Shown here in pieces: positions 1 to 64,000 of a stretch of 64,000 nt of DNA; within the stretch, counting starts at the first letter, position 1, and each line of letters starts with the position of its first letter. Both the position numbers and the translations under genes were made by a program. Below the pieces are notes generated by a model that saw only the letters and a program-made list of their open reading frames with translations, was not told where the DNA came from and searched no databases. The stretch comes from Lactobacillus sp. CBA3605. GTDB lineage: Bacteria > Bacillota > Bacilli > Lactobacillales > Lactobacillaceae. The DNA lies in contig NZ_CP027190.1 in NCBI RefSeq assembly GCF_002970915.1, positions 1,116,001 through 1,180,000 of the forward strand, read 5' to 3'.

Positions 1-728
1 GCCACTGGAATCAGACTGAGCAAGAAAATCATTAATCCTAAACTAATTAGTTGCGGCATCGCCAAGATTGCCATAAAAATCACCGTAATAACTGTATTAA
101 CAATCGCAATTAAGAATTGCGCTTCTAGCACTACCCCAAAACTATTGACGAATTTACGTGCAAAGTAGGCCACATCTTGGAAGAACCAACCAAAAGTACT
201 CGTCAAAAATCGTTGTGAAAATAGCCGCATTTGGTGATCTTCAACCGTGAAGAAAAAGCTTAATACGAATGATAAAAAGAGTGTCACTCCCATGTTACCA
301 ATAGTTGTAATGTACTTAAACACCACCGAAATGCCACTTTTCAATTGTTTCAAAATATCTGAATCCTGAAAATATGACGTAATCCAAGTCAAAACCGTGT
401 TGGTATCGTTCGATGAATTCTGATAGAATCGATAGACTGAGCCAAAAGTTAAAAAGGTTTGCTTAATTAATTGTGGCAAATAAGTCGTCACTGCAAAATA
501 CATCCCTAAAATGACCAGTGCGTAAATCACAATAACAATGACCGGGCTTGGAATTTTAACCCACCGGCGCACAAACCGGACTAGCCGCGTGACCAAAAAC
601 GTGAAGATAAACGTCAGTAAGATAATGCTCATCATACTGGACGCTAGATATAATCCAATAACAATCAAGATTAGTACACTCGTCCGCCGCAACCGGACAT
701 TGTGGACAAACTGTGACCAAAGTTCCAA
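1..728 (-). CDS. AI-2E family transporter, C-terminus beyond window edge
   Basis: The minus-strand frame is open from a TTG start to the window edge, giving about 242 residues of a family that is usually 340-380 long, so the C-terminal third is missing. The start TTG is chosen because AAGGGAG lies about 8 nt upstream and no ATG in frame has a ribosome site. The protein begins LELWSQFVHNVRLRR, then has two close hydrophobic helices, a long amphipathic middle region and further helices near MPQLISLGLMIFLLSLIPVA, a motif-like end typical of PF01594. Family members are membrane exporters (AI-2, Na+/H+ or unknown substrates); the substrate here cannot be told. A second member of the family lies at the other end of the window. 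Confidence 0.85.
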   Translation of the reverse strand, partial: MELWSQFVHNVRLRRTSVLILIVIGLYLASSMMSIILLTFIFTFLVTRLVRFVRRWVKIPSPVIVIVIYALVILGMYFAVTTYLPQLIKQTFLTFGSVYRFYQNSSNDTNTVLTWITSYFQDSDILKQLKSGISVVFKYITTIGNMGVTLFLSFVLSFFFTVEDHQMRLFSQRFLTSTFGWFFQDVAYFARKFVNSFGVVLEAQFLIAIVNTVITVIFMAILAMPQLISLGLMIFLLSLIPV

Positions 729-810
729 AAGACCCACTCCCTTATTATCCTTACCCCCATTCTAACTGAAAAGCAGGTTAATAAACATGCAAAGTCCACC
801 TCAATTATGA

Positions 811-859
811 AAAAAAACAAGCGACTTAGCCCATCAACTGATGGCAAAGTAACTTGTTT
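811..859 (-). terminator. Rho-independent terminator of the ROK gene
   Basis: An imperfect hairpin pairs AACAAGCGACTT with AAGTAACTTGTT, with an inner stem GCCATCA/TGATGGC-like pairing. On the minus strand it is followed by a run of eight T. It lies just after the stop of the ROK regulator. Confidence 0.75.
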
Positions 860-872
860 TCATGATAACTGT

Positions 873-2027
873 TTAAGAGAAATGCATTTTCAAACTTTCC
901 AAACCAAGCGCTTGATGGATAATCTCTGAAGCGCCCCCCAATAAAGCGGCTGATTGAACATTCTTGGTCGCCACGATTGGTACCTGGCGGCTTGGTGATG
1001 ACATCTTAGCCGTTGTCTCCCGGATATCCGTCAACAACTGCGGCAAGATTTCTAGCACACTCGTATTCAATACGACCACATCCGGTGCGAAAGCCGTTGA
1101 AACATTGGCAACCACCTTTGATAAATAGTAAATGAAATCATCAAAGACTTTTGTTACCGCAGGATCATGGTTGACGTAATCATGTTTGACCGTCGTTAAA
1201 TCTAACCGATCCACATGCTTAATGGCCTTTAGCTTCGCCCATAAAAACTTTTCTGACGCACAGTCATTTGCCGATTCTAGGTGGTTTTCCGCATGACGGT
1301 CTTCCATCAAGGCAGTCCCAACTTCGCCAGCTTCACCCTCATGACCTGAGTACAACCGTGAATCAGCAACAATTCCCGCATGAATTTCATCGCGGATGAC
1401 GACCGAAACCACATTATCAAAGATTTCATTGTTATGAAAATCTCGTTCAAAGATTGCCGTCAAGTTCGCTTTCTTTTCCAGCATAACTGGTATACGCAGT
1501 TTGTCGCGTAAATACTTCGCCAAATCAAAGTGTGCGAGACACTTAATTGGCGTCTTTAAAATTTTATTTTCATAAATGATGCCGTCCAAGGCAATTGCGA
1601 CCCCCATCAAACCATGGACAGTACCATAATCATCAACATTTCTTAATTGATCCTCAATCAAATCAATCACGTCGGTTAACGTCATATCAGTGGTCTTAAA
1701 GCTCTGAAAGTGCAAAATTTTACCGTTCAACCGCGAATACATTAATTTCACTGAATCCGGAGATAAATCAATACTAGCGACAAAGCCATAGTTCACGTTC
1801 AGCTCGGCCATCACCGGTTTGCGACCCCCATTTTTAGTACTAGCACCGCAGCCAATTTCCTTGATAAATTGGGCCCGCAGTAATTGATTATAAATGTCAG
1901 AAACCGTCACTTTATTCAAACTTAAGTTGCGTGAAATTTGACTACGACTAATTGGCCCCTCATTAATAACTTGCTGGAGCACTTGTTTTTCATTGGTACT
2001 ACGCATGACATGTTTATTAATAATCAT
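873..2027 (-). CDS. ROK family transcriptional regulator (NagC/XylR type)
   Basis: A 384-residue protein with an N-terminal winged helix-turn-helix (about residues 12-60, ISRSQISRNLSLNKVTVSDI) and a ROK sugar-kinase-like domain after residue 75. The phosphate-binding-like segment MGVAIALDGII and the GHEGEAGEVG motif are present. The usual zinc motif CxCGxxGCxE is not seen: the corresponding stretch reads HLESANDCASEKF, so zinc binding is doubtful. ROK repressors normally sense sugars or sugar phosphates and control carbohydrate genes. The nearest genes are not sugar genes, so its targets are probably elsewhere or only itself. It is monocistronic with its own promoter and terminator. Confidence 0.85.
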   Translation of the reverse strand: MIINKHVMRSTNEKQVLQQVINEGPISRSQISRNLSLNKVTVSDIYNQLLRAQFIKEIGCGASTKNGGRKPVMAELNVNYGFVASIDLSPDSVKLMYSRLNGKILHFQSFKTTDMTLTDVIDLIEDQLRNVDDYGTVHGLMGVAIALDGIIYENKILKTPIKCLAHFDLAKYLRDKLRIPVMLEKKANLTAIFERDFHNNEIFDNVVSVVIRDEIHAGIVADSRLYSGHEGEAGEVGTALMEDRHAENHLESANDCASEKFLWAKLKAIKHVDRLDLTTVKHDYVNHDPAVTKVFDDFIYYLSKVVANVSTAFAPDVVVLNTSVLEILPQLLTDIRETTAKMSSPSRQVPIVATKNVQSAALLGGASEIIHQALGLESLKMHFS

Positions 2028-2147
2028 ACTAAATTTCGGTGCCCGCTATCCGTCTAACTAATACGCTTAATTTGTCAAAATTAACTTGACGCTGCCATGT
2101 ATTTGCTAAATCCGACCGCACACCTTAACCCCCTAATTTGTTAATAT

Positions 2148-2231
2148 TCTATAGCATCAAACTGGAATAGTACACAAAATGGTCATTTTTATACCTATTT
2201 TGACATTAAGACGCGAAAAAAACGTTTCGCG
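2148..2231 (-). promoter_or_regulatory. Promoter of the ROK gene with upstream inverted repeat
   Basis: On the minus strand, TTGTGT (2177-2172) and TATAGA (2153-2148) are separated by 18 nt. About 35 nt further upstream lies CGCGAAA-N6-TTTCGCG (2212-2231), a perfect 7-bp inverted repeat that could be an operator. The remaining bases between 2028 and 2408 show nothing else apart from the terminator at its right end. Confidence 0.5.
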
Positions 2232-2323
2232 CTGATATAAATTTGACCGCCCCCAATAAATCTACGACAACTCAAAGAACGAAAGATATCAGTCCTTACT
2301 CCTATATTTATAACAGTTTTTAT

Positions 2324-2371
2324 AAAAAAATCACCGATTCACACTTAAAATTAAGTGTTTAATCGGCGATT
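2324..2371 (-). terminator. Terminator of the Ser/Thr-rich membrane protein gene
   Basis: ATCACCGATT pairs with AATCGGCGAT (one G-U pair), enclosing CACTTAAAATTAAGTG. Seven A on the plus strand give a T-run on the minus strand. It lies directly after the stop of the gene at 2409-3374. Confidence 0.8.
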
Positions 2372-2408
2372 GTTAAGTAAACTTCCATACTACTATTAGT
2401 TACGGCAA

Positions 2409-3374
2409 TTATTGCTGTAAGTGTTTAGCTGCTTGAACTGGTGACGTGTGTTCAGTGGCTGCTTTTTGTAAAATCGTTTGGATCTGTGCATCACTGAAAT
2501 CGCTCCCAGTCATGCCAGCTTCGGATAGTTCAGCACGCGTTGCTTGAATTTGCGCATCACTATAATTAGACCCACTAGTAGCTGAGGAAGTGCTCGTTGT
2601 CATCTGACTACTGCTCGTTGCGGCCGTGCTGCTTTCAGAAGTGCCAGCGGTACTAGCTTGCGCCCCTGGTGTCGAGCTCATCTGATTACTGCCACTGGCA
2701 CTGGCTGAATCACTCGCCGGCTGACTGCTCTCACTGGTACTATTGGCACTGGTCGTGGCACTTTGAGTCGAATCATTGATTACCGGTGTCGAACCGGTTA
2801 GGGCCTTCAAAGCGGCATTATTTTCTTTCCGTAATGCTTTGGCTTTTTTATAAATATCTTGATAATAGTGTTGACTAAAACGTTTGCTCTGGAATAGGAC
2901 CGTTAAGACGCCATTGGAATCCGTAAAGTCATTGGTTTGATTCAACTTGGCAGCTTGGCGATACTTCGCCTGATAGGCGGTGCGGTGACTTAACACCGTT
3001 TTGATTAAGGTCAACTTAGTCGTGGCACGTGTTACTAAAACTGACGAACCATGCTGAGTTTGCTTAACCGTTGTAAAATCGCGCTTAGCTGTTGTAAATT
3101 GGCGCCCCTTTAATGCTTTTTGCCCTGACACATAGGTCTGAGTCTGTGACAAATACCGTTCGGCTACGGTATCACTGCCCTTGGTTCGACTTGCTTTAGT
3201 AAAGTAAGTTGTCGCTTTGGTATATTGCTGATCCTTGATAGCTTGTTTCCCCGTCTTCATTTCCGACGCATAGGACCGTTCCTGTAGCTGGTGACGCGAG
3301 TACGTATAGCCACCCACACCTAAGGCCACTACGACGATAACAATCATCCACACCCATTTTTTCACAAGTGACAC
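2409..3374 (-). CDS. Membrane-anchored Ser/Thr-rich extracellular protein
   Basis: Function not recognised. The 321-residue protein starts with one transmembrane helix (residues 8-26, WVWMIVIVVVALGVGGY) and no lipobox or cleavage site, so it is probably an N-terminally anchored extracellular protein. Residues 30-190 are rich in Lys, Thr and Gln and read like weak TPR-type helical repeats (YTKATTYFTKASRTKG, FTTAKRDFTTVKQ). Residues 190-270 are a low-complexity Ser/Thr/Ala linker. The C-terminus carries two copies of a short helical unit, YSDAQIQATRAEL and FSDAQIQTILQKA. It is divergent from cfa, with 125 bp between the two starts. Confidence 0.6.
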   Translation of the reverse strand: MSLVKKWVWMIVIVVVALGVGGYTYSRHQLQERSYASEMKTGKQAIKDQQYTKATTYFTKASRTKGSDTVAERYLSQTQTYVSGQKALKGRQFTTAKRDFTTVKQTQHGSSVLVTRATTKLTLIKTVLSHRTAYQAKYRQAAKLNQTNDFTDSNGVLTVLFQSKRFSQHYYQDIYKKAKALRKENNAALKALTGSTPVINDSTQSATTSANSTSESSQPASDSASASGSNQMSSTPGAQASTAGTSESSTAATSSSQMTTSTSSATSGSNYSDAQIQATRAELSEAGMTGSDFSDAQIQTILQKAATEHTSPVQAAKHLQQ

Positions 3375-3432
3375 CCCATTTCTTGATGCTTAATTATACC
3401 ATGTTTACTCAAATTACCGAGAGGCATTGTGC

Positions 3433-3461
3433 TTACAAAACAGTTTTCATAGGCGTATAAT
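3433..3461 (+). promoter_or_regulatory. Promoter of cfa
   Basis: TTACAA and a perfect TATAAT are separated by 17 nt, about 40 nt before the cfa start. The ribosome site GAAAGGA follows at about 3481-3487. Confidence 0.7.
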
Positions 3462-3499
3462 AGCTATTGTATTTTTATTGAGAAAGGATCCTTATTGTA

Positions 3500-4690
3500 A
3501 TGCTAGAAAAGACTTTTTATCACACCTTTTTAAGCCGCTCATTCAATATACCTGTTCAGGTTAATTATTGGGACGGTAGTACTGAAACTTATGGTGATGG
3601 CACACCCGAAGTAACAGTGACCTTTAAAGAAGCGATCCCCGTACGGGAAATCACGAAGAATGCTTCAATTGCCTTAGGCGAAGCCTACATGGATGGTCGC
3701 ATTGAAATTGATGGCAGTATTCAAAAGCTGATTGAATCCGCTTATGAATCCGCTGAAAGTTTCTTCAACGACTCGAAGCTCAAACGCTTTATGCCTAAGC
3801 AATCGCATTCCGAGAAAAAAAGCCAACAAGATATCCAAAGTCATTACGATGTCGGTAATGACTTCTACGAAATGTGGTTAGACCCTACGTTGACATATTC
3901 TTGTGCCTATTTCCAAAACGCTGATGACAGCTTGGAAACTGCGCAAATCAACAAGGTCCATCACATTATCCAAAAGCTCAACCCTGAACCTGGTAAGACC
4001 CTATTAGATATCGGTTGTGGTTGGGGAACCTTAATGCTAACGGCTGCTAAAGAATACAACTTAAAAGTCGTCGGTATTACCCTTTCTCAAGAACAATATA
4101 ACCTCGTTGCCAAGCGCATCGAAGACGAAGGTTTGAGTGACGTTGCTGAAGTCCGGTTGGAAGATTACCGTGAACTAGGCGACGAACAATATGATTACAT
4201 TACCAGTGTCGGCATGTTTGAACACGTTGGTAAGGATAACTTAGCGATGTATTTTGAACGCGTTAATCATTACCTTAAAGCTGATGGCGTTGCTTTATTG
4301 CACGGTATCACTCGGCAACAAGGTGGTGCAACTAACGGATGGTTAGATAAGTACATCTTCCCCGGTGGCTATGTGCCTGGGATGACTGAAAACTTACAAC
4401 ACATCGTTGATAACGGCTTACAAGTTGATGATGTTGAAACCTTACGTCGCCATTACCAACGGACGACTGAACTATGGGATGAAAACTTCAATGCTAAGCG
4501 GGCCGCAATTGATGAAAAAATGGGCGTCCGGTTCTCACGGATGTGGGATTTATATCTCCAAGCCTGTGCCGCTTCATTCCAGTCTGGTAACATTGACGTC
4601 ATGCAATACCTTGTCTCAAAAGGACCTTCTTCACAGAATCTCCCAATGACGCGGGAATACATGTACGAAGATAATACTGTTAAAGCTTAA
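3500..4690 (+). CDS. cfa: Cyclopropane-fatty-acyl-phospholipid synthase
   Basis: A 396-residue SAM-dependent enzyme that adds a methylene bridge to unsaturated acyl chains of membrane phospholipids, producing cyclopropane (lactobacillic-type) fatty acids. Residues 1-100 form the N-terminal lipid-binding part. The SAM motif [12 protein letters not shown] is at about 168-179, preceded by [20 protein letters not shown], which is diagnostic of the family. A catalytic-region GMFEHVG follows. Length agrees with Gram-positive Cfa (about 390). It stands alone with its own promoter and terminator. In lactobacilli such enzymes act in acid and membrane stress; that role is family knowledge and not visible here. 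Confidence 0.95.
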
Positions 4691-4735
4691 TTAAAACGAC
4701 GCTTTGGCAACCAGTGTTGATGAAGATATATTTGA

Positions 4736-4768
4736 GAATCCAGTTCATTTACGAATTGGATTCTTTTT
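4736..4768 (+). terminator. Terminator of cfa
   Basis: GAATCCAGTTC pairs with GAATTGGATTC around an ATTTAC loop and runs into six T. It follows the cfa stop by about 45 nt. Confidence 0.85.
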
Positions 4769-5851
4769 TGATGGATAAATTCACAATTAAGCTGTGATTT
4801 CTTTCGATTATTTGGGCTATGTCGGGTCTCATCTGATCACCAAATAACAATTGAACAGGACTTTATAAATGACACTTTCTGTATATAAGCTTAAACAAAA
4901 TCATAGCAAATAATAGCACCATCCCAATTATTAGTAGATAAGCATATATATTAATTGATTTAATCAGAAGAGCACCAATTGATGAATTAAAAAAAGTTAC
5001 GCTACCAACAGCTACATTCTGTAAAGCCACATAATTCATTATAAGTTGCTTACTAGTCTCTTGATACCAAAATAATGTAAAGAGCTGTAGCCATATATAA
5101 ACGACTCTTCCAATAGCCATTACAAGAATAAATAGTATTACATTATGAAATACAGCTACTGAAAACATGAGTACCGCAACTAATAAAGACATATAGGCTA
5201 TTAGAGAACCGTTATCATCTTTCTCCGCAATATTATCAAATTGTTTAGAGGTTACACTGGCCAACAACTCAGCCAAAGTCATTATAAAAACAAACAATGC
5301 ATAGCCGATGCTTAGCGTGCCACTATTCAAATTAATATATGAAATTGAATAAGAATCTGAGAAACCAACCATCAAGCTCATCATTGCCAGTAAAAAAATA
5401 AGGCATGTTGTTTTATTGCATTTAATTTTTCTTCTCTGACTATTAGACTGTTCAGTCTCTTGTTTCTGAAAACTCACTATCGTTTTCACCGGTAAAATGA
5501 GTAAACCTGAGATGAGCGTAAAAACGGCGTCTATTAATAGAATCTCTTTATTTGTCATACATTTTATTAATAAAATGTATGCTGGTATGACAAGCAACCG
5601 GGCTATTGTTGAAAATGTATTAGCATCTTTATTGAACGTTTTTAGTTCTTCGTTGCCGTTAATAATATGGACCACTATATTTTGAAAATTTAGATTACTA
5701 CAGATTGCTAATACTTGCTCAAAAAAAACAAGTCCTAACAGTGTCGTTGGATTATTGTCTAAAAACATTAATATCAGCAAGATAAATCTAAAAAATTCAG
5801 TCAGCATTATCAATCTCTTTGCTCCTGTGTCAATAAATGGCACATCTTTTT

Positions 5852-6619
5852 CTAAACACTCGTTCTAATTCTGTCGGAATTAAACCAACTGATGTAATTT
5901 GAGGTTCGGATTACCAAGTCCTCAAAATTGGAAAAAGTTGTTTGAAAGGCAAACTCTCTCTTCAACAATGAGTGAAAAGCTTCAATTGGCCCATTATCAT
6001 AAGGATAACCTTGTTTTGAGTATGAGTGGCTAATCTGATGCCGTTCAAGTAAAGTTTCAACTTCGTTGCTGGTGTACTGTGAACCCATGTCAGAGTGAAA
6101 ATATTGTGGCTTTTGATGACATTCAAGCGCCTGATTAATCGTTTCTACAACTAACGTCGCCTCCATCTGACGACCAATCTTGAAAGCAAGAACTTGATGA
6201 ACCTTTGGTTCGTAAATAGAACTGAGATAAACCCAGGTTCCTGGACGTAATTCCAAATAAGTAATGTCAGCACGCCATATCCTTGCATTGGGCTGGTGCT
6301 TGATTAAATTGGGGCGTTGCGAATGATCCACATGAGTGCCAGGTTTTTTAAATCGCCGATTCATTAAAGAGTGAATCTCCATTTCCCTCATTAATCGTAA
6401 AATTCGTTTTGACCCAACACAGATGCCTGACTTGCGAAGCACCATCGTTATTCGTGGATAACCATAGGCACGATAATTATTTTCCCAAATCAATTTAATT
6501 TTTTCTTTGAGCTGATTATCAACACGTTCGTGTTGACTAGGTTGATATCTTTTCCAATGGTAATAGGTGCTGCGCGGTAATTTCAGTGCCGAAAGAATAA
6601 TTGATAAGCGGTGTCGCAA
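5852..6619 (-). CDS. IS3-family transposase OrfB (DDE integrase domain)
   Basis: Catalytic part of the transposase. The HTH_21-like region (residues 35-90) precedes the rve integrase core, where the DDE residues are visible in RADITYLELR, HSDMGSQYTS and DNGPIEAFHSLLKRE. The listed start is a TTG, but the frame is open further upstream into orfA. The natural product is more likely an OrfAB fusion made by -1 slippage at T TTA AAA (6694-6688) inside orfA, since the downstream frame has no stop from there into orfB. The stop lies about 30 bp from the left inverted repeat. Confidence 0.92.
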   Translation of the reverse strand: MRHRLSIILSALKLPRSTYYHWKRYQPSQHERVDNQLKEKIKLIWENNYRAYGYPRITMVLRKSGICVGSKRILRLMREMEIHSLMNRRFKKPGTHVDHSQRPNLIKHQPNARIWRADITYLELRPGTWVYLSSIYEPKVHQVLAFKIGRQMEATLVVETINQALECHQKPQYFHSDMGSQYTSNEVETLLERHQISHSYSKQGYPYDNGPIEAFHSLLKREFAFQTTFSNFEDLVIRTSNYISWFNSDRIRTSV

Positions 6620-6657
6620 TAACTGATCTTCTATGAAGACAAGGCAATTAATTCGTC

Positions 6658-6921
6658 CTAATGCTTTCCCAGTAACACCGCCGCAGCTTTTAAAATTTCA
6701 AGTTCCTCCTTTAATCGCTGATTTTCCTTTTGAAGTTGTTTGAATTCTTTGGACGTTACTTCAGTACCGTCTTCTAGCTCAACTGATTTAGCGTCTTTAA
6801 CCCAGTTATGAATTGCGGCTGGAGAAACACCGTATTCCTCGGAAAGCGAGCGAATAGATCTTTTCTCTTCACGATGCATCTTCACAATGCTGGCTTTAAA
6901 ATCATCTTGATATCGTTTCAT
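6658..6921 (-). CDS. IS3-family transposase OrfA (HTH DNA-binding protein)
   Basis: An 87-residue protein with a helix-turn-helix at about residues 20-45 (SIRSLSEEYGVSPAAIHNWV) and a leucine-zipper-like tail (FKQLQKENQRLKEELEILK) used for multimerisation in this family. The ATG at 6921 has an AGGAGCATTCC-like ribosome site just upstream. The codons TTA AAA near its end, preceded by T, form the X XXY YYZ slip heptamer expected for OrfAB production. Confidence 0.92.
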   Translation of the reverse strand: MKRYQDDFKASIVKMHREEKRSIRSLSEEYGVSPAAIHNWVKDAKSVELEDGTEVTSKEFKQLQKENQRLKEELEILKAAAVLLGKH

Positions 6922-7287
6922 TGGAATGCTCCTATCTTGTTTTATTAATTATGGCACAACTGTTCAGAAATTTATGTACCAAATACTAGGATAGGAGCAC
7001 TTTGAGTTGAATTTTGAAGATAATACCGCAATCAAGTTGCTAAAAATCAATCCTGGTAAGGTATACGAGGCTGCAAGCAAGCCCAAATATATCGGATTAT
7101 GCGATACAGAAAAGACAATAATAACGATAACAAAATAATAAAACCAATCGCCAGTTTCATTGAATACTCGACTAGTTAACAATAAATTTTTATTACTCAT
7201 AATATTTTCCTTCTAAATATATCAAATCTATATCTTTTAAAGACTTCTAAATAAAGTATGACTCGTATTATTAGCAATGCCGGTGTT

Positions 7288-7317
7288 TTTATAGAAAGCG
7301 CTTTCTTTTTATGGCAA
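7288..7317 (-). promoter_or_regulatory. Promoter of the interrupted MFS gene with a cre-like palindrome in the spacer
   Basis: On the minus strand TTGCCA (7317-7312) and TATAAA (7293-7288) are 18 nt apart. The spacer contains AGAAAGCGCTTTCT, a perfect 14-bp palindrome that matches 12 of 14 positions of the usual catabolite-responsive element and differs only at the outermost bases. A CcpA-type repressor bound there would block the promoter. Between 7201 and 7525 nothing else is coding; a short dyad AGTAT-N2-ATACT lies near 7346-7357. Confidence 0.5.
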
Positions 7318-7525
7318 TAAAAGGCACATGCTCTAAGATAGTAGTATGTATACTTGAGCTAGTTTCAATTGATACGAACTGCTTGTTACGATGAATTAAC
7401 CCGTCATTTCGCCTGCTAATTTAAAGTTATCGCAAAACTATGCTTAATTCAAGGGCTATAGTCAAGCCATACTTACTAAAATGGTGTCGCCGGATTTCTC
7501 CATCAACACCAAATATCATAGCCTC

Positions 7526-8242
7526 TTAAAAACAAAGATAATATAAGCCGCTCAATCCGATCAACGTGTAAATACCGCGCCGAACCACCGGCATTGCTAA
7601 TTTGTGAAGAATTTGTGTGGCAATTGCCGTCCCAACAATGGCCCCGGTCATCCCAATTAGCACTAACGGTAAAACTTTCACCGTTAAAATACCACTCGCT
7701 ACACGCACGCTTGTAATATAAATAATATCAATCAAAAAAAAGGTTTGGAGATTTCCAATATAAGTCGCAGTTGTTTTTGAAATTGATAAAAAGTATAGCG
7801 CCATTAACGGACCACCGATTCCAAAAAGCCCATTGAAGAAACCCGACACCATCATAAACATCCCCGCCACAAACCAAGGATAAGGACGTGTACCGGCTTG
7901 CTTGGTGACTGTAAAGTACACGGCTAGCCCGACCAATAAACCGCCTAACAGTCGCCGTAATAGCTGCACATCTAAAACTTGGCCTAAGTGAACTGACCAA
8001 GCCGCAACACTTGCGTAGACTAAAAAGGGAATAATCACTCGTTTTAACTGAACTTGGCGATGATATCGAATGACCAATGTAATCACACTAGCAGCCATAA
8101 TTAGTCCCGCTACTCCCGCACTTTGATCCATTGGCAATAACATTGGCAAAAAAATCATCATCATAATTGCTGCTCCAAATCCAGTTAACCCTTGCACCAA
8201 CCCCGCTAAGAGTCCCGGCAAAAACACTAATAACCAGGTCAT
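7526..8242 (-). CDS. TauE/SafE family sulfite/organosulfonate-type permease
   Basis: A 238-residue integral membrane protein with about eight hydrophobic helices. The family hallmark GLVQGLTGFGAAIMM lies near residues 15-29 and its inverted-repeat counterpart GFFNGLFGIGGPLMALY at about 132-148. The ATG has AGGAGCTTAAGTC upstream. Members export or import small anions such as sulfite, sulfoacetate or are of unknown use; the substrate is not shown by context. It is about 70 nt from azlD and separated from it by a terminator, so it is probably its own unit. Confidence 0.85.
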   Translation of the reverse strand: MTWLLVFLPGLLAGLVQGLTGFGAAIMMMIFLPMLLPMDQSAGVAGLIMAASVITLVIRYHRQVQLKRVIIPFLVYASVAAWSVHLGQVLDVQLLRRLLGGLLVGLAVYFTVTKQAGTRPYPWFVAGMFMMVSGFFNGLFGIGGPLMALYFLSISKTTATYIGNLQTFFLIDIIYITSVRVASGILTVKVLPLVLIGMTGAIVGTAIATQILHKLAMPVVRRGIYTLIGLSGLYYLCF

Positions 8243-8271
8243 GACTTAAGCTCCTTTCAATTCAGCCACAT

Positions 8272-8297
8272 AAAAAAAAGAACCGGTCGCCCAGTTC
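8272..8297 (-). terminator. Terminator after azlCD
   Basis: GAACCGG pairs with CCAGTTC around TCGC and is followed on the minus strand by eight T. It lies 20-45 nt past the azlD stop. Confidence 0.8.
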
Positions 8298-8315
8298 CGC
8301 AGTACAGTAACGCTG

Positions 8316-8666
8316 TTAAATGTGCAATACTAGCACAAAAATCATCACCGAAATTAACCCAATCACTACCGATAAGGTCATTGAACGGGTTCGGTAAGCA
8401 ATCAAACCAACGATAATCGCGGAAATAATCATCCCGAGATTTCCGGTAGTAATCACTTGATAACGGCTATCAATAAAGACACTTTTAACGACCAGTGCCG
8501 TAAATAAGGAAACCGGCACAAATCGCATCCATTCATTAAACCATTCCGGAATTTTACGTTTAGTAAAGAAAAACAACGGAAAGAACCGTGGAATAAACGC
8601 CACGACGGCACAAAAGATGACCAACCATAAGTGGTCGATACTACTCATTGAACTGACTGATTGCAT
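8316..8666 (-). CDS. azlD: Branched-chain amino acid exporter, small subunit AzlD
   Basis: A 116-residue protein with four hydrophobic helices and the AzlD signature region FIPRFFPLFFFTKRKIP near residues 24-40. AzlD is the small partner of AzlC in a two-component exporter of branched-chain amino acids (LIV-E family). The ATG at 8666 has AGAGG 7 nt upstream. It follows azlC after 19 bp, so the two are co-transcribed. Length matches the family. Confidence 0.88.
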   Translation of the reverse strand: MQSVSSMSSIDHLWLVIFCAVVAFIPRFFPLFFFTKRKIPEWFNEWMRFVPVSLFTALVVKSVFIDSRYQVITTGNLGMIISAIIVGLIAYRTRSMTLSVVIGLISVMIFVLVLHI

Positions 8667-8685
8667 AACTAAACCTCTCTAAGCC

Positions 8686-9450
8686 TTACTTATCAGACTC
8701 TTCCATCGCCGATTGACCCGTCGGATCATGCACTTTATATAACAAGTGACTTTCCGGTTTATGCGCCAATAAATGCCGTTCAATGAAGTAACCCGTCAGT
8801 GACGCCAATAAGGTGGCCACAACTAATCCTAAAGTACTCTTCATCAAAACCAGGAAGAAAATCGTTAAAACGCCTGATAACGCACACACTAAAATGGTTA
8901 GGCGACTCTTGGTTTGCATAATTGCCATATAAATAAATAGTGCTGTGAGGGCAAAATCAACTACGCTCAGATTAATCGTCAAGGCACTGCCGATTAAACT
9001 CCCAATAATATTACTAACCGTCCAAAAGATTAACGAATAATGCTCCACCAACATCGCTTGACTTGGCTTCCAATGCTTATCCGTCGCAAACTTCAAATAA
9101 TTAACCGCATAATTTTCATCATTCATCGAAAAGGCAAATAAGAAAATGAACGGTACCGACTGCCCTTTTAGATAACGGGATAAACTCGATCCCAGCAGGG
9201 CATATCGTAGCTCTAAGAAAAACATCATCAAAATAATTGTGGTCATGGGTGCATTGATCGTTAACATCGATGCAATCAAAAACTGGGCGCCACCGGAAAA
9301 GACCATGACTGAGATTAACGCTGTCAGTAAATGGTTGAACCCGGCTGCATGCAGTAAGACCCCACATGCCAACCCAATAGGAATATAGCTAAGCCCCAGT
9401 GGCATTACTGTTCGTAAAACCACTAACCAATTTGGCTCGTTCTTTTTCAC
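8686..9450 (-). CDS. azlC: Branched-chain amino acid exporter, large subunit AzlC
   Basis: An integral membrane protein of 254 residues with the family motif MPLGLSYIPIGLACGVL near the N-terminus and FSGGAQFLIASML, followed by FAFSMNDENYA. The frame is open from an ATG at 9495, but a GTG at 9450 is preferred because GGAGG lies 8 nt upstream, while the ATG has no ribosome site. With AzlD it forms an exporter for leucine, isoleucine and valine and their analogues. No T-box or Lrp-type regulator gene is adjacent. Confidence 0.88.
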   Translation of the reverse strand: MKKNEPNWLVVLRTVMPLGLSYIPIGLACGVLLHAAGFNHLLTALISVMVFSGGAQFLIASMLTINAPMTTIILMMFFLELRYALLGSSLSRYLKGQSVPFIFLFAFSMNDENYAVNYLKFATDKHWKPSQAMLVEHYSLIFWTVSNIIGSLIGSALTINLSVVDFALTALFIYMAIMQTKSRLTILVCALSGVLTIFFLVLMKSTLGLVVATLLASLTGYFIERHLLAHKPESHLLYKVHDPTGQSAMEESDK

Positions 9451-9617
9451 CAATAATGCCTCCAGTACCGTACCAGTAAAGAATTCTAGCAACATTGTCT
9501 GATGTCTATTTACTTAGACATTCGGGTTTAATTTTAACATGTTTCTAGCGTCAATCCTACCTTTTACTAGCGATTGTTCGCTCATTCACGTGCTGCAAAC
9601 GATTACATCACTAATTT

Positions 9618-10115
9618 CTAGTCAAAATGCTGTCCTAAAATAACTAAATCATTCGGGCGTTGATTCAACTCTGCGACGGCTGGTAAAAAGCCCCATTGTT
9701 GATAGCCAAATTTTTCAAATAATTTGATACTCGGCAAATTACTCGAGAAGACATAGGCCAATAAAGTAGTTAAACCAACTGCCGTTAATTTGGTCGGGAT
9801 CATCGCCAAAACCTGACTGCCGATGCCTTGACCATGAACCGCTCGATCTAAGTAAATCGAAATTTCGGCGGTTTTTGCATAAGCGGCACGCCCATAAAAT
9901 GGCGAAAAACTTAACCAGCCGACAACGGTCTCAGCTTGCAGAATCACCCACAATGGATAATGATCAACTGAATGCGCTAAAAACCATGGCCGCCGTTGAT
10001 CCACCGTCACGGGTTCTAAATCAGCCGTAACCTGATGACTAGGGATCGTTTGGTTATAAATATCGACAATCGTTGGTAAGTCTGACATCGTTGCTAGCCG
10101 TAACGTCACACTCAT
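9618..10115 (-). CDS. GNAT family N-acetyltransferase (phosphinothricin acetyltransferase-like)
   Basis: A 165-residue protein, started at the ATG at 10115 because GGAGGT lies 8 nt upstream; the longer frame beginning MCLGWRSDN overlaps that ribosome site. The N-terminal pattern LRLATMSDLPTIVDIYNQTI and the acetyl-CoA loop HGQGIGSQVLAMI (Q/RxxGxG/A) mark a GNAT fold. The segment GWLSFSPFYGRAAY is typical of the Pat/YncA group, which acetylates free amino groups such as those of methionine sulfone or phosphinothricin. The true substrate is not evident. Confidence 0.85.
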   Translation of the reverse strand: MSVTLRLATMSDLPTIVDIYNQTIPSHQVTADLEPVTVDQRRPWFLAHSVDHYPLWVILQAETVVGWLSFSPFYGRAAYAKTAEISIYLDRAVHGQGIGSQVLAMIPTKLTAVGLTTLLAYVFSSNLPSIKLFEKFGYQQWGFLPAVAELNQRPNDLVILGQHFD

Positions 10116-10213
10116 ATTATCGGACCTCCATCCAAGACACATTTTATAAGTTAGCTCTATTATACAATTAATCGTTAATGGACAACATTTCTTTTTCGCA
10201 TCAGTTTAGCAAT

Positions 10214-10250
10214 AAAAAAAACGAGCCACGATTTTCATCATGACCCGTTT
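10214..10250 (-). terminator. Terminator of the D,D-carboxypeptidase gene
   Basis: On the minus strand AACGGGTCATGAT pairs with ATCGTGGCTCGTT (G-U pairs included) around GAAA and ends in eight T. A second perfect hairpin, GCATGCTGA/TCAGCATGC (10251-10270), lies between it and the stop codon and may add to 3' end stability. Confidence 0.85.
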
Positions 10251-10276
10251 GCATGCTGATTTCAGCATGCATAATC

Positions 10277-11611
10277 TTAATTAAACCAGCTCTTAACGCC
10301 ACGCCACATTCTGACGAAGACATTGGCTTTTTCAATTGACTTCTTAGGCGTAACTTTCAACGTTAACTGCTTACTTTGACTCCCATTAACAACCTGAATC
10401 GGAGTCTTATTCAACTTCAAAGTAGCCGTCCCAACGGTTTTACCATGTTTAACGGGCGCTTGCAGCTTACCAGCCGTCGTCGCAGACTTTTGCAAGCTAG
10501 TCGTCCCTTTAATGGCACTCGCATCCGTGCCAGTTGCTAAGTAAATCTTAGTTGCAGCACTGTTAGAAACTAACGCCGACGTTAAAGCTTTCCCATCTTG
10601 AACTTGCACCGCTTTGGCACCCTTAATGGCACTGTTCTTTGTTAAAGTAGTCGTCGTAAAGTTATGGTAGACATATGACATAATCGCTGCCGTTTGTGTA
10701 AACCGTTCGGTACCACTATCATTAGCGGCACCAGCATGCATCACGACCGTAATAATCCGATTACCATTACTAAACTTAACAGTCCCGGTAAAGGCATTGC
10801 CGGCCTTAGTAGAAGTCCCCGTCTTTAGCCCATCGACTGGTAACGCCGCATAGTGTTTAACGAGTCCCTTCAACATAAAGTTTCGATTATCCATCTTAGT
10901 CGCAGAACTCGTGCCCTTTTCAAACCAAGCATGCGCAATGCTAGACGTCTTGAGCACTTCTGGGTACTTGCTCAATAACTTTTGAGCTACTGTAGCAACG
11001 TCTTGAGCTGACATTTCATTTTCAGCAGACGCAGCCACATTACTATAACCGATAGTACTGCCGACTTCCTTATTCGTTAAACCAGAGGCATTAATGATGG
11101 TAGCATCCGTAATACCGAACGACTTAGCGGTTTTTCGCATCAACGTCACAAATTGATGTGGTGAGCCTGCAACAGCATCACCTAACGCAGTAATGGCTGC
11201 ATTCGCTGAATAAATTTCAGTCGCATTATACAGTTGCCGTACCGAATAAGTCTTAGTTGATAATAATGGCACGTTCGCATATTCTGTATTCTGACTCATT
11301 TTGGCAACTGCTTTGCTGACACTGATTTTTTGATTCCAAGATAACTTACCTTCGTGAATCGCTTGTAAAACTAAGTATGTACTCAGCATTTTCGTCATTG
11401 ACGCAATCGCCATCGGCTTCGTACTATTCTTGTCGTATAAAATTTGCCCCGTATCGGCATCCACAGCAATCGCAGCCTTGGCTGAAATGGTTGGCGTCGT
11501 CGCAGCTTGAGCGTCAATGGTCGCTCCCGCAATACCCAATCCAGTGGTGGTAAACGTCACTGCCGCTACCAACGTGATCATAATTTTCTTTAACTTTCCC
11601 GCAACTCTCAT
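10277..11611 (-). CDS. dacA: D-alanyl-D-alanine carboxypeptidase (PBP5-type)
   Basis: A 444-residue secreted penicillin-binding protein that removes the terminal D-Ala of peptidoglycan pentapeptides. A signal peptide occupies residues 1-37 (cleavage near AQA-A). The three active-site motifs are SMTK (Ser71, Lys74), SAN (135-137) and KTG (263-265), spaced as in PBP5 proteins. A C-terminal PBP5-associated beta domain follows at about 320-415, and the tail SIEKANVFVRMWRGVKSWF is an amphipathic membrane anchor. It lies 65 bp after a histidine kinase gene of the same strand, which hints that the two-component system controls it or the cell wall generally. Confidence 0.95.
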   Translation of the reverse strand: MRVAGKLKKIMITLVAAVTFTTTGLGIAGATIDAQAATTPTISAKAAIAVDADTGQILYDKNSTKPMAIASMTKMLSTYLVLQAIHEGKLSWNQKISVSKAVAKMSQNTEYANVPLLSTKTYSVRQLYNATEIYSANAAITALGDAVAGSPHQFVTLMRKTAKSFGITDATIINASGLTNKEVGSTIGYSNVAASAENEMSAQDVATVAQKLLSKYPEVLKTSSIAHAWFEKGTSSATKMDNRNFMLKGLVKHYAALPVDGLKTGTSTKAGNAFTGTVKFSNGNRIITVVMHAGAANDSGTERFTQTAAIMSYVYHNFTTTTLTKNSAIKGAKAVQVQDGKALTSALVSNSAATKIYLATGTDASAIKGTTSLQKSATTAGKLQAPVKHGKTVGTATLKLNKTPIQVVNGSQSKQLTLKVTPKKSIEKANVFVRMWRGVKSWFN

Positions 11612-11676
11612 CTGTCAATTATCCCTTTCCTGACTGTCCTAATCTCAGTTTAAATAATAATGGTACTCGAAACAAG

Positions 11677-12837
11677 TTAATTCGTGATTTTTTGCTTAGT
11701 TTTCGTCAATGGTTGATCATGCTTAACCGGGAGATGCATCACAAAACTCGTTAATTCGTCATCACTTTGCGCATAGATATAGCCACCATGGTGCGTGACA
11801 ATGCTTTGCGCAATCGCCAAGCCTAGCCCCGAACCGCCAGTCGCTTTAGACCGTGATTCCTCGACCCGATAAAATCGTTCAAATAAAAGGCCTAAAGAAT
11901 CGGCTGGAATGCGTTTACCATCATTAGTGACGTGAACCACTACTTCTGGACCGCGTTGTTCCGCTTGTAAAATAACTTTTTTAGCCCCATCACCATATTT
12001 AAACGCATTCGTAATCAAATTATTAAAGACTCGCCCTAATTTTTCCGCATCCGCTTCCAGATAAATAGGTGCTGACCCCGTTTCAACGCTAATCGTGAGC
12101 TGCTTCTTATTAGCTTCCAACTCAAAACTAGCCGCCAATTGTTCTAGCATCGCAGTTAGATTCAACCGGCTAATGTTCAGGGGCGTTTCAGTCTGTCGAA
12201 CCTTAGTGTACTCGAATAAATCTTCCACCAAGGACTTCATCTGTGTCGCCTTAGTATAGGCAATGTGCGTATATTTTATCAGATCAGCTTCCGATTGATA
12301 CTGGTGATTTTCAATCAACCCAAGATACCCAATGATTGACGTTAACGGCGTCCGGATATCATGACTCACATTGGTAATCAGCGCATCTTTCGACCGTTCG
12401 ATTTCACGTTCTTCATCCATTGAATGAATCGCAGAATCAACGAGGGCATTCACGCTTTCAACCACCCGTTGCGTATCACCAGTCAAATTAAAATTAATCC
12501 GATGATCAAAATGCCCTGCGGCAATATAATGTAACTCACTGATAATATGCCGCAATTGCATTTGCTTATAGCGCCGAATGAGCCGCCAATATAAGACAAA
12601 CCCATCCGCAATGACCATTAGCGCAATAAATAGATTTTCATAACTCCATAATTGATAATTCGTCGGTCCGATTTTAATCGAACGCTTTATCTGAAAAATA
12701 CCACTTTGTAACCCGGGATTATGCGCAATCGCACTATTAATCAACACCACAATTGACAAGTTTAAAAGGAGTAGCAAAATAACGGTCACTACTCCTTCAA
12801 AGAACAATTCACTTTTTTCACGTCCTGTTAATTTCAA
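11677..12837 (-). CDS. Sensor histidine kinase (VanS-like)
   Basis: A 386-residue kinase with two transmembrane helices (about residues 13-34 and 68-86) flanking a short extracellular loop, a linker, the H-box SHDIRTPLTSIIGYLGLI with the phospho-accepting His near 157, the N-box NNLITNAFKYGDG and the G-boxes ending GGSGLGLAIAQSI. The loop of only about 35 residues suggests sensing within or close to the membrane. It follows its response regulator after 15 bp. Sequence style matches the VanS/YkoH-like kinases of lactobacilli; the signal is unknown. Confidence 0.92.
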   Translation of the reverse strand: MKLTGREKSELFFEGVVTVILLLLLNLSIVVLINSAIAHNPGLQSGIFQIKRSIKIGPTNYQLWSYENLFIALMVIADGFVLYWRLIRRYKQMQLRHIISELHYIAAGHFDHRINFNLTGDTQRVVESVNALVDSAIHSMDEEREIERSKDALITNVSHDIRTPLTSIIGYLGLIENHQYQSEADLIKYTHIAYTKATQMKSLVEDLFEYTKVRQTETPLNISRLNLTAMLEQLAASFELEANKKQLTISVETGSAPIYLEADAEKLGRVFNNLITNAFKYGDGAKKVILQAEQRGPEVVVHVTNDGKRIPADSLGLLFERFYRVEESRSKATGGSGLGLAIAQSIVTHHGGYIYAQSDDELTSFVMHLPVKHDQPLTKTKQKITN

Positions 12838-12852
12838 AAGTTAACCTCGCTC

Positions 12853-13542
12853 TTAACGTGATTCAATCTTGTAACCAACGCCCCAGACAGTTTGAATGAC
12901 TTTTTCTCCATCTGTCGCTTCTTCAATCTTATCGCGCAAGTGACTCACATGGACCATGACCGTTTTGGCAGATACAATACTCTCTTGTTGCCAAACTCGT
13001 TCAAAAATATCATCCGCTGAAAAGACCCGGTTAGGATGACTAGCCAAGAGATATAGAATGCCAAATTCCAAGGCAGTTAATTGAATATCCTTGCCAGTCA
13101 GTGTCTTGACTTCATGTGAATCTTTATTAATCGTCAATGGCCCGATGTCTAAAATATCCGGTTCATTAGTCGTCACATTGTTTTCAGACCGCCGTAGCAA
13201 TGACTTGACCCGTGCCATAATTTCTAACGGATTGAATGGCTTTGTCACGTAATCATCGGCCCCAGTAATTAAGCCTTGAATTTTATCCATATCGCCAGTT
13301 TTAGCGGATAACACTAAGATGGGTAGCTGAGAGTCTTTACGGACTTCCTTAATGACTTCAATCCCGTCCATTTCCGGCATCATAATATCCAAAATCATCA
13401 GTGCAATATCCGGATTCGTATTTAGTTTCGTCAGGGCTTCTTTCCCGTTATAAGCACTGATTGGTTCGTAACCTTCATTTTTGATATAAATCTCTAATAG
13501 TTGCGCAATTTCTTTATCGTCATCGACTACCAAAATTTTCAT
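12853..13542 (-). CDS. OmpR-family response regulator (VanR-like)
   Basis: A 229-residue regulator with receiver domain (acidic pair DD 7-8, phospho-acceptor Asp52 in MILDIMMPEMDG, Lys near 102) and a C-terminal winged helix (about 130-226) with the loop SAKTVMVHVSHLRDKIE. It heads an operon with the histidine kinase and perhaps dacA. OmpR-family proteins bind direct repeats with about 11-bp spacing. Such repeats occur before two small-RNA genes elsewhere in the window, but nothing ties this particular regulator to them. Confidence 0.93.
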   Translation of the reverse strand: MKILVVDDDKEIAQLLEIYIKNEGYEPISAYNGKEALTKLNTNPDIALMILDIMMPEMDGIEVIKEVRKDSQLPILVLSAKTGDMDKIQGLITGADDYVTKPFNPLEIMARVKSLLRRSENNVTTNEPDILDIGPLTINKDSHEVKTLTGKDIQLTALEFGILYLLASHPNRVFSADDIFERVWQQESIVSAKTVMVHVSHLRDKIEEATDGEKVIQTVWGVGYKIESR

Positions 13543-13733
13543 ATTAATTTCTCCTCATATTAATTCTATTTATATTCTACCAAAAAGTATTAATCAACGG
13601 GGTATTCAAGGTGCTATTTAGAGAAAACGCAAAGATTGTTCGGGTTAATCATTGACGCCAGCGCCCTTATCGCAACTTAACTTATTAATCAAGTTGCCGA
13701 AAATAAGACTGTGCTTCATTAGCAATGCCCAGC

Positions 13734-13763
13734 AAAAAAGCTCAATTCATCATTGAATTGAGC
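13734..13763 (-). terminator. Terminator of guaB
   Basis: A perfect hairpin GCTCAATTCA/TGAATTGAGC with a CATCAT-like loop is followed on the minus strand by six T. It lies about 40 nt past the guaB stop. The rest of the 258-bp gap to the response regulator gene shows no gene. Confidence 0.85.
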
Positions 13764-13800
13764 CCACTTGAACCAATCAAAGACTGGCTAGTTTAGTTAA

Positions 13801-14958
<1,158 letters not shown>

Positions 14959-15060
14959 TTAGCTCCTTGTGGTTTTATTTTTATCTGTAAAGGTAACAAA
15001 ACATCACCATAAATGCAAGGTGAAACTTGCATTTTCAGCAATTTTTCATTTAGATGGCTT

Positions 15061-15091
15061 AAAACGGACTCGATTTTCTCGAATCCGTTTT
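15061..15091 (-). terminator. Terminator after the DUF1129 gene
   Basis: AAAACGGACTCGA pairs with TCGAATCCGTTTT around TTTTC (one mismatch). On the minus strand the stem ends in TTTT. It lies about 20 nt past the DUF1129 stop. Confidence 0.75.
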
Positions 15092-15111
15092 AACTTAAAC
15101 GCTGTATTTAA

Positions 15112-15831
15112 CTAAAATAAACTCGTGGTGATATGGTAACGCCGCTTCAACCACATCCGAAGGAAGAAGACAATCACTGCCATAACCAAATAAACAATGG
15201 CTGGCAAGGCTGGGTTCAAGTTCGTTGGTAACGAAGCAGCAGTCGTAAAGATTAACATCCAAACAATCACTGCCATGACGGACCATAAAATCTTACGCCA
15301 CATCGCAACTTTTTTGTTTTTACCTGGTGCCAAATATTCAAATAACTTCGCTACCCCAAGACCACCAATGGCCGACGTGACGACAATTGCCGTAATCCCG
15401 TTGGCACCGGCTGAACCCTTGGTTGCATTGGATCCAAAGAACCCAATCGCCCCATACATCAAACAGAAAATCATGAATAACATCAATCCATTATCCAACG
15501 CCGTAATCCAGTAATTAGCGTGAGCTTGATCAGCAGGATCTTTCTTAGGCCCGTCAATAATGGCCTGAGTTTGTTCTTGGACTGTGCCATATAATTGACG
15601 CGCAGTTGTCCCTTTGTGTTGTTCAGCTAGCAACGTCGCTAGCATCTCATCCAAGGCAGCTTTCTGCTTGTCACTTGATAAAGTTGTGGCACTCAAGGAC
15701 TTGCGCATTTGACGCATGTATTCGTCGTTACGCTTCGTTAATTCCGTTGCATCACGTAATGGTTGTTCGGCTGCTTGGATTTGCTTAGCACCCGCTTGCG
15801 CATTCCGTGGTTCTTTCGATGATTCACTCAC
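15112..15831 (-). CDS. DUF1129 family membrane protein
   Basis: A 239-residue protein of unknown function. Residues 1-85 are soluble and charged, with a coiled-coil-like segment (EQPLRDATELTKRNDEYMRQMRK). Four to five hydrophobic helices follow between about 105 and 225 (NGLMLFMIFCLMYGAIGFF, GITAIVVTSAIGGLGVA, ILWSVMAVIVWMLIF, AIVYLVMAVIVFFL), and the end is basic. It sits 25 bp after ychF in the same direction, a common pairing in lactobacilli, and is probably translated from the same message. Confidence 0.8.
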   Translation of the reverse strand: MSESSKEPRNAQAGAKQIQAAEQPLRDATELTKRNDEYMRQMRKSLSATTLSSDKQKAALDEMLATLLAEQHKGTTARQLYGTVQEQTQAIIDGPKKDPADQAHANYWITALDNGLMLFMIFCLMYGAIGFFGSNATKGSAGANGITAIVVTSAIGGLGVAKLFEYLAPGKNKKVAMWRKILWSVMAVIVWMLIFTTAASLPTNLNPALPAIVYLVMAVIVFFLRMWLKRRYHITTSLF

Positions 15832-15855
15832 GAATAGTTCCCCCTCTTGGCTTAA

Positions 15856-16956
15856 TTAGACGTTGAATCGGAATTCGACGATGTCACCATCTTGCATGAC
15901 GTAGTCTTTACCTTCAAGTCGTAGCTTACCATTTTCTTTGACTTTGGCTTCACTGCCGGCTGCATCTAAGTCAGCAAACGACATTACTTCGGCCCGAATA
16001 AACCCACGTTCAAAATCAGAATGAATAATCCCAGCTGCTTGAGGCGCCTTCGTTCCGCGTTTAAAGGTCCAAGCCCGTGTTTCCTTGCCACCAGCGGTAA
16101 AGAACGTTTCCAGGCCTAAGAGCTTATAAGAAGCCCGAATTAACCGATTCAAGCCGGGTTCTTCAACACCTTCAGCGGCTAAAAAGTCCGCTTTGTCATC
16201 ATCATCAAGTTCAGCAATTTCTTCTTCGGTTTCAGCAGCAACGCCAATTGCTTGGGCGCCTTCTTTTTTAGCATAATCTGCCACAACTTGATAATATTTT
16301 GAGCTTTCAGGATCAGCCATATCATCTTCAGCAATGTTAGCAACATATAGCACTGGCTTTGACGTCAGTAAGAACAAGCCTTTAACAATGAGTTGGTCAT
16401 CTTCATTGAAGGTTAACGACCGCACTGGCTTACCAGCTTCAAGCGCCGGCTTGATGGTTTCAAGCACGGCCAATTCAGCTTTAGCTTCCTTATCACTCCC
16501 CTTGGCTGCACGTTGAACCTTAGCCAAACGTTTGTCAACAGTCTCTAAATCAGCCAAGCTTAATTCCAAGTTAATCGTTTCGATGTCATCTTGAGGATCG
16601 ACTTTACCAGTCACATGCGTGATATTATCATCATCAAAGGCCCGGACAACGTGGACAATCGCATCAACTTGGCGAATGTTTTCGAGGAATTTGTTCCCTA
16701 AACCTTCACCCTTACTAGCGCCCTTAACAATCCCAGCAATGTCTGTAAATTCAAAGGTCGTTGAAACGACTTTCTTGGCGGGAATAACCGCTTGAATACG
16801 ATCTAAGCGTTGATCAGGAACTTCAACCATCCCAACATTTGGATCAATGGTCGCGAACGGGTAATTGGCCATTTCGGCGCCCGCCTTCGTAATTGCGTTA
16901 AATAATGTTGATTTACCAACGTTTGGTAACCCAACGATACCTGCTGTAAGTGCCAT
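15856..16956 (-). CDS. ychF: Redox-regulated ribosome-binding ATPase YchF (OLA1 family)
   Basis: A 366-residue Obg-related P-loop protein that prefers ATP and binds ribosomes. The P-loop GLPNVGKST is at residues 8-16, the G2/G3 region DIAGIVKGASKGEGLGN follows at about 73-89, and the C-terminal TGS domain is seen in TFFTAGGKETRAWTF and the end VMQDGDIVEFRFNV. The N-x-x-E specificity element replaces NKxD (NIAEDD). The gene order rsmG-noc-parA-parB-DUF951-ychF is as in Bacillus and relatives. Confidence 0.96.
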   Translation of the reverse strand: MALTAGIVGLPNVGKSTLFNAITKAGAEMANYPFATIDPNVGMVEVPDQRLDRIQAVIPAKKVVSTTFEFTDIAGIVKGASKGEGLGNKFLENIRQVDAIVHVVRAFDDDNITHVTGKVDPQDDIETINLELSLADLETVDKRLAKVQRAAKGSDKEAKAELAVLETIKPALEAGKPVRSLTFNEDDQLIVKGLFLLTSKPVLYVANIAEDDMADPESSKYYQVVADYAKKEGAQAIGVAAETEEEIAELDDDDKADFLAAEGVEEPGLNRLIRASYKLLGLETFFTAGGKETRAWTFKRGTKAPQAAGIIHSDFERGFIRAEVMSFADLDAAGSEAKVKENGKLRLEGKDYVMQDGDIVEFRFNV

Positions 16957-16992
16957 ATTGATTATTCACTCTTCCTTTTAAAATAATTAAGC

Positions 16993-17178
16993 TTAGTCGG
17001 CTTTCTTTTCGAGCATCTTTTTCATTTTTTTATCAAACTCACGGCGCGGCAACATGACGATATGACCGCAGCCCGTGCATTTAATCTTAATGTCAGCGCC
17101 CATCCGGGTAATCTCCCAACGGTTGACCCCACAGGGGTGCGCCTTTTTCATTTCGACAATATCACCTAAATCGTACAT
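16993..17178 (-). CDS. DUF951 family small zinc-ribbon-like protein
   Basis: A 61-residue protein started at ATG 17178, which has GGAG 8 nt upstream; a TTG two codons earlier is too close to the ribosome site. It has the family features GDIVEMKKAHPCG and two CxxC-like Cys (HPCG and CTGCGH), consistent with a small zinc-binding fold. The C-terminus is strongly basic. It lies between parB and ychF, its conserved place in Firmicutes (Bacillus yyaB/yyaF neighbourhood). Possible nucleic acid binding is inference. Confidence 0.88.
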   Translation of the reverse strand: MYDLGDIVEMKKAHPCGVNRWEITRMGADIKIKCTGCGHIVMLPRREFDKKMKKMLEKKAD

Positions 17179-17198
17179 GTGCAATGCTCCTTTAAGGC

Positions 17199-18092
17199 TT
17201 AATTTAAATCAATTTGTAAAATTTCTAAAATCCGACTCAAGTCATCATTTGATAAGTACGGAATTTCAATTTTACCTTGTTCTTTTTTATTTTGCTTCGT
17301 TTGAATGGAAACTGCCGTCCCAAACTTTTCTTGCAATTGTTCCTCGCTAGCGCGAATATACGGTGATTTTTTAACGACCACCGATTTAGGCGCCTGCTTT
17401 TGCTCACCATTATAGCGGGCCACAATTTGTTCTAACTGACGGACCGTTAATTGCGCTTTAATCGCTTTTTTAGCCAATGGGACTAGCTGGGTCTTATCTT
17501 TTAAAGATAATAACGTCCGCGCCTGCCCCATGGACAACTGGCCCTTTTGAATCAGTTGTTTAACCCCGGTTGGCAAGCCCAATAATCGGAGATAATTGGC
17601 AATATAGGGCCGACTTTTACCGAGTCGTTTTGAGACTTCTGCTTGAGTTAACTTGAGCTTATCCATCAATGACGCATACGCTTCAGCCTCTTCTAACGCA
17701 GTTAAATCTTCACGCTGCAGATTTTCCAAAACCCCAATTTCCATCATTTGAGCCTCAGTAACATCCCGCACAATTGCCGGAATAGTCTTCTGCTTAGCTA
17801 ATTTTGAGGCGCGAAAACGGCGTTCACCAGCAATTAACTCGTACTTTTGAATTTCAGCATCCGGTTGCCGGACAATGATGGGCTGAAAGACCCCTGACTT
17901 TTCAATCGAACTGGCGAGTTCCTTTAAAGCCGTCGCATCAAATTTTCGCCGTGGTTGATACGGATTAACTCGAATATCAGTTAAAGCGAGTTCCGCAACC
18001 ATTTCTTCATTAGTTGGTTCATCAACGTCGGCAAACAAGGCATCAATGCCACGGCCTAACGCTTTATTTTGCGCTTTTTCTTTACTTGCCAT
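17199..18092 (-). CDS. parB: Chromosome partitioning protein ParB (Spo0J)
   Basis: A 297-residue CTP-dependent DNA clamp that loads at parS and helps SMC loading and origin segregation. The CTP-binding region holds VNPYQPRRKFD, GVFQPIIVRQ and GERRFRASKLA (about 40-105). The helix-turn-helix follows (TQAEVSKRLGKSRPYIANYLRLLGLP, about 150-175, shown in parts), and a C-terminal dimerisation segment ends the protein. Its start overlaps the end of parA by 11 nt, so translation is coupled. Confidence 0.95.
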   Translation of the reverse strand: MASKEKAQNKALGRGIDALFADVDEPTNEEMVAELALTDIRVNPYQPRRKFDATALKELASSIEKSGVFQPIIVRQPDAEIQKYELIAGERRFRASKLAKQKTIPAIVRDVTEAQMMEIGVLENLQREDLTALEEAEAYASLMDKLKLTQAEVSKRLGKSRPYIANYLRLLGLPTGVKQLIQKGQLSMGQARTLLSLKDKTQLVPLAKKAIKAQLTVRQLEQIVARYNGEQKQAPKSVVVKKSPYIRASEEQLQEKFGTAVSIQTKQNKKEQGKIEIPYLSNDDLSRILEILQIDLN

Positions 18093-18849
18093 GAGCCGCC
18101 AACACTTCCTTTGCTAATGCTAAGTATACTTGGGCACCCTTTGAACGAATATCGTAATCAACGATGGAGAGACCATGACTTGGCGCCTCTGATAACCGAA
18201 CGTTGCGGGGAATAATCGTCTTATAAACGGCATCCTTAAAGTATTTTCGAACTTCTTCATTAACCTGGGCCCCTAGATTGGTCCGGGCATCATACATCGT
18301 TAATAACACGCCTTCAATTCGAAGTTGTCGATTAAAGTGTTTTTGAACTAACTTAACGGTATTCAATAATTGGCTTAACCCTTCCAAAGCATAATACTCG
18401 CTTTGAACAGGAATTAAGATTGAATCACAAGCCGTAAAGGCATTGATTGTTAGCAAGCCTAGCGAAGGTGGACAGTCAATCAGAATAAAATCATAAGCGT
18501 CCCGGACATCATCAATGGCATCCCGTAAACGGGTTTCACGGGCCATCATTGGCGTTAACTCAATTTCGGCTCCCGATAATTGAATCGTGGCTGGCACAAT
18601 GTCCAGGCCTTCATGACTCGTTGGAATAATCGTATCTTTAATTGGGGTATCATTAATTAAGACATCATAAATTTCATGTTCAATCGTTGATTTTTGGATG
18701 CCTAAGCCGCTCGTCGCATTTCCTTGCGCATCCGTATCAATTAATAGTACCTTTTGACCTTGTTCTACGAGACTTGCACCTAAATTGATGCTTGTCGTCG
18801 TCTTACCAACGCCACCTTTTTGGTTGGCGAGTGCAATTACGGCTCCCAT
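18082..18849 (-). CDS. parA: Chromosome partitioning ATPase ParA (Soj)
   Basis: A 255-residue deviant Walker A ATPase. The P-loop KGGVGKTT lies at residues 10-17, Walker B at LIDCPPSLG (about 123-131), and VLLIDTDAQGN near 34. It drives origin segregation with ParB and in Bacillus also regulates DnaA. It is 2 bp from noc upstream and overlaps parB downstream, making one operon rsmG-noc-parA-parB. Confidence 0.96.
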   Translation of the reverse strand: MGAVIALANQKGGVGKTTTSINLGASLVEQGQKVLLIDTDAQGNATSGLGIQKSTIEHEIYDVLINDTPIKDTIIPTSHEGLDIVPATIQLSGAEIELTPMMARETRLRDAIDDVRDAYDFILIDCPPSLGLLTINAFTACDSILIPVQSEYYALEGLSQLLNTVKLVQKHFNRQLRIEGVLLTMYDARTNLGAQVNEEVRKYFKDAVYKTIIPRNVRLSEAPSHGLSIVDYDIRSKGAQVYLALAKEVLAAHGK

Positions 18850-18851
18850 AA

Positions 18852-19700
18852 TTATTGACCACCCCTTGCTTGATTTTTCGGGATTTCAATCGTGATACGG
18901 TAACTGTCGCCAGTGTCTTCTTCGTGCGACTGCACTGACAAGCCAGCGGCCGTCACCATCTTAATTGATTTTTTAATCGTATTGACCGCAATGCGGGTAT
19001 CTCCCGTTAATCCCCGCGGTCGTTTTTGTTTTGGTTTTGGTGGCAACTGTATTTTTTGCACCAATTGTTCCGTTTCTTTAACGGTTAACTGCTGGTCCAG
19101 CACTTGAGCTAACACGGTGACTTGTTGGTCCACTGGTAAATTCAAGAGGGCCCGACCATGCCGTTCGCTGAGTTGCCGTTTTAATAAAGCTTGTTGCACA
19201 GCTGGCGCTAACTTTAATAACCGCAACTTATTCGCCACAAACGATTGGCTTTTACCTAATTCTTTAGCCAGTGCCGCTTGGGTCAACGTATTTAACTTCA
19301 TTAACTCTTGGTAAGCCGTCGCTTCTTCAATGACCGTTAAGTCTTGGCGTTGTAAATTCTCAATCAACGCCATTGAAGCTGTTTCGCCATCATCCATTTT
19401 TTGAATAATTGCTGGTGCTTGGGCCCAATGTAAGGAACAAATCGCACGAAAACGCCGTTCACCAGCAATAATTTCGTATTTTTTAGGTTCATATTCTCGC
19501 AATACAATCGGTTGCAATAACCCATGTGCCGCAATCGTGGCTGCTAATTCATCAATCCCAGCCGCATCAAAAACTTGCCGTGGTTGAAACCGATTTGGAA
19601 CAATTGCCGTCACCGGAATCTGCACGATTTGTTGCTGGGGCTTAGCTGCTTCAGCATCCTTATTTTTATCACGATTACCACCGAATAAGGAAAATGCCAT
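18852..19700 (-). CDS. noc: Nucleoid occlusion protein Noc (ParB paralogue)
   Basis: A 282-residue ParB-like protein directly before parA, the standard place of Noc. The N-terminus is an amphipathic start (MAFSLFGGNRDKNK) as in Bacillus Noc, which uses such a segment to bind the membrane. The CTP-binding motifs VPNRFQPRQVFD and GERRFRAIC are present, and the HTH lies around TQAALAKELGKSQSFVANKLRLL. Noc stops division septa from forming over the nucleoid. A second ParB-like assignment is possible in principle, but the order and the N-terminus favour Noc. Confidence 0.92.
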   Translation of the reverse strand: MAFSLFGGNRDKNKDAEAAKPQQQIVQIPVTAIVPNRFQPRQVFDAAGIDELAATIAAHGLLQPIVLREYEPKKYEIIAGERRFRAICSLHWAQAPAIIQKMDDGETASMALIENLQRQDLTVIEEATAYQELMKLNTLTQAALAKELGKSQSFVANKLRLLKLAPAVQQALLKRQLSERHGRALLNLPVDQQVTVLAQVLDQQLTVKETEQLVQKIQLPPKPKQKRPRGLTGDTRIAVNTIKKSIKMVTAAGLSVQSHEEDTGDSYRITIEIPKNQARGGQ

Positions 19701-19717
19701 CTCAATTACCTCCCACT

Positions 19718-20452
19718 TTAGTCATGGGCCGTTAACGGCTGTTTAGCAGGCGTCCCCGGCTTACGTGGATAGCGTTTAGGCGTGGGCCGCTTTTTATCTA
19801 CAATAATGATATGCCGCAGATCACCCGTTTGTGGTAAAGTCAACGCTTCATCACGTACTAACTGACCACCTAATTGTTGAATCGCATAAGCACCTTCGGC
19901 CGTTTCCGTCCGGGCATTAGCAGCCTTTAACGCCACCATCTGACCACCGACTTTCACAAGTGGCAAGCACAATTCGCTTAACACCGACAAGCGGGCCACC
20001 GCTCGGGCGGTGACTAAATCATATTGCTCGCGATGACCGGATTTTTTGCCCGCAAAGGTTTCAGCCCGATCATGAAAAGCTTGCACATCGCTTAATCCCA
20101 AAGCACTGATGAGTTGTTGTAAAAAATTAATCCGTTTATTTAACGAATCCACAATCGTCACTTGTAACTGAGGGAAAACGATTTTTAGTGGCAATGACGG
20201 AAAACCGGCACCCGCACCAACATCACAGATGGTTAGCGGTTGTTCCCGCAATGCTGTCACATAAAAAGCAGGCGTAATTGAATCATAAAAATGCTTCAAA
20301 TACACTTCGGGCTGCGCTGTAATCGTCGTTAAATTAAATTGGCGATTGGTTTCAATCAGCAACTTAAAGTACATTGCAAATTGAGCCATCTGCTGATCAC
20401 TTAGTCTAATGTCGTGACTCGCCAAAGCTTGTTTAAATTCTTCTGGATTCAT
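19718..20452 (-). CDS. rsmG: 16S rRNA (guanine527-N7)-methyltransferase RsmG
   Basis: A 244-residue SAM-dependent methyltransferase (formerly GidB) that modifies G527 of 16S rRNA. The SAM motif [17 protein letters not shown] is at about 73-89, and [14 protein letters not shown] and [11 protein letters not shown] follow as expected. The C-terminal [21 protein letters not shown] tail is the typical basic end. It opens the noc-parA-parB operon. The strong conservation of this order places the window within a few tens of kb of oriC (inference). Confidence 0.95.
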
Positions 20453-20492
20453 GAAAAAGCTCCTTAATTAAGGTCGCATTTGCCTTACAGTT

Positions 20493-20515
20493 GTGAAACA
20501 ACTTGAATGTTTCAC
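20493..20515. promoter_or_regulatory. Inverted repeat made of two parS half-sites in swapped order
   Basis: GTGAAACA (20493-20500) and TGTTTCAC (20508-20515) are separated by 7 nt. These are exactly the two 8-bp halves of the consensus parS TGTTTCACGTGAAACA but in reversed order. They lie about 45 bp before the rsmG start. No complete parS was found by eye in the window. It may be a ParB/Noc-related site, an operator, or chance. Confidence 0.4.
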
Positions 20516-20673
20516 GTCACCTCATAACTTTAACTTAAAATCAAGGCAAAATCAATGCTCAAGCTTGGATTATTACCCCGTGTAACCCTTGAAAAATCAC
20601 GATTTTGCTTCATTTAGCTAGAACTGATTTTTTTACATCTTTACCACTGCATTTTATCAAATTTTCAGAAAAA

Positions 20674-20710
20674 TAGACGGCCTTTCAGCTAGTTACTGAA
20701 AAGTCGTCTA
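20674..20710 (-). terminator. Terminator of nupC
   Basis: On the minus strand TAGACG pairs with CGTCTA and the inner TTTTCAG with CTGAAA, followed by TTTTTC. It lies about 25 nt past the nupC stop. Confidence 0.75.
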
Positions 20711-20733
20711 TCGTTTATTTTATATTTAGTTGC

Positions 20734-22017
20734 TTACCAAACGAATAACCCAACTACGCCGGCTGACAAGAGGGAAACTAAAATCCCAGATAACAGCAAA
20801 TAGCCCACGTTACGTGAAATCAAGTCATTCTTTTCACGACTCACAATCCCCTTGAACGCCCCAATAATCATCCCAACTGTTGAGAAGTTGGCAAATGATG
20901 TCAAGAAGACCGTTAAGACTGCTCTAAAATGGGGGGCAAAATCGTTAACTTTACCCGTAACTTCACCCATGACCACGAATTCATTCGTGACCAACTTGGT
21001 CCCCATGTAAGAGGCCATTTGGAAGGCATCGTGGGCATTGAAACCCAGTAACCAGGCAAATGGGAACATGATTACCCCAAAGATATTTTCAAGTGAGAGG
21101 TTCGTGTTAATTAAACCTAACAACTTATCAATTAACTTCGCTAAAGCCACAAAGGCAATGACGTTGGCAGCGATAATCAAGATTAACTTACCAGCGCCAA
21201 GAATTGAATCACCTAAGAAAGAGAAGAATGGTTCGCGCACTGGCTTAGCTGCTTGAACTTGTTCATCCGCCAAGGTTTCAGAGCCGCTAGTTGCGGTCGT
21301 TGCCGTCGTTTCTTCAACGGCAGCACTACTACCAACTTTGGCAATGGTATCTTCTTCTGGTTTCACATCAACTGGATTTAAGATGGCCGTAATGATAGCC
21401 GCATTTAAGACGTTCATTGGCACCGCCGTCAAAATAAATTGACCAGGCATCATCTTAATATAAGCACCCAGAATAGAGGCAGTTACACAACTCATCGACA
21501 TCATCGCAATGGTTAAGTTACGTTGCGCTTTCATCTGTTTTAGTTGTAACTGTGAAACAGCAAGCGCTTCGGTATTACCTAAAAACATCATTTCAACAAC
21601 GAAGAATGATTCGAACTTTGGTTGACCCGTAATATAAGCCAAACCACGACCGACCCATTTAATAATCCATGGTAAAACGCCGATATATGTCAAAATATCA
21701 AATAATGGCACAATTAATAAAATTGGTAACAGTGAACTGGTAACGAAATCCATTTGTTTAACGTTGACCCAACTAGCCAATGCAAATGCAATCCCATCGT
21801 ATGAAACATCAACCAGCCAAGTAAACCCATCGGCTGCTGCTTTAACCGCATCAACCCCAACTTGTGAACCGGTTAAGAACCATGCTAACAATAATTCTAA
21901 AACCAACATAACACCGATTGAACGCCAATGAATCGCGTGTTTTTGCTTGGAGAATACGTAGGCAATTGCAATAAAGACCACAATCCCAATAATATTAACC
22001 ACCAAGTTAAATACCAT
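20734..22017 (-). CDS. nupC: NupC-type concentrative nucleoside transporter
   Basis: A 427-residue nucleoside:cation symporter (CNT family) of the cell membrane. Recognisable segments are the hydrophobic N-terminal core, VEMMFLGNTEALAVSQLQLK, FANFSTVGMIIGAFKG and GYLLLSGILVSLLSAGVVG. The family's central cytoplasmic linker is here long and rich in Thr/Ala/Glu (about residues 215-250, EETTATTATSGSETLADE). Length is close to Bacillus NupC (about 395-430). It supplies nucleosides that can feed the purine genes present elsewhere in the window. A leader with a terminator-like hairpin precedes it. Confidence 0.93.
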   Translation of the reverse strand: MVFNLVVNIIGIVVFIAIAYVFSKQKHAIHWRSIGVMLVLELLLAWFLTGSQVGVDAVKAAADGFTWLVDVSYDGIAFALASWVNVKQMDFVTSSLLPILLIVPLFDILTYIGVLPWIIKWVGRGLAYITGQPKFESFFVVEMMFLGNTEALAVSQLQLKQMKAQRNLTIAMMSMSCVTASILGAYIKMMPGQFILTAVPMNVLNAAIITAILNPVDVKPEEDTIAKVGSSAAVEETTATTATSGSETLADEQVQAAKPVREPFFSFLGDSILGAGKLILIIAANVIAFVALAKLIDKLLGLINTNLSLENIFGVIMFPFAWLLGFNAHDAFQMASYMGTKLVTNEFVVMGEVTGKVNDFAPHFRAVLTVFLTSFANFSTVGMIIGAFKGIVSREKNDLISRNVGYLLLSGILVSLLSAGVVGLFVW

Positions 22018-22164
22018 GTGAATATTCCTTCTTCCCTATAGATGTTGTCAAACCAATAAAAAACAATTAAGAAAAAACTACCTTTATTAATTTACCATTT
22101 TAGCTAACGTTATGGTAGCTAAATTTTAAGGAATCATTAAGGAATTGCCTGATAAAGCCATGCG

Positions 22165-22259
22165 AAAAAGCGACTTAACTTAAGAATCATTAAGTCGCCC
22201 ATTAAAACCCAATCATCAACTGAACTGATGACGAGCCCCTGCCAAGGACTTCTATTATA
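22165..22259 (-). promoter_or_regulatory. Putative attenuator leader upstream of nupC
   Basis: On the minus strand a TATAAT box (22259-22254) is followed after about 55 nt by the perfect stem GCGACTTAA/TTAAGTCGC (22198-22170) and five T. In between lies a second small hairpin TCATCA/TGATGA. Transcription from this promoter would meet a terminator about 150 nt before the nupC start. This would fit attenuation or a small independent RNA. The sequence does not match a purine riboswitch that I recognise. Confidence 0.45.
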
Positions 22260-22336
22260 CCGCGTTTTATCAGTCACCGAACCAATTAGTTGACCCACCG
22301 CTTAGATGGGCGTAAGCTACAAGCAATAAAACGAAA

Positions 22337-22459
22337 GGGGGTGATGCTTTTTGAGTACCAATCGTAAGCTTAAAGCATCAGTCTCTGCTCTACTTGGAGC
22401 ACTGAACTGATTGCTTTAAAGGTATCTAAGACTACGGTCTTGGGTACCTTTATTTTTTT
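22337..22459 (+). ncRNA. Small structured RNA or micro-ORF unit with strong terminator
   Basis: A plus-strand unit in the 640-bp gap between nupC and the LysR gene. TGATGCTTT (22342-22350) pairs with AAAGCATCA (22372-22380). TGCTC (22386-22390) pairs with GAGCA (22397-22401). The 3' end is a long terminator, AAAGGTA...TACCTTT with inner AAGAC/GTCTT, then seven T. A TTACC-free weak promoter TTGACC-N17-TAAGCT precedes it (22290-22318). A 19-codon frame from TTG 22351 (LSTNRKLKASVSALLGALN) follows an AAGGGGG sequence. It may be a peptide or only fortuitous. Confidence 0.5.
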
Positions 22460-22657
22460 GCGCCAGTTGCGACGATCACGATGCTTTCAGCAAACCTTAA
22501 AGTCTTACTAATAGTCGTTGAATCCAAGCAGCGTTTTAGCTAGTCAAGTTGCCTTCAAACCACAGGTAACAACTAATCGTCAGGTCGTTTCAATCACCTG
22601 GCAAACCGACTGCTTTAACGATTGGAAATTAGCGCACTTAATTCATGACTTCATTAA

Positions 22658-23560
22658 CTAATGCGATTGCCACAGCATTTCGGTGGGATATTCAGTCGTC
22701 AAAAACTGCTTGATGGCCCGAATCATCATTGCAGTTGAAGGCGCTGTGGCCTGTGTTTTATTGGCAACTAACGCAATCTCACGATTATACGGTTCCGCAA
22801 ACGGATACGTATTCACGTCCCCCGTTAATTTTTTCAACGCTAACTTCGGTAAAATTCCCATGCCCAAACCAGATTCCACCATCGAAATGATAGATTGATC
22901 ATCAATCGAAAACCGTAAAAAGTTATTCGTCACATGATAATGATCCAAAGCCAACTTCGTATCACGGTCATAATCGCTTTGCTGCAAAATAAAATTTTGA
23001 TCCATGACATCCGCCTTCGTCATATACCGACCGTTAGCGGGGACAAAGCCGGCTGGGGTCACGCAATAGATGGGGTCATTAATTAAAGCATGCGCTAATA
23101 AATTATCATTAACGGGTAGCGACGTGAAGCCCACGTCAATCGTCCCAATCTTCGCCCACTTAGTAATTTCATTGAAATTTCCTTGGACCACCGAAATTTC
23201 AATATCGGGATATTCATGGTTAAACCGTCGAATAATTCGGGGTAACCAATTGATACAAACACTGCTGAAACCACCGATTCGAACTGAGCCAGAATGTAAC
23301 CCCTGAATATTATCAGCTACTTGGCGCAGATTACTTTCAGTATTCAAGATTTCTTGTACATAAGGTAGCACTTGTTGCCCGTCACTGGTAAGTTCAACCC
23401 CCGAACGGTTACGAATAAATAAAGGAAAGCCGAGTGCCTTTTCAAGTTGATTCACAGAATGACTGACCGCACTAGGGGTCACATTCAAGGTCGCAGCCGC
23501 TTGATAAAAGGTTTTTTGGGCCACAACGGTTGCAAAAACTTCATACGCAAAATTTGCCAT
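22658..23560 (-). CDS. LysR family transcriptional regulator
   Basis: A 300-residue LTTR with an N-terminal winged HTH (residues 3-60, FYQAAATLNVTPSAVSHSVNQLE in part) and a type 2 periplasmic-binding-like effector domain (about 88-290, GSVRIGGFSSVCINWLPRII). It is divergent from an aminotransferase gene with 140 bp between starts, the classic arrangement for a LysR protein controlling its neighbour. The effector is unknown but may be an amino acid or keto acid if the neighbour is the target. Confidence 0.9.
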   Translation of the reverse strand: MANFAYEVFATVVAQKTFYQAAATLNVTPSAVSHSVNQLEKALGFPLFIRNRSGVELTSDGQQVLPYVQEILNTESNLRQVADNIQGLHSGSVRIGGFSSVCINWLPRIIRRFNHEYPDIEISVVQGNFNEITKWAKIGTIDVGFTSLPVNDNLLAHALINDPIYCVTPAGFVPANGRYMTKADVMDQNFILQQSDYDRDTKLALDHYHVTNNFLRFSIDDQSIISMVESGLGMGILPKLALKKLTGDVNTYPFAEPYNREIALVANKTQATAPSTAMMIRAIKQFLTTEYPTEMLWQSH

Positions 23561-23700
23561 GCTGATGATTTGCTCCTTAGATGAATTATTTTCATTTATA
23601 ATTGAAAAAGTTGAGCTTTACTTAACTGCTTCCCCATTTTATCATATTAATAATCAAACCAGACAATGACGACTTAAAAAATTCAAGTGGGGGCCACATC

Positions 23701-24933
23701 ATGAAAAAACTATTTGCGAACCGCGTCTTAACTAATGACACAACTGATCTCGATAATATTTTCAAAAATAGCGCCAATCCGGAAAACATTTCCTTTGCTG
23801 GCGGTTTTCCTGATGTCCGCTTATTTCCCGAGCAGGCTTTACAACAAGCCTATCATGACGCAATTGAACAGCAGGGACCGGCTATTTTTCAATATCAATC
23901 CACCCAAGGACCGCTGGCGCTGCGACAAAAGTTAGCAACGCGCATGGCACAACAGGCCAGCGTGACAACGACCGCCGCTAATATCTTGCTCACTCAAGGC
24001 GGACAGCAAGCCATCGACTTGGTTGCTAAATTACTCTTAAATCATGGCGATGCCATGGTCGTTGAAGGCCCAACTTACATGGGTGCCTTAGCTGCATTTG
24101 ACACCTACGAGCCTACCTACTATGAAGTGCCAGTCGATCAAGATGGCATGAACCTGCGGCGGCTACAGCAAACTCTGAAAGCACATCCTGAAATCAAACT
24201 CATCTATACGATTCCTGATTTTCATAATCCAACTGGGACGACCCTCACTGCTAAACGACGGCAGGCGATGGTGGCCTTAGCTAATCAATACGATGTCATC
24301 ATTTTAGAGGACAGCCCTTATCGCGACTTACGTTACAGCGGACAAGCCATTCCCGCTATCAAACACTATGATACTGAAGGCCGGGTGATCTTCATTTCCA
24401 GCTTCTCTAAGATTTTATCACCAGCTTTACGAACCGGCTGGTTAGTTGCTGACGACGAACTTATGGCCCAATTGGTTGGGTTAAAATCAGCCGTCGATGT
24501 CCAATCACCTAATGTGACCTTGGCAGCGATTAATGCTTACTTAGATCAAAATGATCTAGATGCGCACATTGCAACCCTGAACCAAGCCTACCAAGTTAAG
24601 CGCGACGCCATGTTACAAGCATTGGATCGTTACTTCCCTAAAAATGTGACTTATACGCGCCCGGCTGGTGGTTTCTTCATCTGGGTCACGTTGCCTACAA
24701 CTATCGATGCTCAGCAATTGTTAACTGATGTGGTTTTACCACAAGCACACGTCGCTTATGTCCCTTCCGCTTGTCAATTCGCTAGTCGCACCGTTAAAAA
24801 CGGCCTCCGACTAAATTTTACTAGTCTCGACCCAACGACAATTACAGCCGGCATTCAGCGCTTAGGTCAGTTACTTCAACCCGCGCCCGTAACCGCAACT
24901 AAACCACGGTTAAAAACCAGTTTTCAATTTTAA
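23701..24933 (+). CDS. PLP-dependent aminotransferase (class I/II, LysN/aromatic type)
   Basis: A 410-residue fold-type I aminotransferase. The PLP lysine is Lys237 in SSFSKILSPALRTGW. Other hallmarks are FAGGFPDVRLFP (residues 32-43), LLTQGGQQAIDLVAK, YTIPDFHNPTGTTL and LEDSPYRDLRY. These fit the group of 2-aminoadipate, aromatic and branched-chain aminotransferases related to MocR C-domains. The exact amino acid cannot be given. It is divergent from the LysR gene, and a T-box-controlled amino acid transporter follows downstream on the same strand. Confidence 0.9.
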   Translation: MKKLFANRVLTNDTTDLDNIFKNSANPENISFAGGFPDVRLFPEQALQQAYHDAIEQQGPAIFQYQSTQGPLALRQKLATRMAQQASVTTTAANILLTQGGQQAIDLVAKLLLNHGDAMVVEGPTYMGALAAFDTYEPTYYEVPVDQDGMNLRRLQQTLKAHPEIKLIYTIPDFHNPTGTTLTAKRRQAMVALANQYDVIILEDSPYRDLRYSGQAIPAIKHYDTEGRVIFISSFSKILSPALRTGWLVADDELMAQLVGLKSAVDVQSPNVTLAAINAYLDQNDLDAHIATLNQAYQVKRDAMLQALDRYFPKNVTYTRPAGGFFIWVTLPTTIDAQQLLTDVVLPQAHVAYVPSACQFASRTVKNGLRLNFTSLDPTTITAGIQRLGQLLQPAPVTATKPRLKTSFQF

Positions 24934-24970
24934 TAATGACGACTAGTTCACTAGATTATGAGAGAACGAT

Positions 24971-25265
24971 TTGACTATCATTAGAAAATGCGGTAAGCTT
25001 ATGCTAATTAATCAACATTTTGATGAGATGAGTACGTTAGTTGGTTCAGTCCAGCGAGCTGTGGTGTGATGAAAAGCAGCCTGAATCCTAACCGAAGATG
25101 GTCTCTAAATGGTGTCGGTAAGCGTTAGTGAACCGATGACGGCGTCGTACTCGTTAACGTACGCGAGTTAAGCTTAACTCACAGAGTTGGACCGAGTGAT
25201 CGGTTCAAGCACAAAGGTGGCACCACGATCAACAATCGTCCTTTTATTAGGAAGATTGTTTTTTT
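24971..25265 (+). promoter_or_regulatory. T-box leader with probable AUG (methionine) specifier
   Basis: TTGACT-N17-TAAGCT at 24971-24999 is a possible promoter. Stem I runs from about 25021: the loop-E part GAGTACG, then GGTTCAG pairing with CTGAATCC, enclosing the AGCGAGC / GGTGTGATG apical region. The specifier side reads CCGAAGATGGTCTC, where GAAG is followed by ATG (25098-25100), as GAAG precedes the codon in Bacillus tyrS. The T-box AAGGTGGCACCACGA is at 25214-25228 and the terminator ACAATCGTCCT/AGGAAGATTGT with seven T at 25232-25265. It controls the amino acid ABC transporter just downstream by tRNA charging; methionine specificity is inferred from the specifier. Confidence 0.85.
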
Positions 25266-25298
25266 GTCGTCAAAATTACTTAAGGAGTCGTGGTAAAA

Positions 25299-26108
25299 AT
25301 GAAAAAATGGATCAAAAAATTAGGGTTAATCGCTTTGGGCCTCACACTCGCAGTCACTCTCACCGCCTGTGGTCAAAAATCACATTCAACGACCACCCGA
25401 GCAACCACTAACTTGAATTTGCAACAAGCTGGTACCTTGACCATCGGGCTAGAAGGCACCTTCCAACCTTATAGTTATCGCAAAAACGGCCAATTAACCG
25501 GCTTTGAAGTTGACTTAGGTCGCGCCATTGCCAAAAAAATGGGCTTAAAGGCCAAGTTTGTGCCGACTAAGTTTGATGCGTTAATTGCTGGTTTAGCAGT
25601 CAACAAATATGATGTCGTCATTAACGATATTGCAGAAACACCGCAGCGTCAGCAAAAATATTTATTTTCAACGCCATACATTTATTCAAAATCTCAATTA
25701 GCCGTTAAAAAGAATGCCACAATTAAACAACTATCTGCAATCAAAGGTCAAAAAGTTGCCCAGACAACCACTAGTAATAATGCCGCTGATGCCAAGCGTT
25801 TAGGCGCAACCGTCGTCCCGACCGATGGCTTTGAGCAATCAATTGCGCTCGTGACCCAAGGACGGGTCAGCGGAACCATTAATTCACGCGAAGCTTTCTA
25901 TGCTTACTTCAAACAAAATCCAACGGCGAATTTAAAACTAATCGATGCGGGCAACGCGATTAAAACGCAAAAAATTGGCGCCATTGTCACTAAAAAGCAC
26001 GCCAAGTTACAACAACGCTTATCAACCGCTATCCGGGCGTTACGCCAAGATGGCACACTCACAAAACTCTCAAAGCGCTACTTTGGTGGCGATGTAACCA
26101 AACCTTAG
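25299..26108 (+). CDS. Amino acid ABC transporter substrate-binding lipoprotein (copy 1)
   Basis: A 269-residue binding protein, started at the ATG at 25299 (AGGAG 11 nt upstream); a GTG three codons earlier overlaps the ribosome site. The signal peptide ends in a lipobox LTAC, so it is a lipoprotein. The family 3 signature GFEVDLGRAIAKKMG and the ligand-cleft regions PYSYRKNGQLTGFE and GTINSREAFYAYF are visible. It belongs to the polar amino acid/cystine group. It is followed by a close paralogue about 170 bp downstream and the permease and ATPase genes. The T-box suggests methionine or a related sulfur amino acid. Confidence 0.92.
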   Translation: MKKWIKKLGLIALGLTLAVTLTACGQKSHSTTTRATTNLNLQQAGTLTIGLEGTFQPYSYRKNGQLTGFEVDLGRAIAKKMGLKAKFVPTKFDALIAGLAVNKYDVVINDIAETPQRQQKYLFSTPYIYSKSQLAVKKNATIKQLSAIKGQKVAQTTTSNNAADAKRLGATVVPTDGFEQSIALVTQGRVSGTINSREAFYAYFKQNPTANLKLIDAGNAIKTQKIGAIVTKKHAKLQQRLSTAIRALRQDGTLTKLSKRYFGGDVTKP

Positions 26109-26280
26109 CTTGAACGCGTTACCTGTTATTTTTTTAGAATGCCCATTCCCAGTGAATTTTAGGTATCATGATTGAAAGTGGTTCGCTATAATAAATAGAG
26201 TGCTTATTTTTTGTCAGTTAACCTAGTTTCAATTATGATATGACTAGTGTTTAAAAAATTTAGGGAGTGTTGAGTAAATT

Positions 26281-27090
26281 ATGAAACGAGTTATTAAACG
26301 ACTAAGTTTAGCCGTTTTCGGGGTAGCCCTGGCAGTGGTCTTAACTGCTTGTGGTAATAGTTCCAACCAATCTAGCAGTACCAGTTCTGACCTTGGCTTA
26401 CAAACACCGGGGACGTTGACCGTGGGTCTAGAAGGAACTTTCAAACCATATAGTTATCGTAAAGATGGTAAGTTGACTGGGTTTGAAGTCGATTTAGCCC
26501 GCGCAGTTGCTAAAAAAATGGGCGTTAAAGTCAAATTTGTGCCAACCAAATTTGATTCTTTGATTGCCGGTTTAGATGTCAATAAATATGATATCGTCAT
26601 TAATAATATTTCTCAAAATAAGCAACGGGAAAAGAAATATTTATTTTCGACACCTTACATCTATTCCAAGTCACAATTAGCTGTTAAGAAATCAAACAAA
26701 GCCATTAAAAAGATCACTGATATTAAAGGTCAAAAAGTGGCTGAAACGACGACTAGTAACAATGCCACTGATGCCAAACGCCTTGGTGCCACGATTACAC
26801 CAACTGACGGCTTCCAACAATCCATTGATCTCGTTGAACAAGGTCGTGTTGCTGGAACAATTAACTCCGGCGAATCTTTCTATGCTTACTTGAAGCAACA
26901 GCCTAACGCTAATATTCGTTTAATTAGTGCTGGTAGCGCAATTGCCACGCAAAAAATCGGGGCCATTGTGACTAAGAAACATCCTAAATTACAAAAACAA
27001 GTTTCTAAAGCGATTCGCGAGTTACGCCAAGATGGCACTTTAACGAAACTTTCCAAACAATATTTTGGTGCTGATGTCACTAACAAATAA
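26281..27090 (+). CDS. Amino acid ABC transporter substrate-binding lipoprotein (copy 2)
   Basis: A 269-residue paralogue of the upstream binding protein, equal in length and clearly the product of a tandem duplication (shared YIYSKSQLAVKK, TSNNA-DAKRLGAT, ELRQDGTLTKLSK). The lipobox is LTAC. The ribosome site is AGGGAG about 14 nt before the ATG. Differences are spread over the whole length (for example NDIAETPQRQQ against NNISQNKQRE), so the duplication is not recent and the two may differ in ligand. Both would serve the single permease/ATPase pair that follows. Confidence 0.92.
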   Translation: MKRVIKRLSLAVFGVALAVVLTACGNSSNQSSSTSSDLGLQTPGTLTVGLEGTFKPYSYRKDGKLTGFEVDLARAVAKKMGVKVKFVPTKFDSLIAGLDVNKYDIVINNISQNKQREKKYLFSTPYIYSKSQLAVKKSNKAIKKITDIKGQKVAETTTSNNATDAKRLGATITPTDGFQQSIDLVEQGRVAGTINSGESFYAYLKQQPNANIRLISAGSAIATQKIGAIVTKKHPKLQKQVSKAIRELRQDGTLTKLSKQYFGADVTNK

Positions 27091-27178
27091 CCATTAGTTT
27101 GCTTTAAGCGCAACTGCACCAAAGCGTCGAGCCAGTTCTCGGCGTATACATACATTTTATTTTCACAGGAGGTCCCGC

Positions 27179-27886
27179 ATGGAATCCATTTGGCACATTA
27201 TTATTACTTCAACGCCTCAAATCGCCTTGGCTGGCTTAAAATACACAATCCCGATTGCCTTAATTTCATTTATCTTAGGCCTAATCTTAGCCGTATTGAC
27301 CGCATTAACTAAATTGTCTCCTCGCCATGGTTGGTTTTCAATTCTGAAAGCCATTGCTTACTTTTATGTTTGGCTCTTTCGGAGCACCCCATTATTAGTG
27401 CAATTATTCATTGTTTACTTTGGCCTGCCATACTTGAAAATCAAGGGACTTTTTCCTAATGGGATTCAACTTGATCCGTGGACAGCCGGTATTACGACTT
27501 TCTCCCTCAATACTGGTGCCTATTGTGCCGAGACCATCCGAGCTTCAATCTTGTCCATTTCACAAGGTCAATGGGAGGCCGCTTATTCCATCGGGATGAC
27601 TAAGCCGCAAGTCTTACGTCGCATTATCTTGCCTCAAGCAGCTCGCGTCTCGTTGCCACCACTATCGAATAGTTTTATCGGCCTAGTCAAGGATACTTCC
27701 CTGGCAGCCTCAATTACCATTATTGAAATGTTTGAAGTGAGTCAACAAATTGCCGCTGAAAACTACCAACCTTTGGTCATGTACGCATTAGTCGCCGCTT
27801 TTTATGCCGTCTTGTGCTCGATTCTTAGTGGCTTACAAGGCTATCTTGAAAAACGGACCTCGCGTTACATTAGCCCCATTAATTAG
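27179..27886 (+). CDS. Amino acid ABC transporter permease
   Basis: A 235-residue membrane protein of the HisM/TcyL type with about five helices. The EAA loop EAAYSIGMTKPQVLRRIILPQA (in part) lies around residues 138-160 and the N-terminal RSTPLLVQLFIVYFGLP is the family motif. The ribosome site GGAGG is 6 nt before ATG. One permease gene implies a homodimer. It is followed by the ATPase gene after 12 bp. Confidence 0.94.
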   Translation: MESIWHIIITSTPQIALAGLKYTIPIALISFILGLILAVLTALTKLSPRHGWFSILKAIAYFYVWLFRSTPLLVQLFIVYFGLPYLKIKGLFPNGIQLDPWTAGITTFSLNTGAYCAETIRASILSISQGQWEAAYSIGMTKPQVLRRIILPQAARVSLPPLSNSFIGLVKDTSLAASITIIEMFEVSQQIAAENYQPLVMYALVAAFYAVLCSILSGLQGYLEKRTSRYISPIN

Positions 27887-27898
27887 GAGGGATCACCT

Positions 27899-28660
27899 GT
27901 GATTAAATTTGAACACGTCAATAAAACTTTCGGTGAGCATCCCGCTTTAATCGATATTAATACTGAATTTAAGGCCCACCAAACCACGGTCATCGTTGGT
28001 CCTTCAGGATCCGGGAAATCAACCTTGTTACGATCACTTAACTTATTAGAACATCCTGAAAGTGGCCAATATCACTTCAATGACCTAACCATTGATTTCG
28101 CCAAACCACTGACCAATAAAACAATTTTAACGTTACGCCGCAAAACGGGGATGGTATTTCAAAGCTATAACCTCTTCCCACATTTGACCGTCATTAAAAA
28201 TGTGATGGAGGGTCCCATTCAGGTTTTGAAACAACCCGTAGCGACTGCCCAAAAAACAGCCCTCGACTTGCTGACTAGAGTTGGGCTAGCTGACAAAGCT
28301 GATGCCTTTCCCAGCCAACTTTCAGGCGGTCAACAGCAACGTGTCGCAATTGCCCGCTCGCTGGCGATGAATCCGGAGTATATTCTCCTCGATGAACCGA
28401 CCAGTGCCTTGGATCCAGAATTGGAAGCCGGCGTGTTACGTGTGCTGCTAGACTTAGCCCGCGAAAAAGACTCGATGGTCATTGTGACGCATAACTTAGA
28501 ATTTGCCCGCGCGGTTGCTGATAAGATTCTCTTCGTTGAAAACGGTAAAATCTTATTTGATGGCACTCCGACCGAATTCTTCAAGGAACCGACCCAACGA
28601 ATTTCCGATTTCTTAGCCGCCATGACCTTTACCACCATTTCTGATAAAGCTAATCAATAA
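27899..28660 (+). CDS. Amino acid ABC transporter ATP-binding protein
   Basis: A 253-residue ATPase with Walker A GPSGSGKST (about 36-44), Q-loop MVFQSYNLFPH, signature LSGGQQQRVAIARSL and Walker B YILLDEPTSALDPE with H-switch VTHNLEFA. It starts at GTG with AGGAGGG upstream. It energises the importer together with the permease and the two binding proteins. The 3' end of the operon is marked by a strong terminator. Confidence 0.95.
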   Translation: MIKFEHVNKTFGEHPALIDINTEFKAHQTTVIVGPSGSGKSTLLRSLNLLEHPESGQYHFNDLTIDFAKPLTNKTILTLRRKTGMVFQSYNLFPHLTVIKNVMEGPIQVLKQPVATAQKTALDLLTRVGLADKADAFPSQLSGGQQQRVAIARSLAMNPEYILLDEPTSALDPELEAGVLRVLLDLAREKDSMVIVTHNLEFARAVADKILFVENGKILFDGTPTEFFKEPTQRISDFLAAMTFTTISDKANQ

Positions 28661-28674
28661 TAGTTAGTCGCAAA

Positions 28675-28719
28675 AGAGTATTGCAAGAATTTTTTAACTT
28701 CTTGCAATACTCTTTTTTT
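28675..28719 (+). terminator. Terminator of the amino acid ABC operon (repeat family copy A)
   Basis: AGAGTATTGCAAG pairs with CTTGCAATACTCT around GAATTTTTTAACTT and is followed by seven T. Its core GCAAGAA...TTCTTGC recurs in four other terminators of the window. Confidence 0.9.
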
Positions 28720-28747
28720 GTTAGCAACAATTTTTAGCGCCCCAACC

Positions 28748-28806
28748 TTGACAGCACTTTGTCAGTCACGCTATACTATTAAACAAATGATACTATACGA
28801 CGTATA
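28748..28806 (+). promoter_or_regulatory. Promoter and palindromic operator of the PadR operon
   Basis: TTGACA (28748-28753) and TATACT (28772-28777) are separated by 18 nt. Just past the expected start site lies TATACGACGTATA (28794-28806), a perfect palindrome around a central A, well placed for autoregulation by the PadR protein. Confidence 0.65.
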
Positions 28807-28826
28807 ATATAACAGGAGGAATAGCG

Positions 28827-29144
28827 ATGGCGATTCAAATTAGCTCCGAACTGTTGGACGGCTGCGTCTTAGCCCTGCTACAGACGGAAGATTTTTACGG
28901 TTATGCCTTAACTCAACGACTACAAGCATCCGTTTCGGTCTCTGAATCAACGCTATATCCAGTTTTGAGGCGCCTTAAAAAGAATGCATGGGTCACGACT
29001 TATGACCAAGCTTATCAGGGTCGTAACCGGCGTTACTATCAGATTACAGCCGCTGGGATGACACAACTCGCCGTCATTCAACAAGACTGGCAGACTTACA
29101 ATCAAGCCATTAATACTTTATTAAAGGGGGAAGCATCTTCATGA
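28827..29144 (+). CDS. PadR family transcriptional regulator
   Basis: A 105-residue winged-helix regulator. The PadR domain covers residues 10-80 (LLQTEDFYGYALTQRL, STLYPVLRRLKKNAW, RRYYQITAAG), and no extra C-terminal helix domain is present, so it is of the short PadR-s2 type. The ribosome site AGGAGG is 8 nt before ATG. Its stop overlaps the next start by 4 nt. In Gram-positive bacteria such PadR genes stand before DUF1700/DUF4097 membrane-stress genes, as here. Confidence 0.92.
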   Translation: MAIQISSELLDGCVLALLQTEDFYGYALTQRLQASVSVSESTLYPVLRRLKKNAWVTTYDQAYQGRNRRYYQITAAGMTQLAVIQQDWQTYNQAINTLLKGEASS

Positions 29145-29776
29145 CAGACTATCTAAATAAATTCGCCGCCTTACTCGTCCAATTACAAGCGGATGAGCGA
29201 GACGAAGTAATCGAATTTTATCGCGAATATTTATTAGACGCTGACATTCAAAACTATGCTGATTGCGTCGCCGAACTGGGAGCGCCGAAGCAGCTCGCCC
29301 GCAAGGTTTTGGCCGATTATTCTATCCGTTTCAATGAAAATCTCAACGCCAACACCTCGAAACATCAAAAATCTAAATCCGGGATGCGCACAATCTGGTG
29401 GGTTATCTTAGCGCTGCTATCCACACCGATTACGATTCCAGCATTATTAGTCATTCTGGGCGTCTTACTAGCATTAGCTATTATGGTATTCGCCATGGCC
29501 GTCGTTATCGTTGTGGGCTTTGTCACTGTGACTATCTTGGCCTTAACCATGATTACTGCCGGCATTGGCCTCTTTATGCAGTCGCTAGGAACCGCCCTCT
29601 TCTATCTGGGCATCGGCTTGGCACTACTTGGCATTGAATTGCTGATTCTACCGTTAGTCCTCTGGTTCATTGGCCTGATTATCCAAGGCGTTTCAACTAT
29701 TATTCAGCGACTCTACCAACGTTTCGTGACCCGCAATCGTGCAGAAAGGGGGCAACGTCATGAAAAAAACCATTAA
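29141..29776 (+). CDS. DUF1700 family membrane protein
   Basis: A 211-residue protein with a cytoplasmic N-terminal helical domain (residues 1-80, YLNKFAALLVQLQADERDEVIEFYREYLLDA in parts) typical of DUF1700/HAAS, and three or four long hydrophobic helices between 85 and 190. Its function is not known; members are companions of PadR regulators. The end overlaps the start of the next gene by 17 nt. Confidence 0.85.
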   Translation: MTDYLNKFAALLVQLQADERDEVIEFYREYLLDADIQNYADCVAELGAPKQLARKVLADYSIRFNENLNANTSKHQKSKSGMRTIWWVILALLSTPITIPALLVILGVLLALAIMVFAMAVVIVVGFVTVTILALTMITAGIGLFMQSLGTALFYLGIGLALLGIELLILPLVLWFIGLIIQGVSTIIQRLYQRFVTRNRAERGQRHEKNH

Positions 29777-30683
29777 AATCGGCTTTTGCTTATTAATTCT
29801 AGGTGCCATTCTCATTATCTTTGGTATCGCTAATAATGGGATTCAGTCCGTTTATTGGCAAAATGGGTTCCACGTGTTAAAGCAGACCACGCGAACCTAT
29901 CATCCAAAAACCATTAAAACGATCACGTTAGCGACTGCCAGTAATGTCATTATTCGGCGTGGCGACACGACTAAGATTCAAGTCACAACTAGTCATAATC
30001 GACCAATGATTACGACTGATCAAGGCCACGTCACTATCAAGTCTACAGCGACTAACACGACCGGATTTTTACTACAATCTGCGAGTGATGTGACTATTAT
30101 TACGCTGCCACAAGCTGCTAAGTTAACCACCGTCACCGCAACGGCTAATCAAGTTGGTAATTTGCGCCTGAGTAATCTGAACATCGACCGCTTAAATCTA
30201 AGTGGTCAGGGGGCCGTTAATCTGAATCAAGTCACCGTGGCACAACCATTAACGTTAGACACAACCGATGATGTTCATCTCAATCAGGTCCAGGCTCCCA
30301 GCTTAACCATTGGGACTGAAGCAGATGACATTCATATTACCAAAAGTCAATTTACCAAAACCGCTTCAAGTATTAAAACAACCGATGGTGATATTAGCAT
30401 TCACCAAACGACCTTTAAAAGTGGGCACATTAGTAGTGATGAGGGCGATATCGTCTTACACGATAATCACGTACAACAACGGCTCACGGTTAACGCTACC
30501 GATGGCGATATTACTGTTCGGGCCCCTCATCAAGTGGGCATTAACGCAACGACCAGTGAAGGTGACCTCTCAATCTTTGATTGGCAAAGTGATGACCAGC
30601 ACCACTACCAAGTCCATACCGACGCCACTAGTCAATATGACTTAACCACTACCGATGGCGACATTACCGTCACTGCCGCTTAA
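29760..30683 (+). CDS. DUF4097 family beta-helical membrane-anchored protein
   Basis: A 307-residue protein started at ATG 29760, with AAAGGGGG 8 nt upstream; the longer frame would include that site. An N-terminal transmembrane helix (residues 5-25) precedes a repetitive beta-rich region. Repeats with TTDGDIS, SDEGDIVL, ATDGDITV, TSEGDLSI and TTDGDITV at about 20-residue spacing suggest a right-handed beta-helix. Proteins of this kind (LiaG-like) occur in envelope-stress operons. It is the third gene of the PadR operon. Confidence 0.85.
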   Translation: MKKTIKIGFCLLILGAILIIFGIANNGIQSVYWQNGFHVLKQTTRTYHPKTIKTITLATASNVIIRRGDTTKIQVTTSHNRPMITTDQGHVTIKSTATNTTGFLLQSASDVTIITLPQAAKLTTVTATANQVGNLRLSNLNIDRLNLSGQGAVNLNQVTVAQPLTLDTTDDVHLNQVQAPSLTIGTEADDIHITKSQFTKTASSIKTTDGDISIHQTTFKSGHISSDEGDIVLHDNHVQQRLTVNATDGDITVRAPHQVGINATTSEGDLSIFDWQSDDQHHYQVHTDATSQYDLTTTDGDITVTAA

Positions 30684-30696
30684 CCACCGGTACATC

Positions 30697-30746
30697 AAAA
30701 AAGCCACACTAATCTGCTTAAGTCATAGCAGATTAGTGTGGCTTTT
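30697..30746. terminator. Bidirectional terminator between the PadR operon and the GGDEF gene
   Basis: AAAAGCCACACTAATCTGCT pairs perfectly with its reverse complement at 30727-30746, giving T-runs on both strands. It serves the convergent genes on either side. Confidence 0.9.
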
Positions 30747-30766
30747 AAAATTGTTGCTCGCGTAAA

Positions 30767-31960
30767 TTACGATAAGGTTACCGTTTGACCTTCAATCGTC
30801 ATCCGATTACGACCAGCAGTCTTCGATTGATACAAGTATTGATCGACACGTTCAAACCAATCCGTAAGCGTTACATCCGTTGTCTGTAATTCTGAAACCC
30901 CAAACGATACCGTCACCATTAATTTTTGTGCTTCAAAATCAATCGGTGTACGTTGTAGACTATCACGAATTGTGGTCATAATCTGTTGCGCATCTGTTGC
31001 TGAACGGCCCCGAAAAATAATTACAAATTCCTCGCCACCGTACCGGAACAATTGCCCGCGTGTCTTAGCTTGGAACAAGGATTGGTCGAAATGCTGTGCC
31101 ACGTGTTTTAAAACCGCATCCCCTGTCGTATGACCATACTGATCATTAAACTGCTTAAAATGGTCAATATCAAACATCGCCATCGTCACTGGCACGTTGG
31201 TCCGTTTTTGATAAACCTCAAAAACTTCGCGCGTCACTGTATCAAAGCTAAATCGGTTACGAACACCCGTTAATTCATCATAGTTTGCTTTTTGATCCAG
31301 TTGAGTAAAACGGTCAATCAAGCGACTAACCCGTTGCACGCAAAAACGCACGATCCACATATAAGCGACAAACACGATTAATATATTAATCGTGTACGCC
31401 AATTGAAACCGATGCACCGACCAGATAATGAACCACCAAGTCCCCCCATAAACAAGTTGTAAAGCGAGGTACCGCCATTGTGAGTTCATCATGCTAGTTC
31501 GATGGTGCGAAATATAAATAATCGTACCAGATAACAAGACCGTCATTATAATAAAAACCGCTACAAAATGGGCACCATGGCCCATATACATCCCTTGGGC
31601 ATAAATAAAAATCGGCATTAAAATATTAACGATTTCAACCGCTAAATTTCGCATTGTATAGAGACTAAAAAGTAACACCGTTAGTTGAGCCGTCGCATAT
31701 GACCAACTGACTACACTGCCAGAGTTAACCGTCCAAAATATCTGACGCAATATGATCATGCTTAAGACGACGCTACCGGCTTCAATTCCATGAACTAAAA
31801 AAGTAAATCGCCGACGCCGTACTTTTACTGCTCGTTGTTCTAAACCATAAGTTAATAGGGTCATAATAGTAATCAACCCGGTCGTAATCAAGGTCGTAAT
31901 GACCGTCTTCATATTAAAAAAATCATTTACAAACAAATTCAATAGTTTATCTAGTTGCAT
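30767..31960 (-). CDS. Membrane-bound GGDEF protein (diguanylate cyclase)
   Basis: A 397-residue protein started at ATG 31960, with GGAG 8 nt upstream (a longer frame to 31978 exists). About six hydrophobic helices fill residues 12-200, and the C-terminal GGDEF domain spans about 225-395 with NYDELTGVRNR, FDIDHFKQFND and the active-site RYGGEEFVIIF. These residues support cyclisation of two GTP to c-di-GMP. The inhibitory I-site RxxD, five residues before GGEEF, is not present (RGQL). No EAL or PilZ gene is nearby. The membrane part resembles the 5TM/LytS-like sensors; its signal is unknown. Confidence 0.9.
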   Translation of the reverse strand: MQLDKLLNLFVNDFFNMKTVITTLITTGLITIMTLLTYGLEQRAVKVRRRRFTFLVHGIEAGSVVLSMIILRQIFWTVNSGSVVSWSYATAQLTVLLFSLYTMRNLAVEIVNILMPIFIYAQGMYMGHGAHFVAVFIIMTVLLSGTIIYISHHRTSMMNSQWRYLALQLVYGGTWWFIIWSVHRFQLAYTINILIVFVAYMWIVRFCVQRVSRLIDRFTQLDQKANYDELTGVRNRFSFDTVTREVFEVYQKRTNVPVTMAMFDIDHFKQFNDQYGHTTGDAVLKHVAQHFDQSLFQAKTRGQLFRYGGEEFVIIFRGRSATDAQQIMTTIRDSLQRTPIDFEAQKLMVTVSFGVSELQTTDVTLTDWFERVDQYLYQSKTAGRNRMTIEGQTVTLS

Positions 31961-32095
31961 ATTTATCACTCCGGACACTTATGTTCAAAGGAATTGTCCT
32001 TTAAATAATACCATGAAGTCCCCCTGAATGTTAACCACTTGTTTCTGAAAAGAAACGGTTTCATAATCTGGACAGTCCCAAATTAAAAATAATTA

Positions 32096-32239
32096 TTGCT
32101 TGAAAAAGGCATTCGTATCAAGGACTTAGCCATTTATACGCAACCTGGTTTTGAACATTTATTTGGGGCAAAACTTTTTTTAGCACAATTCATTTTTCGA
32201 ACTTGTGGCATCAATCGTCAGGAACATACCAGTCGCTAG
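32096..32239 (+). pseudogene. Possible gene remnant in the 400-bp gap before rlmCD
   Basis: A 47-codon open stretch starting TTG encodes LLEKGIRIKDLAIYTQPG followed by FEHLFGAKLFLAQFIF. The first part is reminiscent of the effector-hinge segment of MerR proteins (KGxxIKDL). No ribosome site is seen and it is stopped on both sides. A perfect small hairpin GTTTCT-GAAA-AGAAAC (32041-32056) precedes it. It may be a decayed gene or chance. The remainder of 31979-32366 holds the promoter region of the next gene. Confidence 0.25.
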
Positions 32240-32366
32240 TTTATAATTATTATCACTCAAAGTCAGCCTTAACTTATTGCCAACCAAACACTTTGGGTCC
32301 CTGGTCCTTACCATGCTATAATAATGTGAACGTAGTCAACAGAAAACGAGGTTAGTTAAAGCTAAT

Positions 32367-33791
32367 ATGACACAATTTAATCAACATCATTCTCAGCCCC
32401 GAACCCGGCCAGCTGAAAAAGTTCAAGCTGAGGTTCAACTTGGGCAACGGTTTCCGTTAACCATTCACCGGTTAGGTATTAACGGTGAAGGAATCGGTTA
32501 TTACAAACACGTCATCACTTTTGTAAAAGGCGCTTTACCAGATGAAGTCGTCGTTGCCGAAGTCACTGCCGTTCATCCGCGTTACTTAGAAGCTAAAATA
32601 CACAAATTACGTCAGGCTAGCCCGGATCGCGTTGAACCCCGCGACGCCTATGCAGGTCACGTTGGGGGTTTTGAATTAGAACATCTCGCCTATCCGGCCC
32701 AATTAAGCTTTAAACAAGACTTAATTCGGCAGGCTTTAGAAAAATATCGGCCTGCCGGTTACCAACATTACGAGGTTCGTCCCACAATCGGCATGGAAAA
32801 TCCTTATGAATACCGTAATAAGGCGCAATTCCAAGTGCGTGTCATTGACGGCCACGTTGCTGCAGGCCTTTACCAAGAAAATAGTCATGACTTAGTCGAT
32901 TTGCCCACTTGTTCCGTCCAAATGCCCGTGACCATGATCGTGATGCGTAAAATCGTTCAATGGCTTGAAGAACTGGCCGTACCAATTTATGACGAAGCTA
33001 GTAATTCCGGTATCGTTAAGACGATCGTCGTCCGCGCTGCCGCCGCCACGGATGACGTTCAATTGGTCCTGATTACGAATACACCAAAATTGCCGAAAAA
33101 GCATCAATTACTCATGAAAATCGCCGCTGAATTACCGATGGTCGTTTCCGTGATGCAAAATGTTAATGTTGGTAAAACTTCCCTAATTTGGGGTGATCAA
33201 ACCACATTGTTAGCCGGTAAGACCACCATTACTGAAGAACTCGATGGCCTAACGTTTGAGTTATCCGCCCGCGCCTTCTTCCAATTGAATCCGGAACAAA
33301 CGCAGAAGCTGTACAGCTTAACCCGTACGGCACTTGATTTAGCGCCCCACGAAACGTTAGTTGATGCCTATTCCGGTGTCGGAACGATTGGCCTATCCTT
33401 AGCTGACGTTGCCTACGAAGTCCGTGGAATGGACACGATTCCAGCTGCGGTAACCGATGCCAACGAAAATGCCAAACGCAATCACATCACCAACGCACAA
33501 TACACCGTTGGGGCTGCTGAAACCTTACTACCACAATGGTTAGCTAGTGGTTTTGAACCAGATGCGATGGTCGTTGATCCACCACGGACTGGTTTAGATG
33601 ATGTCTTAATTGATACAATTTTACAAAGTGCCCCTGAAAAGTTGGTTTACATTTCATGTAACCCATCTACTTTGGCACAAGATTTACGTCAATTGACCCG
33701 CGGTTACCAAGTTGATTACATCCAATCAATTGATATGTTTCCACAAACGGCGCGGTGTGAAGCGGTCGTCCGGTTCACCAAGCGTCACTAA
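32367..33791 (+). CDS. rlmCD: 23S rRNA (uracil-5-)-methyltransferase, RlmD/TrmA family
   Basis: A 474-residue SAM-dependent enzyme. The N-terminal TRAM RNA-binding domain covers about residues 20-80 (QRFPLTIHRLGINGEGIGYY in part). The methyltransferase part has DAYSGVGTIGLSL as SAM motif, VVDPPRTGLD and the catalytic YISCNPSTLAQDL. In low-GC Gram-positives one enzyme (RlmCD) makes m5U at both 747 and 1939 of 23S rRNA; which sites are used here is inference. The four Cys of an Fe-S cluster seen in E. coli RlmD are not apparent. Weak ribosome site; 12 bp before the next gene. Confidence 0.92.
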   Translation: MTQFNQHHSQPRTRPAEKVQAEVQLGQRFPLTIHRLGINGEGIGYYKHVITFVKGALPDEVVVAEVTAVHPRYLEAKIHKLRQASPDRVEPRDAYAGHVGGFELEHLAYPAQLSFKQDLIRQALEKYRPAGYQHYEVRPTIGMENPYEYRNKAQFQVRVIDGHVAAGLYQENSHDLVDLPTCSVQMPVTMIVMRKIVQWLEELAVPIYDEASNSGIVKTIVVRAAAATDDVQLVLITNTPKLPKKHQLLMKIAAELPMVVSVMQNVNVGKTSLIWGDQTTLLAGKTTITEELDGLTFELSARAFFQLNPEQTQKLYSLTRTALDLAPHETLVDAYSGVGTIGLSLADVAYEVRGMDTIPAAVTDANENAKRNHITNAQYTVGAAETLLPQWLASGFEPDAMVVDPPRTGLDDVLIDTILQSAPEKLVYISCNPSTLAQDLRQLTRGYQVDYIQSIDMFPQTARCEAVVRFTKRH

Positions 33792-33803
33792 GGAGTTGCA
33801 GTT

Positions 33804-34247
33804 ATGGCAACAGCTGATAGTCAAATTTCATTAGCGATGACCAGTACCTTACGGCCACCCTTTAAAACCCACTTTTTATTATTGAAAGATTATATTGCGG
33901 ATGTGCGACTCCCAACGAGGGACGGCCGCTTAACCACCTTGATTGCGAAAAACATTCCCTTATCACCAGCTTTATCGCAATTAAAAACTATTTTTGACGA
34001 TACGAAGAATCCGGTTTATTGGCGCTTACACGATCAAGCAGTACAAGAATTCTTTGCTGCGTATCCTGAAAAACGGCCAGTATTACCGTTAGATCTCTTA
34101 CAGGTGGTACTCAATACATTAGCTGAACAAGGGTTAACTGATGCCCAATTAATGCAGATTATGACCCAAGTCTTTGATCGATTACAAACCAATGACTTCA
34201 ATGGTCGAGCCGCACAACGTATTCTAACTGAATTTATCCAGGACTAA
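33804..34247 (+). CDS. Conserved hypothetical protein downstream of rlmCD
   Basis: A 147-residue soluble protein I do not recognise. It has no signal peptide, no transmembrane helix and no metal motif. The middle (TRDGRLTTLIAKNIPLSPAL) and the C-terminal half (LDLLQVVLNTLAEQGLTDAQLMQIMTQVF in part) are predicted helical by composition. The ribosome site AAGGAG is about 9 nt before ATG. It follows the methyltransferase by 12 bp and shares its terminator, so it is probably co-transcribed. Confidence 0.7.
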   Translation: MATADSQISLAMTSTLRPPFKTHFLLLKDYIADVRLPTRDGRLTTLIAKNIPLSPALSQLKTIFDDTKNPVYWRLHDQAVQEFFAAYPEKRPVLPLDLLQVVLNTLAEQGLTDAQLMQIMTQVFDRLQTNDFNGRAAQRILTEFIQD

Positions 34248-34250
34248 CCA

Positions 34251-34290
34251 AAAACGTCGCTACGAGACATTCCTCGTAACGACGTTTTTT
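34251..34290. terminator. Bidirectional terminator between the rlmCD unit and the MerR gene
   Basis: AAAACGTCGCTACGAG pairs with CTCGTAACGACGTTTT (one mismatch) around ACATTC, followed by T on both strands. Confidence 0.9.
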
Positions 34291-34300
34291 ATCATTAATT

Positions 34301-34744
34301 TTATTTTTTAGCTTTTAAAATAAACTTAGCTTGATCATCAACCAATGTCACAAACAGCTCTTGACTCGGATTAGGATCAAATGGACCCAAATCAACCATA
34401 AGCTGACCATCATCACCGACTTCAAATCCTTGATACCGATCAAACATCATGTGATACATCGTCTGCGCAGGCCGCATTCGCTCATCAACTTGGGTAGCAG
34501 CCGCTTTCAACGTATAACCCGCTGCAAGCAAGTTACTCATTGCGGCTGCTTTAATCACCATCTTCATCGTATAGATTCGCGCCCGTCCCGGTTCATCTTG
34601 GTTTTTAGGGATAATATAACCCTTTTTTTGCCAATACCGTAGCTGGCGTGGTGAGACACCAGTCATCTTACTCAGTTCACTAATGCCAATCGTCAATTGA
34701 CCACGTCGAAACATCGTACGAAAATCTGGCATACCATCACTCAT
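34301..34744 (-). CDS. MerR family transcriptional regulator
   Basis: A 147-residue regulator with the MerR HTH at about residues 16-45 (IGISELSKMTGVSPRQLRYW) and wing KKGYIIP. Instead of the usual long dimerisation coil it has a short C-terminal domain ending in FILKAKK with no Cys pair, so metal sensing is unlikely. It stands divergent or isolated; a NAD(P)-binding protein gene lies upstream in the same direction, 90 bp away. Its effector is unknown. Confidence 0.85.
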   Translation of the reverse strand: MSDGMPDFRTMFRRGQLTIGISELSKMTGVSPRQLRYWQKKGYIIPKNQDEPGRARIYTMKMVIKAAAMSNLLAAGYTLKAAATQVDERMRPAQTMYHMMFDRYQGFEVGDDGQLMVDLGPFDPNPSQELFVTLVDDQAKFILKAKK

Positions 34745-34835
34745 CCTGGTGCCCCCTCCACAGAAACTATAATTACCTTAAATTATAGCATGGATTGGCA
34801 GCGAACTTACGCATTTACGGTTAATTTTTAAGCCG

Positions 34836-35693
34836 TTAAGTCAAGTTAGCTTGTAAAAAAGCCGGCAAAGATTGCGCCGGTTGCCCCATAATCAGCTCAT
34901 AGTCCGCACTAACCTCATTTAATAAACCTTGCGCGCCACCAGCATACATGGAGGCTAACATTGACCCCTCGTTATTTTGATTATAAAGCGCTGCAAATTC
35001 CGCTAATTGCAGTGGCTGGTACCCAATTTTATGCCCACTCACTGCCGATAAGACAGTCGCTAAAGCCGGCATCGTATACGCTTGTGCCTGCGTTAAGGTA
35101 TAAATACGACCCGTTTGTAGGAGTTGCGGCGTCGTCGCAACTTTAGCAAAGGCTGCCGCACTATCCGCTTGGCTAATAAAACTCAGAGCCTGATCTCCCA
35201 TCGGATAGATGACATTTTTGCGAGCAATTAATTCAGGCAGATACGGCACCAATGGATCGGCGTACAACGCATTACGAATAATCGTATAGTCTAACTGTGA
35301 CGCCGCTAATCGGCGCGGAACATAACCATAAAAAGCGGATAAATCAAACGGATTGTTCACTTGATCGGCAATAAACCCCATCACCAAGAGGTGCTTAACG
35401 CCACTAACTTCAGCGGCGTGCACGACATTTTCAAATTCACTAACCCGACTATAAGCATCATGGCTTTTACTAGGGACGTAAATAAAAACGTCACTCGCAG
35501 TCAAAACCGCTGCCAAACTGGCAGGCTTTTGATAATCAATGGCCGTCACCGTAAGGCCTTGTTGTTGAAAAGACCTGGCTTTACTTAACGTGTGTACGCC
35601 TAAGTTTAATTGTTCCACCGGAACCAACTTGATTAAAGCCTGCACAATTTGCGTACCTAATTTTCCAGTAGCACCCGTAATCGTATATTTCAT
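34836..35693 (-). CDS. NmrA-like NAD(P)-binding protein (QorB-type quinone reductase)
   Basis: A 285-residue atypical short-chain dehydrogenase. The nucleotide motif GATGKLGTQIVQAL is at residues 7-20. The segment VKHLLVMGFIAD is in place of the catalytic region, and YTIIRNALYADPLVPYLPE is the QorB/NmrA-type pattern. QOR2-like members reduce quinones with NADPH; others are redox sensors. It is adjacent to a MerR regulator that could control it. Confidence 0.85.
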   Translation of the reverse strand: MKYTITGATGKLGTQIVQALIKLVPVEQLNLGVHTLSKARSFQQQGLTVTAIDYQKPASLAAVLTASDVFIYVPSKSHDAYSRVSEFENVVHAAEVSGVKHLLVMGFIADQVNNPFDLSAFYGYVPRRLAASQLDYTIIRNALYADPLVPYLPELIARKNVIYPMGDQALSFISQADSAAAFAKVATTPQLLQTGRIYTLTQAQAYTMPALATVLSAVSGHKIGYQPLQLAEFAALYNQNNEGSMLASMYAGGAQGLLNEVSADYELIMGQPAQSLPAFLQANLT

Positions 35694-35754
35694 ATGGTCA
35701 GCACCCTTTCTTGTAACCTTATTAGTTACATTAAAACAGGGCTACACTAATTTG

Positions 35755-36405
35755 TCAATTTAAACGCAAGTGTTGCCCGCCCAAAAAGGACTGCTGAAAA
35801 TCCGCCGGCGTTTTAACTTGTTTGCCAAAATCAACAATCTGAGCGTGCCATTCGCGAGCCTGAGCAAAATCATAAGTCCAGTTAGCTTCAATCAGGGCTT
35901 GGGCACGGCCATATTGCGCCGGTAAGGGCTGACCTAGCCACGTGAATAATCGCCGTAAATATGTATCAACAATAATCGTTGGTTGGTCAAAAACATACAT
36001 TGAAAAATAGTCAGCTGTCTCATTTCCAATCCCTTTTAACGCTAACAATTCCGAACGTAATCGGGCCGCCGGTAACGCACGCATGGCCGCTAAATCAAAC
36101 GAATATTGACTACTCCAGGTGGCTAAAGCTTGTAAGGTCGGTACTTTTCGGGTATAGAAGCCAGCGGGTTTAACCAACGTTGTTAATTCAGGGGCCGACA
36201 ACGCTAAAATAGCTTGTGGTCGAAATTGGGTAGCCTGCTTTAGATTAGCTAAGGCATAGTCGACGTTACGCCAATTCGTATTTTGGACCAGGACGCCACC
36301 CCACAAAATCTCCCAAGGCGTTTCAGCCGGTGGCACCCCGGGTTCCAACCAATGACGAGGGCCTAAATTAGTGGTCAAAATTTGATATAAATCAACAACT
36401 TGCAT
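35755..36405 (-). CDS. HhH-GPD base-excision DNA glycosylase (endonuclease III-related)
   Basis: A 216-residue DNA repair protein. The helix-hairpin-helix LLALKGIGNETADYF and the catalytic-Asp region IIVDTYLRRLFTWLG are at about 125-150. The four-Cys Fe-S cluster of EndoIII is absent; the C-terminus ends in FLGGQHLRLN. This fits the 3-methyladenine glycosylase III-like branch found in lactobacilli. The characteristic N-terminal APWEILWGGVLVQNTNW-like segment (WEILWGGVLVQNTNWRNV) is present. Confidence 0.85.
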   Translation of the reverse strand: MQVVDLYQILTTNLGPRHWLEPGVPPAETPWEILWGGVLVQNTNWRNVDYALANLKQATQFRPQAILALSAPELTTLVKPAGFYTRKVPTLQALATWSSQYSFDLAAMRALPAARLRSELLALKGIGNETADYFSMYVFDQPTIIVDTYLRRLFTWLGQPLPAQYGRAQALIEANWTYDFAQAREWHAQIVDFGKQVKTPADFQQSFLGGQHLRLN

Positions 36406-36441
36406 GCGTCATCCACCTCCTCAAAACTGACTGCTGTCATC

Positions 36442-36470
36442 AAAAAAGGAGCTTGGTTTCTTCCAAGCTC
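36442..36470 (-). terminator. Terminator after the 80-residue protein gene
   Basis: GAGCTTGG pairs perfectly with CCAAGCTC around TTTCTT, followed on the minus strand by six T. It lies 25 nt past the stop of the gene at 36495. Confidence 0.8.
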
Positions 36471-36494
36471 GCTTCTTAATTAGGTTAGTGCTGA

Positions 36495-36737
36495 TTAACT
36501 CCGTTTAACCGTTAACACAATATCGGCTTTGCGGTTTTCTGGCTTGACCTTTTCTTGAAAGTCTAAGCCAGCATCCTTAAATAGGTCTTGGATTTCAGTA
36601 TTTACTAACGGTAAGTCGCGTGGATCGCCGGCTTGCTGGCGAATATAAACCACATATTCGGTTGGTAGTTCTTCCAAATCATATTCGACATCTTCATCAT
36701 TTAAAATGACGTAAATTAATTTCCGTTCTTTATTCAT
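36495..36737 (-). CDS. Conserved hypothetical 80-residue protein
   Basis: A small acidic protein with no signal or membrane segment, unknown to me. It is rich in Asp, Glu and Leu (LNDEDVEYDLEELPTEYV) and ends in a beta-like strand ADIVLTVKRS. A weak ribosome site (GAGGGGTAATTTTGG) precedes ATG. It lies 31 bp after the flavin reductase gene in the same direction and is followed by a terminator, so the two form one unit. Confidence 0.65.
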   Translation of the reverse strand: MNKERKLIYVILNDEDVEYDLEELPTEYVVYIRQQAGDPRDLPLVNTEIQDLFKDAGLDFQEKVKPENRKADIVLTVKRS

Positions 36738-36768
36738 CCAAAATTACCCCTCAACTATTTTTTAATCG

Positions 36769-37326
36769 CTATTGCGCAGTGATTGGCCGTGACTGTTGCA
36801 CAAAATCAAGATAGTCCTGCACACAATGATCCAGCCAATCAATGGTCGGTTGATCAGTCAGCTGACCGGCAGCATCGAATTTAGTTTGGACAAGTCCTAA
36901 TAAAAATTCGTCGCCTGGTAAAACTCGCGCTGCCACGCCTGGTGAATCCAGAATTTGCCGCAGATGCCCTTGAGCTCGCACGGTTCCCAATGGACCCATT
37001 GTCGCACCAAGAATCATCACCGGCTTATTCTTCAAAGGATGCTCGACTCGCGACAACCAATCAATGGCATTTTCTAGAACACCAGAAATACTATGATTAT
37101 ATTCCGGGGTGACAAAAATAACCCCATCTGCCGCTAATACCGATTTTTTTAAAGCTTGCACGCTTGCTGGTGCCGTTAGCTCAATATCTTGATCATAAAA
37201 CGGTAAGGTTTTGAGGGCTGGAATCGTCACAGTTAGTTGATTCGCATAACGCTTTTGCACGTATTCAGCTAGTTTTTGATTATATGAGGCCTGCCGAACA
37301 CTCCCCACCAGGGCAACAATTTTCAT
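36769..37326 (-). CDS. NADPH-dependent FMN reductase family protein
   Basis: A 185-residue flavodoxin-fold protein. The FMN phosphate loop GSVRQASYNQKLA is at residues 8-20, and PEYNHSISGVLENAIDWLSR (74-93) is the conserved isoalloxazine-binding segment. Such proteins reduce FMN, azo dyes, quinones or chromate with NAD(P)H. It is paralogous to the N-terminal domain of the large fumarate-reductase-like protein at 44.6-46.9 kb. The transcript probably includes the small gene downstream. Confidence 0.9.
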   Translation of the reverse strand: MKIVALVGSVRQASYNQKLAEYVQKRYANQLTVTIPALKTLPFYDQDIELTAPASVQALKKSVLAADGVIFVTPEYNHSISGVLENAIDWLSRVEHPLKNKPVMILGATMGPLGTVRAQGHLRQILDSPGVAARVLPGDEFLLGLVQTKFDAAGQLTDQPTIDWLDHCVQDYLDFVQQSRPITAQ

Positions 37327-37507
37327 TAGTGTAGAACTCCTTTAAGTTGTGTTTATCTTTAGTATACGCCTTTTTTTCGGTCCCAGCGAAACCGGTTACA
37401 ACTATTCCAGTCTAATTCGGCCAAAATCAACCGCTAAATTCAAACTTTCGCCTAACTTACCGTTGCGTTAATATCAGCGACCAATCACCTGAATACCGTT
37501 AAAAAAA

Positions 37508-37679
37508 CAGACAAATCGCAAGTCACTTAGCTATAATTAAGTTTAATTAACCCGGTGACTGATGTCGGCGCCAAGCAGTGTATGCACCGGCTTGTGCCAC
37601 TCATTCAATCCTGTTTATTAACTTTTTTCAAAACCCAGCATCTCACACATCCCAACCATAGCTAGTCTGTTATACTAAT
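37508..37679 (+). promoter_or_regulatory. Promoter region and structured leader of the acyltransferase-like gene
   Basis: The 384-bp gap holds two possible -10 boxes. TATAAT at 37532-37537 has only a weak -35 (CAGACA, 18 nt). TATACT lies at about 37672-37677, directly before the ribosome site GGAGG. Between them CCGGTG...CACCGG and GGCGCCAAGC...GCTTGTGCC can pair in competing ways (about 37552-37602). I see no terminator or open frame in the leader. Confidence 0.35.
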
Positions 37680-37710
37680 TGTTAGAGAATTTGATCGGAG
37701 GTTTTGGCTT

Positions 37711-38973
37711 GTGTATTATCGTGGTGAAGTCCTAGATTTTGTGAATATGTTACTCACGGATGAAACCGTGCCCTTAATGCGTTCACGCTTAGTTTTTTCT
37801 AGTAAAATCAATATCGAACGCCTCAAAGCTGCTGTGCTAGCTTCGGCGCAAATTGTCCCTGAAATCTTTGCCAGCTATCAGGCCGATCGTAATCGTTTTG
37901 AGGTCGTTCATCAACAAGTTGATGACATTGTAATTGAAGCTCAAAGCCCTTATAGTCCTGAAAACGTTGAATTTAATTTTAACAACGGCCCGCAATTACA
38001 GCTTTTCGTGATTCATCACGACCAATATGATGTGTTGCAGGCCTTTATGAGCCACCTTTTAACCGATAGTGTCGGTTTTAAAGAATACCTCTACCTACTC
38101 GTCCAAGCTTACAATTATGACGACTTATCTCATTTTAGTAACGAACGGCGGTTACGGCCCGTTATGTCACAATTACAACGGCAATTTAAGAAAACACATG
38201 CCCATAGTGACGGCCACTTCAGTACGGTTCGCTTACCCCATTACCAAGGCATCAACTTACGCCATATCGGACATATTATGCTAACCAGCGAGCAGTTTAG
38301 ACGCGTTCGCCGGGTCGCTAAAGCGCAAGATATCGGCATCAGTGAAGCCATCCTAGCCGCCTATGCCAAAGCGTTGCAAGTACTAACCGGGCACACCACA
38401 ATTACGTTACCCTGTCCCGTTAATTTTCGGCGCCTGACAACCGATCAGCCTAACATCACGCAAATTGCTAATCTAACCGGGACAGTCTACCTAAATATTA
38501 AAGTCGATGTCGAGGCACCTTTTTCAGTCTTAGTTCAACAAGTCCATGATTTATTGGCAGCGGAACATACTCGTGCAGCTTTCTTATATCGGTTAACTAA
38601 TTTGCAGAAGATGAATCATACGATGCCAATTAAGTTAATGCGTAAAATTGCGAAGCGGTGGTTAGCACAACAACCGCTCACCTATACGAATTTTGGCACG
38701 ATTGATCAAGCACGCCTTAAGTTTCACGGCTTAACTCTCGTTAATTGCGTTTTTTCAGGCGCTTTTCGAACCACACCAACCATGGAAATTGCAGCGAGCA
38801 CCTTTGCCGGAACTTGTACGTTAAGTTTTAATAGTATCGGCTCCGAACGTGATTACCAGCTTGGCATGAAAATTTTAGAGAATATTCAAGCACAATTATT
38901 GGTTTGGGCCCAAACAACGCCCATCCCACAAGTCGCGTTAACAAAATCGACCCTCTCCATCAAGGAATCCTAA
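37711..38973 (+). CDS. Orphan condensation-domain-like acyltransferase
   Basis: A 420-residue protein with the two-lobed fold of CoA-dependent acyltransferases and NRPS condensation domains. The active-site-like motif is SHLLTDSVGF at about 112-121, i.e. HxxxD with the following Gly of HHxxxDG replaced by Ser. The conserved second-lobe segments LPCPVNFRRL and TNFGTIDQARLKFHG are present. No carrier protein, adenylation or PKS gene is nearby, so it probably transfers an acyl group from CoA or a lipid onto a small acceptor (alcohol acetyltransferase, WS/DGAT or PapA-type). It starts at GTG with GGAGG 9 nt upstream and is monocistronic. Confidence 0.65.
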   Translation: MYYRGEVLDFVNMLLTDETVPLMRSRLVFSSKINIERLKAAVLASAQIVPEIFASYQADRNRFEVVHQQVDDIVIEAQSPYSPENVEFNFNNGPQLQLFVIHHDQYDVLQAFMSHLLTDSVGFKEYLYLLVQAYNYDDLSHFSNERRLRPVMSQLQRQFKKTHAHSDGHFSTVRLPHYQGINLRHIGHIMLTSEQFRRVRRVAKAQDIGISEAILAAYAKALQVLTGHTTITLPCPVNFRRLTTDQPNITQIANLTGTVYLNIKVDVEAPFSVLVQQVHDLLAAEHTRAAFLYRLTNLQKMNHTMPIKLMRKIAKRWLAQQPLTYTNFGTIDQARLKFHGLTLVNCVFSGAFRTTPTMEIAASTFAGTCTLSFNSIGSERDYQLGMKILENIQAQLLVWAQTTPIPQVALTKSTLSIKES

Positions 38974-38976
38974 ACT

Positions 38977-39006
38977 AACGACTCAATTTTACGCTGAGTC
39001 GTTTTT
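38977..39006 (+). terminator. Terminator after the acyltransferase-like gene
   Basis: AACGACTCA pairs with TGAGTCGTT around ATTTTACGC and runs into TTTT. It follows the stop codon immediately. Confidence 0.85.
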
Positions 39007-39117
39007 ACGTGCGACCGTTTATTTTAGTCAATTTCTTTTAATAATGGTTCTAAGCTGGAATCCCGTTCACAAATGTGGTTTAATAGGGTTGAATCTTAGT
39101 AAAGGAGGTCCCACGTC

Positions 39118-39603
39118 ATGGCAGCGGATATGCTAACACAAGCCCTACAACAATTAAAAGATCACAAAATTCGGGTCACCCCACAGCGTCAGATAATTTT
39201 GACCTACTTGGTAACCCATCACAATCATCCTTCCGTGGAAACTATTTATCAGGCATTAGCCGCGCAACTACCTAATTTAAGCCTAGCAACGGTCTATAAC
39301 ACGCTCAAACTTTTTGTCGATTTAGGCCTCGTGATTGAATTACAAAATGGTGATGCCGGTACCCATTATGACTTTTTTGGCCGGCCCCATTATCATGTTG
39401 TTTGCGAAAACTGTGGTAAAATTACCGACGTCTTTGAACCCGATTTAGGTCTGGTTGAAACCAAAGCCGCCGAGATTTCTGGCTATTTAGTCACTGGTCA
39501 CAATATGGAAGTCTACGGTCTCTGTCCCGATTGTCAAAAGAAACTTAATGTTACGAAACTTGCTGATTTAAAACGCCTCCACTTAAAAAATGATGCTGAA
39601 TAA
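39118..39603 (+). CDS. perR: Fur family regulator, PerR-like
   Basis: A 161-residue metal-dependent repressor. The winged HTH lies at residues 18-85 (VTPQRQIILTYL, LSLATVYNTLKLFVDLGLV). The metal ligands expected in PerR are present in HYDFFGRPHYHVVCENCGKITDV, quoted in parts: an Asp, two His and a later Asp. Two CxxC pairs (CENC and CPDC) bind the structural zinc. This pattern, in particular the Asp before PHYHV, fits PerR (peroxide sensing through Fe/Mn) better than Fur or Zur. The ribosome site AAAGGAGG is 8 nt before ATG. No oxidative-stress gene adjoins; a small membrane protein gene follows convergently. Confidence 0.85.
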   Translation: MAADMLTQALQQLKDHKIRVTPQRQIILTYLVTHHNHPSVETIYQALAAQLPNLSLATVYNTLKLFVDLGLVIELQNGDAGTHYDFFGRPHYHVVCENCGKITDVFEPDLGLVETKAAEISGYLVTGHNMEVYGLCPDCQKKLNVTKLADLKRLHLKNDAE

Positions 39604-39625
39604 AAACACGTGGGACCAACAAAGA

Positions 39626-39670
39626 AAATAGTCACTGCAAGAATTTTTTGAATTCTTGCAGTGACTATTT
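39626..39670 (+). terminator. Terminator of perR (repeat family copy B)
   Basis: A perfect 20-bp stem, AAATAGTCACTGCAAGAATT paired with its complement, encloses TTTTG-like loop bases. It is closely similar to hairpins at 28.7, 58.7, 60.6 and 62.9 kb. Confidence 0.85.
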
Positions 39671-39733
39671 GGCATCTTCTAGGATACCGAAACACGGGAC
39701 AAAGGTTAATTTGTGCCGTTCCTTTTGATTAAC

Positions 39734-39955
39734 TTAATCCTTAGTTTGGCCGAACTTGAAATACAACCAAGGGCCAATCGGTTGGACCAGGGCTAACAAT
39801 AACCAACCGAACTTATGACCACGACGCACCGATTTAGCTCGTACGATATCAATCATTGCGATACTGGTTGCAACTAACTCGAATGCCACAAAAGGCGCCA
39901 CTTGTTGACGTCCTCGCCGTGATAACTGTTGCTTTTTTTGACAATGTTTAATCAT
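39734..39955 (-). CDS. Small membrane protein with PLD-nuclease N-terminal-like fold
   Basis: A 73-residue protein started at ATG 39955, with GAAGGAGGGG 6 nt upstream; a frame extending to 39973 overlaps that site. Two hydrophobic segments (VAFELVATSIAMIDIVRA and FGWLLLALVQPIGPWLYFKFG) match the PLDc_N family, small two-helix proteins often related to bacteriocin immunity or phospholipase D leaders. Function is unknown. It is convergent with perR. Confidence 0.75.
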   Translation of the reverse strand: MIKHCQKKQQLSRRGRQQVAPFVAFELVATSIAMIDIVRAKSVRRGHKFGWLLLALVQPIGPWLYFKFGQTKD

Positions 39956-40008
39956 TTTAAACCCCTCCTTCACTTACTTAGCATTATACGCTGCCGAAAA
40001 TGGAAACG

Positions 40009-40872
40009 CTAACAAATTCGTGATGTTAGTGGTGATGGTACTAAGAAACGCGCATTGGCAATCCGAATCGTATCAATCACCGCTGGCCGATATAATAATT
40101 GCCGGGTGGCAACGCCCACCTGCCCCCGTTCCACCGTAATCACTTGATAACCACTACTTTCGTGCACCAGATGCATCTGTGGGTCAGTGCAATCAATGCG
40201 ATACGCCGCTGGCTCCGCAACTGCATTTAAGATACGATCACCGACTAAATAGGTCGTGGCGAAATGCACGTGGCCGGTAAAAACACCGCCAATATTATGA
40301 CCTCGTAAGACGGATAACAGTGCTGACGTATTTTGAAGAATGGCATAGTGCATGTTCTGCATTGTCGGTCCGTCTAACGGATGATGTAAAAAAAGAAAAG
40401 CCCGCTTGGTTGGCGCTTGACGTAAATGTTTGCCTAGCCATTGTAACTGTTTTAAAGCTAATTCTCCCGCTTCAAAACCAGTCACCTTAGAATCTAAAAA
40501 ATAAAAATCATTGCGCCCAATACGCATCCGACTCGTATAATACGGCCCAGGATTAGCCGGTAAGTACCCCGCATAAAAGGCCTCACGATTATCATGATTC
40601 CCAAGAATCACTCGGACATGGCATTGAAATTCTGCTTTCATCTGATGAACAACGACATGTAACCGCTGATAATCAGTGGCACTACCGCCATGAATCAAAT
40701 CACCCGTTAAAACGATTAAATCCGGTTGAACGGGTAACGTCCGAATATCTTGAATAATCGTCGCCAACTTATGCCAAGGATCGAGCTGTTGATGATGAAC
40801 CGACAATTGACCACGCGGTGTCAAATCCAAATCGGAAATCTGAATAATATGCAACCGTTGCACCCTAATCAC
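40009..40872 (-). CDS. Calcineurin-like metallophosphoesterase (CpdA type)
   Basis: A 287-residue soluble phosphoesterase. The motif order is ISDLDLTPRG (position of DxH), LTGDLIHGG, LGNHDNREAF, LFLHHPLD and FTGHVHFATT. In the first motif the usual His is replaced by Asp (DLD), a change that may alter the metal site. CpdA-like enzymes hydrolyse cyclic nucleotides or other phosphodiesters; the substrate here is unknown. It is monocistronic and divergent from the acetyltransferase. Confidence 0.87.
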   Translation of the reverse strand: MIRVQRLHIIQISDLDLTPRGQLSVHHQQLDPWHKLATIIQDIRTLPVQPDLIVLTGDLIHGGSATDYQRLHVVVHQMKAEFQCHVRVILGNHDNREAFYAGYLPANPGPYYTSRMRIGRNDFYFLDSKVTGFEAGELALKQLQWLGKHLRQAPTKRAFLFLHHPLDGPTMQNMHYAILQNTSALLSVLRGHNIGGVFTGHVHFATTYLVGDRILNAVAEPAAYRIDCTDPQMHLVHESSGYQVITVERGQVGVATRQLLYRPAVIDTIRIANARFLVPSPLTSRIC

Positions 40873-41038
40873 TTCTTTACGCTAGTATTCGCCAAATGGT
40901 TACCCTTAACATACTAAGTGGACGTAAATTTTCACCGAGTTATCTTGTAAAGTAACTGTAAATATTCTGTTAGTAGTGCTCGGCGGCCAATTGAGCTATG
41001 ATAAGACTACTTAAGTTAATAAGTGAGGGATTTTTACA

Positions 41039-41590
41039 TTGAAGAATATTTTAGCTGGTCCACGCGTTGTTCTAGCGGTCCCACGACCTGAAGATTTTGA
41101 CGAAATTAGTGATTGGTACACCGCTGGTAGTTTTGTCCGTAATCTGGACACCTTACCAGCCCGGCCACTATCCGGTGAAGAACTTGAACAGACTTACCGC
41201 AATCTTAGTCGTGATACTGAATTTTACTTTCACATTCGTACAGCCGACGATGATCGGTTACTAGGCTTTGTCACGTTGTTCAACATTGAATGGAATAATC
41301 AAATCAGTCAATTAGCTATTGCCATCGGTGACGCAACTGACCGTGGTCAAGGCTATGGTACCGAAGCCTTAAATCTCATGCTTAATTATGGTTTTAATGA
41401 ATTAAACTTATATAAAGTTTGTTTGGACGTTATTGCAACTAACCAAGCAGCCATTGCAGTTTATCAGAATAGTGGCTTTGAATTTGAAGGCACGAATAAG
41501 CTCGCTGTCAAGCGTGACGGGCAACGCCATGACTTGTATAGCATGGGACTATTTGCCGCTGATTTTCAACCCCGAATCAAACTAGACTAA
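41039..41590 (+). CDS. GNAT family acetyltransferase (RimJ/RimL type)
   Basis: A 183-residue protein with the RimJ/L layout: an N-terminal LxLRxxxxxD-like start (VVLAVPRPEDFDEISDWYT), the central IEWNNQISQLAIAIGD and the acetyl-CoA loop RGQGYGTEALNLMLNYGF at about 103-120, and the VIATNQAAIAVYQNSGFEFEG segment. The start is TTG with GTGAGGGA 8 nt upstream. It probably acetylates an N-terminal or small-molecule amine; the target is unknown. Confidence 0.88.
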   Translation: MKNILAGPRVVLAVPRPEDFDEISDWYTAGSFVRNLDTLPARPLSGEELEQTYRNLSRDTEFYFHIRTADDDRLLGFVTLFNIEWNNQISQLAIAIGDATDRGQGYGTEALNLMLNYGFNELNLYKVCLDVIATNQAAIAVYQNSGFEFEGTNKLAVKRDGQRHDLYSMGLFAADFQPRIKLD

Positions 41591-41607
41591 ACAATCAGCG
41601 CAATTAG

Positions 41608-41846
41608 TTGCAGTCAATTTGGTTTGCAATTATAATAGTCGCAGATTGATAGAAAAGACTTTATCACTATCAATCATTAATATTCTTTAGTCTTTTAGAT
41701 TATAATTGGCATTGCTGCCATAATGTCGATTATTAATCATTTTCATTCATAGACTCCCCCAAGTCTTATGAATGGGGTGCATCAAAGCCCCCACTTTGAT
41801 GTTGCCTACTCCTTGACCACTACATCCCTGATGTGGTGGCTTTTTT
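41608..41846 (+). ncRNA. Small RNA S1: pseudoknot plus two CCCCCA hairpins
   Basis: TTGCAG (41608-41613) and TATAAT (41631-41636) with 17-nt spacing form a strong promoter. The expected 5' region has GATTGATAG (41644-41652) paired with CTATCAATC (41667-41675); the loop AAAAGACT (41653-41660) is complementary to AGTCTTTT (41689-41696), an H-type pseudoknot. Two hairpins follow with the same loop CCCCCA: CATTCATAGACT/AGTCTTATGAATG and CATCAAAG/CTTTGATG. After ACTCCTT comes the terminator CCACTACAT/ATGTGGTGG and six T. No open frame with a ribosome site is seen. It belongs with S2-S4 by architecture. Confidence 0.75.
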
Positions 41847-41926
41847 GTATCCAGTGATTGTTAACTTGAGTTGGTGCATGATCTATGCAATTATAAATCG
41901 TTCACCAATTCAACCTAACACTCAGG

Positions 41927-42349
41927 TTAATCCTCTTCTACTGGAGAATTCGACCGTCGATCTTGTAGCCACGTCTTAGCTTGGACCAAGACCCAGGCAA
42001 TGCCAGCGGTAAAAAGTAGTAACATCAGCGTCGATAAAATGATGACCACGATAATTTGTAGTCCTTCAGCTTTCAAAACATCTAGCTTCGTTGCCAATGC
42101 GACCCCGGAAGGAATAAAAATCAAACTGATGATTTGCACAAAAAAGTTACTAACGCCTTCAACCTGTTCTAATTTAACAATCTTAAATGTTAACAGACCG
42201 TATAGCATAATCATCCCAATCAAGGCTGGTGGCATGGGAAAGTCCGGCCAGAGTTGGGCCATTAGTTCTGAAATCAAACTACTTGCTAATAAAATTGCCC
42301 CATAAATCATGATTTGTCTAATAAACGACCATTTGTGTTTAGGTTTCAT
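41927..42349 (-). CDS. lrgA: LrgA/CidA-type membrane protein
   Basis: A 140-residue membrane protein with four hydrophobic helices. The family pattern WPDFPMPPALIGMIMLYGLL is at about 33-52 and FIPSGVALATKLD follows. LrgA/CidA proteins are holin-like regulators of murein hydrolases or partners in metabolite (pyruvate) transport; they act with LrgB. It overlaps none but lies 12 bp after lrgB in the same direction, so the order here is lrgB-lrgA, the reverse of the usual order. Confidence 0.85.
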   Translation of the reverse strand: MKPKHKWSFIRQIMIYGAILLASSLISELMAQLWPDFPMPPALIGMIMLYGLLTFKIVKLEQVEGVSNFFVQIISLIFIPSGVALATKLDVLKAEGLQIIVVIILSTLMLLLFTAGIAWVLVQAKTWLQDRRSNSPVEED

Positions 42350-42361
42350 TAAAATTCCTCC

Positions 42362-43090
42362 TTAACCGAGACCGACTAACCGGGCAAAGACTGGCACCAT
42401 AAAGTTAACTAGTATCCCAGCAATCACAAAGGCAATCGCGCCAGTTGCGCCAGCAGCCTCACTAACTTCAATCGCTTTAGTTGCACCAACCGCATTGCCA
42501 GCAATTCCAAACCCTAAGCCGGCACCTAACGGGTTCTTATGTAACTTGAACCAACGGATAAAGTGGTCACCTAAAGCATAGATCAAGACTGAGTTCAGAA
42601 TAACCGCAAATGCCGCAATGGCTTGGTCACCACCGACCGATTCAGCAACTGGTAAAGCAATTGCCGTCGTCGCCGCTTGAACTAACATGGCACCCAAAGC
42701 TTCATCTGTCAGGTTTAACGCCCGAGACACGCCATAAATTCCGAATAGTGAGAATAATAGTCCTAAAAATAACGCTAGCAAAATCACGTCCCAATGCTTC
42801 TTAAAAATATCATTACGTTTATATAGTGGGACCGCAAATGAAACGGTGGCAGGCGCTACTAGCCAAAATAACCAGTCGCCGCCAATTTGATAAGCCTGAT
42901 AAACTTTGTGCAGCGGTGCTTGCAGGGCTGACGCAATCAATACCAGTAAACCAATCCCGAGTAACATTCCAAAAAACAATGGCTGGAATAAGACAAAACG
43001 ATTCGTTTTATGATACAAATACTCGCCAATCCCATAAACTAACACGGTCAAACCGATGCCAAAGAATGGATTATTGAGAAGATAATTCAA
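42362..43090 (-). CDS. lrgB: LrgB/CidB-type membrane protein
   Basis: A 242-residue membrane protein with the LrgB family helices, including ATTAIALPVAESVGGDQAIAAF (in part) and GLGFGIAGNAVGATKAIEVSEAAGA (in part), which are highly conserved. With LrgA it forms a complex implicated in autolysis control or pyruvate uptake. The start is a TTG with a weak ribosome site (GAAAGTTGG), which may lower translation. A leader with a terminator-like hairpin lies upstream. Confidence 0.88.
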   Translation of the reverse strand: MNYLLNNPFFGIGLTVLVYGIGEYLYHKTNRFVLFQPLFFGMLLGIGLLVLIASALQAPLHKVYQAYQIGGDWLFWLVAPATVSFAVPLYKRNDIFKKHWDVILLALFLGLLFSLFGIYGVSRALNLTDEALGAMLVQAATTAIALPVAESVGGDQAIAAFAVILNSVLIYALGDHFIRWFKLHKNPLGAGLGFGIAGNAVGATKAIEVSEAAGATGAIAFVIAGILVNFMVPVFARLVGLG

Positions 43091-43125
43091 ATAAGTTCCA
43101 ACTTTCTTTTAGGGGGTGAAAGTGA

Positions 43126-43223
43126 CAAAAAAGCGCCCCACTCCGGGTCTAGTCATCATTTACATGGTGGTTAGGCTCAGAGCAGTGCGCTAACACAACT
43201 CCAAATATTATATACTTATTATA
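43126..43223 (-). promoter_or_regulatory. Candidate attenuator leader of lrgBA
   Basis: On the minus strand two overlapping TATAAT boxes (43207-43223) precede a short leader. AGCGCACTGCTC (43191-43180) can pair with GAGTGGGGCGCT (43143-43132), which runs into six T, giving a terminator-like hairpin about 35 nt before the lrgB start. The competing pair GTTAG/CTAAC uses the same 5' arm. This layout suggests conditional termination; no known riboswitch class was recognised. Confidence 0.45.
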
Positions 43224-43266
43224 GCAAACTATAGATTTAATTAATAGCATTCGGACTCCAAACGTC

Positions 43267-44106
43267 TTAATCAACCACTTGAAACATTAATGCATAGGCA
43301 CCAGTACCCGTATGTGTCGCAATAATGGGACTCGTTCGAGCAACTAATAAATCTGCTTGCGGCGCTACTTTTTGCATCAAAGCTTGTGGGGCTTGCGCCA
43401 CCGTTTCAGCGCCTACATACGAGATACCCGCGGATTCAACTCGACTAACATCCGCTAATTCCGCTAAAATCTGAGTTTGCGCTTTAATTAACGCTTTTTT
43501 TCCACGTCCCCGCGTATACAACTTTAACTTACCTTCAACTAATTCAAACACAAACTTTAATTTGATTAGATTAGTCACGACACCGGCAATTTTAGGGACT
43601 CGCCCACCCTTAACTAAGTTATCTAAGGTATCCACAAACAGATAAACATGCGTCTGTTGTCGAATGACTGCAATCTTAGCCAAAATTGCGTTTAAATCGG
43701 CACCCGCATGCGCCATCCGCGCAGCCGTTAGCACTTGAAAAGCCATCCCGCGATCAGCAGATTGCGTATCAATAACAGTCACCTGACCAGTCGCCAGCTT
43801 AGCAGCTTGGCGCGCAGCATTCACAGTCCCACTTAAGGTTTCAGTGAGATGGAGTGACAGCACTTGACTTCCATCCGCAGTTAACGCATTGTAGCACGTT
43901 ACAAAGTCCCCAATTGGCGGTTGACTAGTCGTCGGTAATTTCGGATTAGTTGTCATTTCACGGTCAAAGTCAGCTCGTGAAACCGTGGTATCAGCCACCA
44001 AATCACCATTAAAGCCCACCAGCAACGAAACAATGTTAATATCATATTGGTCAATTTCGGCCGCAGTTAATTGGACCGATGAATCAGTGACGATTTTAAT
44101 TGTCAT
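43267..44106 (-). CDS. DegV family fatty-acid-binding protein
   Basis: A 279-residue protein started at ATG 44106 (MTIKIVTDSSVQLT); the open frame upstream to 44223 is not needed and lacks DegV similarity. The DegV signature IKIVTDSS is at the N-terminus and TSQPPIGDF, HLTETLSGTVNAAR and VIDTQSADRGMAF follow. These proteins (FakB-type) bind a fatty acid and present it to the fatty acid kinase FakA. The ribosome site is weak. The gene stands alone between lrgB and S2. Confidence 0.92.
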   Translation of the reverse strand: MTIKIVTDSSVQLTAAEIDQYDINIVSLLVGFNGDLVADTTVSRADFDREMTTNPKLPTTSQPPIGDFVTCYNALTADGSQVLSLHLTETLSGTVNAARQAAKLATGQVTVIDTQSADRGMAFQVLTAARMAHAGADLNAILAKIAVIRQQTHVYLFVDTLDNLVKGGRVPKIAGVVTNLIKLKFVFELVEGKLKLYTRGRGKKALIKAQTQILAELADVSRVESAGISYVGAETVAQAPQALMQKVAPQADLLVARTSPIIATHTGTGAYALMFQVVD

Positions 44107-44311
44107 AACAAGAACCACGCTTTCAACTAAGTTGGTTGCAATTATAGCATTCACACTTTCGTCAACTTTATGAAAGCTTACTACGACTGCTTTTAACAGT
44201 ATTAGCAACATTAAATCGGTCACGATTCAGTTATAAAGTTTGTAAAATTAAACTAAATCGCCACGACAATATTGTTTTTTCAAAATGAGATCACGTTTTT
44301 AGCCTTTGACC

Positions 44312-44343
44312 GTCACACTTTCTTCAAGGAACGTGGTTATACT
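44312..44343 (+). promoter_or_regulatory. Direct-repeat promoter of small RNA S2
   Basis: GTCACA (44312-44317) and TTCAAG (44323-44328) lie one helical turn apart (11-bp period), and the second ends 9 nt before TATACT (44338-44343). A further TCAC lies 33 bp upstream of the second repeat. The spacing is the same as in the S3 promoter and typical of activation by an OmpR/PhoB-family regulator. There is no usual -35 box at the right distance. Confidence 0.6.
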
Positions 44344-44349
44344 ATGTTT

Positions 44350-44492
44350 ATGGTCATTGAGGAAGTCCCCATTCCTTAATGACAGCCCTAAATTAAATTC
44401 ATTTACCTCCCCAAGTAATGAATCTGTGTGTGTAACAACCTAACTTAATTTACTTCCCTTTTCCACCGTATTCCCCGATACGGTGGTTTTTT
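44350..44492 (+). ncRNA. Small RNA S2: hairpins with GTCCCCA and CTCCCCAA loops
   Basis: Hairpin A is a 12-bp stem, GTCATTGAGGAA/TTCCTTAATGAC with loop GTCCCCA (44353-44383). Hairpin B is ATTCATTTAC/GTAATGAAT with loop CTCCCCAA (44397-44423). A 39-nt linker leads to the terminator CCACCGTA/TACGGTGG with loop TTCCCCGA and six T (44463-44492). That terminator is identical base for base to the one of S3. No open reading frame with a ribosome site is seen. The rest of the gap 44107-44558 has nothing else. Confidence 0.75.
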
Positions 44493-44558
44493 GTGTCACT
44501 GCTGGGTTATTCCAAAAAGACATCCGCCATAATCCAGCAGATGTCTTTTAGCCTTATT

Positions 44559-46913
44559 TTAATTAACTTGCTTTAAAGCATCCTTCACGGCCTCTTTAAT
44601 CGCGCGACTTGAAGCAGAGGCTCCAGAAATCGCATCAACATCGGTGGAATTCGCCGCAACCATTGCTTTTGGTAATTGATCAAGCGCTACTAACCCAACA
44701 TCTTCGCTTTCATGGTGTTGCATAACCTCTACCTTTTCCAGCCGATTATTACGATAAGTTACGCGCACTACGACCTTACCACCAAGCCCACTATTGGAAC
44801 TACCTAGATATTGATCAGTCCCCAAATCAATCTTAGTCGTCTGCTCAATAGCCACAATATCATTAATCCCATTAACATCATTGGCATTAACGGCATCAGT
44901 ATCATCTTTAGCAGCTGCTGCATTTTCACCCGCTAGTTTTCCAAAAATAAGACATTCAGCTAGATTACCACCACCTTGATAGCAATTAGCCACAATCCCA
45001 CCAAGTTCACCGGCACCAAACAAATGTGGAATTGGTTTATTATTAATATCTAGAATTTGAGCCTTTTCATTACGTTCTGGTCCGCCTTGCGTGTTTAAAA
45101 CGTCATTAACAACCGCAATTGCATAATATGGCCCGTCATCAAAACAACGCATACTTGCCGAATCCCGTCCAAATTCATAATCTTGACCTAATCGCTTAAA
45201 CTGATTAAAGCTTGCCACTGTACTTTCAAGCTTGGCAGTTGGCACAGTTAATTTTTCAGCTAATTGCGCTAGCGAAGTTGCTGAGACTAGTTTCTGCATA
45301 AATTCTGGATAGGGTAACTGACCTTTTTGTGCTAGTTCTTGCTTAAATTCATCATATTGCGTTTGGTCAAATACTAAGTACGGATGCTGATTGTTCATCG
45401 GAATTAACCAAGAACCATGCGTCTTAATATGTCCATGACGATGCGGCGCATCCTCTGGAAAATAACGCGTCCCGTCATCAGCAATTACTAGAATACTGCC
45501 TTGCTTCAACTTAGGCCATTCTAGCTGACGACCACGTTCATTATCAGCTTCCTTAAAAGTTAATCCAGGCAGAATACCATGTGATTCATAATTCGTCATA
45601 TGCCACATCTTAGCGCCAACTGATTGCGCCATTTTGATACCATCACCACGATTGAATAAGGTCCCCAGTGGTGTTAATCGTTGACTGTGCAAATAAGTTT
45701 GAACCAGTTCTGGATTATTTTCAAACCCACCCATGGCTAAAACAACCCCATTTTTGGCATGCACATTGAATAATTGACCTTGCCGCTTAATCCGGACACC
45801 ACGAACAATTCCAGTACCAGGTTCTTGAATCAAAGTTTGCGCTCGTGAGTCTAGCCAAACATCAATCTGATCAGCTCGGTCTAATACTTTTTGTCGCAGT
45901 ACTTTCCATAAACCAGCATCTTTATCACGTTTATGGACTAGTGCAAAATCAACTGTTTGACTCCCCTTTAGTTCTGGATATTCGGCCATCGTTTTTTTAA
46001 TTGCGACAGCATCCCCAGGTTTAATATCATGTTTCCAGCTAACTGCCGGAATACCCAAGTACTGCTTAAAATACTCGGGTATTTGATGCATCCCTGATAA
46101 ATAAGCCTGTAATGTCTTTTCCGGCATGGCAAACGGTGCATTTAACGCATGATAATAATCAGTTAAATCAGTCAAGCTATCCCCCATTACGACGTGTTGC
46201 GCTGAATAACGGGTATTACCACCTTCACGACCATATGGCGCCGCCTCAACCATCAACACATGCGCGCCATTATCGGCTGCAAAACGGGCTGCAGAGGCAC
46301 CGGCACCGCCAAATCCTAATACAATCACATCATAATTTCCTTGCCACTTAACGGTTAAAGCTGGGCCGTTATTTTGGGATTTTACAAGTTTCGTAAAATT
46401 GGCAAAACAACTTTCCAAAAAATTAACCGTATGTGGATCAACCAAACTGCCTTGTTCATTAAAAGCCTTTGGCGCAAAGCTTAACATGAATTCATTACCG
46501 GGCAGCACCGTTGCCCCAACTCCCGGTGCATTCAAAATTAACCGTAATTCATCTTGTGCGCGCGAGGTTCCTTGAATCCCCAATGAAGTTCCCACAATCA
46601 TGAGTGGCTTCCCCGCAAATGGGTGAACACGGTATGATAACCATTCAATCACACTTTTCAGTGCTGCCGGTACGGCATGGTCATATTCTGGAACACCAAT
46701 GATGACACCGTCGGCTGCTTGAATTTGATTAGCTAATGTTTTTACTGACTCCGGTAATTCAACAGTTGCATTGCATTCTTTAAACAGTGGTATTTGATCA
46801 ATTTCCGCAATCTGCATCGTGACATTTTCACTAAAGTGCTGCTTCATATACTGTAATAAATCTCGATTATAAGATTTTTCAGCATTGGTCCCAACGATTG
46901 CAACTAATTTCAT
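44559..46913 (-). CDS. Fused flavin reductase / flavocytochrome c-type fumarate reductase with FMN-binding domain
   Basis: A 784-residue three-domain flavoprotein. Residues 1-180 form an NAD(P)H-dependent FMN reductase (TNAEKSYNRDLL, PEYDHAVPAALKSVIEWLS). Residues 193-665 are a FAD-binding reductase of the fumarate/urocanate reductase family (VIVLGFGGAGASAARFAADN, VEAAPYGREGGNTRYS, FGAGELGGIVANCYQGGGN). Residues 690-784 are an FMN_bind domain with AISGASASSRAI, the type that receives covalent FMN from ApbE. It probably passes electrons from NAD(P)H to an unsaturated acid such as fumarate. No signal peptide, so cytoplasmic. It is divergent from a DASS transporter gene. Confidence 0.88.
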   Translation of the reverse strand: MKLVAIVGTNAEKSYNRDLLQYMKQHFSENVTMQIAEIDQIPLFKECNATVELPESVKTLANQIQAADGVIIGVPEYDHAVPAALKSVIEWLSYRVHPFAGKPLMIVGTSLGIQGTSRAQDELRLILNAPGVGATVLPGNEFMLSFAPKAFNEQGSLVDPHTVNFLESCFANFTKLVKSQNNGPALTVKWQGNYDVIVLGFGGAGASAARFAADNGAHVLMVEAAPYGREGGNTRYSAQHVVMGDSLTDLTDYYHALNAPFAMPEKTLQAYLSGMHQIPEYFKQYLGIPAVSWKHDIKPGDAVAIKKTMAEYPELKGSQTVDFALVHKRDKDAGLWKVLRQKVLDRADQIDVWLDSRAQTLIQEPGTGIVRGVRIKRQGQLFNVHAKNGVVLAMGGFENNPELVQTYLHSQRLTPLGTLFNRGDGIKMAQSVGAKMWHMTNYESHGILPGLTFKEADNERGRQLEWPKLKQGSILVIADDGTRYFPEDAPHRHGHIKTHGSWLIPMNNQHPYLVFDQTQYDEFKQELAQKGQLPYPEFMQKLVSATSLAQLAEKLTVPTAKLESTVASFNQFKRLGQDYEFGRDSASMRCFDDGPYYAIAVVNDVLNTQGGPERNEKAQILDINNKPIPHLFGAGELGGIVANCYQGGGNLAECLIFGKLAGENAAAAKDDTDAVNANDVNGINDIVAIEQTTKIDLGTDQYLGSSNSGLGGKVVVRVTYRNNRLEKVEVMQHHESEDVGLVALDQLPKAMVAANSTDVDAISGASASSRAIKEAVKDALKQVN

Positions 46914-47297
46914 AACTAACAGTCCCTTTTATTTTTAATTGTGAAAATTTAAAAAGTATCGTGTGGTTGTTCACAAGGCCAATATACGCACTTTTAAAAA
47001 AAAGACAACGTTATAATTCAGAAAAGTCGCCTATAATCCTGTTATCATCGGCTAAACGGCGTGTTATTTTTTATATTTAACCAATAATTAGGTTAGGTCG
47101 CACTCATTTTTGCCGAAAAAATAGTTTGACTTCCATAAATAAAATTAATGATTATCACTTTAAAATCTGCTGATAGCGGGGTTATTTCATCCACTGATTG
47201 ACTTGTTAGTCATGTGCGTTCTGATTAAGTTCCCTATAGTGGTCCCTTTTAAGACGATGTTCAACATATTTGGACCATTTATTAAAAAAATAGCACA

Positions 47298-47325
47298 TTG
47301 ACAATTCAAAAATAAAAGTTATGCT
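47298..47325 (+). promoter_or_regulatory. Promoter of the DASS transporter gene
   Basis: TTGACA (47298-47303) and TATGCT (47320-47325) are separated by 16 nt, about 135 nt before the preferred start. The remainder of the 548-bp divergent region holds half-sites TTGTGAA and TTCACAA (46936-46977) that could be part of a redox or LysR operator, and no open frame. Confidence 0.55.
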
Positions 47326-47461
47326 ACGGATGAAGATTTAGGAAGTCACTAGTTTGACTAATCATGTGATGTTTTTTTCAATGGTGATGGTTGCACCGTT
47401 GATAGTAACTCCTATCGTCATCTTTTTTGCAATCCGTGAATCATATAGAGGGGTACACATT

Positions 47462-48877
47462 ATGAATAATAAAATTAATTGGAAAGCTTTTATTTTACCC
47501 TTAGTACTGGGGATTGGGCTCTGGTTACTCACACCAGTTAAGCCTGCAGCGATTAGTCCAACCGCCTGGCATCTATTCGCTATTTTCGTTGCTACTATCA
47601 TCGCTTGCGTGACTAAACCCTTGCCAATGATGGCGACCACCTTAATCGGTATCACGGCCGCCACTCTAACTGGAATTTTCACTATGGACGAAGTCACAGC
47701 TGGATTTGGCAATTCTACCGCTTGGATGGTTGCCATGTGTATGTTTATGGCAGCTGGCTTTATTAAATCCGGCTTAGGCAAAAGGATTGCTTACCTATTT
47801 GTCAAATTATTTGGTAAACACACTTTAGGATTAGCCTATGCTTTGTCTGCGGTCGATACCGTTTTAGCAATTGGTATTCCAAGCAATAATGCTCGGGTTA
47901 ACGGCATTATGTATCCAATTATTGATAACCTTTCTCATGAAATGGGTTCTGATCCCAAGCAAGGAACGCAACGTAAATTAGGCTCATTTCTAATTTTTAA
48001 TGAATATGAAATTAACAACGTTACTTCTGGGTTATTTTTAACTGGGTTAGCAGGCAACATGGTTGCCTTAGGACTGGCGAAAACCCAAGGTATCACAATT
48101 TCGTGGTTGCAATGGTTTACTGCAGCCAGCGTACCAGGGCTTATTTCACTATTGGTCATTCCTTTCATCTTATATAAAGTTTATCCACCTGAGATTAAAG
48201 CAACACCGAATGCACGTGCTTGGGCAGATAAACGACTTAACGAACTTGGCAAAATGGCCCTCAGTGAAAAAATCATGTTACTGACTTTCTTACTTGCGAT
48301 TATTTTATGGTTGGTCGGCATAAGTATCGGTATCGATGCGACGACAGTTAGCTTTATTGCCGTAGTCATCTTGTTACTTACTGGGGTCATCACAACTAAA
48401 GACCTGTTAAATGAAAGTTTTGCCTGGAATATTCTAGTTTGGCTATCCATTATTATGTTGATGTCGAAAAAACTAATGACGCTCGGCTTCTTCCCTTGGT
48501 TCTCAAGTACATTAGGTCATTCACTCCATGGCATGAATTGGATTCTAGTTCTAATTATTTTATTCTTGGCTTACTTCTATTTACATTACATGTTTCCAAG
48601 TGTTTCAACCCAGATTTCAGCCCTCTATGCTGGTTTCCTTTCAGTAGCCATTGGTGCTGGCGTCCCCACTACTTTAGCGGCCCTAATGTTAGCCTTTTGT
48701 GGTTCTATCTATTTGTCAACAACACCATACTCCGCTGGCCCGGCAGCCTTACTTTCCGGTACCGGCTATGTGACCAATAAAGAATGGTGGCAATTAAGTG
48801 CACTCATCGGACTTGTCTTCAATATCATTTGGCTGGGCGGCGGCCTACTGTGGACTAAGGTGCTTGGCCTTTGGTGA
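47462..48877 (+). CDS. DASS family anion:Na+ symporter (dicarboxylate/citrate type)
   Basis: A 471-residue membrane protein, started at ATG 47462 with GAGGGG 8 nt upstream. An upstream TTG (47354, AGGAAG ahead) would add 36 residues with one extra helix and cannot be excluded. About eleven to twelve helices and the family motif IPSNNARVNGIMYPI (SNT) mark the DASS fold; PTAWHLFAIFVATI and GCGIYLSTT-like FCGSIYLSTTPYSAGP are also typical. It imports C4-dicarboxylates, citrate or related anions. Between a fumarate-reductase-like gene and a LysR gene, it probably supplies the acceptor for that reductase. Confidence 0.9.
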   Translation: MNNKINWKAFILPLVLGIGLWLLTPVKPAAISPTAWHLFAIFVATIIACVTKPLPMMATTLIGITAATLTGIFTMDEVTAGFGNSTAWMVAMCMFMAAGFIKSGLGKRIAYLFVKLFGKHTLGLAYALSAVDTVLAIGIPSNNARVNGIMYPIIDNLSHEMGSDPKQGTQRKLGSFLIFNEYEINNVTSGLFLTGLAGNMVALGLAKTQGITISWLQWFTAASVPGLISLLVIPFILYKVYPPEIKATPNARAWADKRLNELGKMALSEKIMLLTFLLAIILWLVGISIGIDATTVSFIAVVILLLTGVITTKDLLNESFAWNILVWLSIIMLMSKKLMTLGFFPWFSSTLGHSLHGMNWILVLIILFLAYFYLHYMFPSVSTQISALYAGFLSVAIGAGVPTTLAALMLAFCGSIYLSTTPYSAGPAALLSGTGYVTNKEWWQLSALIGLVFNIIWLGGGLLWTKVLGLW

Positions 48878-48963
48878 GCCCTACCGTTATTTAAAAATCA
48901 CGTTGCCAGCTCTAATTAAATTAATTTACGTTATACTTAAATTAGTTTAAAGGGAGGATTTTT

Positions 48964-49851
48964 ATGAACGAGCGTGATTTAAAATACTTTTGTAGCTTAG
49001 TCGAAACTGGTAATTACACTGCGACTGCTAAGCAATTTCAGGTAACACAACCAGCAATTTCAGTTGCACTCAAACGACTTGAGACCAAATATGCCACTAA
49101 ACTATTAACTCAGTCTAATCACCGAGCACGCTTAGTTACCACCTCAGCTGGACAGGTTTTATATATTAAAGCTCGTCACCTAATTAAAGAATTTACTCAA
49201 ATTGAATTAGAAGTGCAACATGCTAGTGATCAAAAAGTCAGACTTGGATTTTCACACATTGCTGGTGGAATTTGGCTACCGCGCGTCATTGAAGCCTTTG
49301 CCCATCATCACTTATTGGCCTCCGTCACGACTGAAGTTGCTATTTCTGAACAGCTACTCGAACAGTTGCGTAATCATAAGTTAGATGCCGCTATTTTTTC
49401 AACACTACAGCCAATGCAATCAGATGATTTGCAAGTATTTCAATTAGAAACACACCCTCTATGTGTACTGGCTAACATTCAGCAACCAATCAGTCGCTTA
49501 CGGATGATTGAAGCAACTGATTTACAACAGTTACCCATCATTGCCCGTTTACCACATTCACTACCAAGAACAGCGTTAACTCGCTATTGTAGTCGTAGTA
49601 ATGTTCAACCTAAAATCATCTATGAGGCTCATTCTAATCAGCTCGTTGAAAGATTAGTCGCTCGCAATTTAGGCATCGGGTTCGTCATTAACGGTTCCGT
49701 TGCTTTAAGCCCTAATGTTGTTAAGATTCCGCTTAAGCCTAGTCAATCAATTGATTGTTACATGCAACTGGCGGTTCGAAAATCCTTCTTACCAAACGAT
49801 TATCAAACACGTTGTATCGACTTGTTAAAAGAAATTAAGGTTCAAGAGTAA
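48964..49851 (+). CDS. LysR family regulator of the reductase/transporter module
   Basis: A 295-residue LTTR: HTH at residues 2-60 (FCSLVETGNYTATAKQFQVT in part, QPAISVALKRLE) and an effector domain from about 88 (KVRLGFSHIAGGIWLPRVIE). The ribosome site AGGGAGG lies 7 nt before ATG. It follows the DASS gene in the same direction, 86 bp downstream, and may sense the imported carboxylate and act on the divergent promoters at 46.9-47.3 kb. Confidence 0.88.
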   Translation: MNERDLKYFCSLVETGNYTATAKQFQVTQPAISVALKRLETKYATKLLTQSNHRARLVTTSAGQVLYIKARHLIKEFTQIELEVQHASDQKVRLGFSHIAGGIWLPRVIEAFAHHHLLASVTTEVAISEQLLEQLRNHKLDAAIFSTLQPMQSDDLQVFQLETHPLCVLANIQQPISRLRMIEATDLQQLPIIARLPHSLPRTALTRYCSRSNVQPKIIYEAHSNQLVERLVARNLGIGFVINGSVALSPNVVKIPLKPSQSIDCYMQLAVRKSFLPNDYQTRCIDLLKEIKVQE

Positions 49852-49864
49852 TTGACGCCCTTTG

Positions 49865-49893
49865 CCACCGCATTCCCCGCTACGGTGGTTTTT
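49865..49893 (+). terminator. Terminator of the LysR gene, like those of S2 and S3
   Basis: CCACCG pairs with CGGTGG around CATTCCCCGCTA and is followed by five T. Stem and loop differ from the S2/S3 terminator at only two bases, so the element has been copied here without the upstream hairpins. Confidence 0.85.
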
Positions 49894-49984
49894 GTGCACT
49901 GGTTATGGTGATTCGTTTAGAGATCAGTCCCCTAGGCAAAGTTAGTCACATCTGCTAAACTAACTCTTAATATTTAACTCACAC

Positions 49985-50683
49985 GTGTTTTATTCACTAT
50001 TTGATCCAACCTATTTTTTGGTCATCATCGGTTTAATCATCTCGATGGCCGCATCAAGCTATGTCAACCGGACCTTCAAACACTACGATACCTATCGGAG
50101 TCAATCTAATACGACAGGAACCGCCGCGGCGCAGTTTATTTTGACCCAAACAGGAATTAACGACGTGGGCGTCCAGGCCATCAGTGGTGACTTAACCGAT
50201 AACTATAATGGACAGACTAAGGTACTTAGTCTATCAGCCTCAACGGCACAATCTACGTCAGTCGCAGCCATCGGTGTCGCCGCACACGAATGCGGGCACG
50301 CTGTACAAGATCACGTGAACTATTGGCCCATGCGGCTCCGAACGGCCCTCGTTCCAGCAGCTAATCTCGGGTCAACGTTATCTTTACCCATTATTATTGT
50401 GGGGGTCTTACTCAGTTACAATCAGACCTTAATTCATGTTGGCATTTTATTGTTCTCACTAGCACTACTATTTCAACTGGTGACTTTACCGGTTGAATTC
50501 AATGCTTCCAGACGGGCATTAACGATTCTAGCAAGTGGCGGAGTACTCACACCGGCAGAAGTTCCGATGGTCCGTAAAGTGCTCATTGCCGCCGCATTAA
50601 CTTATGTGGCAGCGGCGCTCTCCACTTTCCTACAATTACTCCGACTAATCATCCTATTCGGCGGTAACCGCGACAATGATTAA
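49985..50683 (+). CDS. YugP-like neutral zinc metallopeptidase
   Basis: A 232-residue membrane protease (PF04298). The zinc motif HECGHAVQD lies at about 98-106 and the family segment QSNTTGTAAAQFILTQTG (in part) precedes it; the third ligand region lies in PVEFNASRRAL. About four transmembrane helices surround the site. The start is GTG with a poor ribosome site, so translation may be low or the start slightly wrong. Its substrates are unknown. The two sRNA genes S3 and S4 follow it. Confidence 0.9.
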   Translation: MFYSLFDPTYFLVIIGLIISMAASSYVNRTFKHYDTYRSQSNTTGTAAAQFILTQTGINDVGVQAISGDLTDNYNGQTKVLSLSASTAQSTSVAAIGVAAHECGHAVQDHVNYWPMRLRTALVPAANLGSTLSLPIIIVGVLLSYNQTLIHVGILLFSLALLFQLVTLPVEFNASRRALTILASGGVLTPAEVPMVRKVLIAAALTYVAAALSTFLQLLRLIILFGGNRDND

Positions 50684-50742
50684 GGGCTTAATAAGGGCTT
50701 AATAAAGGCTTAGTGAATTCTTCACCACATCGGCCGGATTCA

Positions 50743-50774
50743 TTCACATATTCTTCACACCGGCTCGGTATGAT
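50743..50774 (+). promoter_or_regulatory. Direct-repeat promoter of small RNA S3
   Basis: TTCACA (50743-50748) and TTCACA (50754-50759) are perfect direct repeats with an 11-bp period. The second ends 9 nt before TATGAT (50769-50774). A third near-copy, TTCACC, lies at 50721, exactly 22 bp before the first. The site is like a PhoP/CiaR-type box. The same layout occurs before S2. Confidence 0.65.
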
Positions 50775-50780
50775 AGCATC

Positions 50781-50937
50781 ATAGCAATTGAGGGACAACT
50801 TCAATTGGCTATAACACAACCTAAAATTTTTCATTTACTCCTCCAAAGTAATGAAATTCATAGTAACATGCGACTCCCCATCGCATGTTTACCCTACTCC
50901 TTTTTCCACCGTATTCCCCGATACGGTGGTTTTTTTT
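50781..50937 (+). ncRNA. Small RNA S3: CCTCCAA and CTCCCCA loop hairpins
   Basis: Hairpin A is ATAGCAATTGA/TCAATTGGCTAT (50781-50812). Hairpin B is TTTCATTTACT/AGTAATGAAA with loop CCTCCAA (50829-50856). Hairpin C is AACATGCGA/TCGCATGTT with loop CTCCCCA (50865-50889). After ACTCC and five T comes the terminator CCACCGTA/TACGGTGG with loop TTCCCCGA and eight T (50906-50937). Hairpin B recurs almost unchanged in S4 and the terminator is identical in S2. The loops are complementary to Shine-Dalgarno sequences. Confidence 0.78.
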
Positions 50938-51004
50938 GACGCTACATCATCCCCCTTTGAGCAAGCTATTTACTTTTTATGCCATAAATCGTTATACTAG
51001 TAGC

Positions 51005-51139
51005 ATAGTAGTTGAATTTGTCACTCAACTGCTATACCTTTTCATTTACTCCTCCAAAGTTAATGAAAACAGTCTTGTTAGGTCCTCCAACCTAACAAAA
51101 TGAACACTCCTTTTGCCGTCGCGTAAAGCGATGGTTTTT
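51005..51139 (+). ncRNA. Small RNA S4: two CCTCC-loop hairpins
   Basis: The promoter is TTTACT (50969-50974), 18 nt, TATACT (50993-50998); no 11-bp repeats are seen. Hairpin A is ATAGTAGTTGA/TCAACTGCTAT (51005-51035). Hairpin B is TTTTCATTTACT/AGTTAATGAAAA with loop CCTCCAA (51039-51069), nearly the same as in S3. Hairpin C is TTGTTAGG/CCTAACAA with loop TCCTCCAA (51075-51098). ACTCCTTTT then leads to the terminator CCGTCGC/GCGATGG with five T. It is tandem to S3. Confidence 0.78.
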
Positions 51140-51211
51140 ATTTTCAGAAAATTTGCATTTTTTTAAGCTAGGGGCGTATCATAATAAGGTTGATATTAAG
51201 GAGTTGATCAC

Positions 51212-52150
51212 ATGAAAAAGCGCCGTTGGATGGCCGCTTTAGCCGCACCATTCATGTTAATTTCAGCGACCCTGCTCGCTAGTGAAAAATTATATAATTT
51301 TGCTTTTAAACGAGTTGATTACGTCCCTGAAACGTCCGCCGACAAACAAAAATATGCGACTGATTATTGGGCCTATGTCGATTGGCTAAAACGCCAGCCC
51401 TTGCAAACTTGGCATTTAAATCGTGACGACACTGCTAATCAGCTGGTCGCCAAGTTCGTGCCCGCCAAAAATCCAAGTCGGCGAACCGTTATTGTCTCTC
51501 ATGGCTATAAGGGTGATGGTGAAACCATGGCCAATTATGCCTATATGTTTCATAACCTCGGTTACAATGTCTTGTTACCTGATGATCGTGGTCATGGTCA
51601 AAGTGCCGGCCGCTATATTAGTTTTGGGTGGCAAGATCGACACGATTATGCGGATTGGGTCCAAGAAGTGCTACACAAGATGGGCCAACAAGCTGAAATT
51701 GTGCTTTTCGGCGTTAGTATGGGAGGCGCAACCGTGGAAATGATGAGCGGTGAAGTCCTCCCACCACAAGTTAAAGCAATTATTGCGGACTGTGGCTACA
51801 CCAGTCTGGCAGATGAACTCACTTATTTGCTCAAACGCCAATTTCATTTACCAAAATACCCGATTGTACCGCTGGTCAGCTTCATTAACCGCCACCGGAT
51901 GGGCTATTTTATTAGTGATGTTAGTTCAGTGGAACAACTCCGCCATAACACCCGTCCCATTTTCTTTATTCATGGTGAAAAGGACGTTTATGTGCCTAGT
52001 TGGATGTTGAAACAAAACTATCAAGCCGCGGGCGGGCCTAAGCAGATGTGGCAAGTACCGAATGCTAGTCATGCTGAAAGCTTTTGGGTCGACCCCGCTA
52101 CTTATGAAAAACACATTAAGACCTTTCTTAACCGCTATCTAACCAGCTAA
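51212..52150 (+). CDS. Alpha/beta hydrolase with N-terminal membrane segment
   Basis: A 312-residue serine hydrolase. The N-terminal 24 residues form a signal-like helix (WMAALAAPFMLISATLLAS) without lipobox, so it is anchored or secreted. The oxyanion-hole region is VIVSHGYKGDGE, the nucleophile elbow is FGVSMGGATV, the acid follows in FFIHGEKDVYVP, and the catalytic His lies in NASHAESF. The group is like YfhR/BEM46 hydrolases of unknown substrate. The ribosome site is AAGGAG, 8 nt ahead. Confidence 0.9.
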   Translation: MKKRRWMAALAAPFMLISATLLASEKLYNFAFKRVDYVPETSADKQKYATDYWAYVDWLKRQPLQTWHLNRDDTANQLVAKFVPAKNPSRRTVIVSHGYKGDGETMANYAYMFHNLGYNVLLPDDRGHGQSAGRYISFGWQDRHDYADWVQEVLHKMGQQAEIVLFGVSMGGATVEMMSGEVLPPQVKAIIADCGYTSLADELTYLLKRQFHLPKYPIVPLVSFINRHRMGYFISDVSSVEQLRHNTRPIFFIHGEKDVYVPSWMLKQNYQAAGGPKQMWQVPNASHAESFWVDPATYEKHIKTFLNRYLTS

Positions 52151-52152
52151 TA

Positions 52153-52212
52153 AAAAACAACCTTAAGTTTACTGAACGCCAACGCATGGCCGCTAAACTT
52201 AAGGTTGTTTTT
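52153..52212. terminator. Bidirectional terminator between hydrolase and glycerate kinase genes
   Basis: A 19-bp perfect stem, AAAAACAACCTTAAGTTTA with its complement at 52194-52212, gives T-runs on both strands. It serves the two convergent genes. Confidence 0.9.
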
Positions 52213-52216
52213 ATGT

Positions 52217-53335
52217 TTAGTTACACTCACTTATAATCCGCGCCAATCGGTCGGTCATTCGTGCTAAGTTAACCGGCCCCTCCTGCATCGCAGCTTCCAA
52301 AGTTGACACGTGATCCACAATCGGCAACACTGCGGTGACGCCATGGTCGGCAAAGACCTGGTTATCACCCTTTTGATTACCAACCATCAAATAACATGCT
52401 TTTTGAGCCGCTTGGGCGAGTTCACTAATCTGAATCGGAACCTTGCCCATAAAGCTTTGATCATCAACTTGGCCTTCACCAGAAACCACAAAATCAACCG
52501 CCGTTATTTGCGCCGCTAGCTGACTCAGGTTCGCAATCAATTTGAAACCAGACTGTACTTGGGCGCCTAAAAAGTTGCGCAGTGCAAAACCAATGCCCCC
52601 CGCAGCACCATCACCTAAATGCGCACTAACTTGACCAGTGGTAACTTGCATAAAATGCTGCATAGCTTGATCATAACTCGCCACTTCATTGCTAGCCAGG
52701 CCCTTTTGAGGACCAAAGATAGTTGCAGCTCCCGTACGACCAGTCAGTGGATTGGTGACATCCGAGGCCGCTATAAAGGTAACTGCTTGAACCGCTTTAG
52801 CCACCTGCGTGGCATCAAAACGAGCTACCCGCCCCAGATCAGTCCCAATCATCATTAATTCTTGATTTTTCACATCAAAGAATCGGTAACCAAGCGCCCG
52901 TAACATACCAGCGCCGCCGTCCACCGTACCACTACCACCTAGCCCAATTATAATTTTTTGGGCACCACGGTTGACGGCATCTTTAATTAGGCAACCGGTG
53001 CCATAAGTATTCGTTTCAGCTGGCGTTAAGTCTGCCGTGATGAATTGAATCCCGGAAGCGGCTGCAACCTCAATGACTGCTAATTTTTGGTCTGCAAAAT
53101 AACCATAAGTTGCCTTAATTGGTCGTTGATTAATATCTACTGTCGCAACTTCAACTGCAACACCACCAGGTTGATTGGCTAAAAATGCCGCTACCGTCCC
53201 TTCACCACCATCCGCAATGGCGATTTGGCGAGATTTTATACCCTGTTTAGCAAATTGATCCGCCACAATTTGATTAGCTTGAATACTCGTCATCGATTTT
53301 TTAAATGAATCAATCGCAATTAGTGCTTCCATCAT
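52217..53335 (-). CDS. glxK: Glycerate kinase (GarK/GlxK family)
   Basis: A 372-residue kinase that phosphorylates D-glycerate, probably at the 2-hydroxyl. The N-terminal ALIAIDSFKKSMTSIQANQI (in part), the glycine-rich IADGGEGTVAAF, IIGLGGSGTVDGGAGML and FVVSGEGQVDDQSFMGKVP are the family hallmarks. Length matches. Its start overlaps the stop of the upstream lipoprotein gene by 4 nt (ATGA), so translation is coupled although the functions seem unrelated. The MM start allows two alternatives three bases apart. Confidence 0.93.
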   Translation of the reverse strand: MMEALIAIDSFKKSMTSIQANQIVADQFAKQGIKSRQIAIADGGEGTVAAFLANQPGGVAVEVATVDINQRPIKATYGYFADQKLAVIEVAAASGIQFITADLTPAETNTYGTGCLIKDAVNRGAQKIIIGLGGSGTVDGGAGMLRALGYRFFDVKNQELMMIGTDLGRVARFDATQVAKAVQAVTFIAASDVTNPLTGRTGAATIFGPQKGLASNEVASYDQAMQHFMQVTTGQVSAHLGDGAAGGIGFALRNFLGAQVQSGFKLIANLSQLAAQITAVDFVVSGEGQVDDQSFMGKVPIQISELAQAAQKACYLMVGNQKGDNQVFADHGVTAVLPIVDHVSTLEAAMQEGPVNLARMTDRLARIISECN

Positions 53336-53691
53336 TTTAGCCTTCTTAATCTAAGTTGCTGATATGCCCCTTTAATTGGGACCAAAAGATAATCAGCTGC
53401 TTCATTTTTTAATACATAAGTCCCATTATACGCCCCGGTCGTAATGACCAAATCATCATCACCATTAAAATAATAGTGCCACGATTGACGCGTCTGGTTA
53501 GTCGTAGCAATCGTTAACTTAGATGCTGTAAAAATTGTTCGTCCAATTATGTGCCCCCGACCTGTGACCGTGGTCAACTGCCAAGTATGCTGCCGCAGAA
53601 CCGTCGGATTGCGCTGGTCACAAGCACTCAAACTCCCAATAATCACGGCAATTCCTAAGATTAAAGCCACCCATTTTAGTTGATATTTCAT
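53332..53691 (-). CDS. Small lipoprotein of unknown function
   Basis: A 119-residue protein with signal peptide and lipobox LSAC (Cys24), so it is lipid-anchored on the outer face of the membrane. The remaining 95 residues are beta-rich (RQHTWQLTTV, HYYFNGDDDLVITTGAYNGTYVL) and read like a small lipocalin-like or DUF4767-type domain; no firm family. It is translationally coupled to glycerate kinase. Confidence 0.72.
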   Translation of the reverse strand: MKYQLKWVALILGIAVIIGSLSACDQRNPTVLRQHTWQLTTVTGRGHIIGRTIFTASKLTIATTNQTRQSWHYYFNGDDDLVITTGAYNGTYVLKNEAADYLLVPIKGAYQQLRLRRLK

Positions 53692-53837
53692 TGTTAACTC
53701 CCCTATGCTATCAGTATATAATAATTTATATTCGAATTATTATATCCAACATAAAGGAGGCTTTTAACGACCTGAACGTCATTAATGGACCCCACGATTG
53801 TGATTTAAAGTCCCTTTATCGTGAACTTAATCATCAA

Positions 53838-53866
53838 AATAGTCCCCACCAAATTGGTGAGGACTA
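53838..53866 (-). terminator. Terminator of purB
   Basis: AGTCCCCACC pairs with GGTGAGGACT around AAATT; on the minus strand ATTTT follows. It lies about 15 nt after the purB stop. Confidence 0.65.
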
Positions 53867-53881
53867 ACAACTCAATTTTAT

Positions 53882-55180
53882 TTAATCGTCTAAGCCTAAA
53901 CGCTTAAAGATATCATCAACATGCCGTAAATGATAATGATAGTCAAAAGCATCATCAATGGCTGGTTGATCTAAATGTTGCCGAATTTCGGCATTACTTT
54001 CAACCAACGGCTTGAACTGTAATTGGTGGTCCCAAGATTGCGCCGTGAGTGGTTGAACCAAGTCATAGGCCGCTTCACGTGACATGCCAGTATCAATCAA
54101 CTTCAATAAGACTCGCTGGCTATAAATTAACCCATACGTCGCATCCATATTCTGCTTCATGCGTTCTGGAAAGACGGTCAACGTCCCAATAATCTTCGTA
54201 ATCCGGGTCAAGATATAGTCTGTTAAAATCGTCGTATCCGGCAAAATGATTCGTTCGGCTGAAGAATGTGAAATATCTCGTTCATGCCATAATGGTACAT
54301 CTTCATAAGCCGTCATCATGTGTCCCCGAATCACCCGTGCTAATCCGGTCACATTTTCAGAGCCAATCGGGTTCCGCTTATGTGGCATCGCTGATGACCC
54401 TTTTTGACCTTTATTGAAGAATTCTTCGACTTCATGCGTTTCTGATTTTTGTAAGCCGCGAATTTCAGTTGCAAACACTTCAACACTCGTGGCAATTAAC
54501 GCCAACGTAGCGATGTATTCGGCATGTAAATCACGCGGTAAAATTTGGGTTGAAATTTCTTGTGCCCGAATACCGAGCTTATCACACACAAACTGTTCCA
54601 CAAATGGTGGAATATTAGCAAAGGTTCCCACCGCACCACTAATTTTACCGGCTTCAACGCCAGCAGCAGCATGTTCAAATCGTTCAATATCCCGATTAAC
54701 TTCAGAATACCACCGTGCTAGCTTCAATCCGAAGGTCGTTGGTTCCGCATGCACGCCATGTGTGCGACCCATTTCAACTGTATATTTATATTTTTTGGCT
54801 TGTTGCGCTAATGTTGCTCGTAAATCCTGTAAATCTTGACGAATAATCGCATTGGCTTGCTTTAATCGGTACCCTTGCGCCGTGTCAACCACATCAGTAC
54901 TCGTTAACCCATAATGGACCCACTTACGTTCAGCCCCTAATGATTCTGAAACATCACGCGTAAACGCCACCACATCATGGTGGGTCACAGCTTCAATTTC
55001 AGCGATGCGATCACTATCAAACTTCGCATTGGCACTAATCTTAGCGACATCTGCCGCTGGAATCTTGCCTAATTCAGCCCAGGCTTCGTCAGCTGCAATT
55101 TCAACTTCTAACCAAGCTTGGTATTGGTTTTCTAGGGACCACACTTGGCCCATCTCGGGACGCGTATAACGATCAATCAT
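53882..55180 (-). CDS. purB: Adenylosuccinate lyase
   Basis: A 432-residue lyase acting twice in purine synthesis: SAICAR to AICAR and adenylosuccinate to AMP. The signature [17 protein letters not shown] is at about 262-278, with the catalytic-Ser loop within it. The N-terminal [15 protein letters not shown] and [12 protein letters not shown] are family-typical. It is divergent from purA with about 310 bp between, so the two AMP-branch enzymes share a control region. The ribosome site is GAGG. Confidence 0.97.
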
Positions 55181-55221
55181 TGCTAATCCTCATTTCTATT
55201 TACTGATTTACCAACAAAACA

Positions 55222-55377
55222 CGAACATTATTATATCATATCCGTCTAAGAATTAATAGTAACGAACAATGAAAAAATGTGGTTTATTTTCACCAAATTC
55301 GTTTTTATCGGCTTGTTTCCATCTAATCAGTTAGTTAACCATGAACATTATTAACGCGGCAAAATAAGAACATTCGG
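55222..55377. promoter_or_regulatory. Candidate PurR boxes between purB and purA
   Basis: Several sequences match 11 of 13 positions of the Gram-positive PurBox (AWWWCCGAACWWT): around CGAAC 55222-55226, CGAAC 55263-55267, and in reverse orientation TTCGG 55373-55377. GAACATTATTA is repeated at 55223 and 55343. No copy is perfect. This fits control of both genes by a PurR/PRPP system but needs comparison. Confidence 0.35.
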
Positions 55378-55498
55378 ATTTAGGCTTGCGTTCGCTAAGG
55401 AAAATTGCTATACTCATTCCTGTTGGAGTGATGAACGTTTCGTCACTCATTGCTATTAATCATTCATATATTAAAAATACTTTAATGAGGTGGAAAAC

Positions 55499-56788
55499 AT
55501 GGCATCAGTCGTAGTAGTAGGGAGCCAATGGGGCGATGAAGGTAAAGGAAAGATCACGGACTTTTTAAGTCAGGAAGCAGATGTGGTATCACGTTACCAA
55601 GGCGGCGATAACGCCGGCCACACCATCGTATTTAATGGTAAGACTTTTAAATTACGACTGATTCCATCAGGGATTTTCTTCCATGATAAGCTTAGTATCA
55701 TTGGTAATGGCGTCGTTTTAAATCCTAAATCATTGGTTGAAGAACTCCAATATCTACGCGATAACGGTGTTCAACCGGATAACCTCCGCGTTTCCAACCG
55801 TGCGCATGTGATTTTGCCTTACCATATTCTTTTAGACGGCGCGCAGGAAAAAGCTAAAGCCGGCGGTAAGATTGGGACAACCAACAAGGGTATCGGACCA
55901 GCTTACATGGATAAAGCCGAACGCATTGGGATTCGGATGGCCGACCTATTAGACAAAGAAACTTTTGCCACCCTTTTAAAACGCAACTTACAAGAAAAGA
56001 ACCAAATCATCACCAAGCTATATGATTTGGAACCCATTAAATTCGATGATATTTTCGAAGACTACTATAACTATGGCCAAGAATTGAAGCCATTTGTGAC
56101 GGATACCTCGGTTGTCATTAATGACGCCTTAGATGCTGGCAAGCGCGTGCTATTCGAAGGCGCTCAAGGCGTCATGCTAGATATCGACCAAGGGACTTAT
56201 CCTTACGTGACCTCTTCTAACCCTGTTGCTGGTGGTGTCACCATTGGGAGTGGTGTGGGCCCTTCTAAAATTGACAACTGTGTTGGCGTTTTAAAGGCCT
56301 ATACATCACGAGTTGGTGATGGCCCCTTCCCAACTGAACTCTTTGACGAAGTCGGTGATTTCATCCGTGAAACGGCCCATGAATATGGCACAGTCACCAA
56401 ACGACCACGCCGAATTGGTTGGTTTGATAGTGTTGTTTTACGGCATGCTAAGCGCGTTTCTGGCTTAACTCATTTAAGCTTGAACTGTTTAGATGTTTTA
56501 ACCGGCTTAAAAACCATTAAAATCTGTACCGCTTATGACTTAAATGGCAAAACCATTTATCATTATCCTGCTAGCCTAAAAGAACTCGAAGCTTGCAAAC
56601 CAATCTATGATGAATTACCTGGTTGGGATGAAGATATCACGGGTGTGAAGACCTTGGCTGAATTACCTGAAAATGCCCGTAACTATCTCCGCCGTATCGA
56701 AGAACTCGTCGGCGTTAAGTTGGCAACTTTCTCAGTCGGTCCCGACCGTGAACAAACTAATGTGATTGACCACGACATCTGGAACTAA
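55499..56788 (+). CDS. purA: Adenylosuccinate synthetase
   Basis: A 429-residue enzyme joining IMP and aspartate with GTP, the first step to AMP. The start ATG 55499 has GAGGTGG 7 nt upstream; a GTG three codons earlier lies inside that site. The GTP-binding [11 protein letters not shown] is at residues 8-18, and NAGHT and [22 protein letters not shown] (in parts) are in place. Stop and next start (guaC) are 15 bp apart, so the two are an operon. Confidence 0.97.
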
Positions 56789-56803
56789 ATAAAGGAGTCG
56801 GTT

Positions 56804-57778
56804 ATGATGGAAATTTTTGATTATGAAGATATTCAACTTGTCCCTAATAAATGTGTTATTAATAGTCGGTCCGAAGCTGATACGACGGTTACACTTGGTG
56901 AACATCATTTTAAGCTCCCGGTAGTCCCAGCAAATATGGCGACGGTCATTAACGAAGACCTAGCTGAATGGTTCGCAACTAATGATTATTTTTATATCAT
57001 GCACCGCTTTGAACCTGAAACTCGGCAACAATTTATTGAAACAATGCATGCCAAGCAACTCTATGCTTCCATCTCAGTCGGCGTAAAAGCCACTGAACAT
57101 GATTTCATTGACGCATTAGCCGCCGCAGCCATCGTACCAGAATATATCACGATTGATATTGCGCACGGCCATGCGGACAGTGTGATTGCCATGATCAAAC
57201 ATATCAAGCAGGCTCTTCCCGCTAGTTTCGTCATTGCCGGTAATGTAGCAACGCCAGCCGCCGTCCGCGACTTAGAAAATGCCGGCGCTGATGCAACCAA
57301 AGTCGGTGTGGGCCCAGGTAAGGCCTGCATCACTAAAGTCAAAACCGGTTTTGGAACCGGTGGCTGGCAGTTAGCCGCCGTTCGTTGGTGTGCTAAAGCT
57401 GCCCGTAAACCAATTATCGCTGATGGCGGAGTCCGGACCAATGGCGACATCGCTAAGTCCATTCGGTTCGGTGCCACGATGGTCATGATTGGCTCAATGC
57501 TCGCCGGGCACCAAGAATCACCAGGGAACACCTTAAAAATTGACGGTAAAACTTACAAACAATATTACGGTTCTGCCAGTGAGACACAAAAAGGCGAACA
57601 TAAAAACGTTGAAGGTAAGCAAATGCTCGTTCCATATCGGGGCCACTTAGCTGATACCTTGAATGAAATGCAAGAAGATTTACAATCATCCATTTCCTAT
57701 GCTGGTGGTCGTGATTTAAAAGCCATCACCAAATGTGATTACGTTATCGTTAAAAATTCTATTTATAACGGTGATTAA
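56804..57778 (+). CDS. guaC: GMP reductase
   Basis: A 324-residue TIM-barrel enzyme returning GMP to IMP with NADPH. The catalytic Cys175 lies in [11 protein letters not shown], and the active-site NMATV near 44-48 and GNVATP agree with GuaC2-type Gram-positive reductases. It differs from guaB (13.8 kb) by GKACIT in place of GSICTT. It follows purA within 15 bp after AAGGAG. Pairing purA with guaC in one operon sends GMP surplus to AMP. Confidence 0.95.
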
Positions 57779-57783
57779 TTAGC

Positions 57784-57821
57784 GCAAAAGCGGTTGAGAT
57801 ATTGGTCTCAAGCGCTTTTTT
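57784..57821 (+). terminator. Terminator of the purA-guaC operon
   Basis: AAGCGGTTGAGA pairs with TCTCAAGCGCTT around TATTGG (one bulge) and runs into six T. Confidence 0.85.
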
Positions 57822-57882
57822 GCTGGTCATTTATAAGAAACGATCCATCAAGGCTTGATAAATCAGGTGTTTTCCCCTAACC

Positions 57883-57906
57883 AACCGCTATGAAAGCGGT
57901 TATAAT
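57883..57906 (+). promoter_or_regulatory. Promoter with palindrome before the phosphatase gene
   Basis: AACCGCT-N5-AGCGGTT (57883-57901) is a perfect inverted repeat directly before and touching TATAAT (57901-57906). It overlaps the spacer of the promoter and would block RNA polymerase if bound, so it is a candidate operator. Confidence 0.5.
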
Positions 57907-57935
57907 TAAAGAAACGACTAATCGAGGTAATTTTA

Positions 57936-58727
57936 ATGGAACATAATCGCGTTTTACGCCTAGACCACGGCATTAATTTCCGTGAACTAGGCGGTTACCA
58001 GACGACTGGCGGTCAGACGATTAAATGGCAAAAACTATTACGTTGTGGCGGAATGTCACTGCTCAGTCCCCACGACCTCACCTATTTAGACCAATACGGA
58101 TTACGTTATGATATTGACTTGCGGCAAGCGAGTGAAGTTCAGCTATCACCTGACCGTTACCCTCAAAACACCCACTATCGCAATACTTCCGTTTATCCAT
58201 TCACCGATAATCGCCGTTTTGACCGTCGCTTAAAGCGGTTAATCAAACGGATGATTATTGACGATAGTTTCAATGCCCAAACCTACGCTCAAATGGTGAC
58301 CGACAGTCATCCGATTAAAGTTTGGCAGCAGTTATTTGCGACCCTTTTAGCCAACAATCAGCCTGATCAATCCCTTTTATTTCACTGTGCCGCGGGTAAA
58401 GATCGAACTGGCGTAGCGGGTGCCTTAATCATGACCGCTTTAGACGTCCCACGTGATACCATTATGCAAGATTACTTGTTAACTAATGCCGTCTTCATGG
58501 CGGCCGATGAACTCGATAACGATACCATCATTACTGAAGCCAACAATGGTGACTTAGCCAGTCATTTTAATACGGCATTAGCGGTCGAAGCGGATAATTT
58601 AAAAATGGTCTTTCATGTTTTTGATGAGTTATATGGTGGTGGTCGTGGCTACCTCCGTGAGGCGCTCGGTTTAAGCTTGGCTGACTTTAATGAGTTAAAA
58701 CAACTCTATTTAGATGACCCCGCATAA
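57936..58727 (+). CDS. Tyrosine/dual-specificity protein phosphatase (Y_phosphatase3)
   Basis: A 263-residue phosphatase. The P-loop HCAAGKDRTG holds catalytic Cys151 and Arg157 (CX5R). The family N-terminus NFRELGGYQTTGG and DLRQASEVQLSPD (general acid region) are clear. Such enzymes remove phosphate from tyrosine (or phosphoinositides in some relatives) and may act on capsule kinases. The gene is monocistronic with a palindromic promoter. Confidence 0.9.
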   Translation: MEHNRVLRLDHGINFRELGGYQTTGGQTIKWQKLLRCGGMSLLSPHDLTYLDQYGLRYDIDLRQASEVQLSPDRYPQNTHYRNTSVYPFTDNRRFDRRLKRLIKRMIIDDSFNAQTYAQMVTDSHPIKVWQQLFATLLANNQPDQSLLFHCAAGKDRTGVAGALIMTALDVPRDTIMQDYLLTNAVFMAADELDNDTIITEANNGDLASHFNTALAVEADNLKMVFHVFDELYGGGRGYLREALGLSLADFNELKQLYLDDPA

Positions 58728-58737
58728 GCCGTGCACA

Positions 58738-58783
58738 AAAATAGTCGTTACAAGAATGTTATGACTTCTTGTAGCGACTATTT
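58738..58783. terminator. Terminator between phosphatase and cls genes (repeat family copy C)
   Basis: AAATAGTCGTTACAAGAA pairs with TTCTTGTAGCGACTATTT (G-U and one mismatch allowed) around TGTTATGAC. As the genes are convergent it may work in both directions. It is a member of the recurring hairpin family. Confidence 0.8.
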
Positions 58784-58801
58784 GTCTCACTTGCTTAATT
58801 T

Positions 58802-60247
58802 TTATAAAATTGGCGATAACAATCGTGAAAATGTTTGTTTAAACTTCAACCAGAATGGCTGATCTTTAAAGTCTTGAACGGTGACCAAACTACTCAATGC
58901 CTGATCTTTTAAGAAAATCTCTTCAAGTTCTTGTGCCAATTCGGTATCATACAAAAAGGCATTCACCTCGAAGTTCAACTTAAAGCTTCGGAAATCAAGA
59001 TTAGCTGACCCAACCGAACCGACCTGACCATCAATCACAATCGTCTTCGCATGAATAAAGCCATTATTATAATAATAAATTTTCACGCCAGCTTCAGCTA
59101 ATTCGCGCGCATAATATTGCGTCGCCCGGTAGACAAAAGCATGGTCGGGCTTATCTGGCACGATAATCCGGACATCCACTCCCGACATGGCCGCAATCCG
59201 GATAGCATCTAAGACCGAATCATCCGGGATCAAGTATGGCGATTGAATCCATAAACGATGCTGGGCCGTCATAATCATTTTAATATAGCCCATCTTAATT
59301 TGTTCACCATCATTGTCCGGACCACTTGAGACAATTTGTAACGAGGTGTTCCCTTTAACTTTGATTACTGGAAACATCTTAGCGTTAGGTTCAATCCGGT
59401 GTTCGGCATCGGTCGCATTCCAATCACGAATAAACCGTTCTTGTAATTCAAATACCCCGGAACCCACGATTCGTAAATGTGTATCCCGCCAATAACCAAA
59501 CTTCTTATCGCGGCCAAGATACTGGTCACCAACGTTAAACCCACCGACATACCCAACCTGACCATCAACAACCACAATCTTACGGTGATCCCGAAAGTTA
59601 AGTCGGAAGTCCAAGATGGCTGAATGCCCTCCTAAGAATGGCCGCGCATGCCCGCCTAATTCTTCCAAGTGTTTGAAGAAACTCTTGAACGTCCCCATCG
59701 ATCCCCAAGGATCATAGATAACCCGAACATCAACGCCCGCAGCCGCTTTCCGTTCCAGTAAATGCAATAACTCATTACCAATCTTATCGTTGTAAAAAGT
59801 ATAATATTCCACATGGACATGTTGCTGAGCAGCTTCAATATCTTTGAACAATGCTTGAAACTTTTCATGCCCATCCGTAAAAATCTTGACTCGATTCTTA
59901 CGACTGAGTAAAGCGCCATCAGAATTCAAGAAGAGACTAACCATCCCTCGTACGGAACTGGTAACCGCATCCGCGGGCATTAATTCCGACCCCAACTCAT
60001 TACGTTGGCGTTGAATCATCTCTTCTAATCGGATCTGGGTTTCTTTCTTCAACCGAAACATCCGATTTTTCGGTAACTTCCGACCCAAAAAGGCGTATGC
60101 GATAAATCCCACGACTGGAATCATGATTAAAACTAATAACCATGCCCAAGTAGCGGCAATATCGCGGCGATCCCTAAATACCGTCACAACGGCAGCAATC
60201 GCATTGATAATAACTATGACGTTCAGAACTGGCAAAATGTATTGCAC
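58802..60247 (-). CDS. cls: Cardiolipin synthase
   Basis: A 481-residue phospholipase D-type enzyme that condenses two phosphatidylglycerols to cardiolipin and glycerol. The start GTG at 60247 is favoured, since AGGTGG lies 9 nt upstream, while the GTG three codons earlier is too close. Two N-terminal helices (PLDc_N) span residues 1-60, and two HKD motifs follow: FRDHRKIVVVDG (about 220) and FIHAKTIVIDG (about 400). Length matches Bacillus ClsA. It forms its own unit. Confidence 0.95.
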   Translation of the reverse strand: MQYILPVLNVIVIINAIAAVVTVFRDRRDIAATWAWLLVLIMIPVVGFIAYAFLGRKLPKNRMFRLKKETQIRLEEMIQRQRNELGSELMPADAVTSSVRGMVSLFLNSDGALLSRKNRVKIFTDGHEKFQALFKDIEAAQQHVHVEYYTFYNDKIGNELLHLLERKAAAGVDVRVIYDPWGSMGTFKSFFKHLEELGGHARPFLGGHSAILDFRLNFRDHRKIVVVDGQVGYVGGFNVGDQYLGRDKKFGYWRDTHLRIVGSGVFELQERFIRDWNATDAEHRIEPNAKMFPVIKVKGNTSLQIVSSGPDNDGEQIKMGYIKMIMTAQHRLWIQSPYLIPDDSVLDAIRIAAMSGVDVRIIVPDKPDHAFVYRATQYYARELAEAGVKIYYYNNGFIHAKTIVIDGQVGSVGSANLDFRSFKLNFEVNAFLYDTELAQELEEIFLKDQALSSLVTVQDFKDQPFWLKFKQTFSRLLSPIL

Positions 60248-60377
60248 TTGTGGCACCCACCTATTTTAATGATAAATTCATTTTACCGCAGATAGCCATG
60301 AGATAATAACTTTTTGCGACTATAATCGTTGCTTTTTTCGCAGAAAACAGCAATAATTTCGTCAGGGAGGGACCACA

Positions 60378-60527
60378 ATGTTAGCTATGTTAGGAATTCA
60401 CGGTCTAGGACCGCTACGGCTATTCCATTTAACCGAGCGAGCAGCTGGACCCAAAGGTGCGATTGGCCTCTTACTAATCGTCGTTTTGTTAGTCGTTGCC
60501 TATCGTTATTATCGGCGTCATCATTAA
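60378..60527 (+). CDS. Small single-pass membrane protein, 49 residues
   Basis: A 49-residue frame with a good ribosome site (AGGGAGGGACCACA before ATG) and its own terminator downstream. The first half (MLAMLGIHGLGPLRLFHLTE) is mildly amphipathic, then PKGAIGLLLIVVLLVVAYRY forms one transmembrane helix with a basic end RRHH inside. It lies divergent from cls. I do not recognise a family. Such a protein may be a regulator of a neighbouring membrane enzyme or transporter, for example Cls or Kup; that is only a guess from position. Confidence 0.7.
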   Translation: MLAMLGIHGLGPLRLFHLTERAAGPKGAIGLLLIVVLLVVAYRYYRRHH

Positions 60528-60559
60528 AATAATTATCGTCTAAGTGATTTGGACAAAAG

Positions 60560-60606
60560 AAAATAATTGCTGCAAGCGTTTTGTGACTGCTTGTAACAAT
60601 TATTTT
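60560..60606 (+). terminator. Terminator of the 49-residue protein gene (repeat family copy D)
   Basis: AAATAATTGCTGCAAGC pairs with GCTTGTAACAATTATTT around a GTTTTGTGACT-like loop, followed by seven T. It follows the stop by about 30 nt and so supports this small gene as a real unit. Confidence 0.8.
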
Positions 60607-60795
60607 TTTATCACCAAGGCTGTCGATTACAAAAATTGATCCCCGCTACCCCCCAGCGCTGATTAGGTTATGAATCAGACCTAACCGATTGCATACTAAC
60701 TTAACAATCGGTTGATTTTGATAACCAATCCTAACGCTAACGCGACCGAGCTAGTATAGTTAAGGCCATCACTATAGGGGAGGCAACTTAGCACG

Positions 60796-62823
60796 ATGGA
60801 AAAGCAAAAAATGCCGACGCGGTCATTAATGGGGATGTTAATTACCTTAGGGGTGGTCTATGGCGATATCGGCACGTCACCATTATATGTCATGAACGCT
60901 ATTATTAATGATGCTGGCCCTTTAAAAAAAGCCACACCCACCTATGTCATCGGCTCAGTATCCTTAATCTTTTGGACCTTGATGCTGATAACCACTATTA
61001 AATATGTCATTATCGCCTTACAAGCTGATAACCACCATGAAGGTGGCATTTTTGCGCTCTATGCTTTAGTGCGGCGTCGATCTAAGTGGCTTATTGTCGT
61101 CGCCTTGGTAGGTGGCGCTGCACTCTTAGCCGACGGAACTTTGACGCCTGCAGTGACGGTAACTTCAGCAGTTGAAGGCTTACGGGGACTACCTGGCACC
61201 GCTAGTTTTAGTCAGCATCCGTTCCTCGTCCCCCTGACCGTCACCTTTATTTTAGTAGGCTTGTTCATGATTCAAAACTTTGGCACCACTGGGATTGGCC
61301 GGGCATTTGGGCCGATTATGTTAGTCTGGTTCACCTTTTTAGGAATTGCCGGCTTAGCAAATATCGGGCAAGCCCCGCAGATTTTAAAGGCTTTTTCACC
61401 TTGGTATGCCGTCCAAATCTTATTCAGTCCCACTAATAAAACCGGGATTTTTATTTTAGGTAGTGTCTTTTTAGCCACGACCGGTGCTGAAGCGCTCTAT
61501 TCGGATATGGGCCACGTCGGCAAGGCCAACATTAAAGCAACCTGGCCGTTCATCTACCTCATGTTAACGTTAAATTATTTGGGCCAAGGAGCTTGGATTA
61601 TTCAGCATGCGCAACAGCCAGCCTATCGTGAAGCCTTGAATTTAAATCCCTTTTATGAAATGATTCCAGCTAATCTTAAAGTTGCCATTATTATTTTAGC
61701 CACGCTTGCTGCCATCATTGCCTCTCAAGCCTTAATCACTGGCTCTTATACCTTGGTCGATGAGGCAATCGGTTTAAAATTTCTCCCCCGAATGGTCATC
61801 AAGCACCCCAGTAAAGTCCGTAGTCAAATCTACATTAGCACCGTCAATTGGTTGCTATGTGGCGGTACCTTAATAATTGTCTGGTTATTCCAAACTTCAG
61901 CCCGCATGGAAGCGGCCTATGGCTTGGCGATTACAATCACCATGCTAATGACAACCATTTTATTGACCCAATTCGTCCAAATGAAAGGTCATCTCGGCTG
62001 GTCATTGGTTTTGCTGATTGGCTTTGGCACACTGGAAACCACTTTTTTAATCGCTAGTCTGACAAAGTTCATTCATGGTGGCTACCTTACCTTAGGGCTG
62101 ACTTTGCTAATCTTTCTCGTGATGGTCACCTGGTATTTTGGCAATCGGCGCCGGTTACAGTACAACCGAGATGAGGAACAGGTCAGCCTACTAGATTATC
62201 GTCATCAACTCACTCAGTTAAGTCACGATGACCGCTATCCCTTATTCGCAACCAATCTGGTCTATTTAGCCAAAGTTGATGCGCAATATCGGCTCAAACG
62301 AGCGATTTTGTATTCCATCCTAGATAAGCAACCCAAACGGGCGAAAGTTTACTGGTTTATTACGATTAACGAAACTAATCAACCCTATGATTGTAACTAT
62401 ACGGTTGATATGTTAGAAACCCGGAATATCGTCGAAGTGCAACTCAATCTTGGCTTCAAGAAATCGCAACATGTTAATATCTATTTGCGACGCATTGTCA
62501 CCCACCTGATTGCCAACCGGATTATTGAACCACAACACCCACATTACGGGACCATCAAACACCGTCAAGTCGGTGATTTCAAATTCGTCGTCCAAAATCA
62601 ACAACTGATGGATTTAACTAGCTATCCGAAGATGCACCAGCTGGATCGCTTATTAATCGGTGGTCGGGTCTTCTTACAAAACATTACACCCTCACCAGCC
62701 GTTTGGTATGGCTTGGAGTTTAGTGATGTTCTTGAAGAAACCATTCCACTTTTCACCACACCTGCAACGGATACCACCCTCACTAATCACACCATTCGCC
62801 ACCAGTTAAAACCACCCAAATAG
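60796..62823 (+). CDS. kup: Kup/HAK potassium:proton symporter
   Basis: A 675-residue potassium uptake protein. The family motif [15 protein letters not shown] is at residues 19-33; about twelve helices follow to residue 460, and then the cytoplasmic C-terminal domain (about 465-675). Further conserved segments are [18 protein letters not shown] and [18 protein letters not shown] [16 protein letters not shown]. The ribosome site GGGGAGG is 12 nt before ATG. Kup proteins of lactobacilli and lactococci are often inhibited by c-di-AMP; that is not visible here. No ydaO-type riboswitch was recognised in the 190 bp upstream. Confidence 0.96.
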
Positions 62824-62852
62824 TCCATTTCAACACCTTTAATAACCGATGC

Positions 62853-62900
62853 AAAAATAGTCACTTCAAGAATTTCGTAAGTTCTTGAAGTGACCATTTT
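62853..62900. terminator. Terminator between kup and the AI-2E gene (repeat family copy E)
   Basis: AAAATAGTCACTTCAAGAA pairs with TTCTTGAAGTGACCATTTT (one mismatch) around TTTCGTAAG. It lies between convergent genes and may act in both directions. Confidence 0.8.
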
Positions 62901-62948
62901 CTTTTATTCATACTTTTTAAACGTGCTCTGATGGTTAAGGACAACTAA

Positions 62949-63980
62949 TTACTTTTTAGGTGCCACGCGTTTTTGTTCTGAATCCTGGACGCCAATAATA
63001 TCTAAGAAGAACGCCACAATCGGAATCCCGACAATCAACCCCCAAGCACCTAACAAGCTTTCCATAATAATCAGCGTAATAAAGGTAGCAAAGACGGGTA
63101 AATCAGTCCGATCGGCCATCAACCGTGGATGTAAGAAATAAGACTCAAAAGCATGCACGAGAATGACAAGCACGATAATTTCGGCAACGTAGACAACGCC
63201 TCCCGCGGCAAATGCTAGTAACGTCAACGGAATCATTGATAAGAGCACCCCAGCAACCGGGACTAGTCCTAGAATAAAGACAATGATCGACAGCACTAAA
63301 ATACTAGGCATGCCGATAATAAAGAACCCAACAGTCATTAAAACGGTGTTAATGGTACAAATAATCAATTGGGTCTCAATAATTTTGCCGAGAATTAAAA
63401 TGAATTTATGGGCTAAATAGTAGACATTTTTAAAGAACCGACTGAATTTTGAATTTAAGAACTGTCGGCCAAAGCTCATCATCCGGCCCCGGGTTAACGT
63501 GAAAATAAAGCTTAAAAAGATTGCGAGAATCACGTGTGTGAAGCCGGTCCCGACATGACTGATTTCTTTAACCCCAGTCACTAATAATGACTTGCTATTT
63601 TGAATTAACTCACTACTATGAATCGCTTTATTAATCCAAGTATCAATATTTTTATTCAAAACTGGATGGTGGGTAATCGCCTTTGCCAACATATCTGGAA
63701 TAACTTTTAGCTGTGCAATTAAAGTCGGCGCGGCGTAGGACAACGCCCCAATAAAAATCCCCAGCACCAAGATGTAGACGACAATGACCGCCAACCAATA
63801 CGGGAGATGGGTTTTTAAATTCAACCAATGACTCACTTTCACCCCTAAAAAGGCAAAAATCGTCGTTAATAAAATAACCGTCGCAAAGCCCCGCATTAAG
63901 TAAACGATGATCATTAAAAATATTAATGTTAAATAAAGCGTAATATCATCACGTTTTAAAAAACGACTTATTCGATCCAT
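62949..63980 (-). CDS. AI-2E family transporter
   Basis: A 343-residue membrane protein, complete here. Helices lie at about 12-30, 33-48 and 60-82, then an amphipathic middle domain (about 90-140), and further helices with FIIGMPSILVLSIIVFILGLVPVAGVLLSM (in part), the conserved core of PF01594. The start ATG has GGGGG 7 nt upstream. The group contains autoinducer-2 exporters and Na+/H+ antiporters, so the substrate is not certain. It is a paralogue of the protein truncated at the left window edge. Confidence 0.9.
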   Translation of the reverse strand: MDRISRFLKRDDITLYLTLIFLMIIVYLMRGFATVILLTTIFAFLGVKVSHWLNLKTHLPYWLAVIVVYILVLGIFIGALSYAAPTLIAQLKVIPDMLAKAITHHPVLNKNIDTWINKAIHSSELIQNSKSLLVTGVKEISHVGTGFTHVILAIFLSFIFTLTRGRMMSFGRQFLNSKFSRFFKNVYYLAHKFILILGKIIETQLIICTINTVLMTVGFFIIGMPSILVLSIIVFILGLVPVAGVLLSMIPLTLLAFAAGGVVYVAEIIVLVILVHAFESYFLHPRLMADRTDLPVFATFITLIIMESLLGAWGLIVGIPIVAFFLDIIGVQDSEQKRVAPKK

Positions 63981-64000
63981 GAACGAACCCCCAAATCTTT

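Follow-up and report, generated by a model that had tools for sequence, protein, structure and literature searches.

Do the short intergenic units that crowd one region of a Lactobacillus chromosome, each combining C-rich hairpin loops with a terminator, belong to their neighbour genes or act elsewhere? An initial annotation of the window (the whole 64-kb stretch of DNA analysed) described four such units, S1 to S4, with loops complementary to Shine-Dalgarno (SD) sequences, and read them as a post-transcriptional system of this lactobacillus comparable to streptococcal csRNAs and Listeria LhrC. To our knowledge, few trans-acting small RNAs of lactobacilli have been described, and among the papers listed in a search of the open-access literature, with most subscription papers outside its scope, none deals with such a family in these bacteria. 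The observation of four units is confirmed. Together with two further units elsewhere in the host genome, S5 and S6, they would constitute one paralogous family of trans-acting small RNAs; in our judgment these are probably driven, for the most part, by a response regulator and block the start regions of mRNAs encoding exported proteins.

Structure and conservation of the units

All four units of the window lie on the forward strand, and coordinates refer to window positions. The predicted S1 RNA (41644-41846), supported by its fold, by an S1 alignment of 19 genomes and by a covariance model, follows a promoter without a TTCACA box, TTGCAG-17 nt-TATAAT (41608-41636), that is kept in the S1 alignment. 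It comprises two 5' hairpins (41644-41675 and 41698-41738), hairpins B (41742-41774) and C (41779-41802), both with loop CCCCCA, and a terminator (41817-41839). The predicted S2 RNA (44350-44492) stands behind a putative response-regulator-type box, TCACACTTTCTTCA, with -10 TATACT (44312-44343). Its hairpin A (loop GTCCCCA, 44353-44383) carries an anti-SD loop in place of the missing hairpin C, and is followed by hairpin B (loop CTCCCCAA, 44398-44422), the stretch TTTACTTCCCTTTT (44449-44462) and a terminator (44463-44486). The predicted S3 RNA (50780-50937) has a perfect TTCACA-N5-TTCACA box with -10 TATGAT (50743-50774), hairpin A (50780-50812), an invariant hairpin B with loop CCTCCAA (50829-50856), hairpin C with loop CTCCCCA (50865-50889), the stretch CTACTCCTTTT (50894-50904) and a terminator with loop TTCCCC (50906-50929). 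The predicted S4 RNA (51005-51139), again without a TTCACA box, follows TTTACT-18 nt-TATACT (50969-50998) and consists of hairpins A (51007-51033), B (loop CCTCCAA, 51039-51069) and C (loop TCCTCCAA, 51075-51098), the stretch ACACTCCTTTT (51104-51114) and a terminator (51115-51135). The loops are thus those first annotated, as are the identity of the S2 and S3 terminators over 24 nt and the recurrence of ACTCCTT ahead of the terminator in S1, S3 and S4, against ACTTCCC in S2. The reported near-identity of hairpin B in S3 and S4 comes down to a single inserted T.

The units fold far better than chance, with z-scores against dinucleotide shuffles of -6.2 (S1), -4.1 (S2), -7.8 (S3) and -7.1 (S4); none of 200 shuffles per unit folds as well as the real one, and the anti-SD letters of all four are unpaired in the predicted folds. 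The window holds four terminators with at least one anti-SD hairpin no more than 110 nt upstream, all on the forward strand between 41.7 and 51.2 kb, and three of them have at least two such hairpins. A comparison sample of 796 kb, from the host and one other species, also holds four, two of which are S5, and none has two or more hairpins. A promoter had been assigned to each unit; a consensus scan of the region yields 28 sites against 25.1 in shuffles, no excess, and the promoter calls therefore rest on conservation; transcription of the units is inferred.

Across the orthologous region of 21 Lactiplantibacillus genomes, the S3-S4 region is matched in every one; S3 is present in all 21 stretches, and S1 and S4 in 19 each. 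A covariance model, the check suggested with the annotation, recovers the other units even when built from S3 alone (E of 7e-8 for S1, 1e-14 for S2 and 2e-11 for S4), and also picks up S5 and S6, units of Paucilactobacillus and some of those in other genera. The model R1 gives only weak matches in L181, L187, L201 and L217 (E 0.07-0.5), and in L182, L184 and L211 no match up to E 1. Duplication, also part of the first reading, can be seen in the species of L036 and L038, which each carry four S2-type units in the cluster, and a genome taken as L. plantarum EGD-AQ4 contains all six classes.

Because RNAalifold returned no pairs on a mixed alignment of 22 rows (A1; S3, S4, S6 and Paucilactobacillus), alignments were made per class. 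Two-sided changes occur in 6 of 9 pairs of S3 hairpin C, in 8 of 11 and 7 of 12 pairs of two S5 helices, and in S4 in 4 of 8 pairs of hairpin A and 2 of 8 of hairpin C. The S5 alignment (A3) holds 19 of 20 rows, L061 being dropped for its damaged terminator stem. No shuffle among 500 reached the covariation score of S3 hairpin C, S5 or S4, in a test that ignores kinship among rows; the number of two-sided pairs in S4 was reached by 72 of 500, and the number of pair types by 343 of 500 in S4 and 61 of 500 in S5. Hairpin B never varies within S3, S4 or S5, so covariation says nothing about it. The idea that compensatory change keeps stems and C-rich loops largely holds: stems are kept by two-sided changes, and the C-rich loops persist in S3 and S5, whereas in hairpin C of S4 the loop letters drift across species and are lost in some; in L. 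plantarum-type species, S4 keeps its anti-SD letters in hairpin B only. For S2, RNAalifold on 18 of 27 S2-type rows (A5; nine, including L046, were omitted for an absent start pattern or a length that was not comparable) retained the terminator and only some of hairpin A, and did not recover hairpin B.

A shared promoter box and its candidate regulator

A box of apparent response-regulator type ties four of the six units together. The promoters of S2, S3, S5 and S6 carry TTCACA-N5-TTCACA, or a near form, about 9 nt ahead of the -10 element, a spacing that we take to be the geometry of OmpR-type response regulators; among the window units, S1 and S4 are without it. In 21 genomes the box pattern has 62 matches, and its reversed control none. 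All matches but one fall at small RNAs of the S2, S3, S5 or S6 type (61 of 62; 29 of these assignments come from 30 loci that were read, the other 32 from place and matched letters), and S6 was discovered through the box alone. In the window, a near match at 7603-7619 on the reverse strand lies inside a gene.

The association reaches beyond the genus. At 30 box loci from three other genera, each 170-nt stretch contains at least one unpaired anti-SD motif (mean 2.9). The same is true of 10% of 230 control windows taken at these loci, and of 53% of 600 shuffles that preserve composition (mean 1.08). Twelve further box loci, inspected by eye and without a control, showed CU-rich motifs in 11 cases; L091 and L221 have a box without a C-rich small RNA. 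Overall, 129 of 397 Lactobacillaceae genomes have the box; it reaches 17 of 40 genera and also turns up in a small number of genomes from other families of Lactobacillales.

The regulator that most likely reads the box of S2, S3, S5 and S6 is the PieR-like regulator of the host, so named since it scores 293 bits with the PieR model NF041209, below the curated cut-off of 450 (next model, 215 bits). Among 151 genomes, a PieR-like gene accompanies the box in 35 of 36 cases, and the box occurs in 1 of the 50 genomes without such a gene (p 1.4e-6). Genomes without a listed match were counted as lacking the gene. The E threshold was 1e-60 for PieR-like genes, of which the weakest accepted had 2e-86, and 1e-70 for both PhoP and LisR-like genes (weakest PhoP, 1.5e-71). 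This comparison covered these three of seven OmpR-type regulators, the other four being the WalR-type L133, L135 and L136 and the VanR-like L137; at the loci of all seven regulator genes, no box exceeds 10 of 12 letters.

It is somewhat doubtful, if a serious alternative, that a LisR-like or other OmpR-type regulator reads the box instead. TTCACA fits the half-site of Bacillus PhoP, and PhoP is matched in 29 of the 36 box-bearing genomes. At E 1e-70 the seven others lack a match, and the box is absent from all 18 genomes that have PhoP and no PieR-like gene; as some weak PhoP genes could have been missed at this threshold, these counts argue against PhoP and no more. Each of the 36 box-bearing genomes has a LisR-like gene, and in Listeria LhrC is driven by LisR (PMC4132741). 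That gene is, however, also present in 99 genomes without the box, and of 39 genomes with a LisR-like and no PieR-like gene only one, 65% complete, has the box. With one box and likely one regulator in common, S2, S3, S5 and S6 are probably co-expressed, perhaps under cell-envelope or secretion stress.

Candidate targets and proposed mode of action

The C-rich stretches, located in hairpin loops, in the single strand before the terminator and sometimes in the terminator loop, could pair with SD sequences. Hairpin B, the most conserved, carries UUCAU ahead of CUCC in S1 to S5 and CAUUUUACUCCCCC in S6; this motif of the 5' arm, which lies in the stem and not in an unpaired stretch, could cover the start codon. 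By pairing at start regions, the RNAs would keep ribosomes from translating mRNAs of exported proteins, lipoproteins and membrane proteins, and this repression would lower the envelope load.

A target search in 21 genomes used a single exact 11-nt complement of the invariant loop, CTTTGGAGGAG. Outside the small RNAs it has 25 sites, of which 19 stand 1-10 nt ahead of an ORF, and 18 of these 19 ORFs encode exported or membrane proteins by a hydropathy rule. The corresponding share is 38% (5/13) at other NNNNGGAGGAG sites and 29% (67/229) at GGAGG sites. Grouped by eye, the 19 ORFs belong to about 13 gene families, 12 of them exported. The signal lies in this one 11-mer: across 420 genes, complementarity to hairpin B is no longer for exported proteins than for others (p 0.06). 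The proteins in excess at these best complements are candidate targets, which the RNAs would repress.

A competing explanation is that the RNAs are general ribosome-site decoys, which imitate the 16S rRNA 3' end and dampen translation wherever an mRNA has a strong SD sequence, with no particular target class. The C-rich stretches do resemble the 3' tail of 16S rRNA, each RNA has several sites and each genome several copies, and among GGAGG genes the complementarity to hairpin B does not differ between exported and other proteins. A decoy does not account for the invariance of hairpin B past its CCTCC core, which includes CAAAG and the 5' arm, nor for the class of proteins that follows the extended complement, and we consider this explanation unlikely.

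Binding of the C-rich loops to a protein or to the RNA degradation machinery, with mRNA pairing secondary, is very improbable. Repeated similar hairpin loops are indeed the layout of titrating RNAs, but CsrA/RsmA binding sites are GGA-rich, the reverse of these loops; RsmY and RsmZ titrate a protein, whereas the loops described here fit SD sequences, and the enrichment at the target complement also speaks against titration. RsmY and RsmZ, under GacA, do offer a parallel, in that a two-component system there works by way of RNAs whose similar loops recur; they are the exclusive route of GacAS action according to PMC4132741. Least credible of all are cis-acting leaders, attenuators or plain terminators of neighbour genes, since, even if a same-strand gene follows S4 at a distance of about 70 nt and the letters of the S2-type terminator recur 3' of a LysR-type gene (49864-49889), S1 faces an opposite-strand gene, S2 lies on the forward strand between two reverse-strand genes, one box serves S2, S3, S5 and S6 at four different places, and a terminator closes every unit.

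Relation to known small RNAs

If trans-acting repression of this kind is correct, many food and probiotic genera would control surface proteins by at least six RNAs and one regulator, and the promoter box would find new anti-SD small RNAs without a search for the RNA itself. The first reading, a comparable post-transcriptional system, is supported computationally, and is not special to this lactobacillus. Its likeness to csRNAs and LhrC stands as one of design and not of membership, since the units appear to have their own box and their own RNAs, and meet no Rfam threshold.

The csRNAs of Streptococcus are likewise several small paralogous RNAs; they stand under one OmpR-type regulator, which acts through a 6-N5-6 direct repeat, and have complementarity to SD and AUG (PMC3091779). 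In the S-units the anti-SD letters are unpaired, and UUCAU, the possible match to AUG, is in a stem. Their half-site is TTTAAG instead of TTCACA, and their anti-SD letters lie between two stems, as opposed to mostly in hairpin loops here. The same paper reports that Lactobacillus yielded no relatives of CiaH. In the window, the CiaR repeat TTTAAG-N5-TTTAAG (NTTAAG-N5-WTTAAG), with up to two mismatches, has 15 matches against 13.8 by chance; other species retain the sole match near a unit (50687-50703, reverse strand) only in part.

Listeria LhrC1-5 are multicopy, and their CU-rich sites are spread over a loop, a single strand and the loop of the terminator; they are controlled by the envelope-stress regulator LisR, and their known targets are surface proteins, which they repress (PMC4132741 and PMC5880928). 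The S-units share this layout and the redundancy of CU-rich sites per RNA and of copies per genome, and differ in their invariant hairpin. The Rfam LhrC model (RF00616) gives 24.6 bits against a threshold of 110 (E 3.4). As no LisR consensus was known according to PMC4132741, the LisR and TTCACA boxes are not comparable.

The Enterococcus small RNA Ref84 (RF02846) may be a distant relative, with a weak likeness seen in both directions of search. S3 reaches 29.1 bits against a threshold of 52, and two box loci outside the family reach 43.4 (L212, E 0.008) and 39.9 (L213, E 0.03), also below it. Common ancestry with Ref84 enters a broader proposal, which we put forward tentatively and hold somewhat short of probable: the PieR-like two-component system would act mainly through RNA, as suggested by the strongest conserved box sites being nearly all promoters of anti-start-site small RNAs, and would form an envelope-stress brake on the exported proteome. 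Whether csRNAs, LhrC, Ref84 and the S-units are repeated or ancient solutions within the order is a question that this opens. The best box within 120 nt upstream of Ref84 has 7-9 of 12 letters at 30 of 30 loci, against 10-12 for S3. R1 matches all 17 Ref84 loci tested, of 30 (E 2.6e-6 to 0.02), a likeness partly due to the terminator, and some Ref84 loci have a CTCCTCC hairpin and ACTCC ahead of the terminator.

Predicted small RNA units and their conservation in the genus

The initial annotation had described four intergenic small RNA units, which lie on the + strand, and their positions, loops, terminators and common letters all agree with the sequence: S1 (41644..41846), S2 (44350..44492), S3 (50780..50937) and S4 (51005..51139). 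All fold far better than shuffled sequence (z of -6.2, -4.1, -7.8 and -7.1, respectively; 200 shuffles each). A terminator preceded by a hairpin with anti-SD letters, complementary to the Shine-Dalgarno sequence, occurs four times in the 64 kb window, exactly at S1-S4; applied to 796 kb of sampled DNA, the same definition yields four instances, of which two are S5, a further unit elsewhere in the genome. S1 neighbours a GNAT-like gene (GNAT by reading) and an LrgA-type gene on the opposite strand, and S2 (+) is flanked by DegV and a flavoprotein-like gene (the latter by reading), both on the - strand; given these strands, neither unit can be the leader of a downstream gene. S3 and S4 form a tandem pair flanked by genes for a zinc peptidase and a hydrolase, the next element after S3 being S4.

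The proposal of a single family was borne out by a covariance model, R1: built from S3 rows only, it recovers S2, S4 and S1 in the window and, outside it, S5, the sister-species copy of a sixth unit (S6), Paucilactobacillus units and units of another genus, g12 (E down to 5e-9). R1 matches none of nine control loci and misses several loci of different build. Within the genus, Lactiplantibacillus, 21 of 21 genomes are positive, with 4-12 matches each, in which S5 may count twice. A solitary terminator hairpin resembling those of S2 and S3 lies behind a LysR-type gene (49864-49889) with no small RNA preceding it; R1 matches there (49788-49892, E 5e-4), and the hairpin is perhaps a remnant of duplication, or its source.

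The S3-S4 region was matched in all 21 genomes of the genus, and the fetched stretches gave 21 alignment rows for S3, 19 each for S1 and S4, and 20 for S5, at its different place. The copy number of S2-type units is variable, and the clusters of two species (L036 and L038) contain four each. The expectation that relatives keep both stems and C-rich loops held for the stems of S3, S4 and S5 and the loops of S3 and S5, and failed for the hairpin C loop of S4. In S3, hairpin C shows two-sided changes in 6 of 9 pairs and retains its CCCC loop; S5, analysed in 19 of its 20 rows, has two covarying helices (8/11 and 7/12 pairs) and retains TCCCC; S4 shows two-sided changes in hairpins A (4/8 pairs) and C (2/8), the loop of the latter drifting and having lost CUCC in the L. 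plantarum group. Covariation scores of S3, S4 and S5 each exceed all 500 shuffles, which do not preserve the relatedness of rows; for S4 the number of two-sided pairs is reached by 72/500 shuffles and that of pair types by 343/500, and for S5 the number of pair types by 61/500. Slid controls gave much lower scores. No variation is seen in hairpin B of S3, S4 and S5, nor, across its 21 rows, in the pre-terminator stretch of S3, and because of this invariance hairpin B contributes no evidence from covariation.

Four S4 orthologues (L041, L043, L045, L039), the one titled L. plantarum among them, have lost the anti-SD letters from hairpin C and the single strand, only hairpin B retaining them. 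S5 (L051-L070) carries an extra long hairpin whose upper part, GGCATGTGAACGTCCCCCCGCTTATATGAATAAACG, is nearly fully conserved and whose lower stem covaries.

Predicted pairing and targets

In hairpin B the stretch formed by 5' arm and loop, UUCAUUUACUCCUCCAAAG, is complementary to an entire start region, CTTTGGAGGAGTAAATGAA, and would pair with the whole start region of a target mRNA; this putative pairing would explain why the arm is invariant. The 5' side of stem A in LhrC likewise opens for pairing, according to PMC4132741. S1-S5 all carry UUCAU ahead of CUCC, as do 13 of the 38 box loci (defined by the promoter repeat described below) of other genera or families (from a set of 42; L215, L218, L219 and L221 left out), against 22/1900 single-letter shuffles; nine of the 13 belong to g12 or another genus, g28.

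The target test used one loop and one 11-nt complement, picked before its matches were known. The complement occurs 87 times in the 21 genomes, 25 of these outside small RNAs by our own sorting, and 19 of the 25 sit 1-10 nt ahead of an ORF of at least 50 codons. By a crude hydropathy rule, 18 of these 19 ORFs encode exported, lipoprotein or membrane proteins, eight with a lipobox. Under the same rule, in two genomes, exported products follow 5/13 other NNNNGGAGGAG sites (p 9e-4) and 67/229 GGAGG sites (p 2e-8; 67/228 without the 11-mer); they make up 133/420 of all sampled genes of the source genome. Grouped by eye, the target-site genes form 13 families, 12 of them exported (p 9e-5 against the other NNNNGGAGGAG sites). 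One small lipoprotein gene bears the site in five species, and others encode a Pfam Lipoprotein_Ltp protein and YbbR; seven of ten target proteins scanned with Pfam gave no family match. Over all genes, exported proteins show no clear excess of complementarity (p 0.06), and among GGAGG genes none.

The promoter box and its candidate regulator

The promoters of S1-S6 are predicted from sequence. In upstream alignments of S3, S5 and S2, TTCACA-N5-TTCACA or close variants (the box) end about 9 nt before the -10, the best match reaching 10-12 of 12 letters for S3, 9-11 for S5 and 12 for S6; the promoters of S1 and S4 lack it. The pattern TCACANWTTCTTCA-N9-12-TANNNT has 62 matches in the 21 genomes and its reverse none. 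Among the 30 loci listed, 29 precede an anti-SD small RNA (the exception is L091); the remaining 32 matches were assigned by position and letters. This pattern led to the discovery of S6, whose loops are CTCCCCCAA and TCCCCCA and which has an Rce1-like protease gene nearby; S6 was found in 19 genomes by letters matched to the pattern and in the other two by the looser TTCACA-N5-TTCACA (read in L103 and L109). The looser form also picks up a site in reversed orientation some 100 bp upstream of prsA, a foldase gene. Matched letters place it in nine genomes; it was read in L123, L126, L128 and L130, and in the source genome (G000:C1:2391413) it stands by matched letters only. The site is a hint that the regulator of these boxes may also touch protein folding outside the membrane.

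Seven OmpR-type regulators are present in the source genome; the one nearest PieR scores 293 bits, below the curated cut-off of 450, with 215 for the next model. Three were compared with the box over 151 family genomes (L133, L135, L136 and L137 left out), genomes being non-independent and thresholds differing between regulators. LisR-like genes occur in 36/36 box genomes and also in 99 without it (p 0.013), and where LisR-like is present and PieR-like absent, the box is found in one of 39 genomes. The counts for PhoP are: both 29, gene only 56, box only 7, neither 59 (p 9e-4). For PieR-like they are 35, 66, 1 and 49 (p 1.4e-6), the sole box genome without its gene being 65% complete. The PieR-like protein is the best candidate of the three for reading the box, short of proof.

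Upstream of S3 (50686-50705) there is a further direct repeat, CTTAAT at 11 nt spacing, whose minus-strand reading conforms to NTTAAG-N5-WTTAAG, the CiaR consensus; it is only partly kept in other species. The window also encodes a VanR-like regulator of the response type together with its kinase (about 12310-14187, minus), distant from the small RNAs.

Relatives beyond the genus and known systems

A 19-nt piece of hairpin B occurs in Lactiplantibacillus, in four Paucilactobacillus species (six contigs) and Lactobacillus selangorensis (one contig), and at four unrelated places, apparently by chance. The box reaches further, to 129/397 Lactobacillaceae genomes and 17/40 genera (reversed control, three matches). 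The 30 box loci listed come from three genera (g4 19, g12 10, g28 1); every one of the 30 carries an unpaired anti-SD motif, and 28 have two or more. The mean is 2.9 per locus, compared with 0.13 for the 230 control windows and 1.08 for 600 same-letter shuffles, 53% of which have at least one. Hairpin B is recognisable in the g12 loci, and g4 combines the same box with an RNA of different build; the g4 RNAs (L182-L200) lack hairpin B, and many have TCCTCCCT or CCTCCCT followed by GATA/AATA. By reading, 11 of twelve further box loci have CU-rich motifs. In other Lactobacillales families the box occurs in 5/247 genomes (control, two), all five boxes being followed by C-rich hairpins (by reading).

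An Rfam scan of the window found no family at its threshold; below it (E up to 10), S3 matches rli32 (E 0.18), the Enterococcus small RNA RF02846 (Ref84; E 2), LhrC (E 3.4) and MicF (E 4.5). The csRNAs, as described in PMC3091779, share the logic of a 6-N5-6 direct repeat with anti-SD and anti-AUG sequences, but differ in half-site and layout. LhrC is similar in layout and target class (PMC4132741, PMC5880928), yet Rfam-wise the two are separate. We make no claim that S1-S6 belong to csRNA, LhrC or Ref84. R1 matches 17 of 17 Ref84 loci searched, from a set of 30 (E 2.6e-6 to 0.02), and two of the five box loci of other families resemble Ref84, below its threshold; at the 30 Ref84 loci themselves the box is absent (best match 7-9 of 12 letters). 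Ref84 of one genus (L228-L239) has lost the CCTCC loop (TTTACTCTTATTGAGTAA) and retained the pre-terminator ACTCC; loci L250 and L254 retain CTCCTCC.
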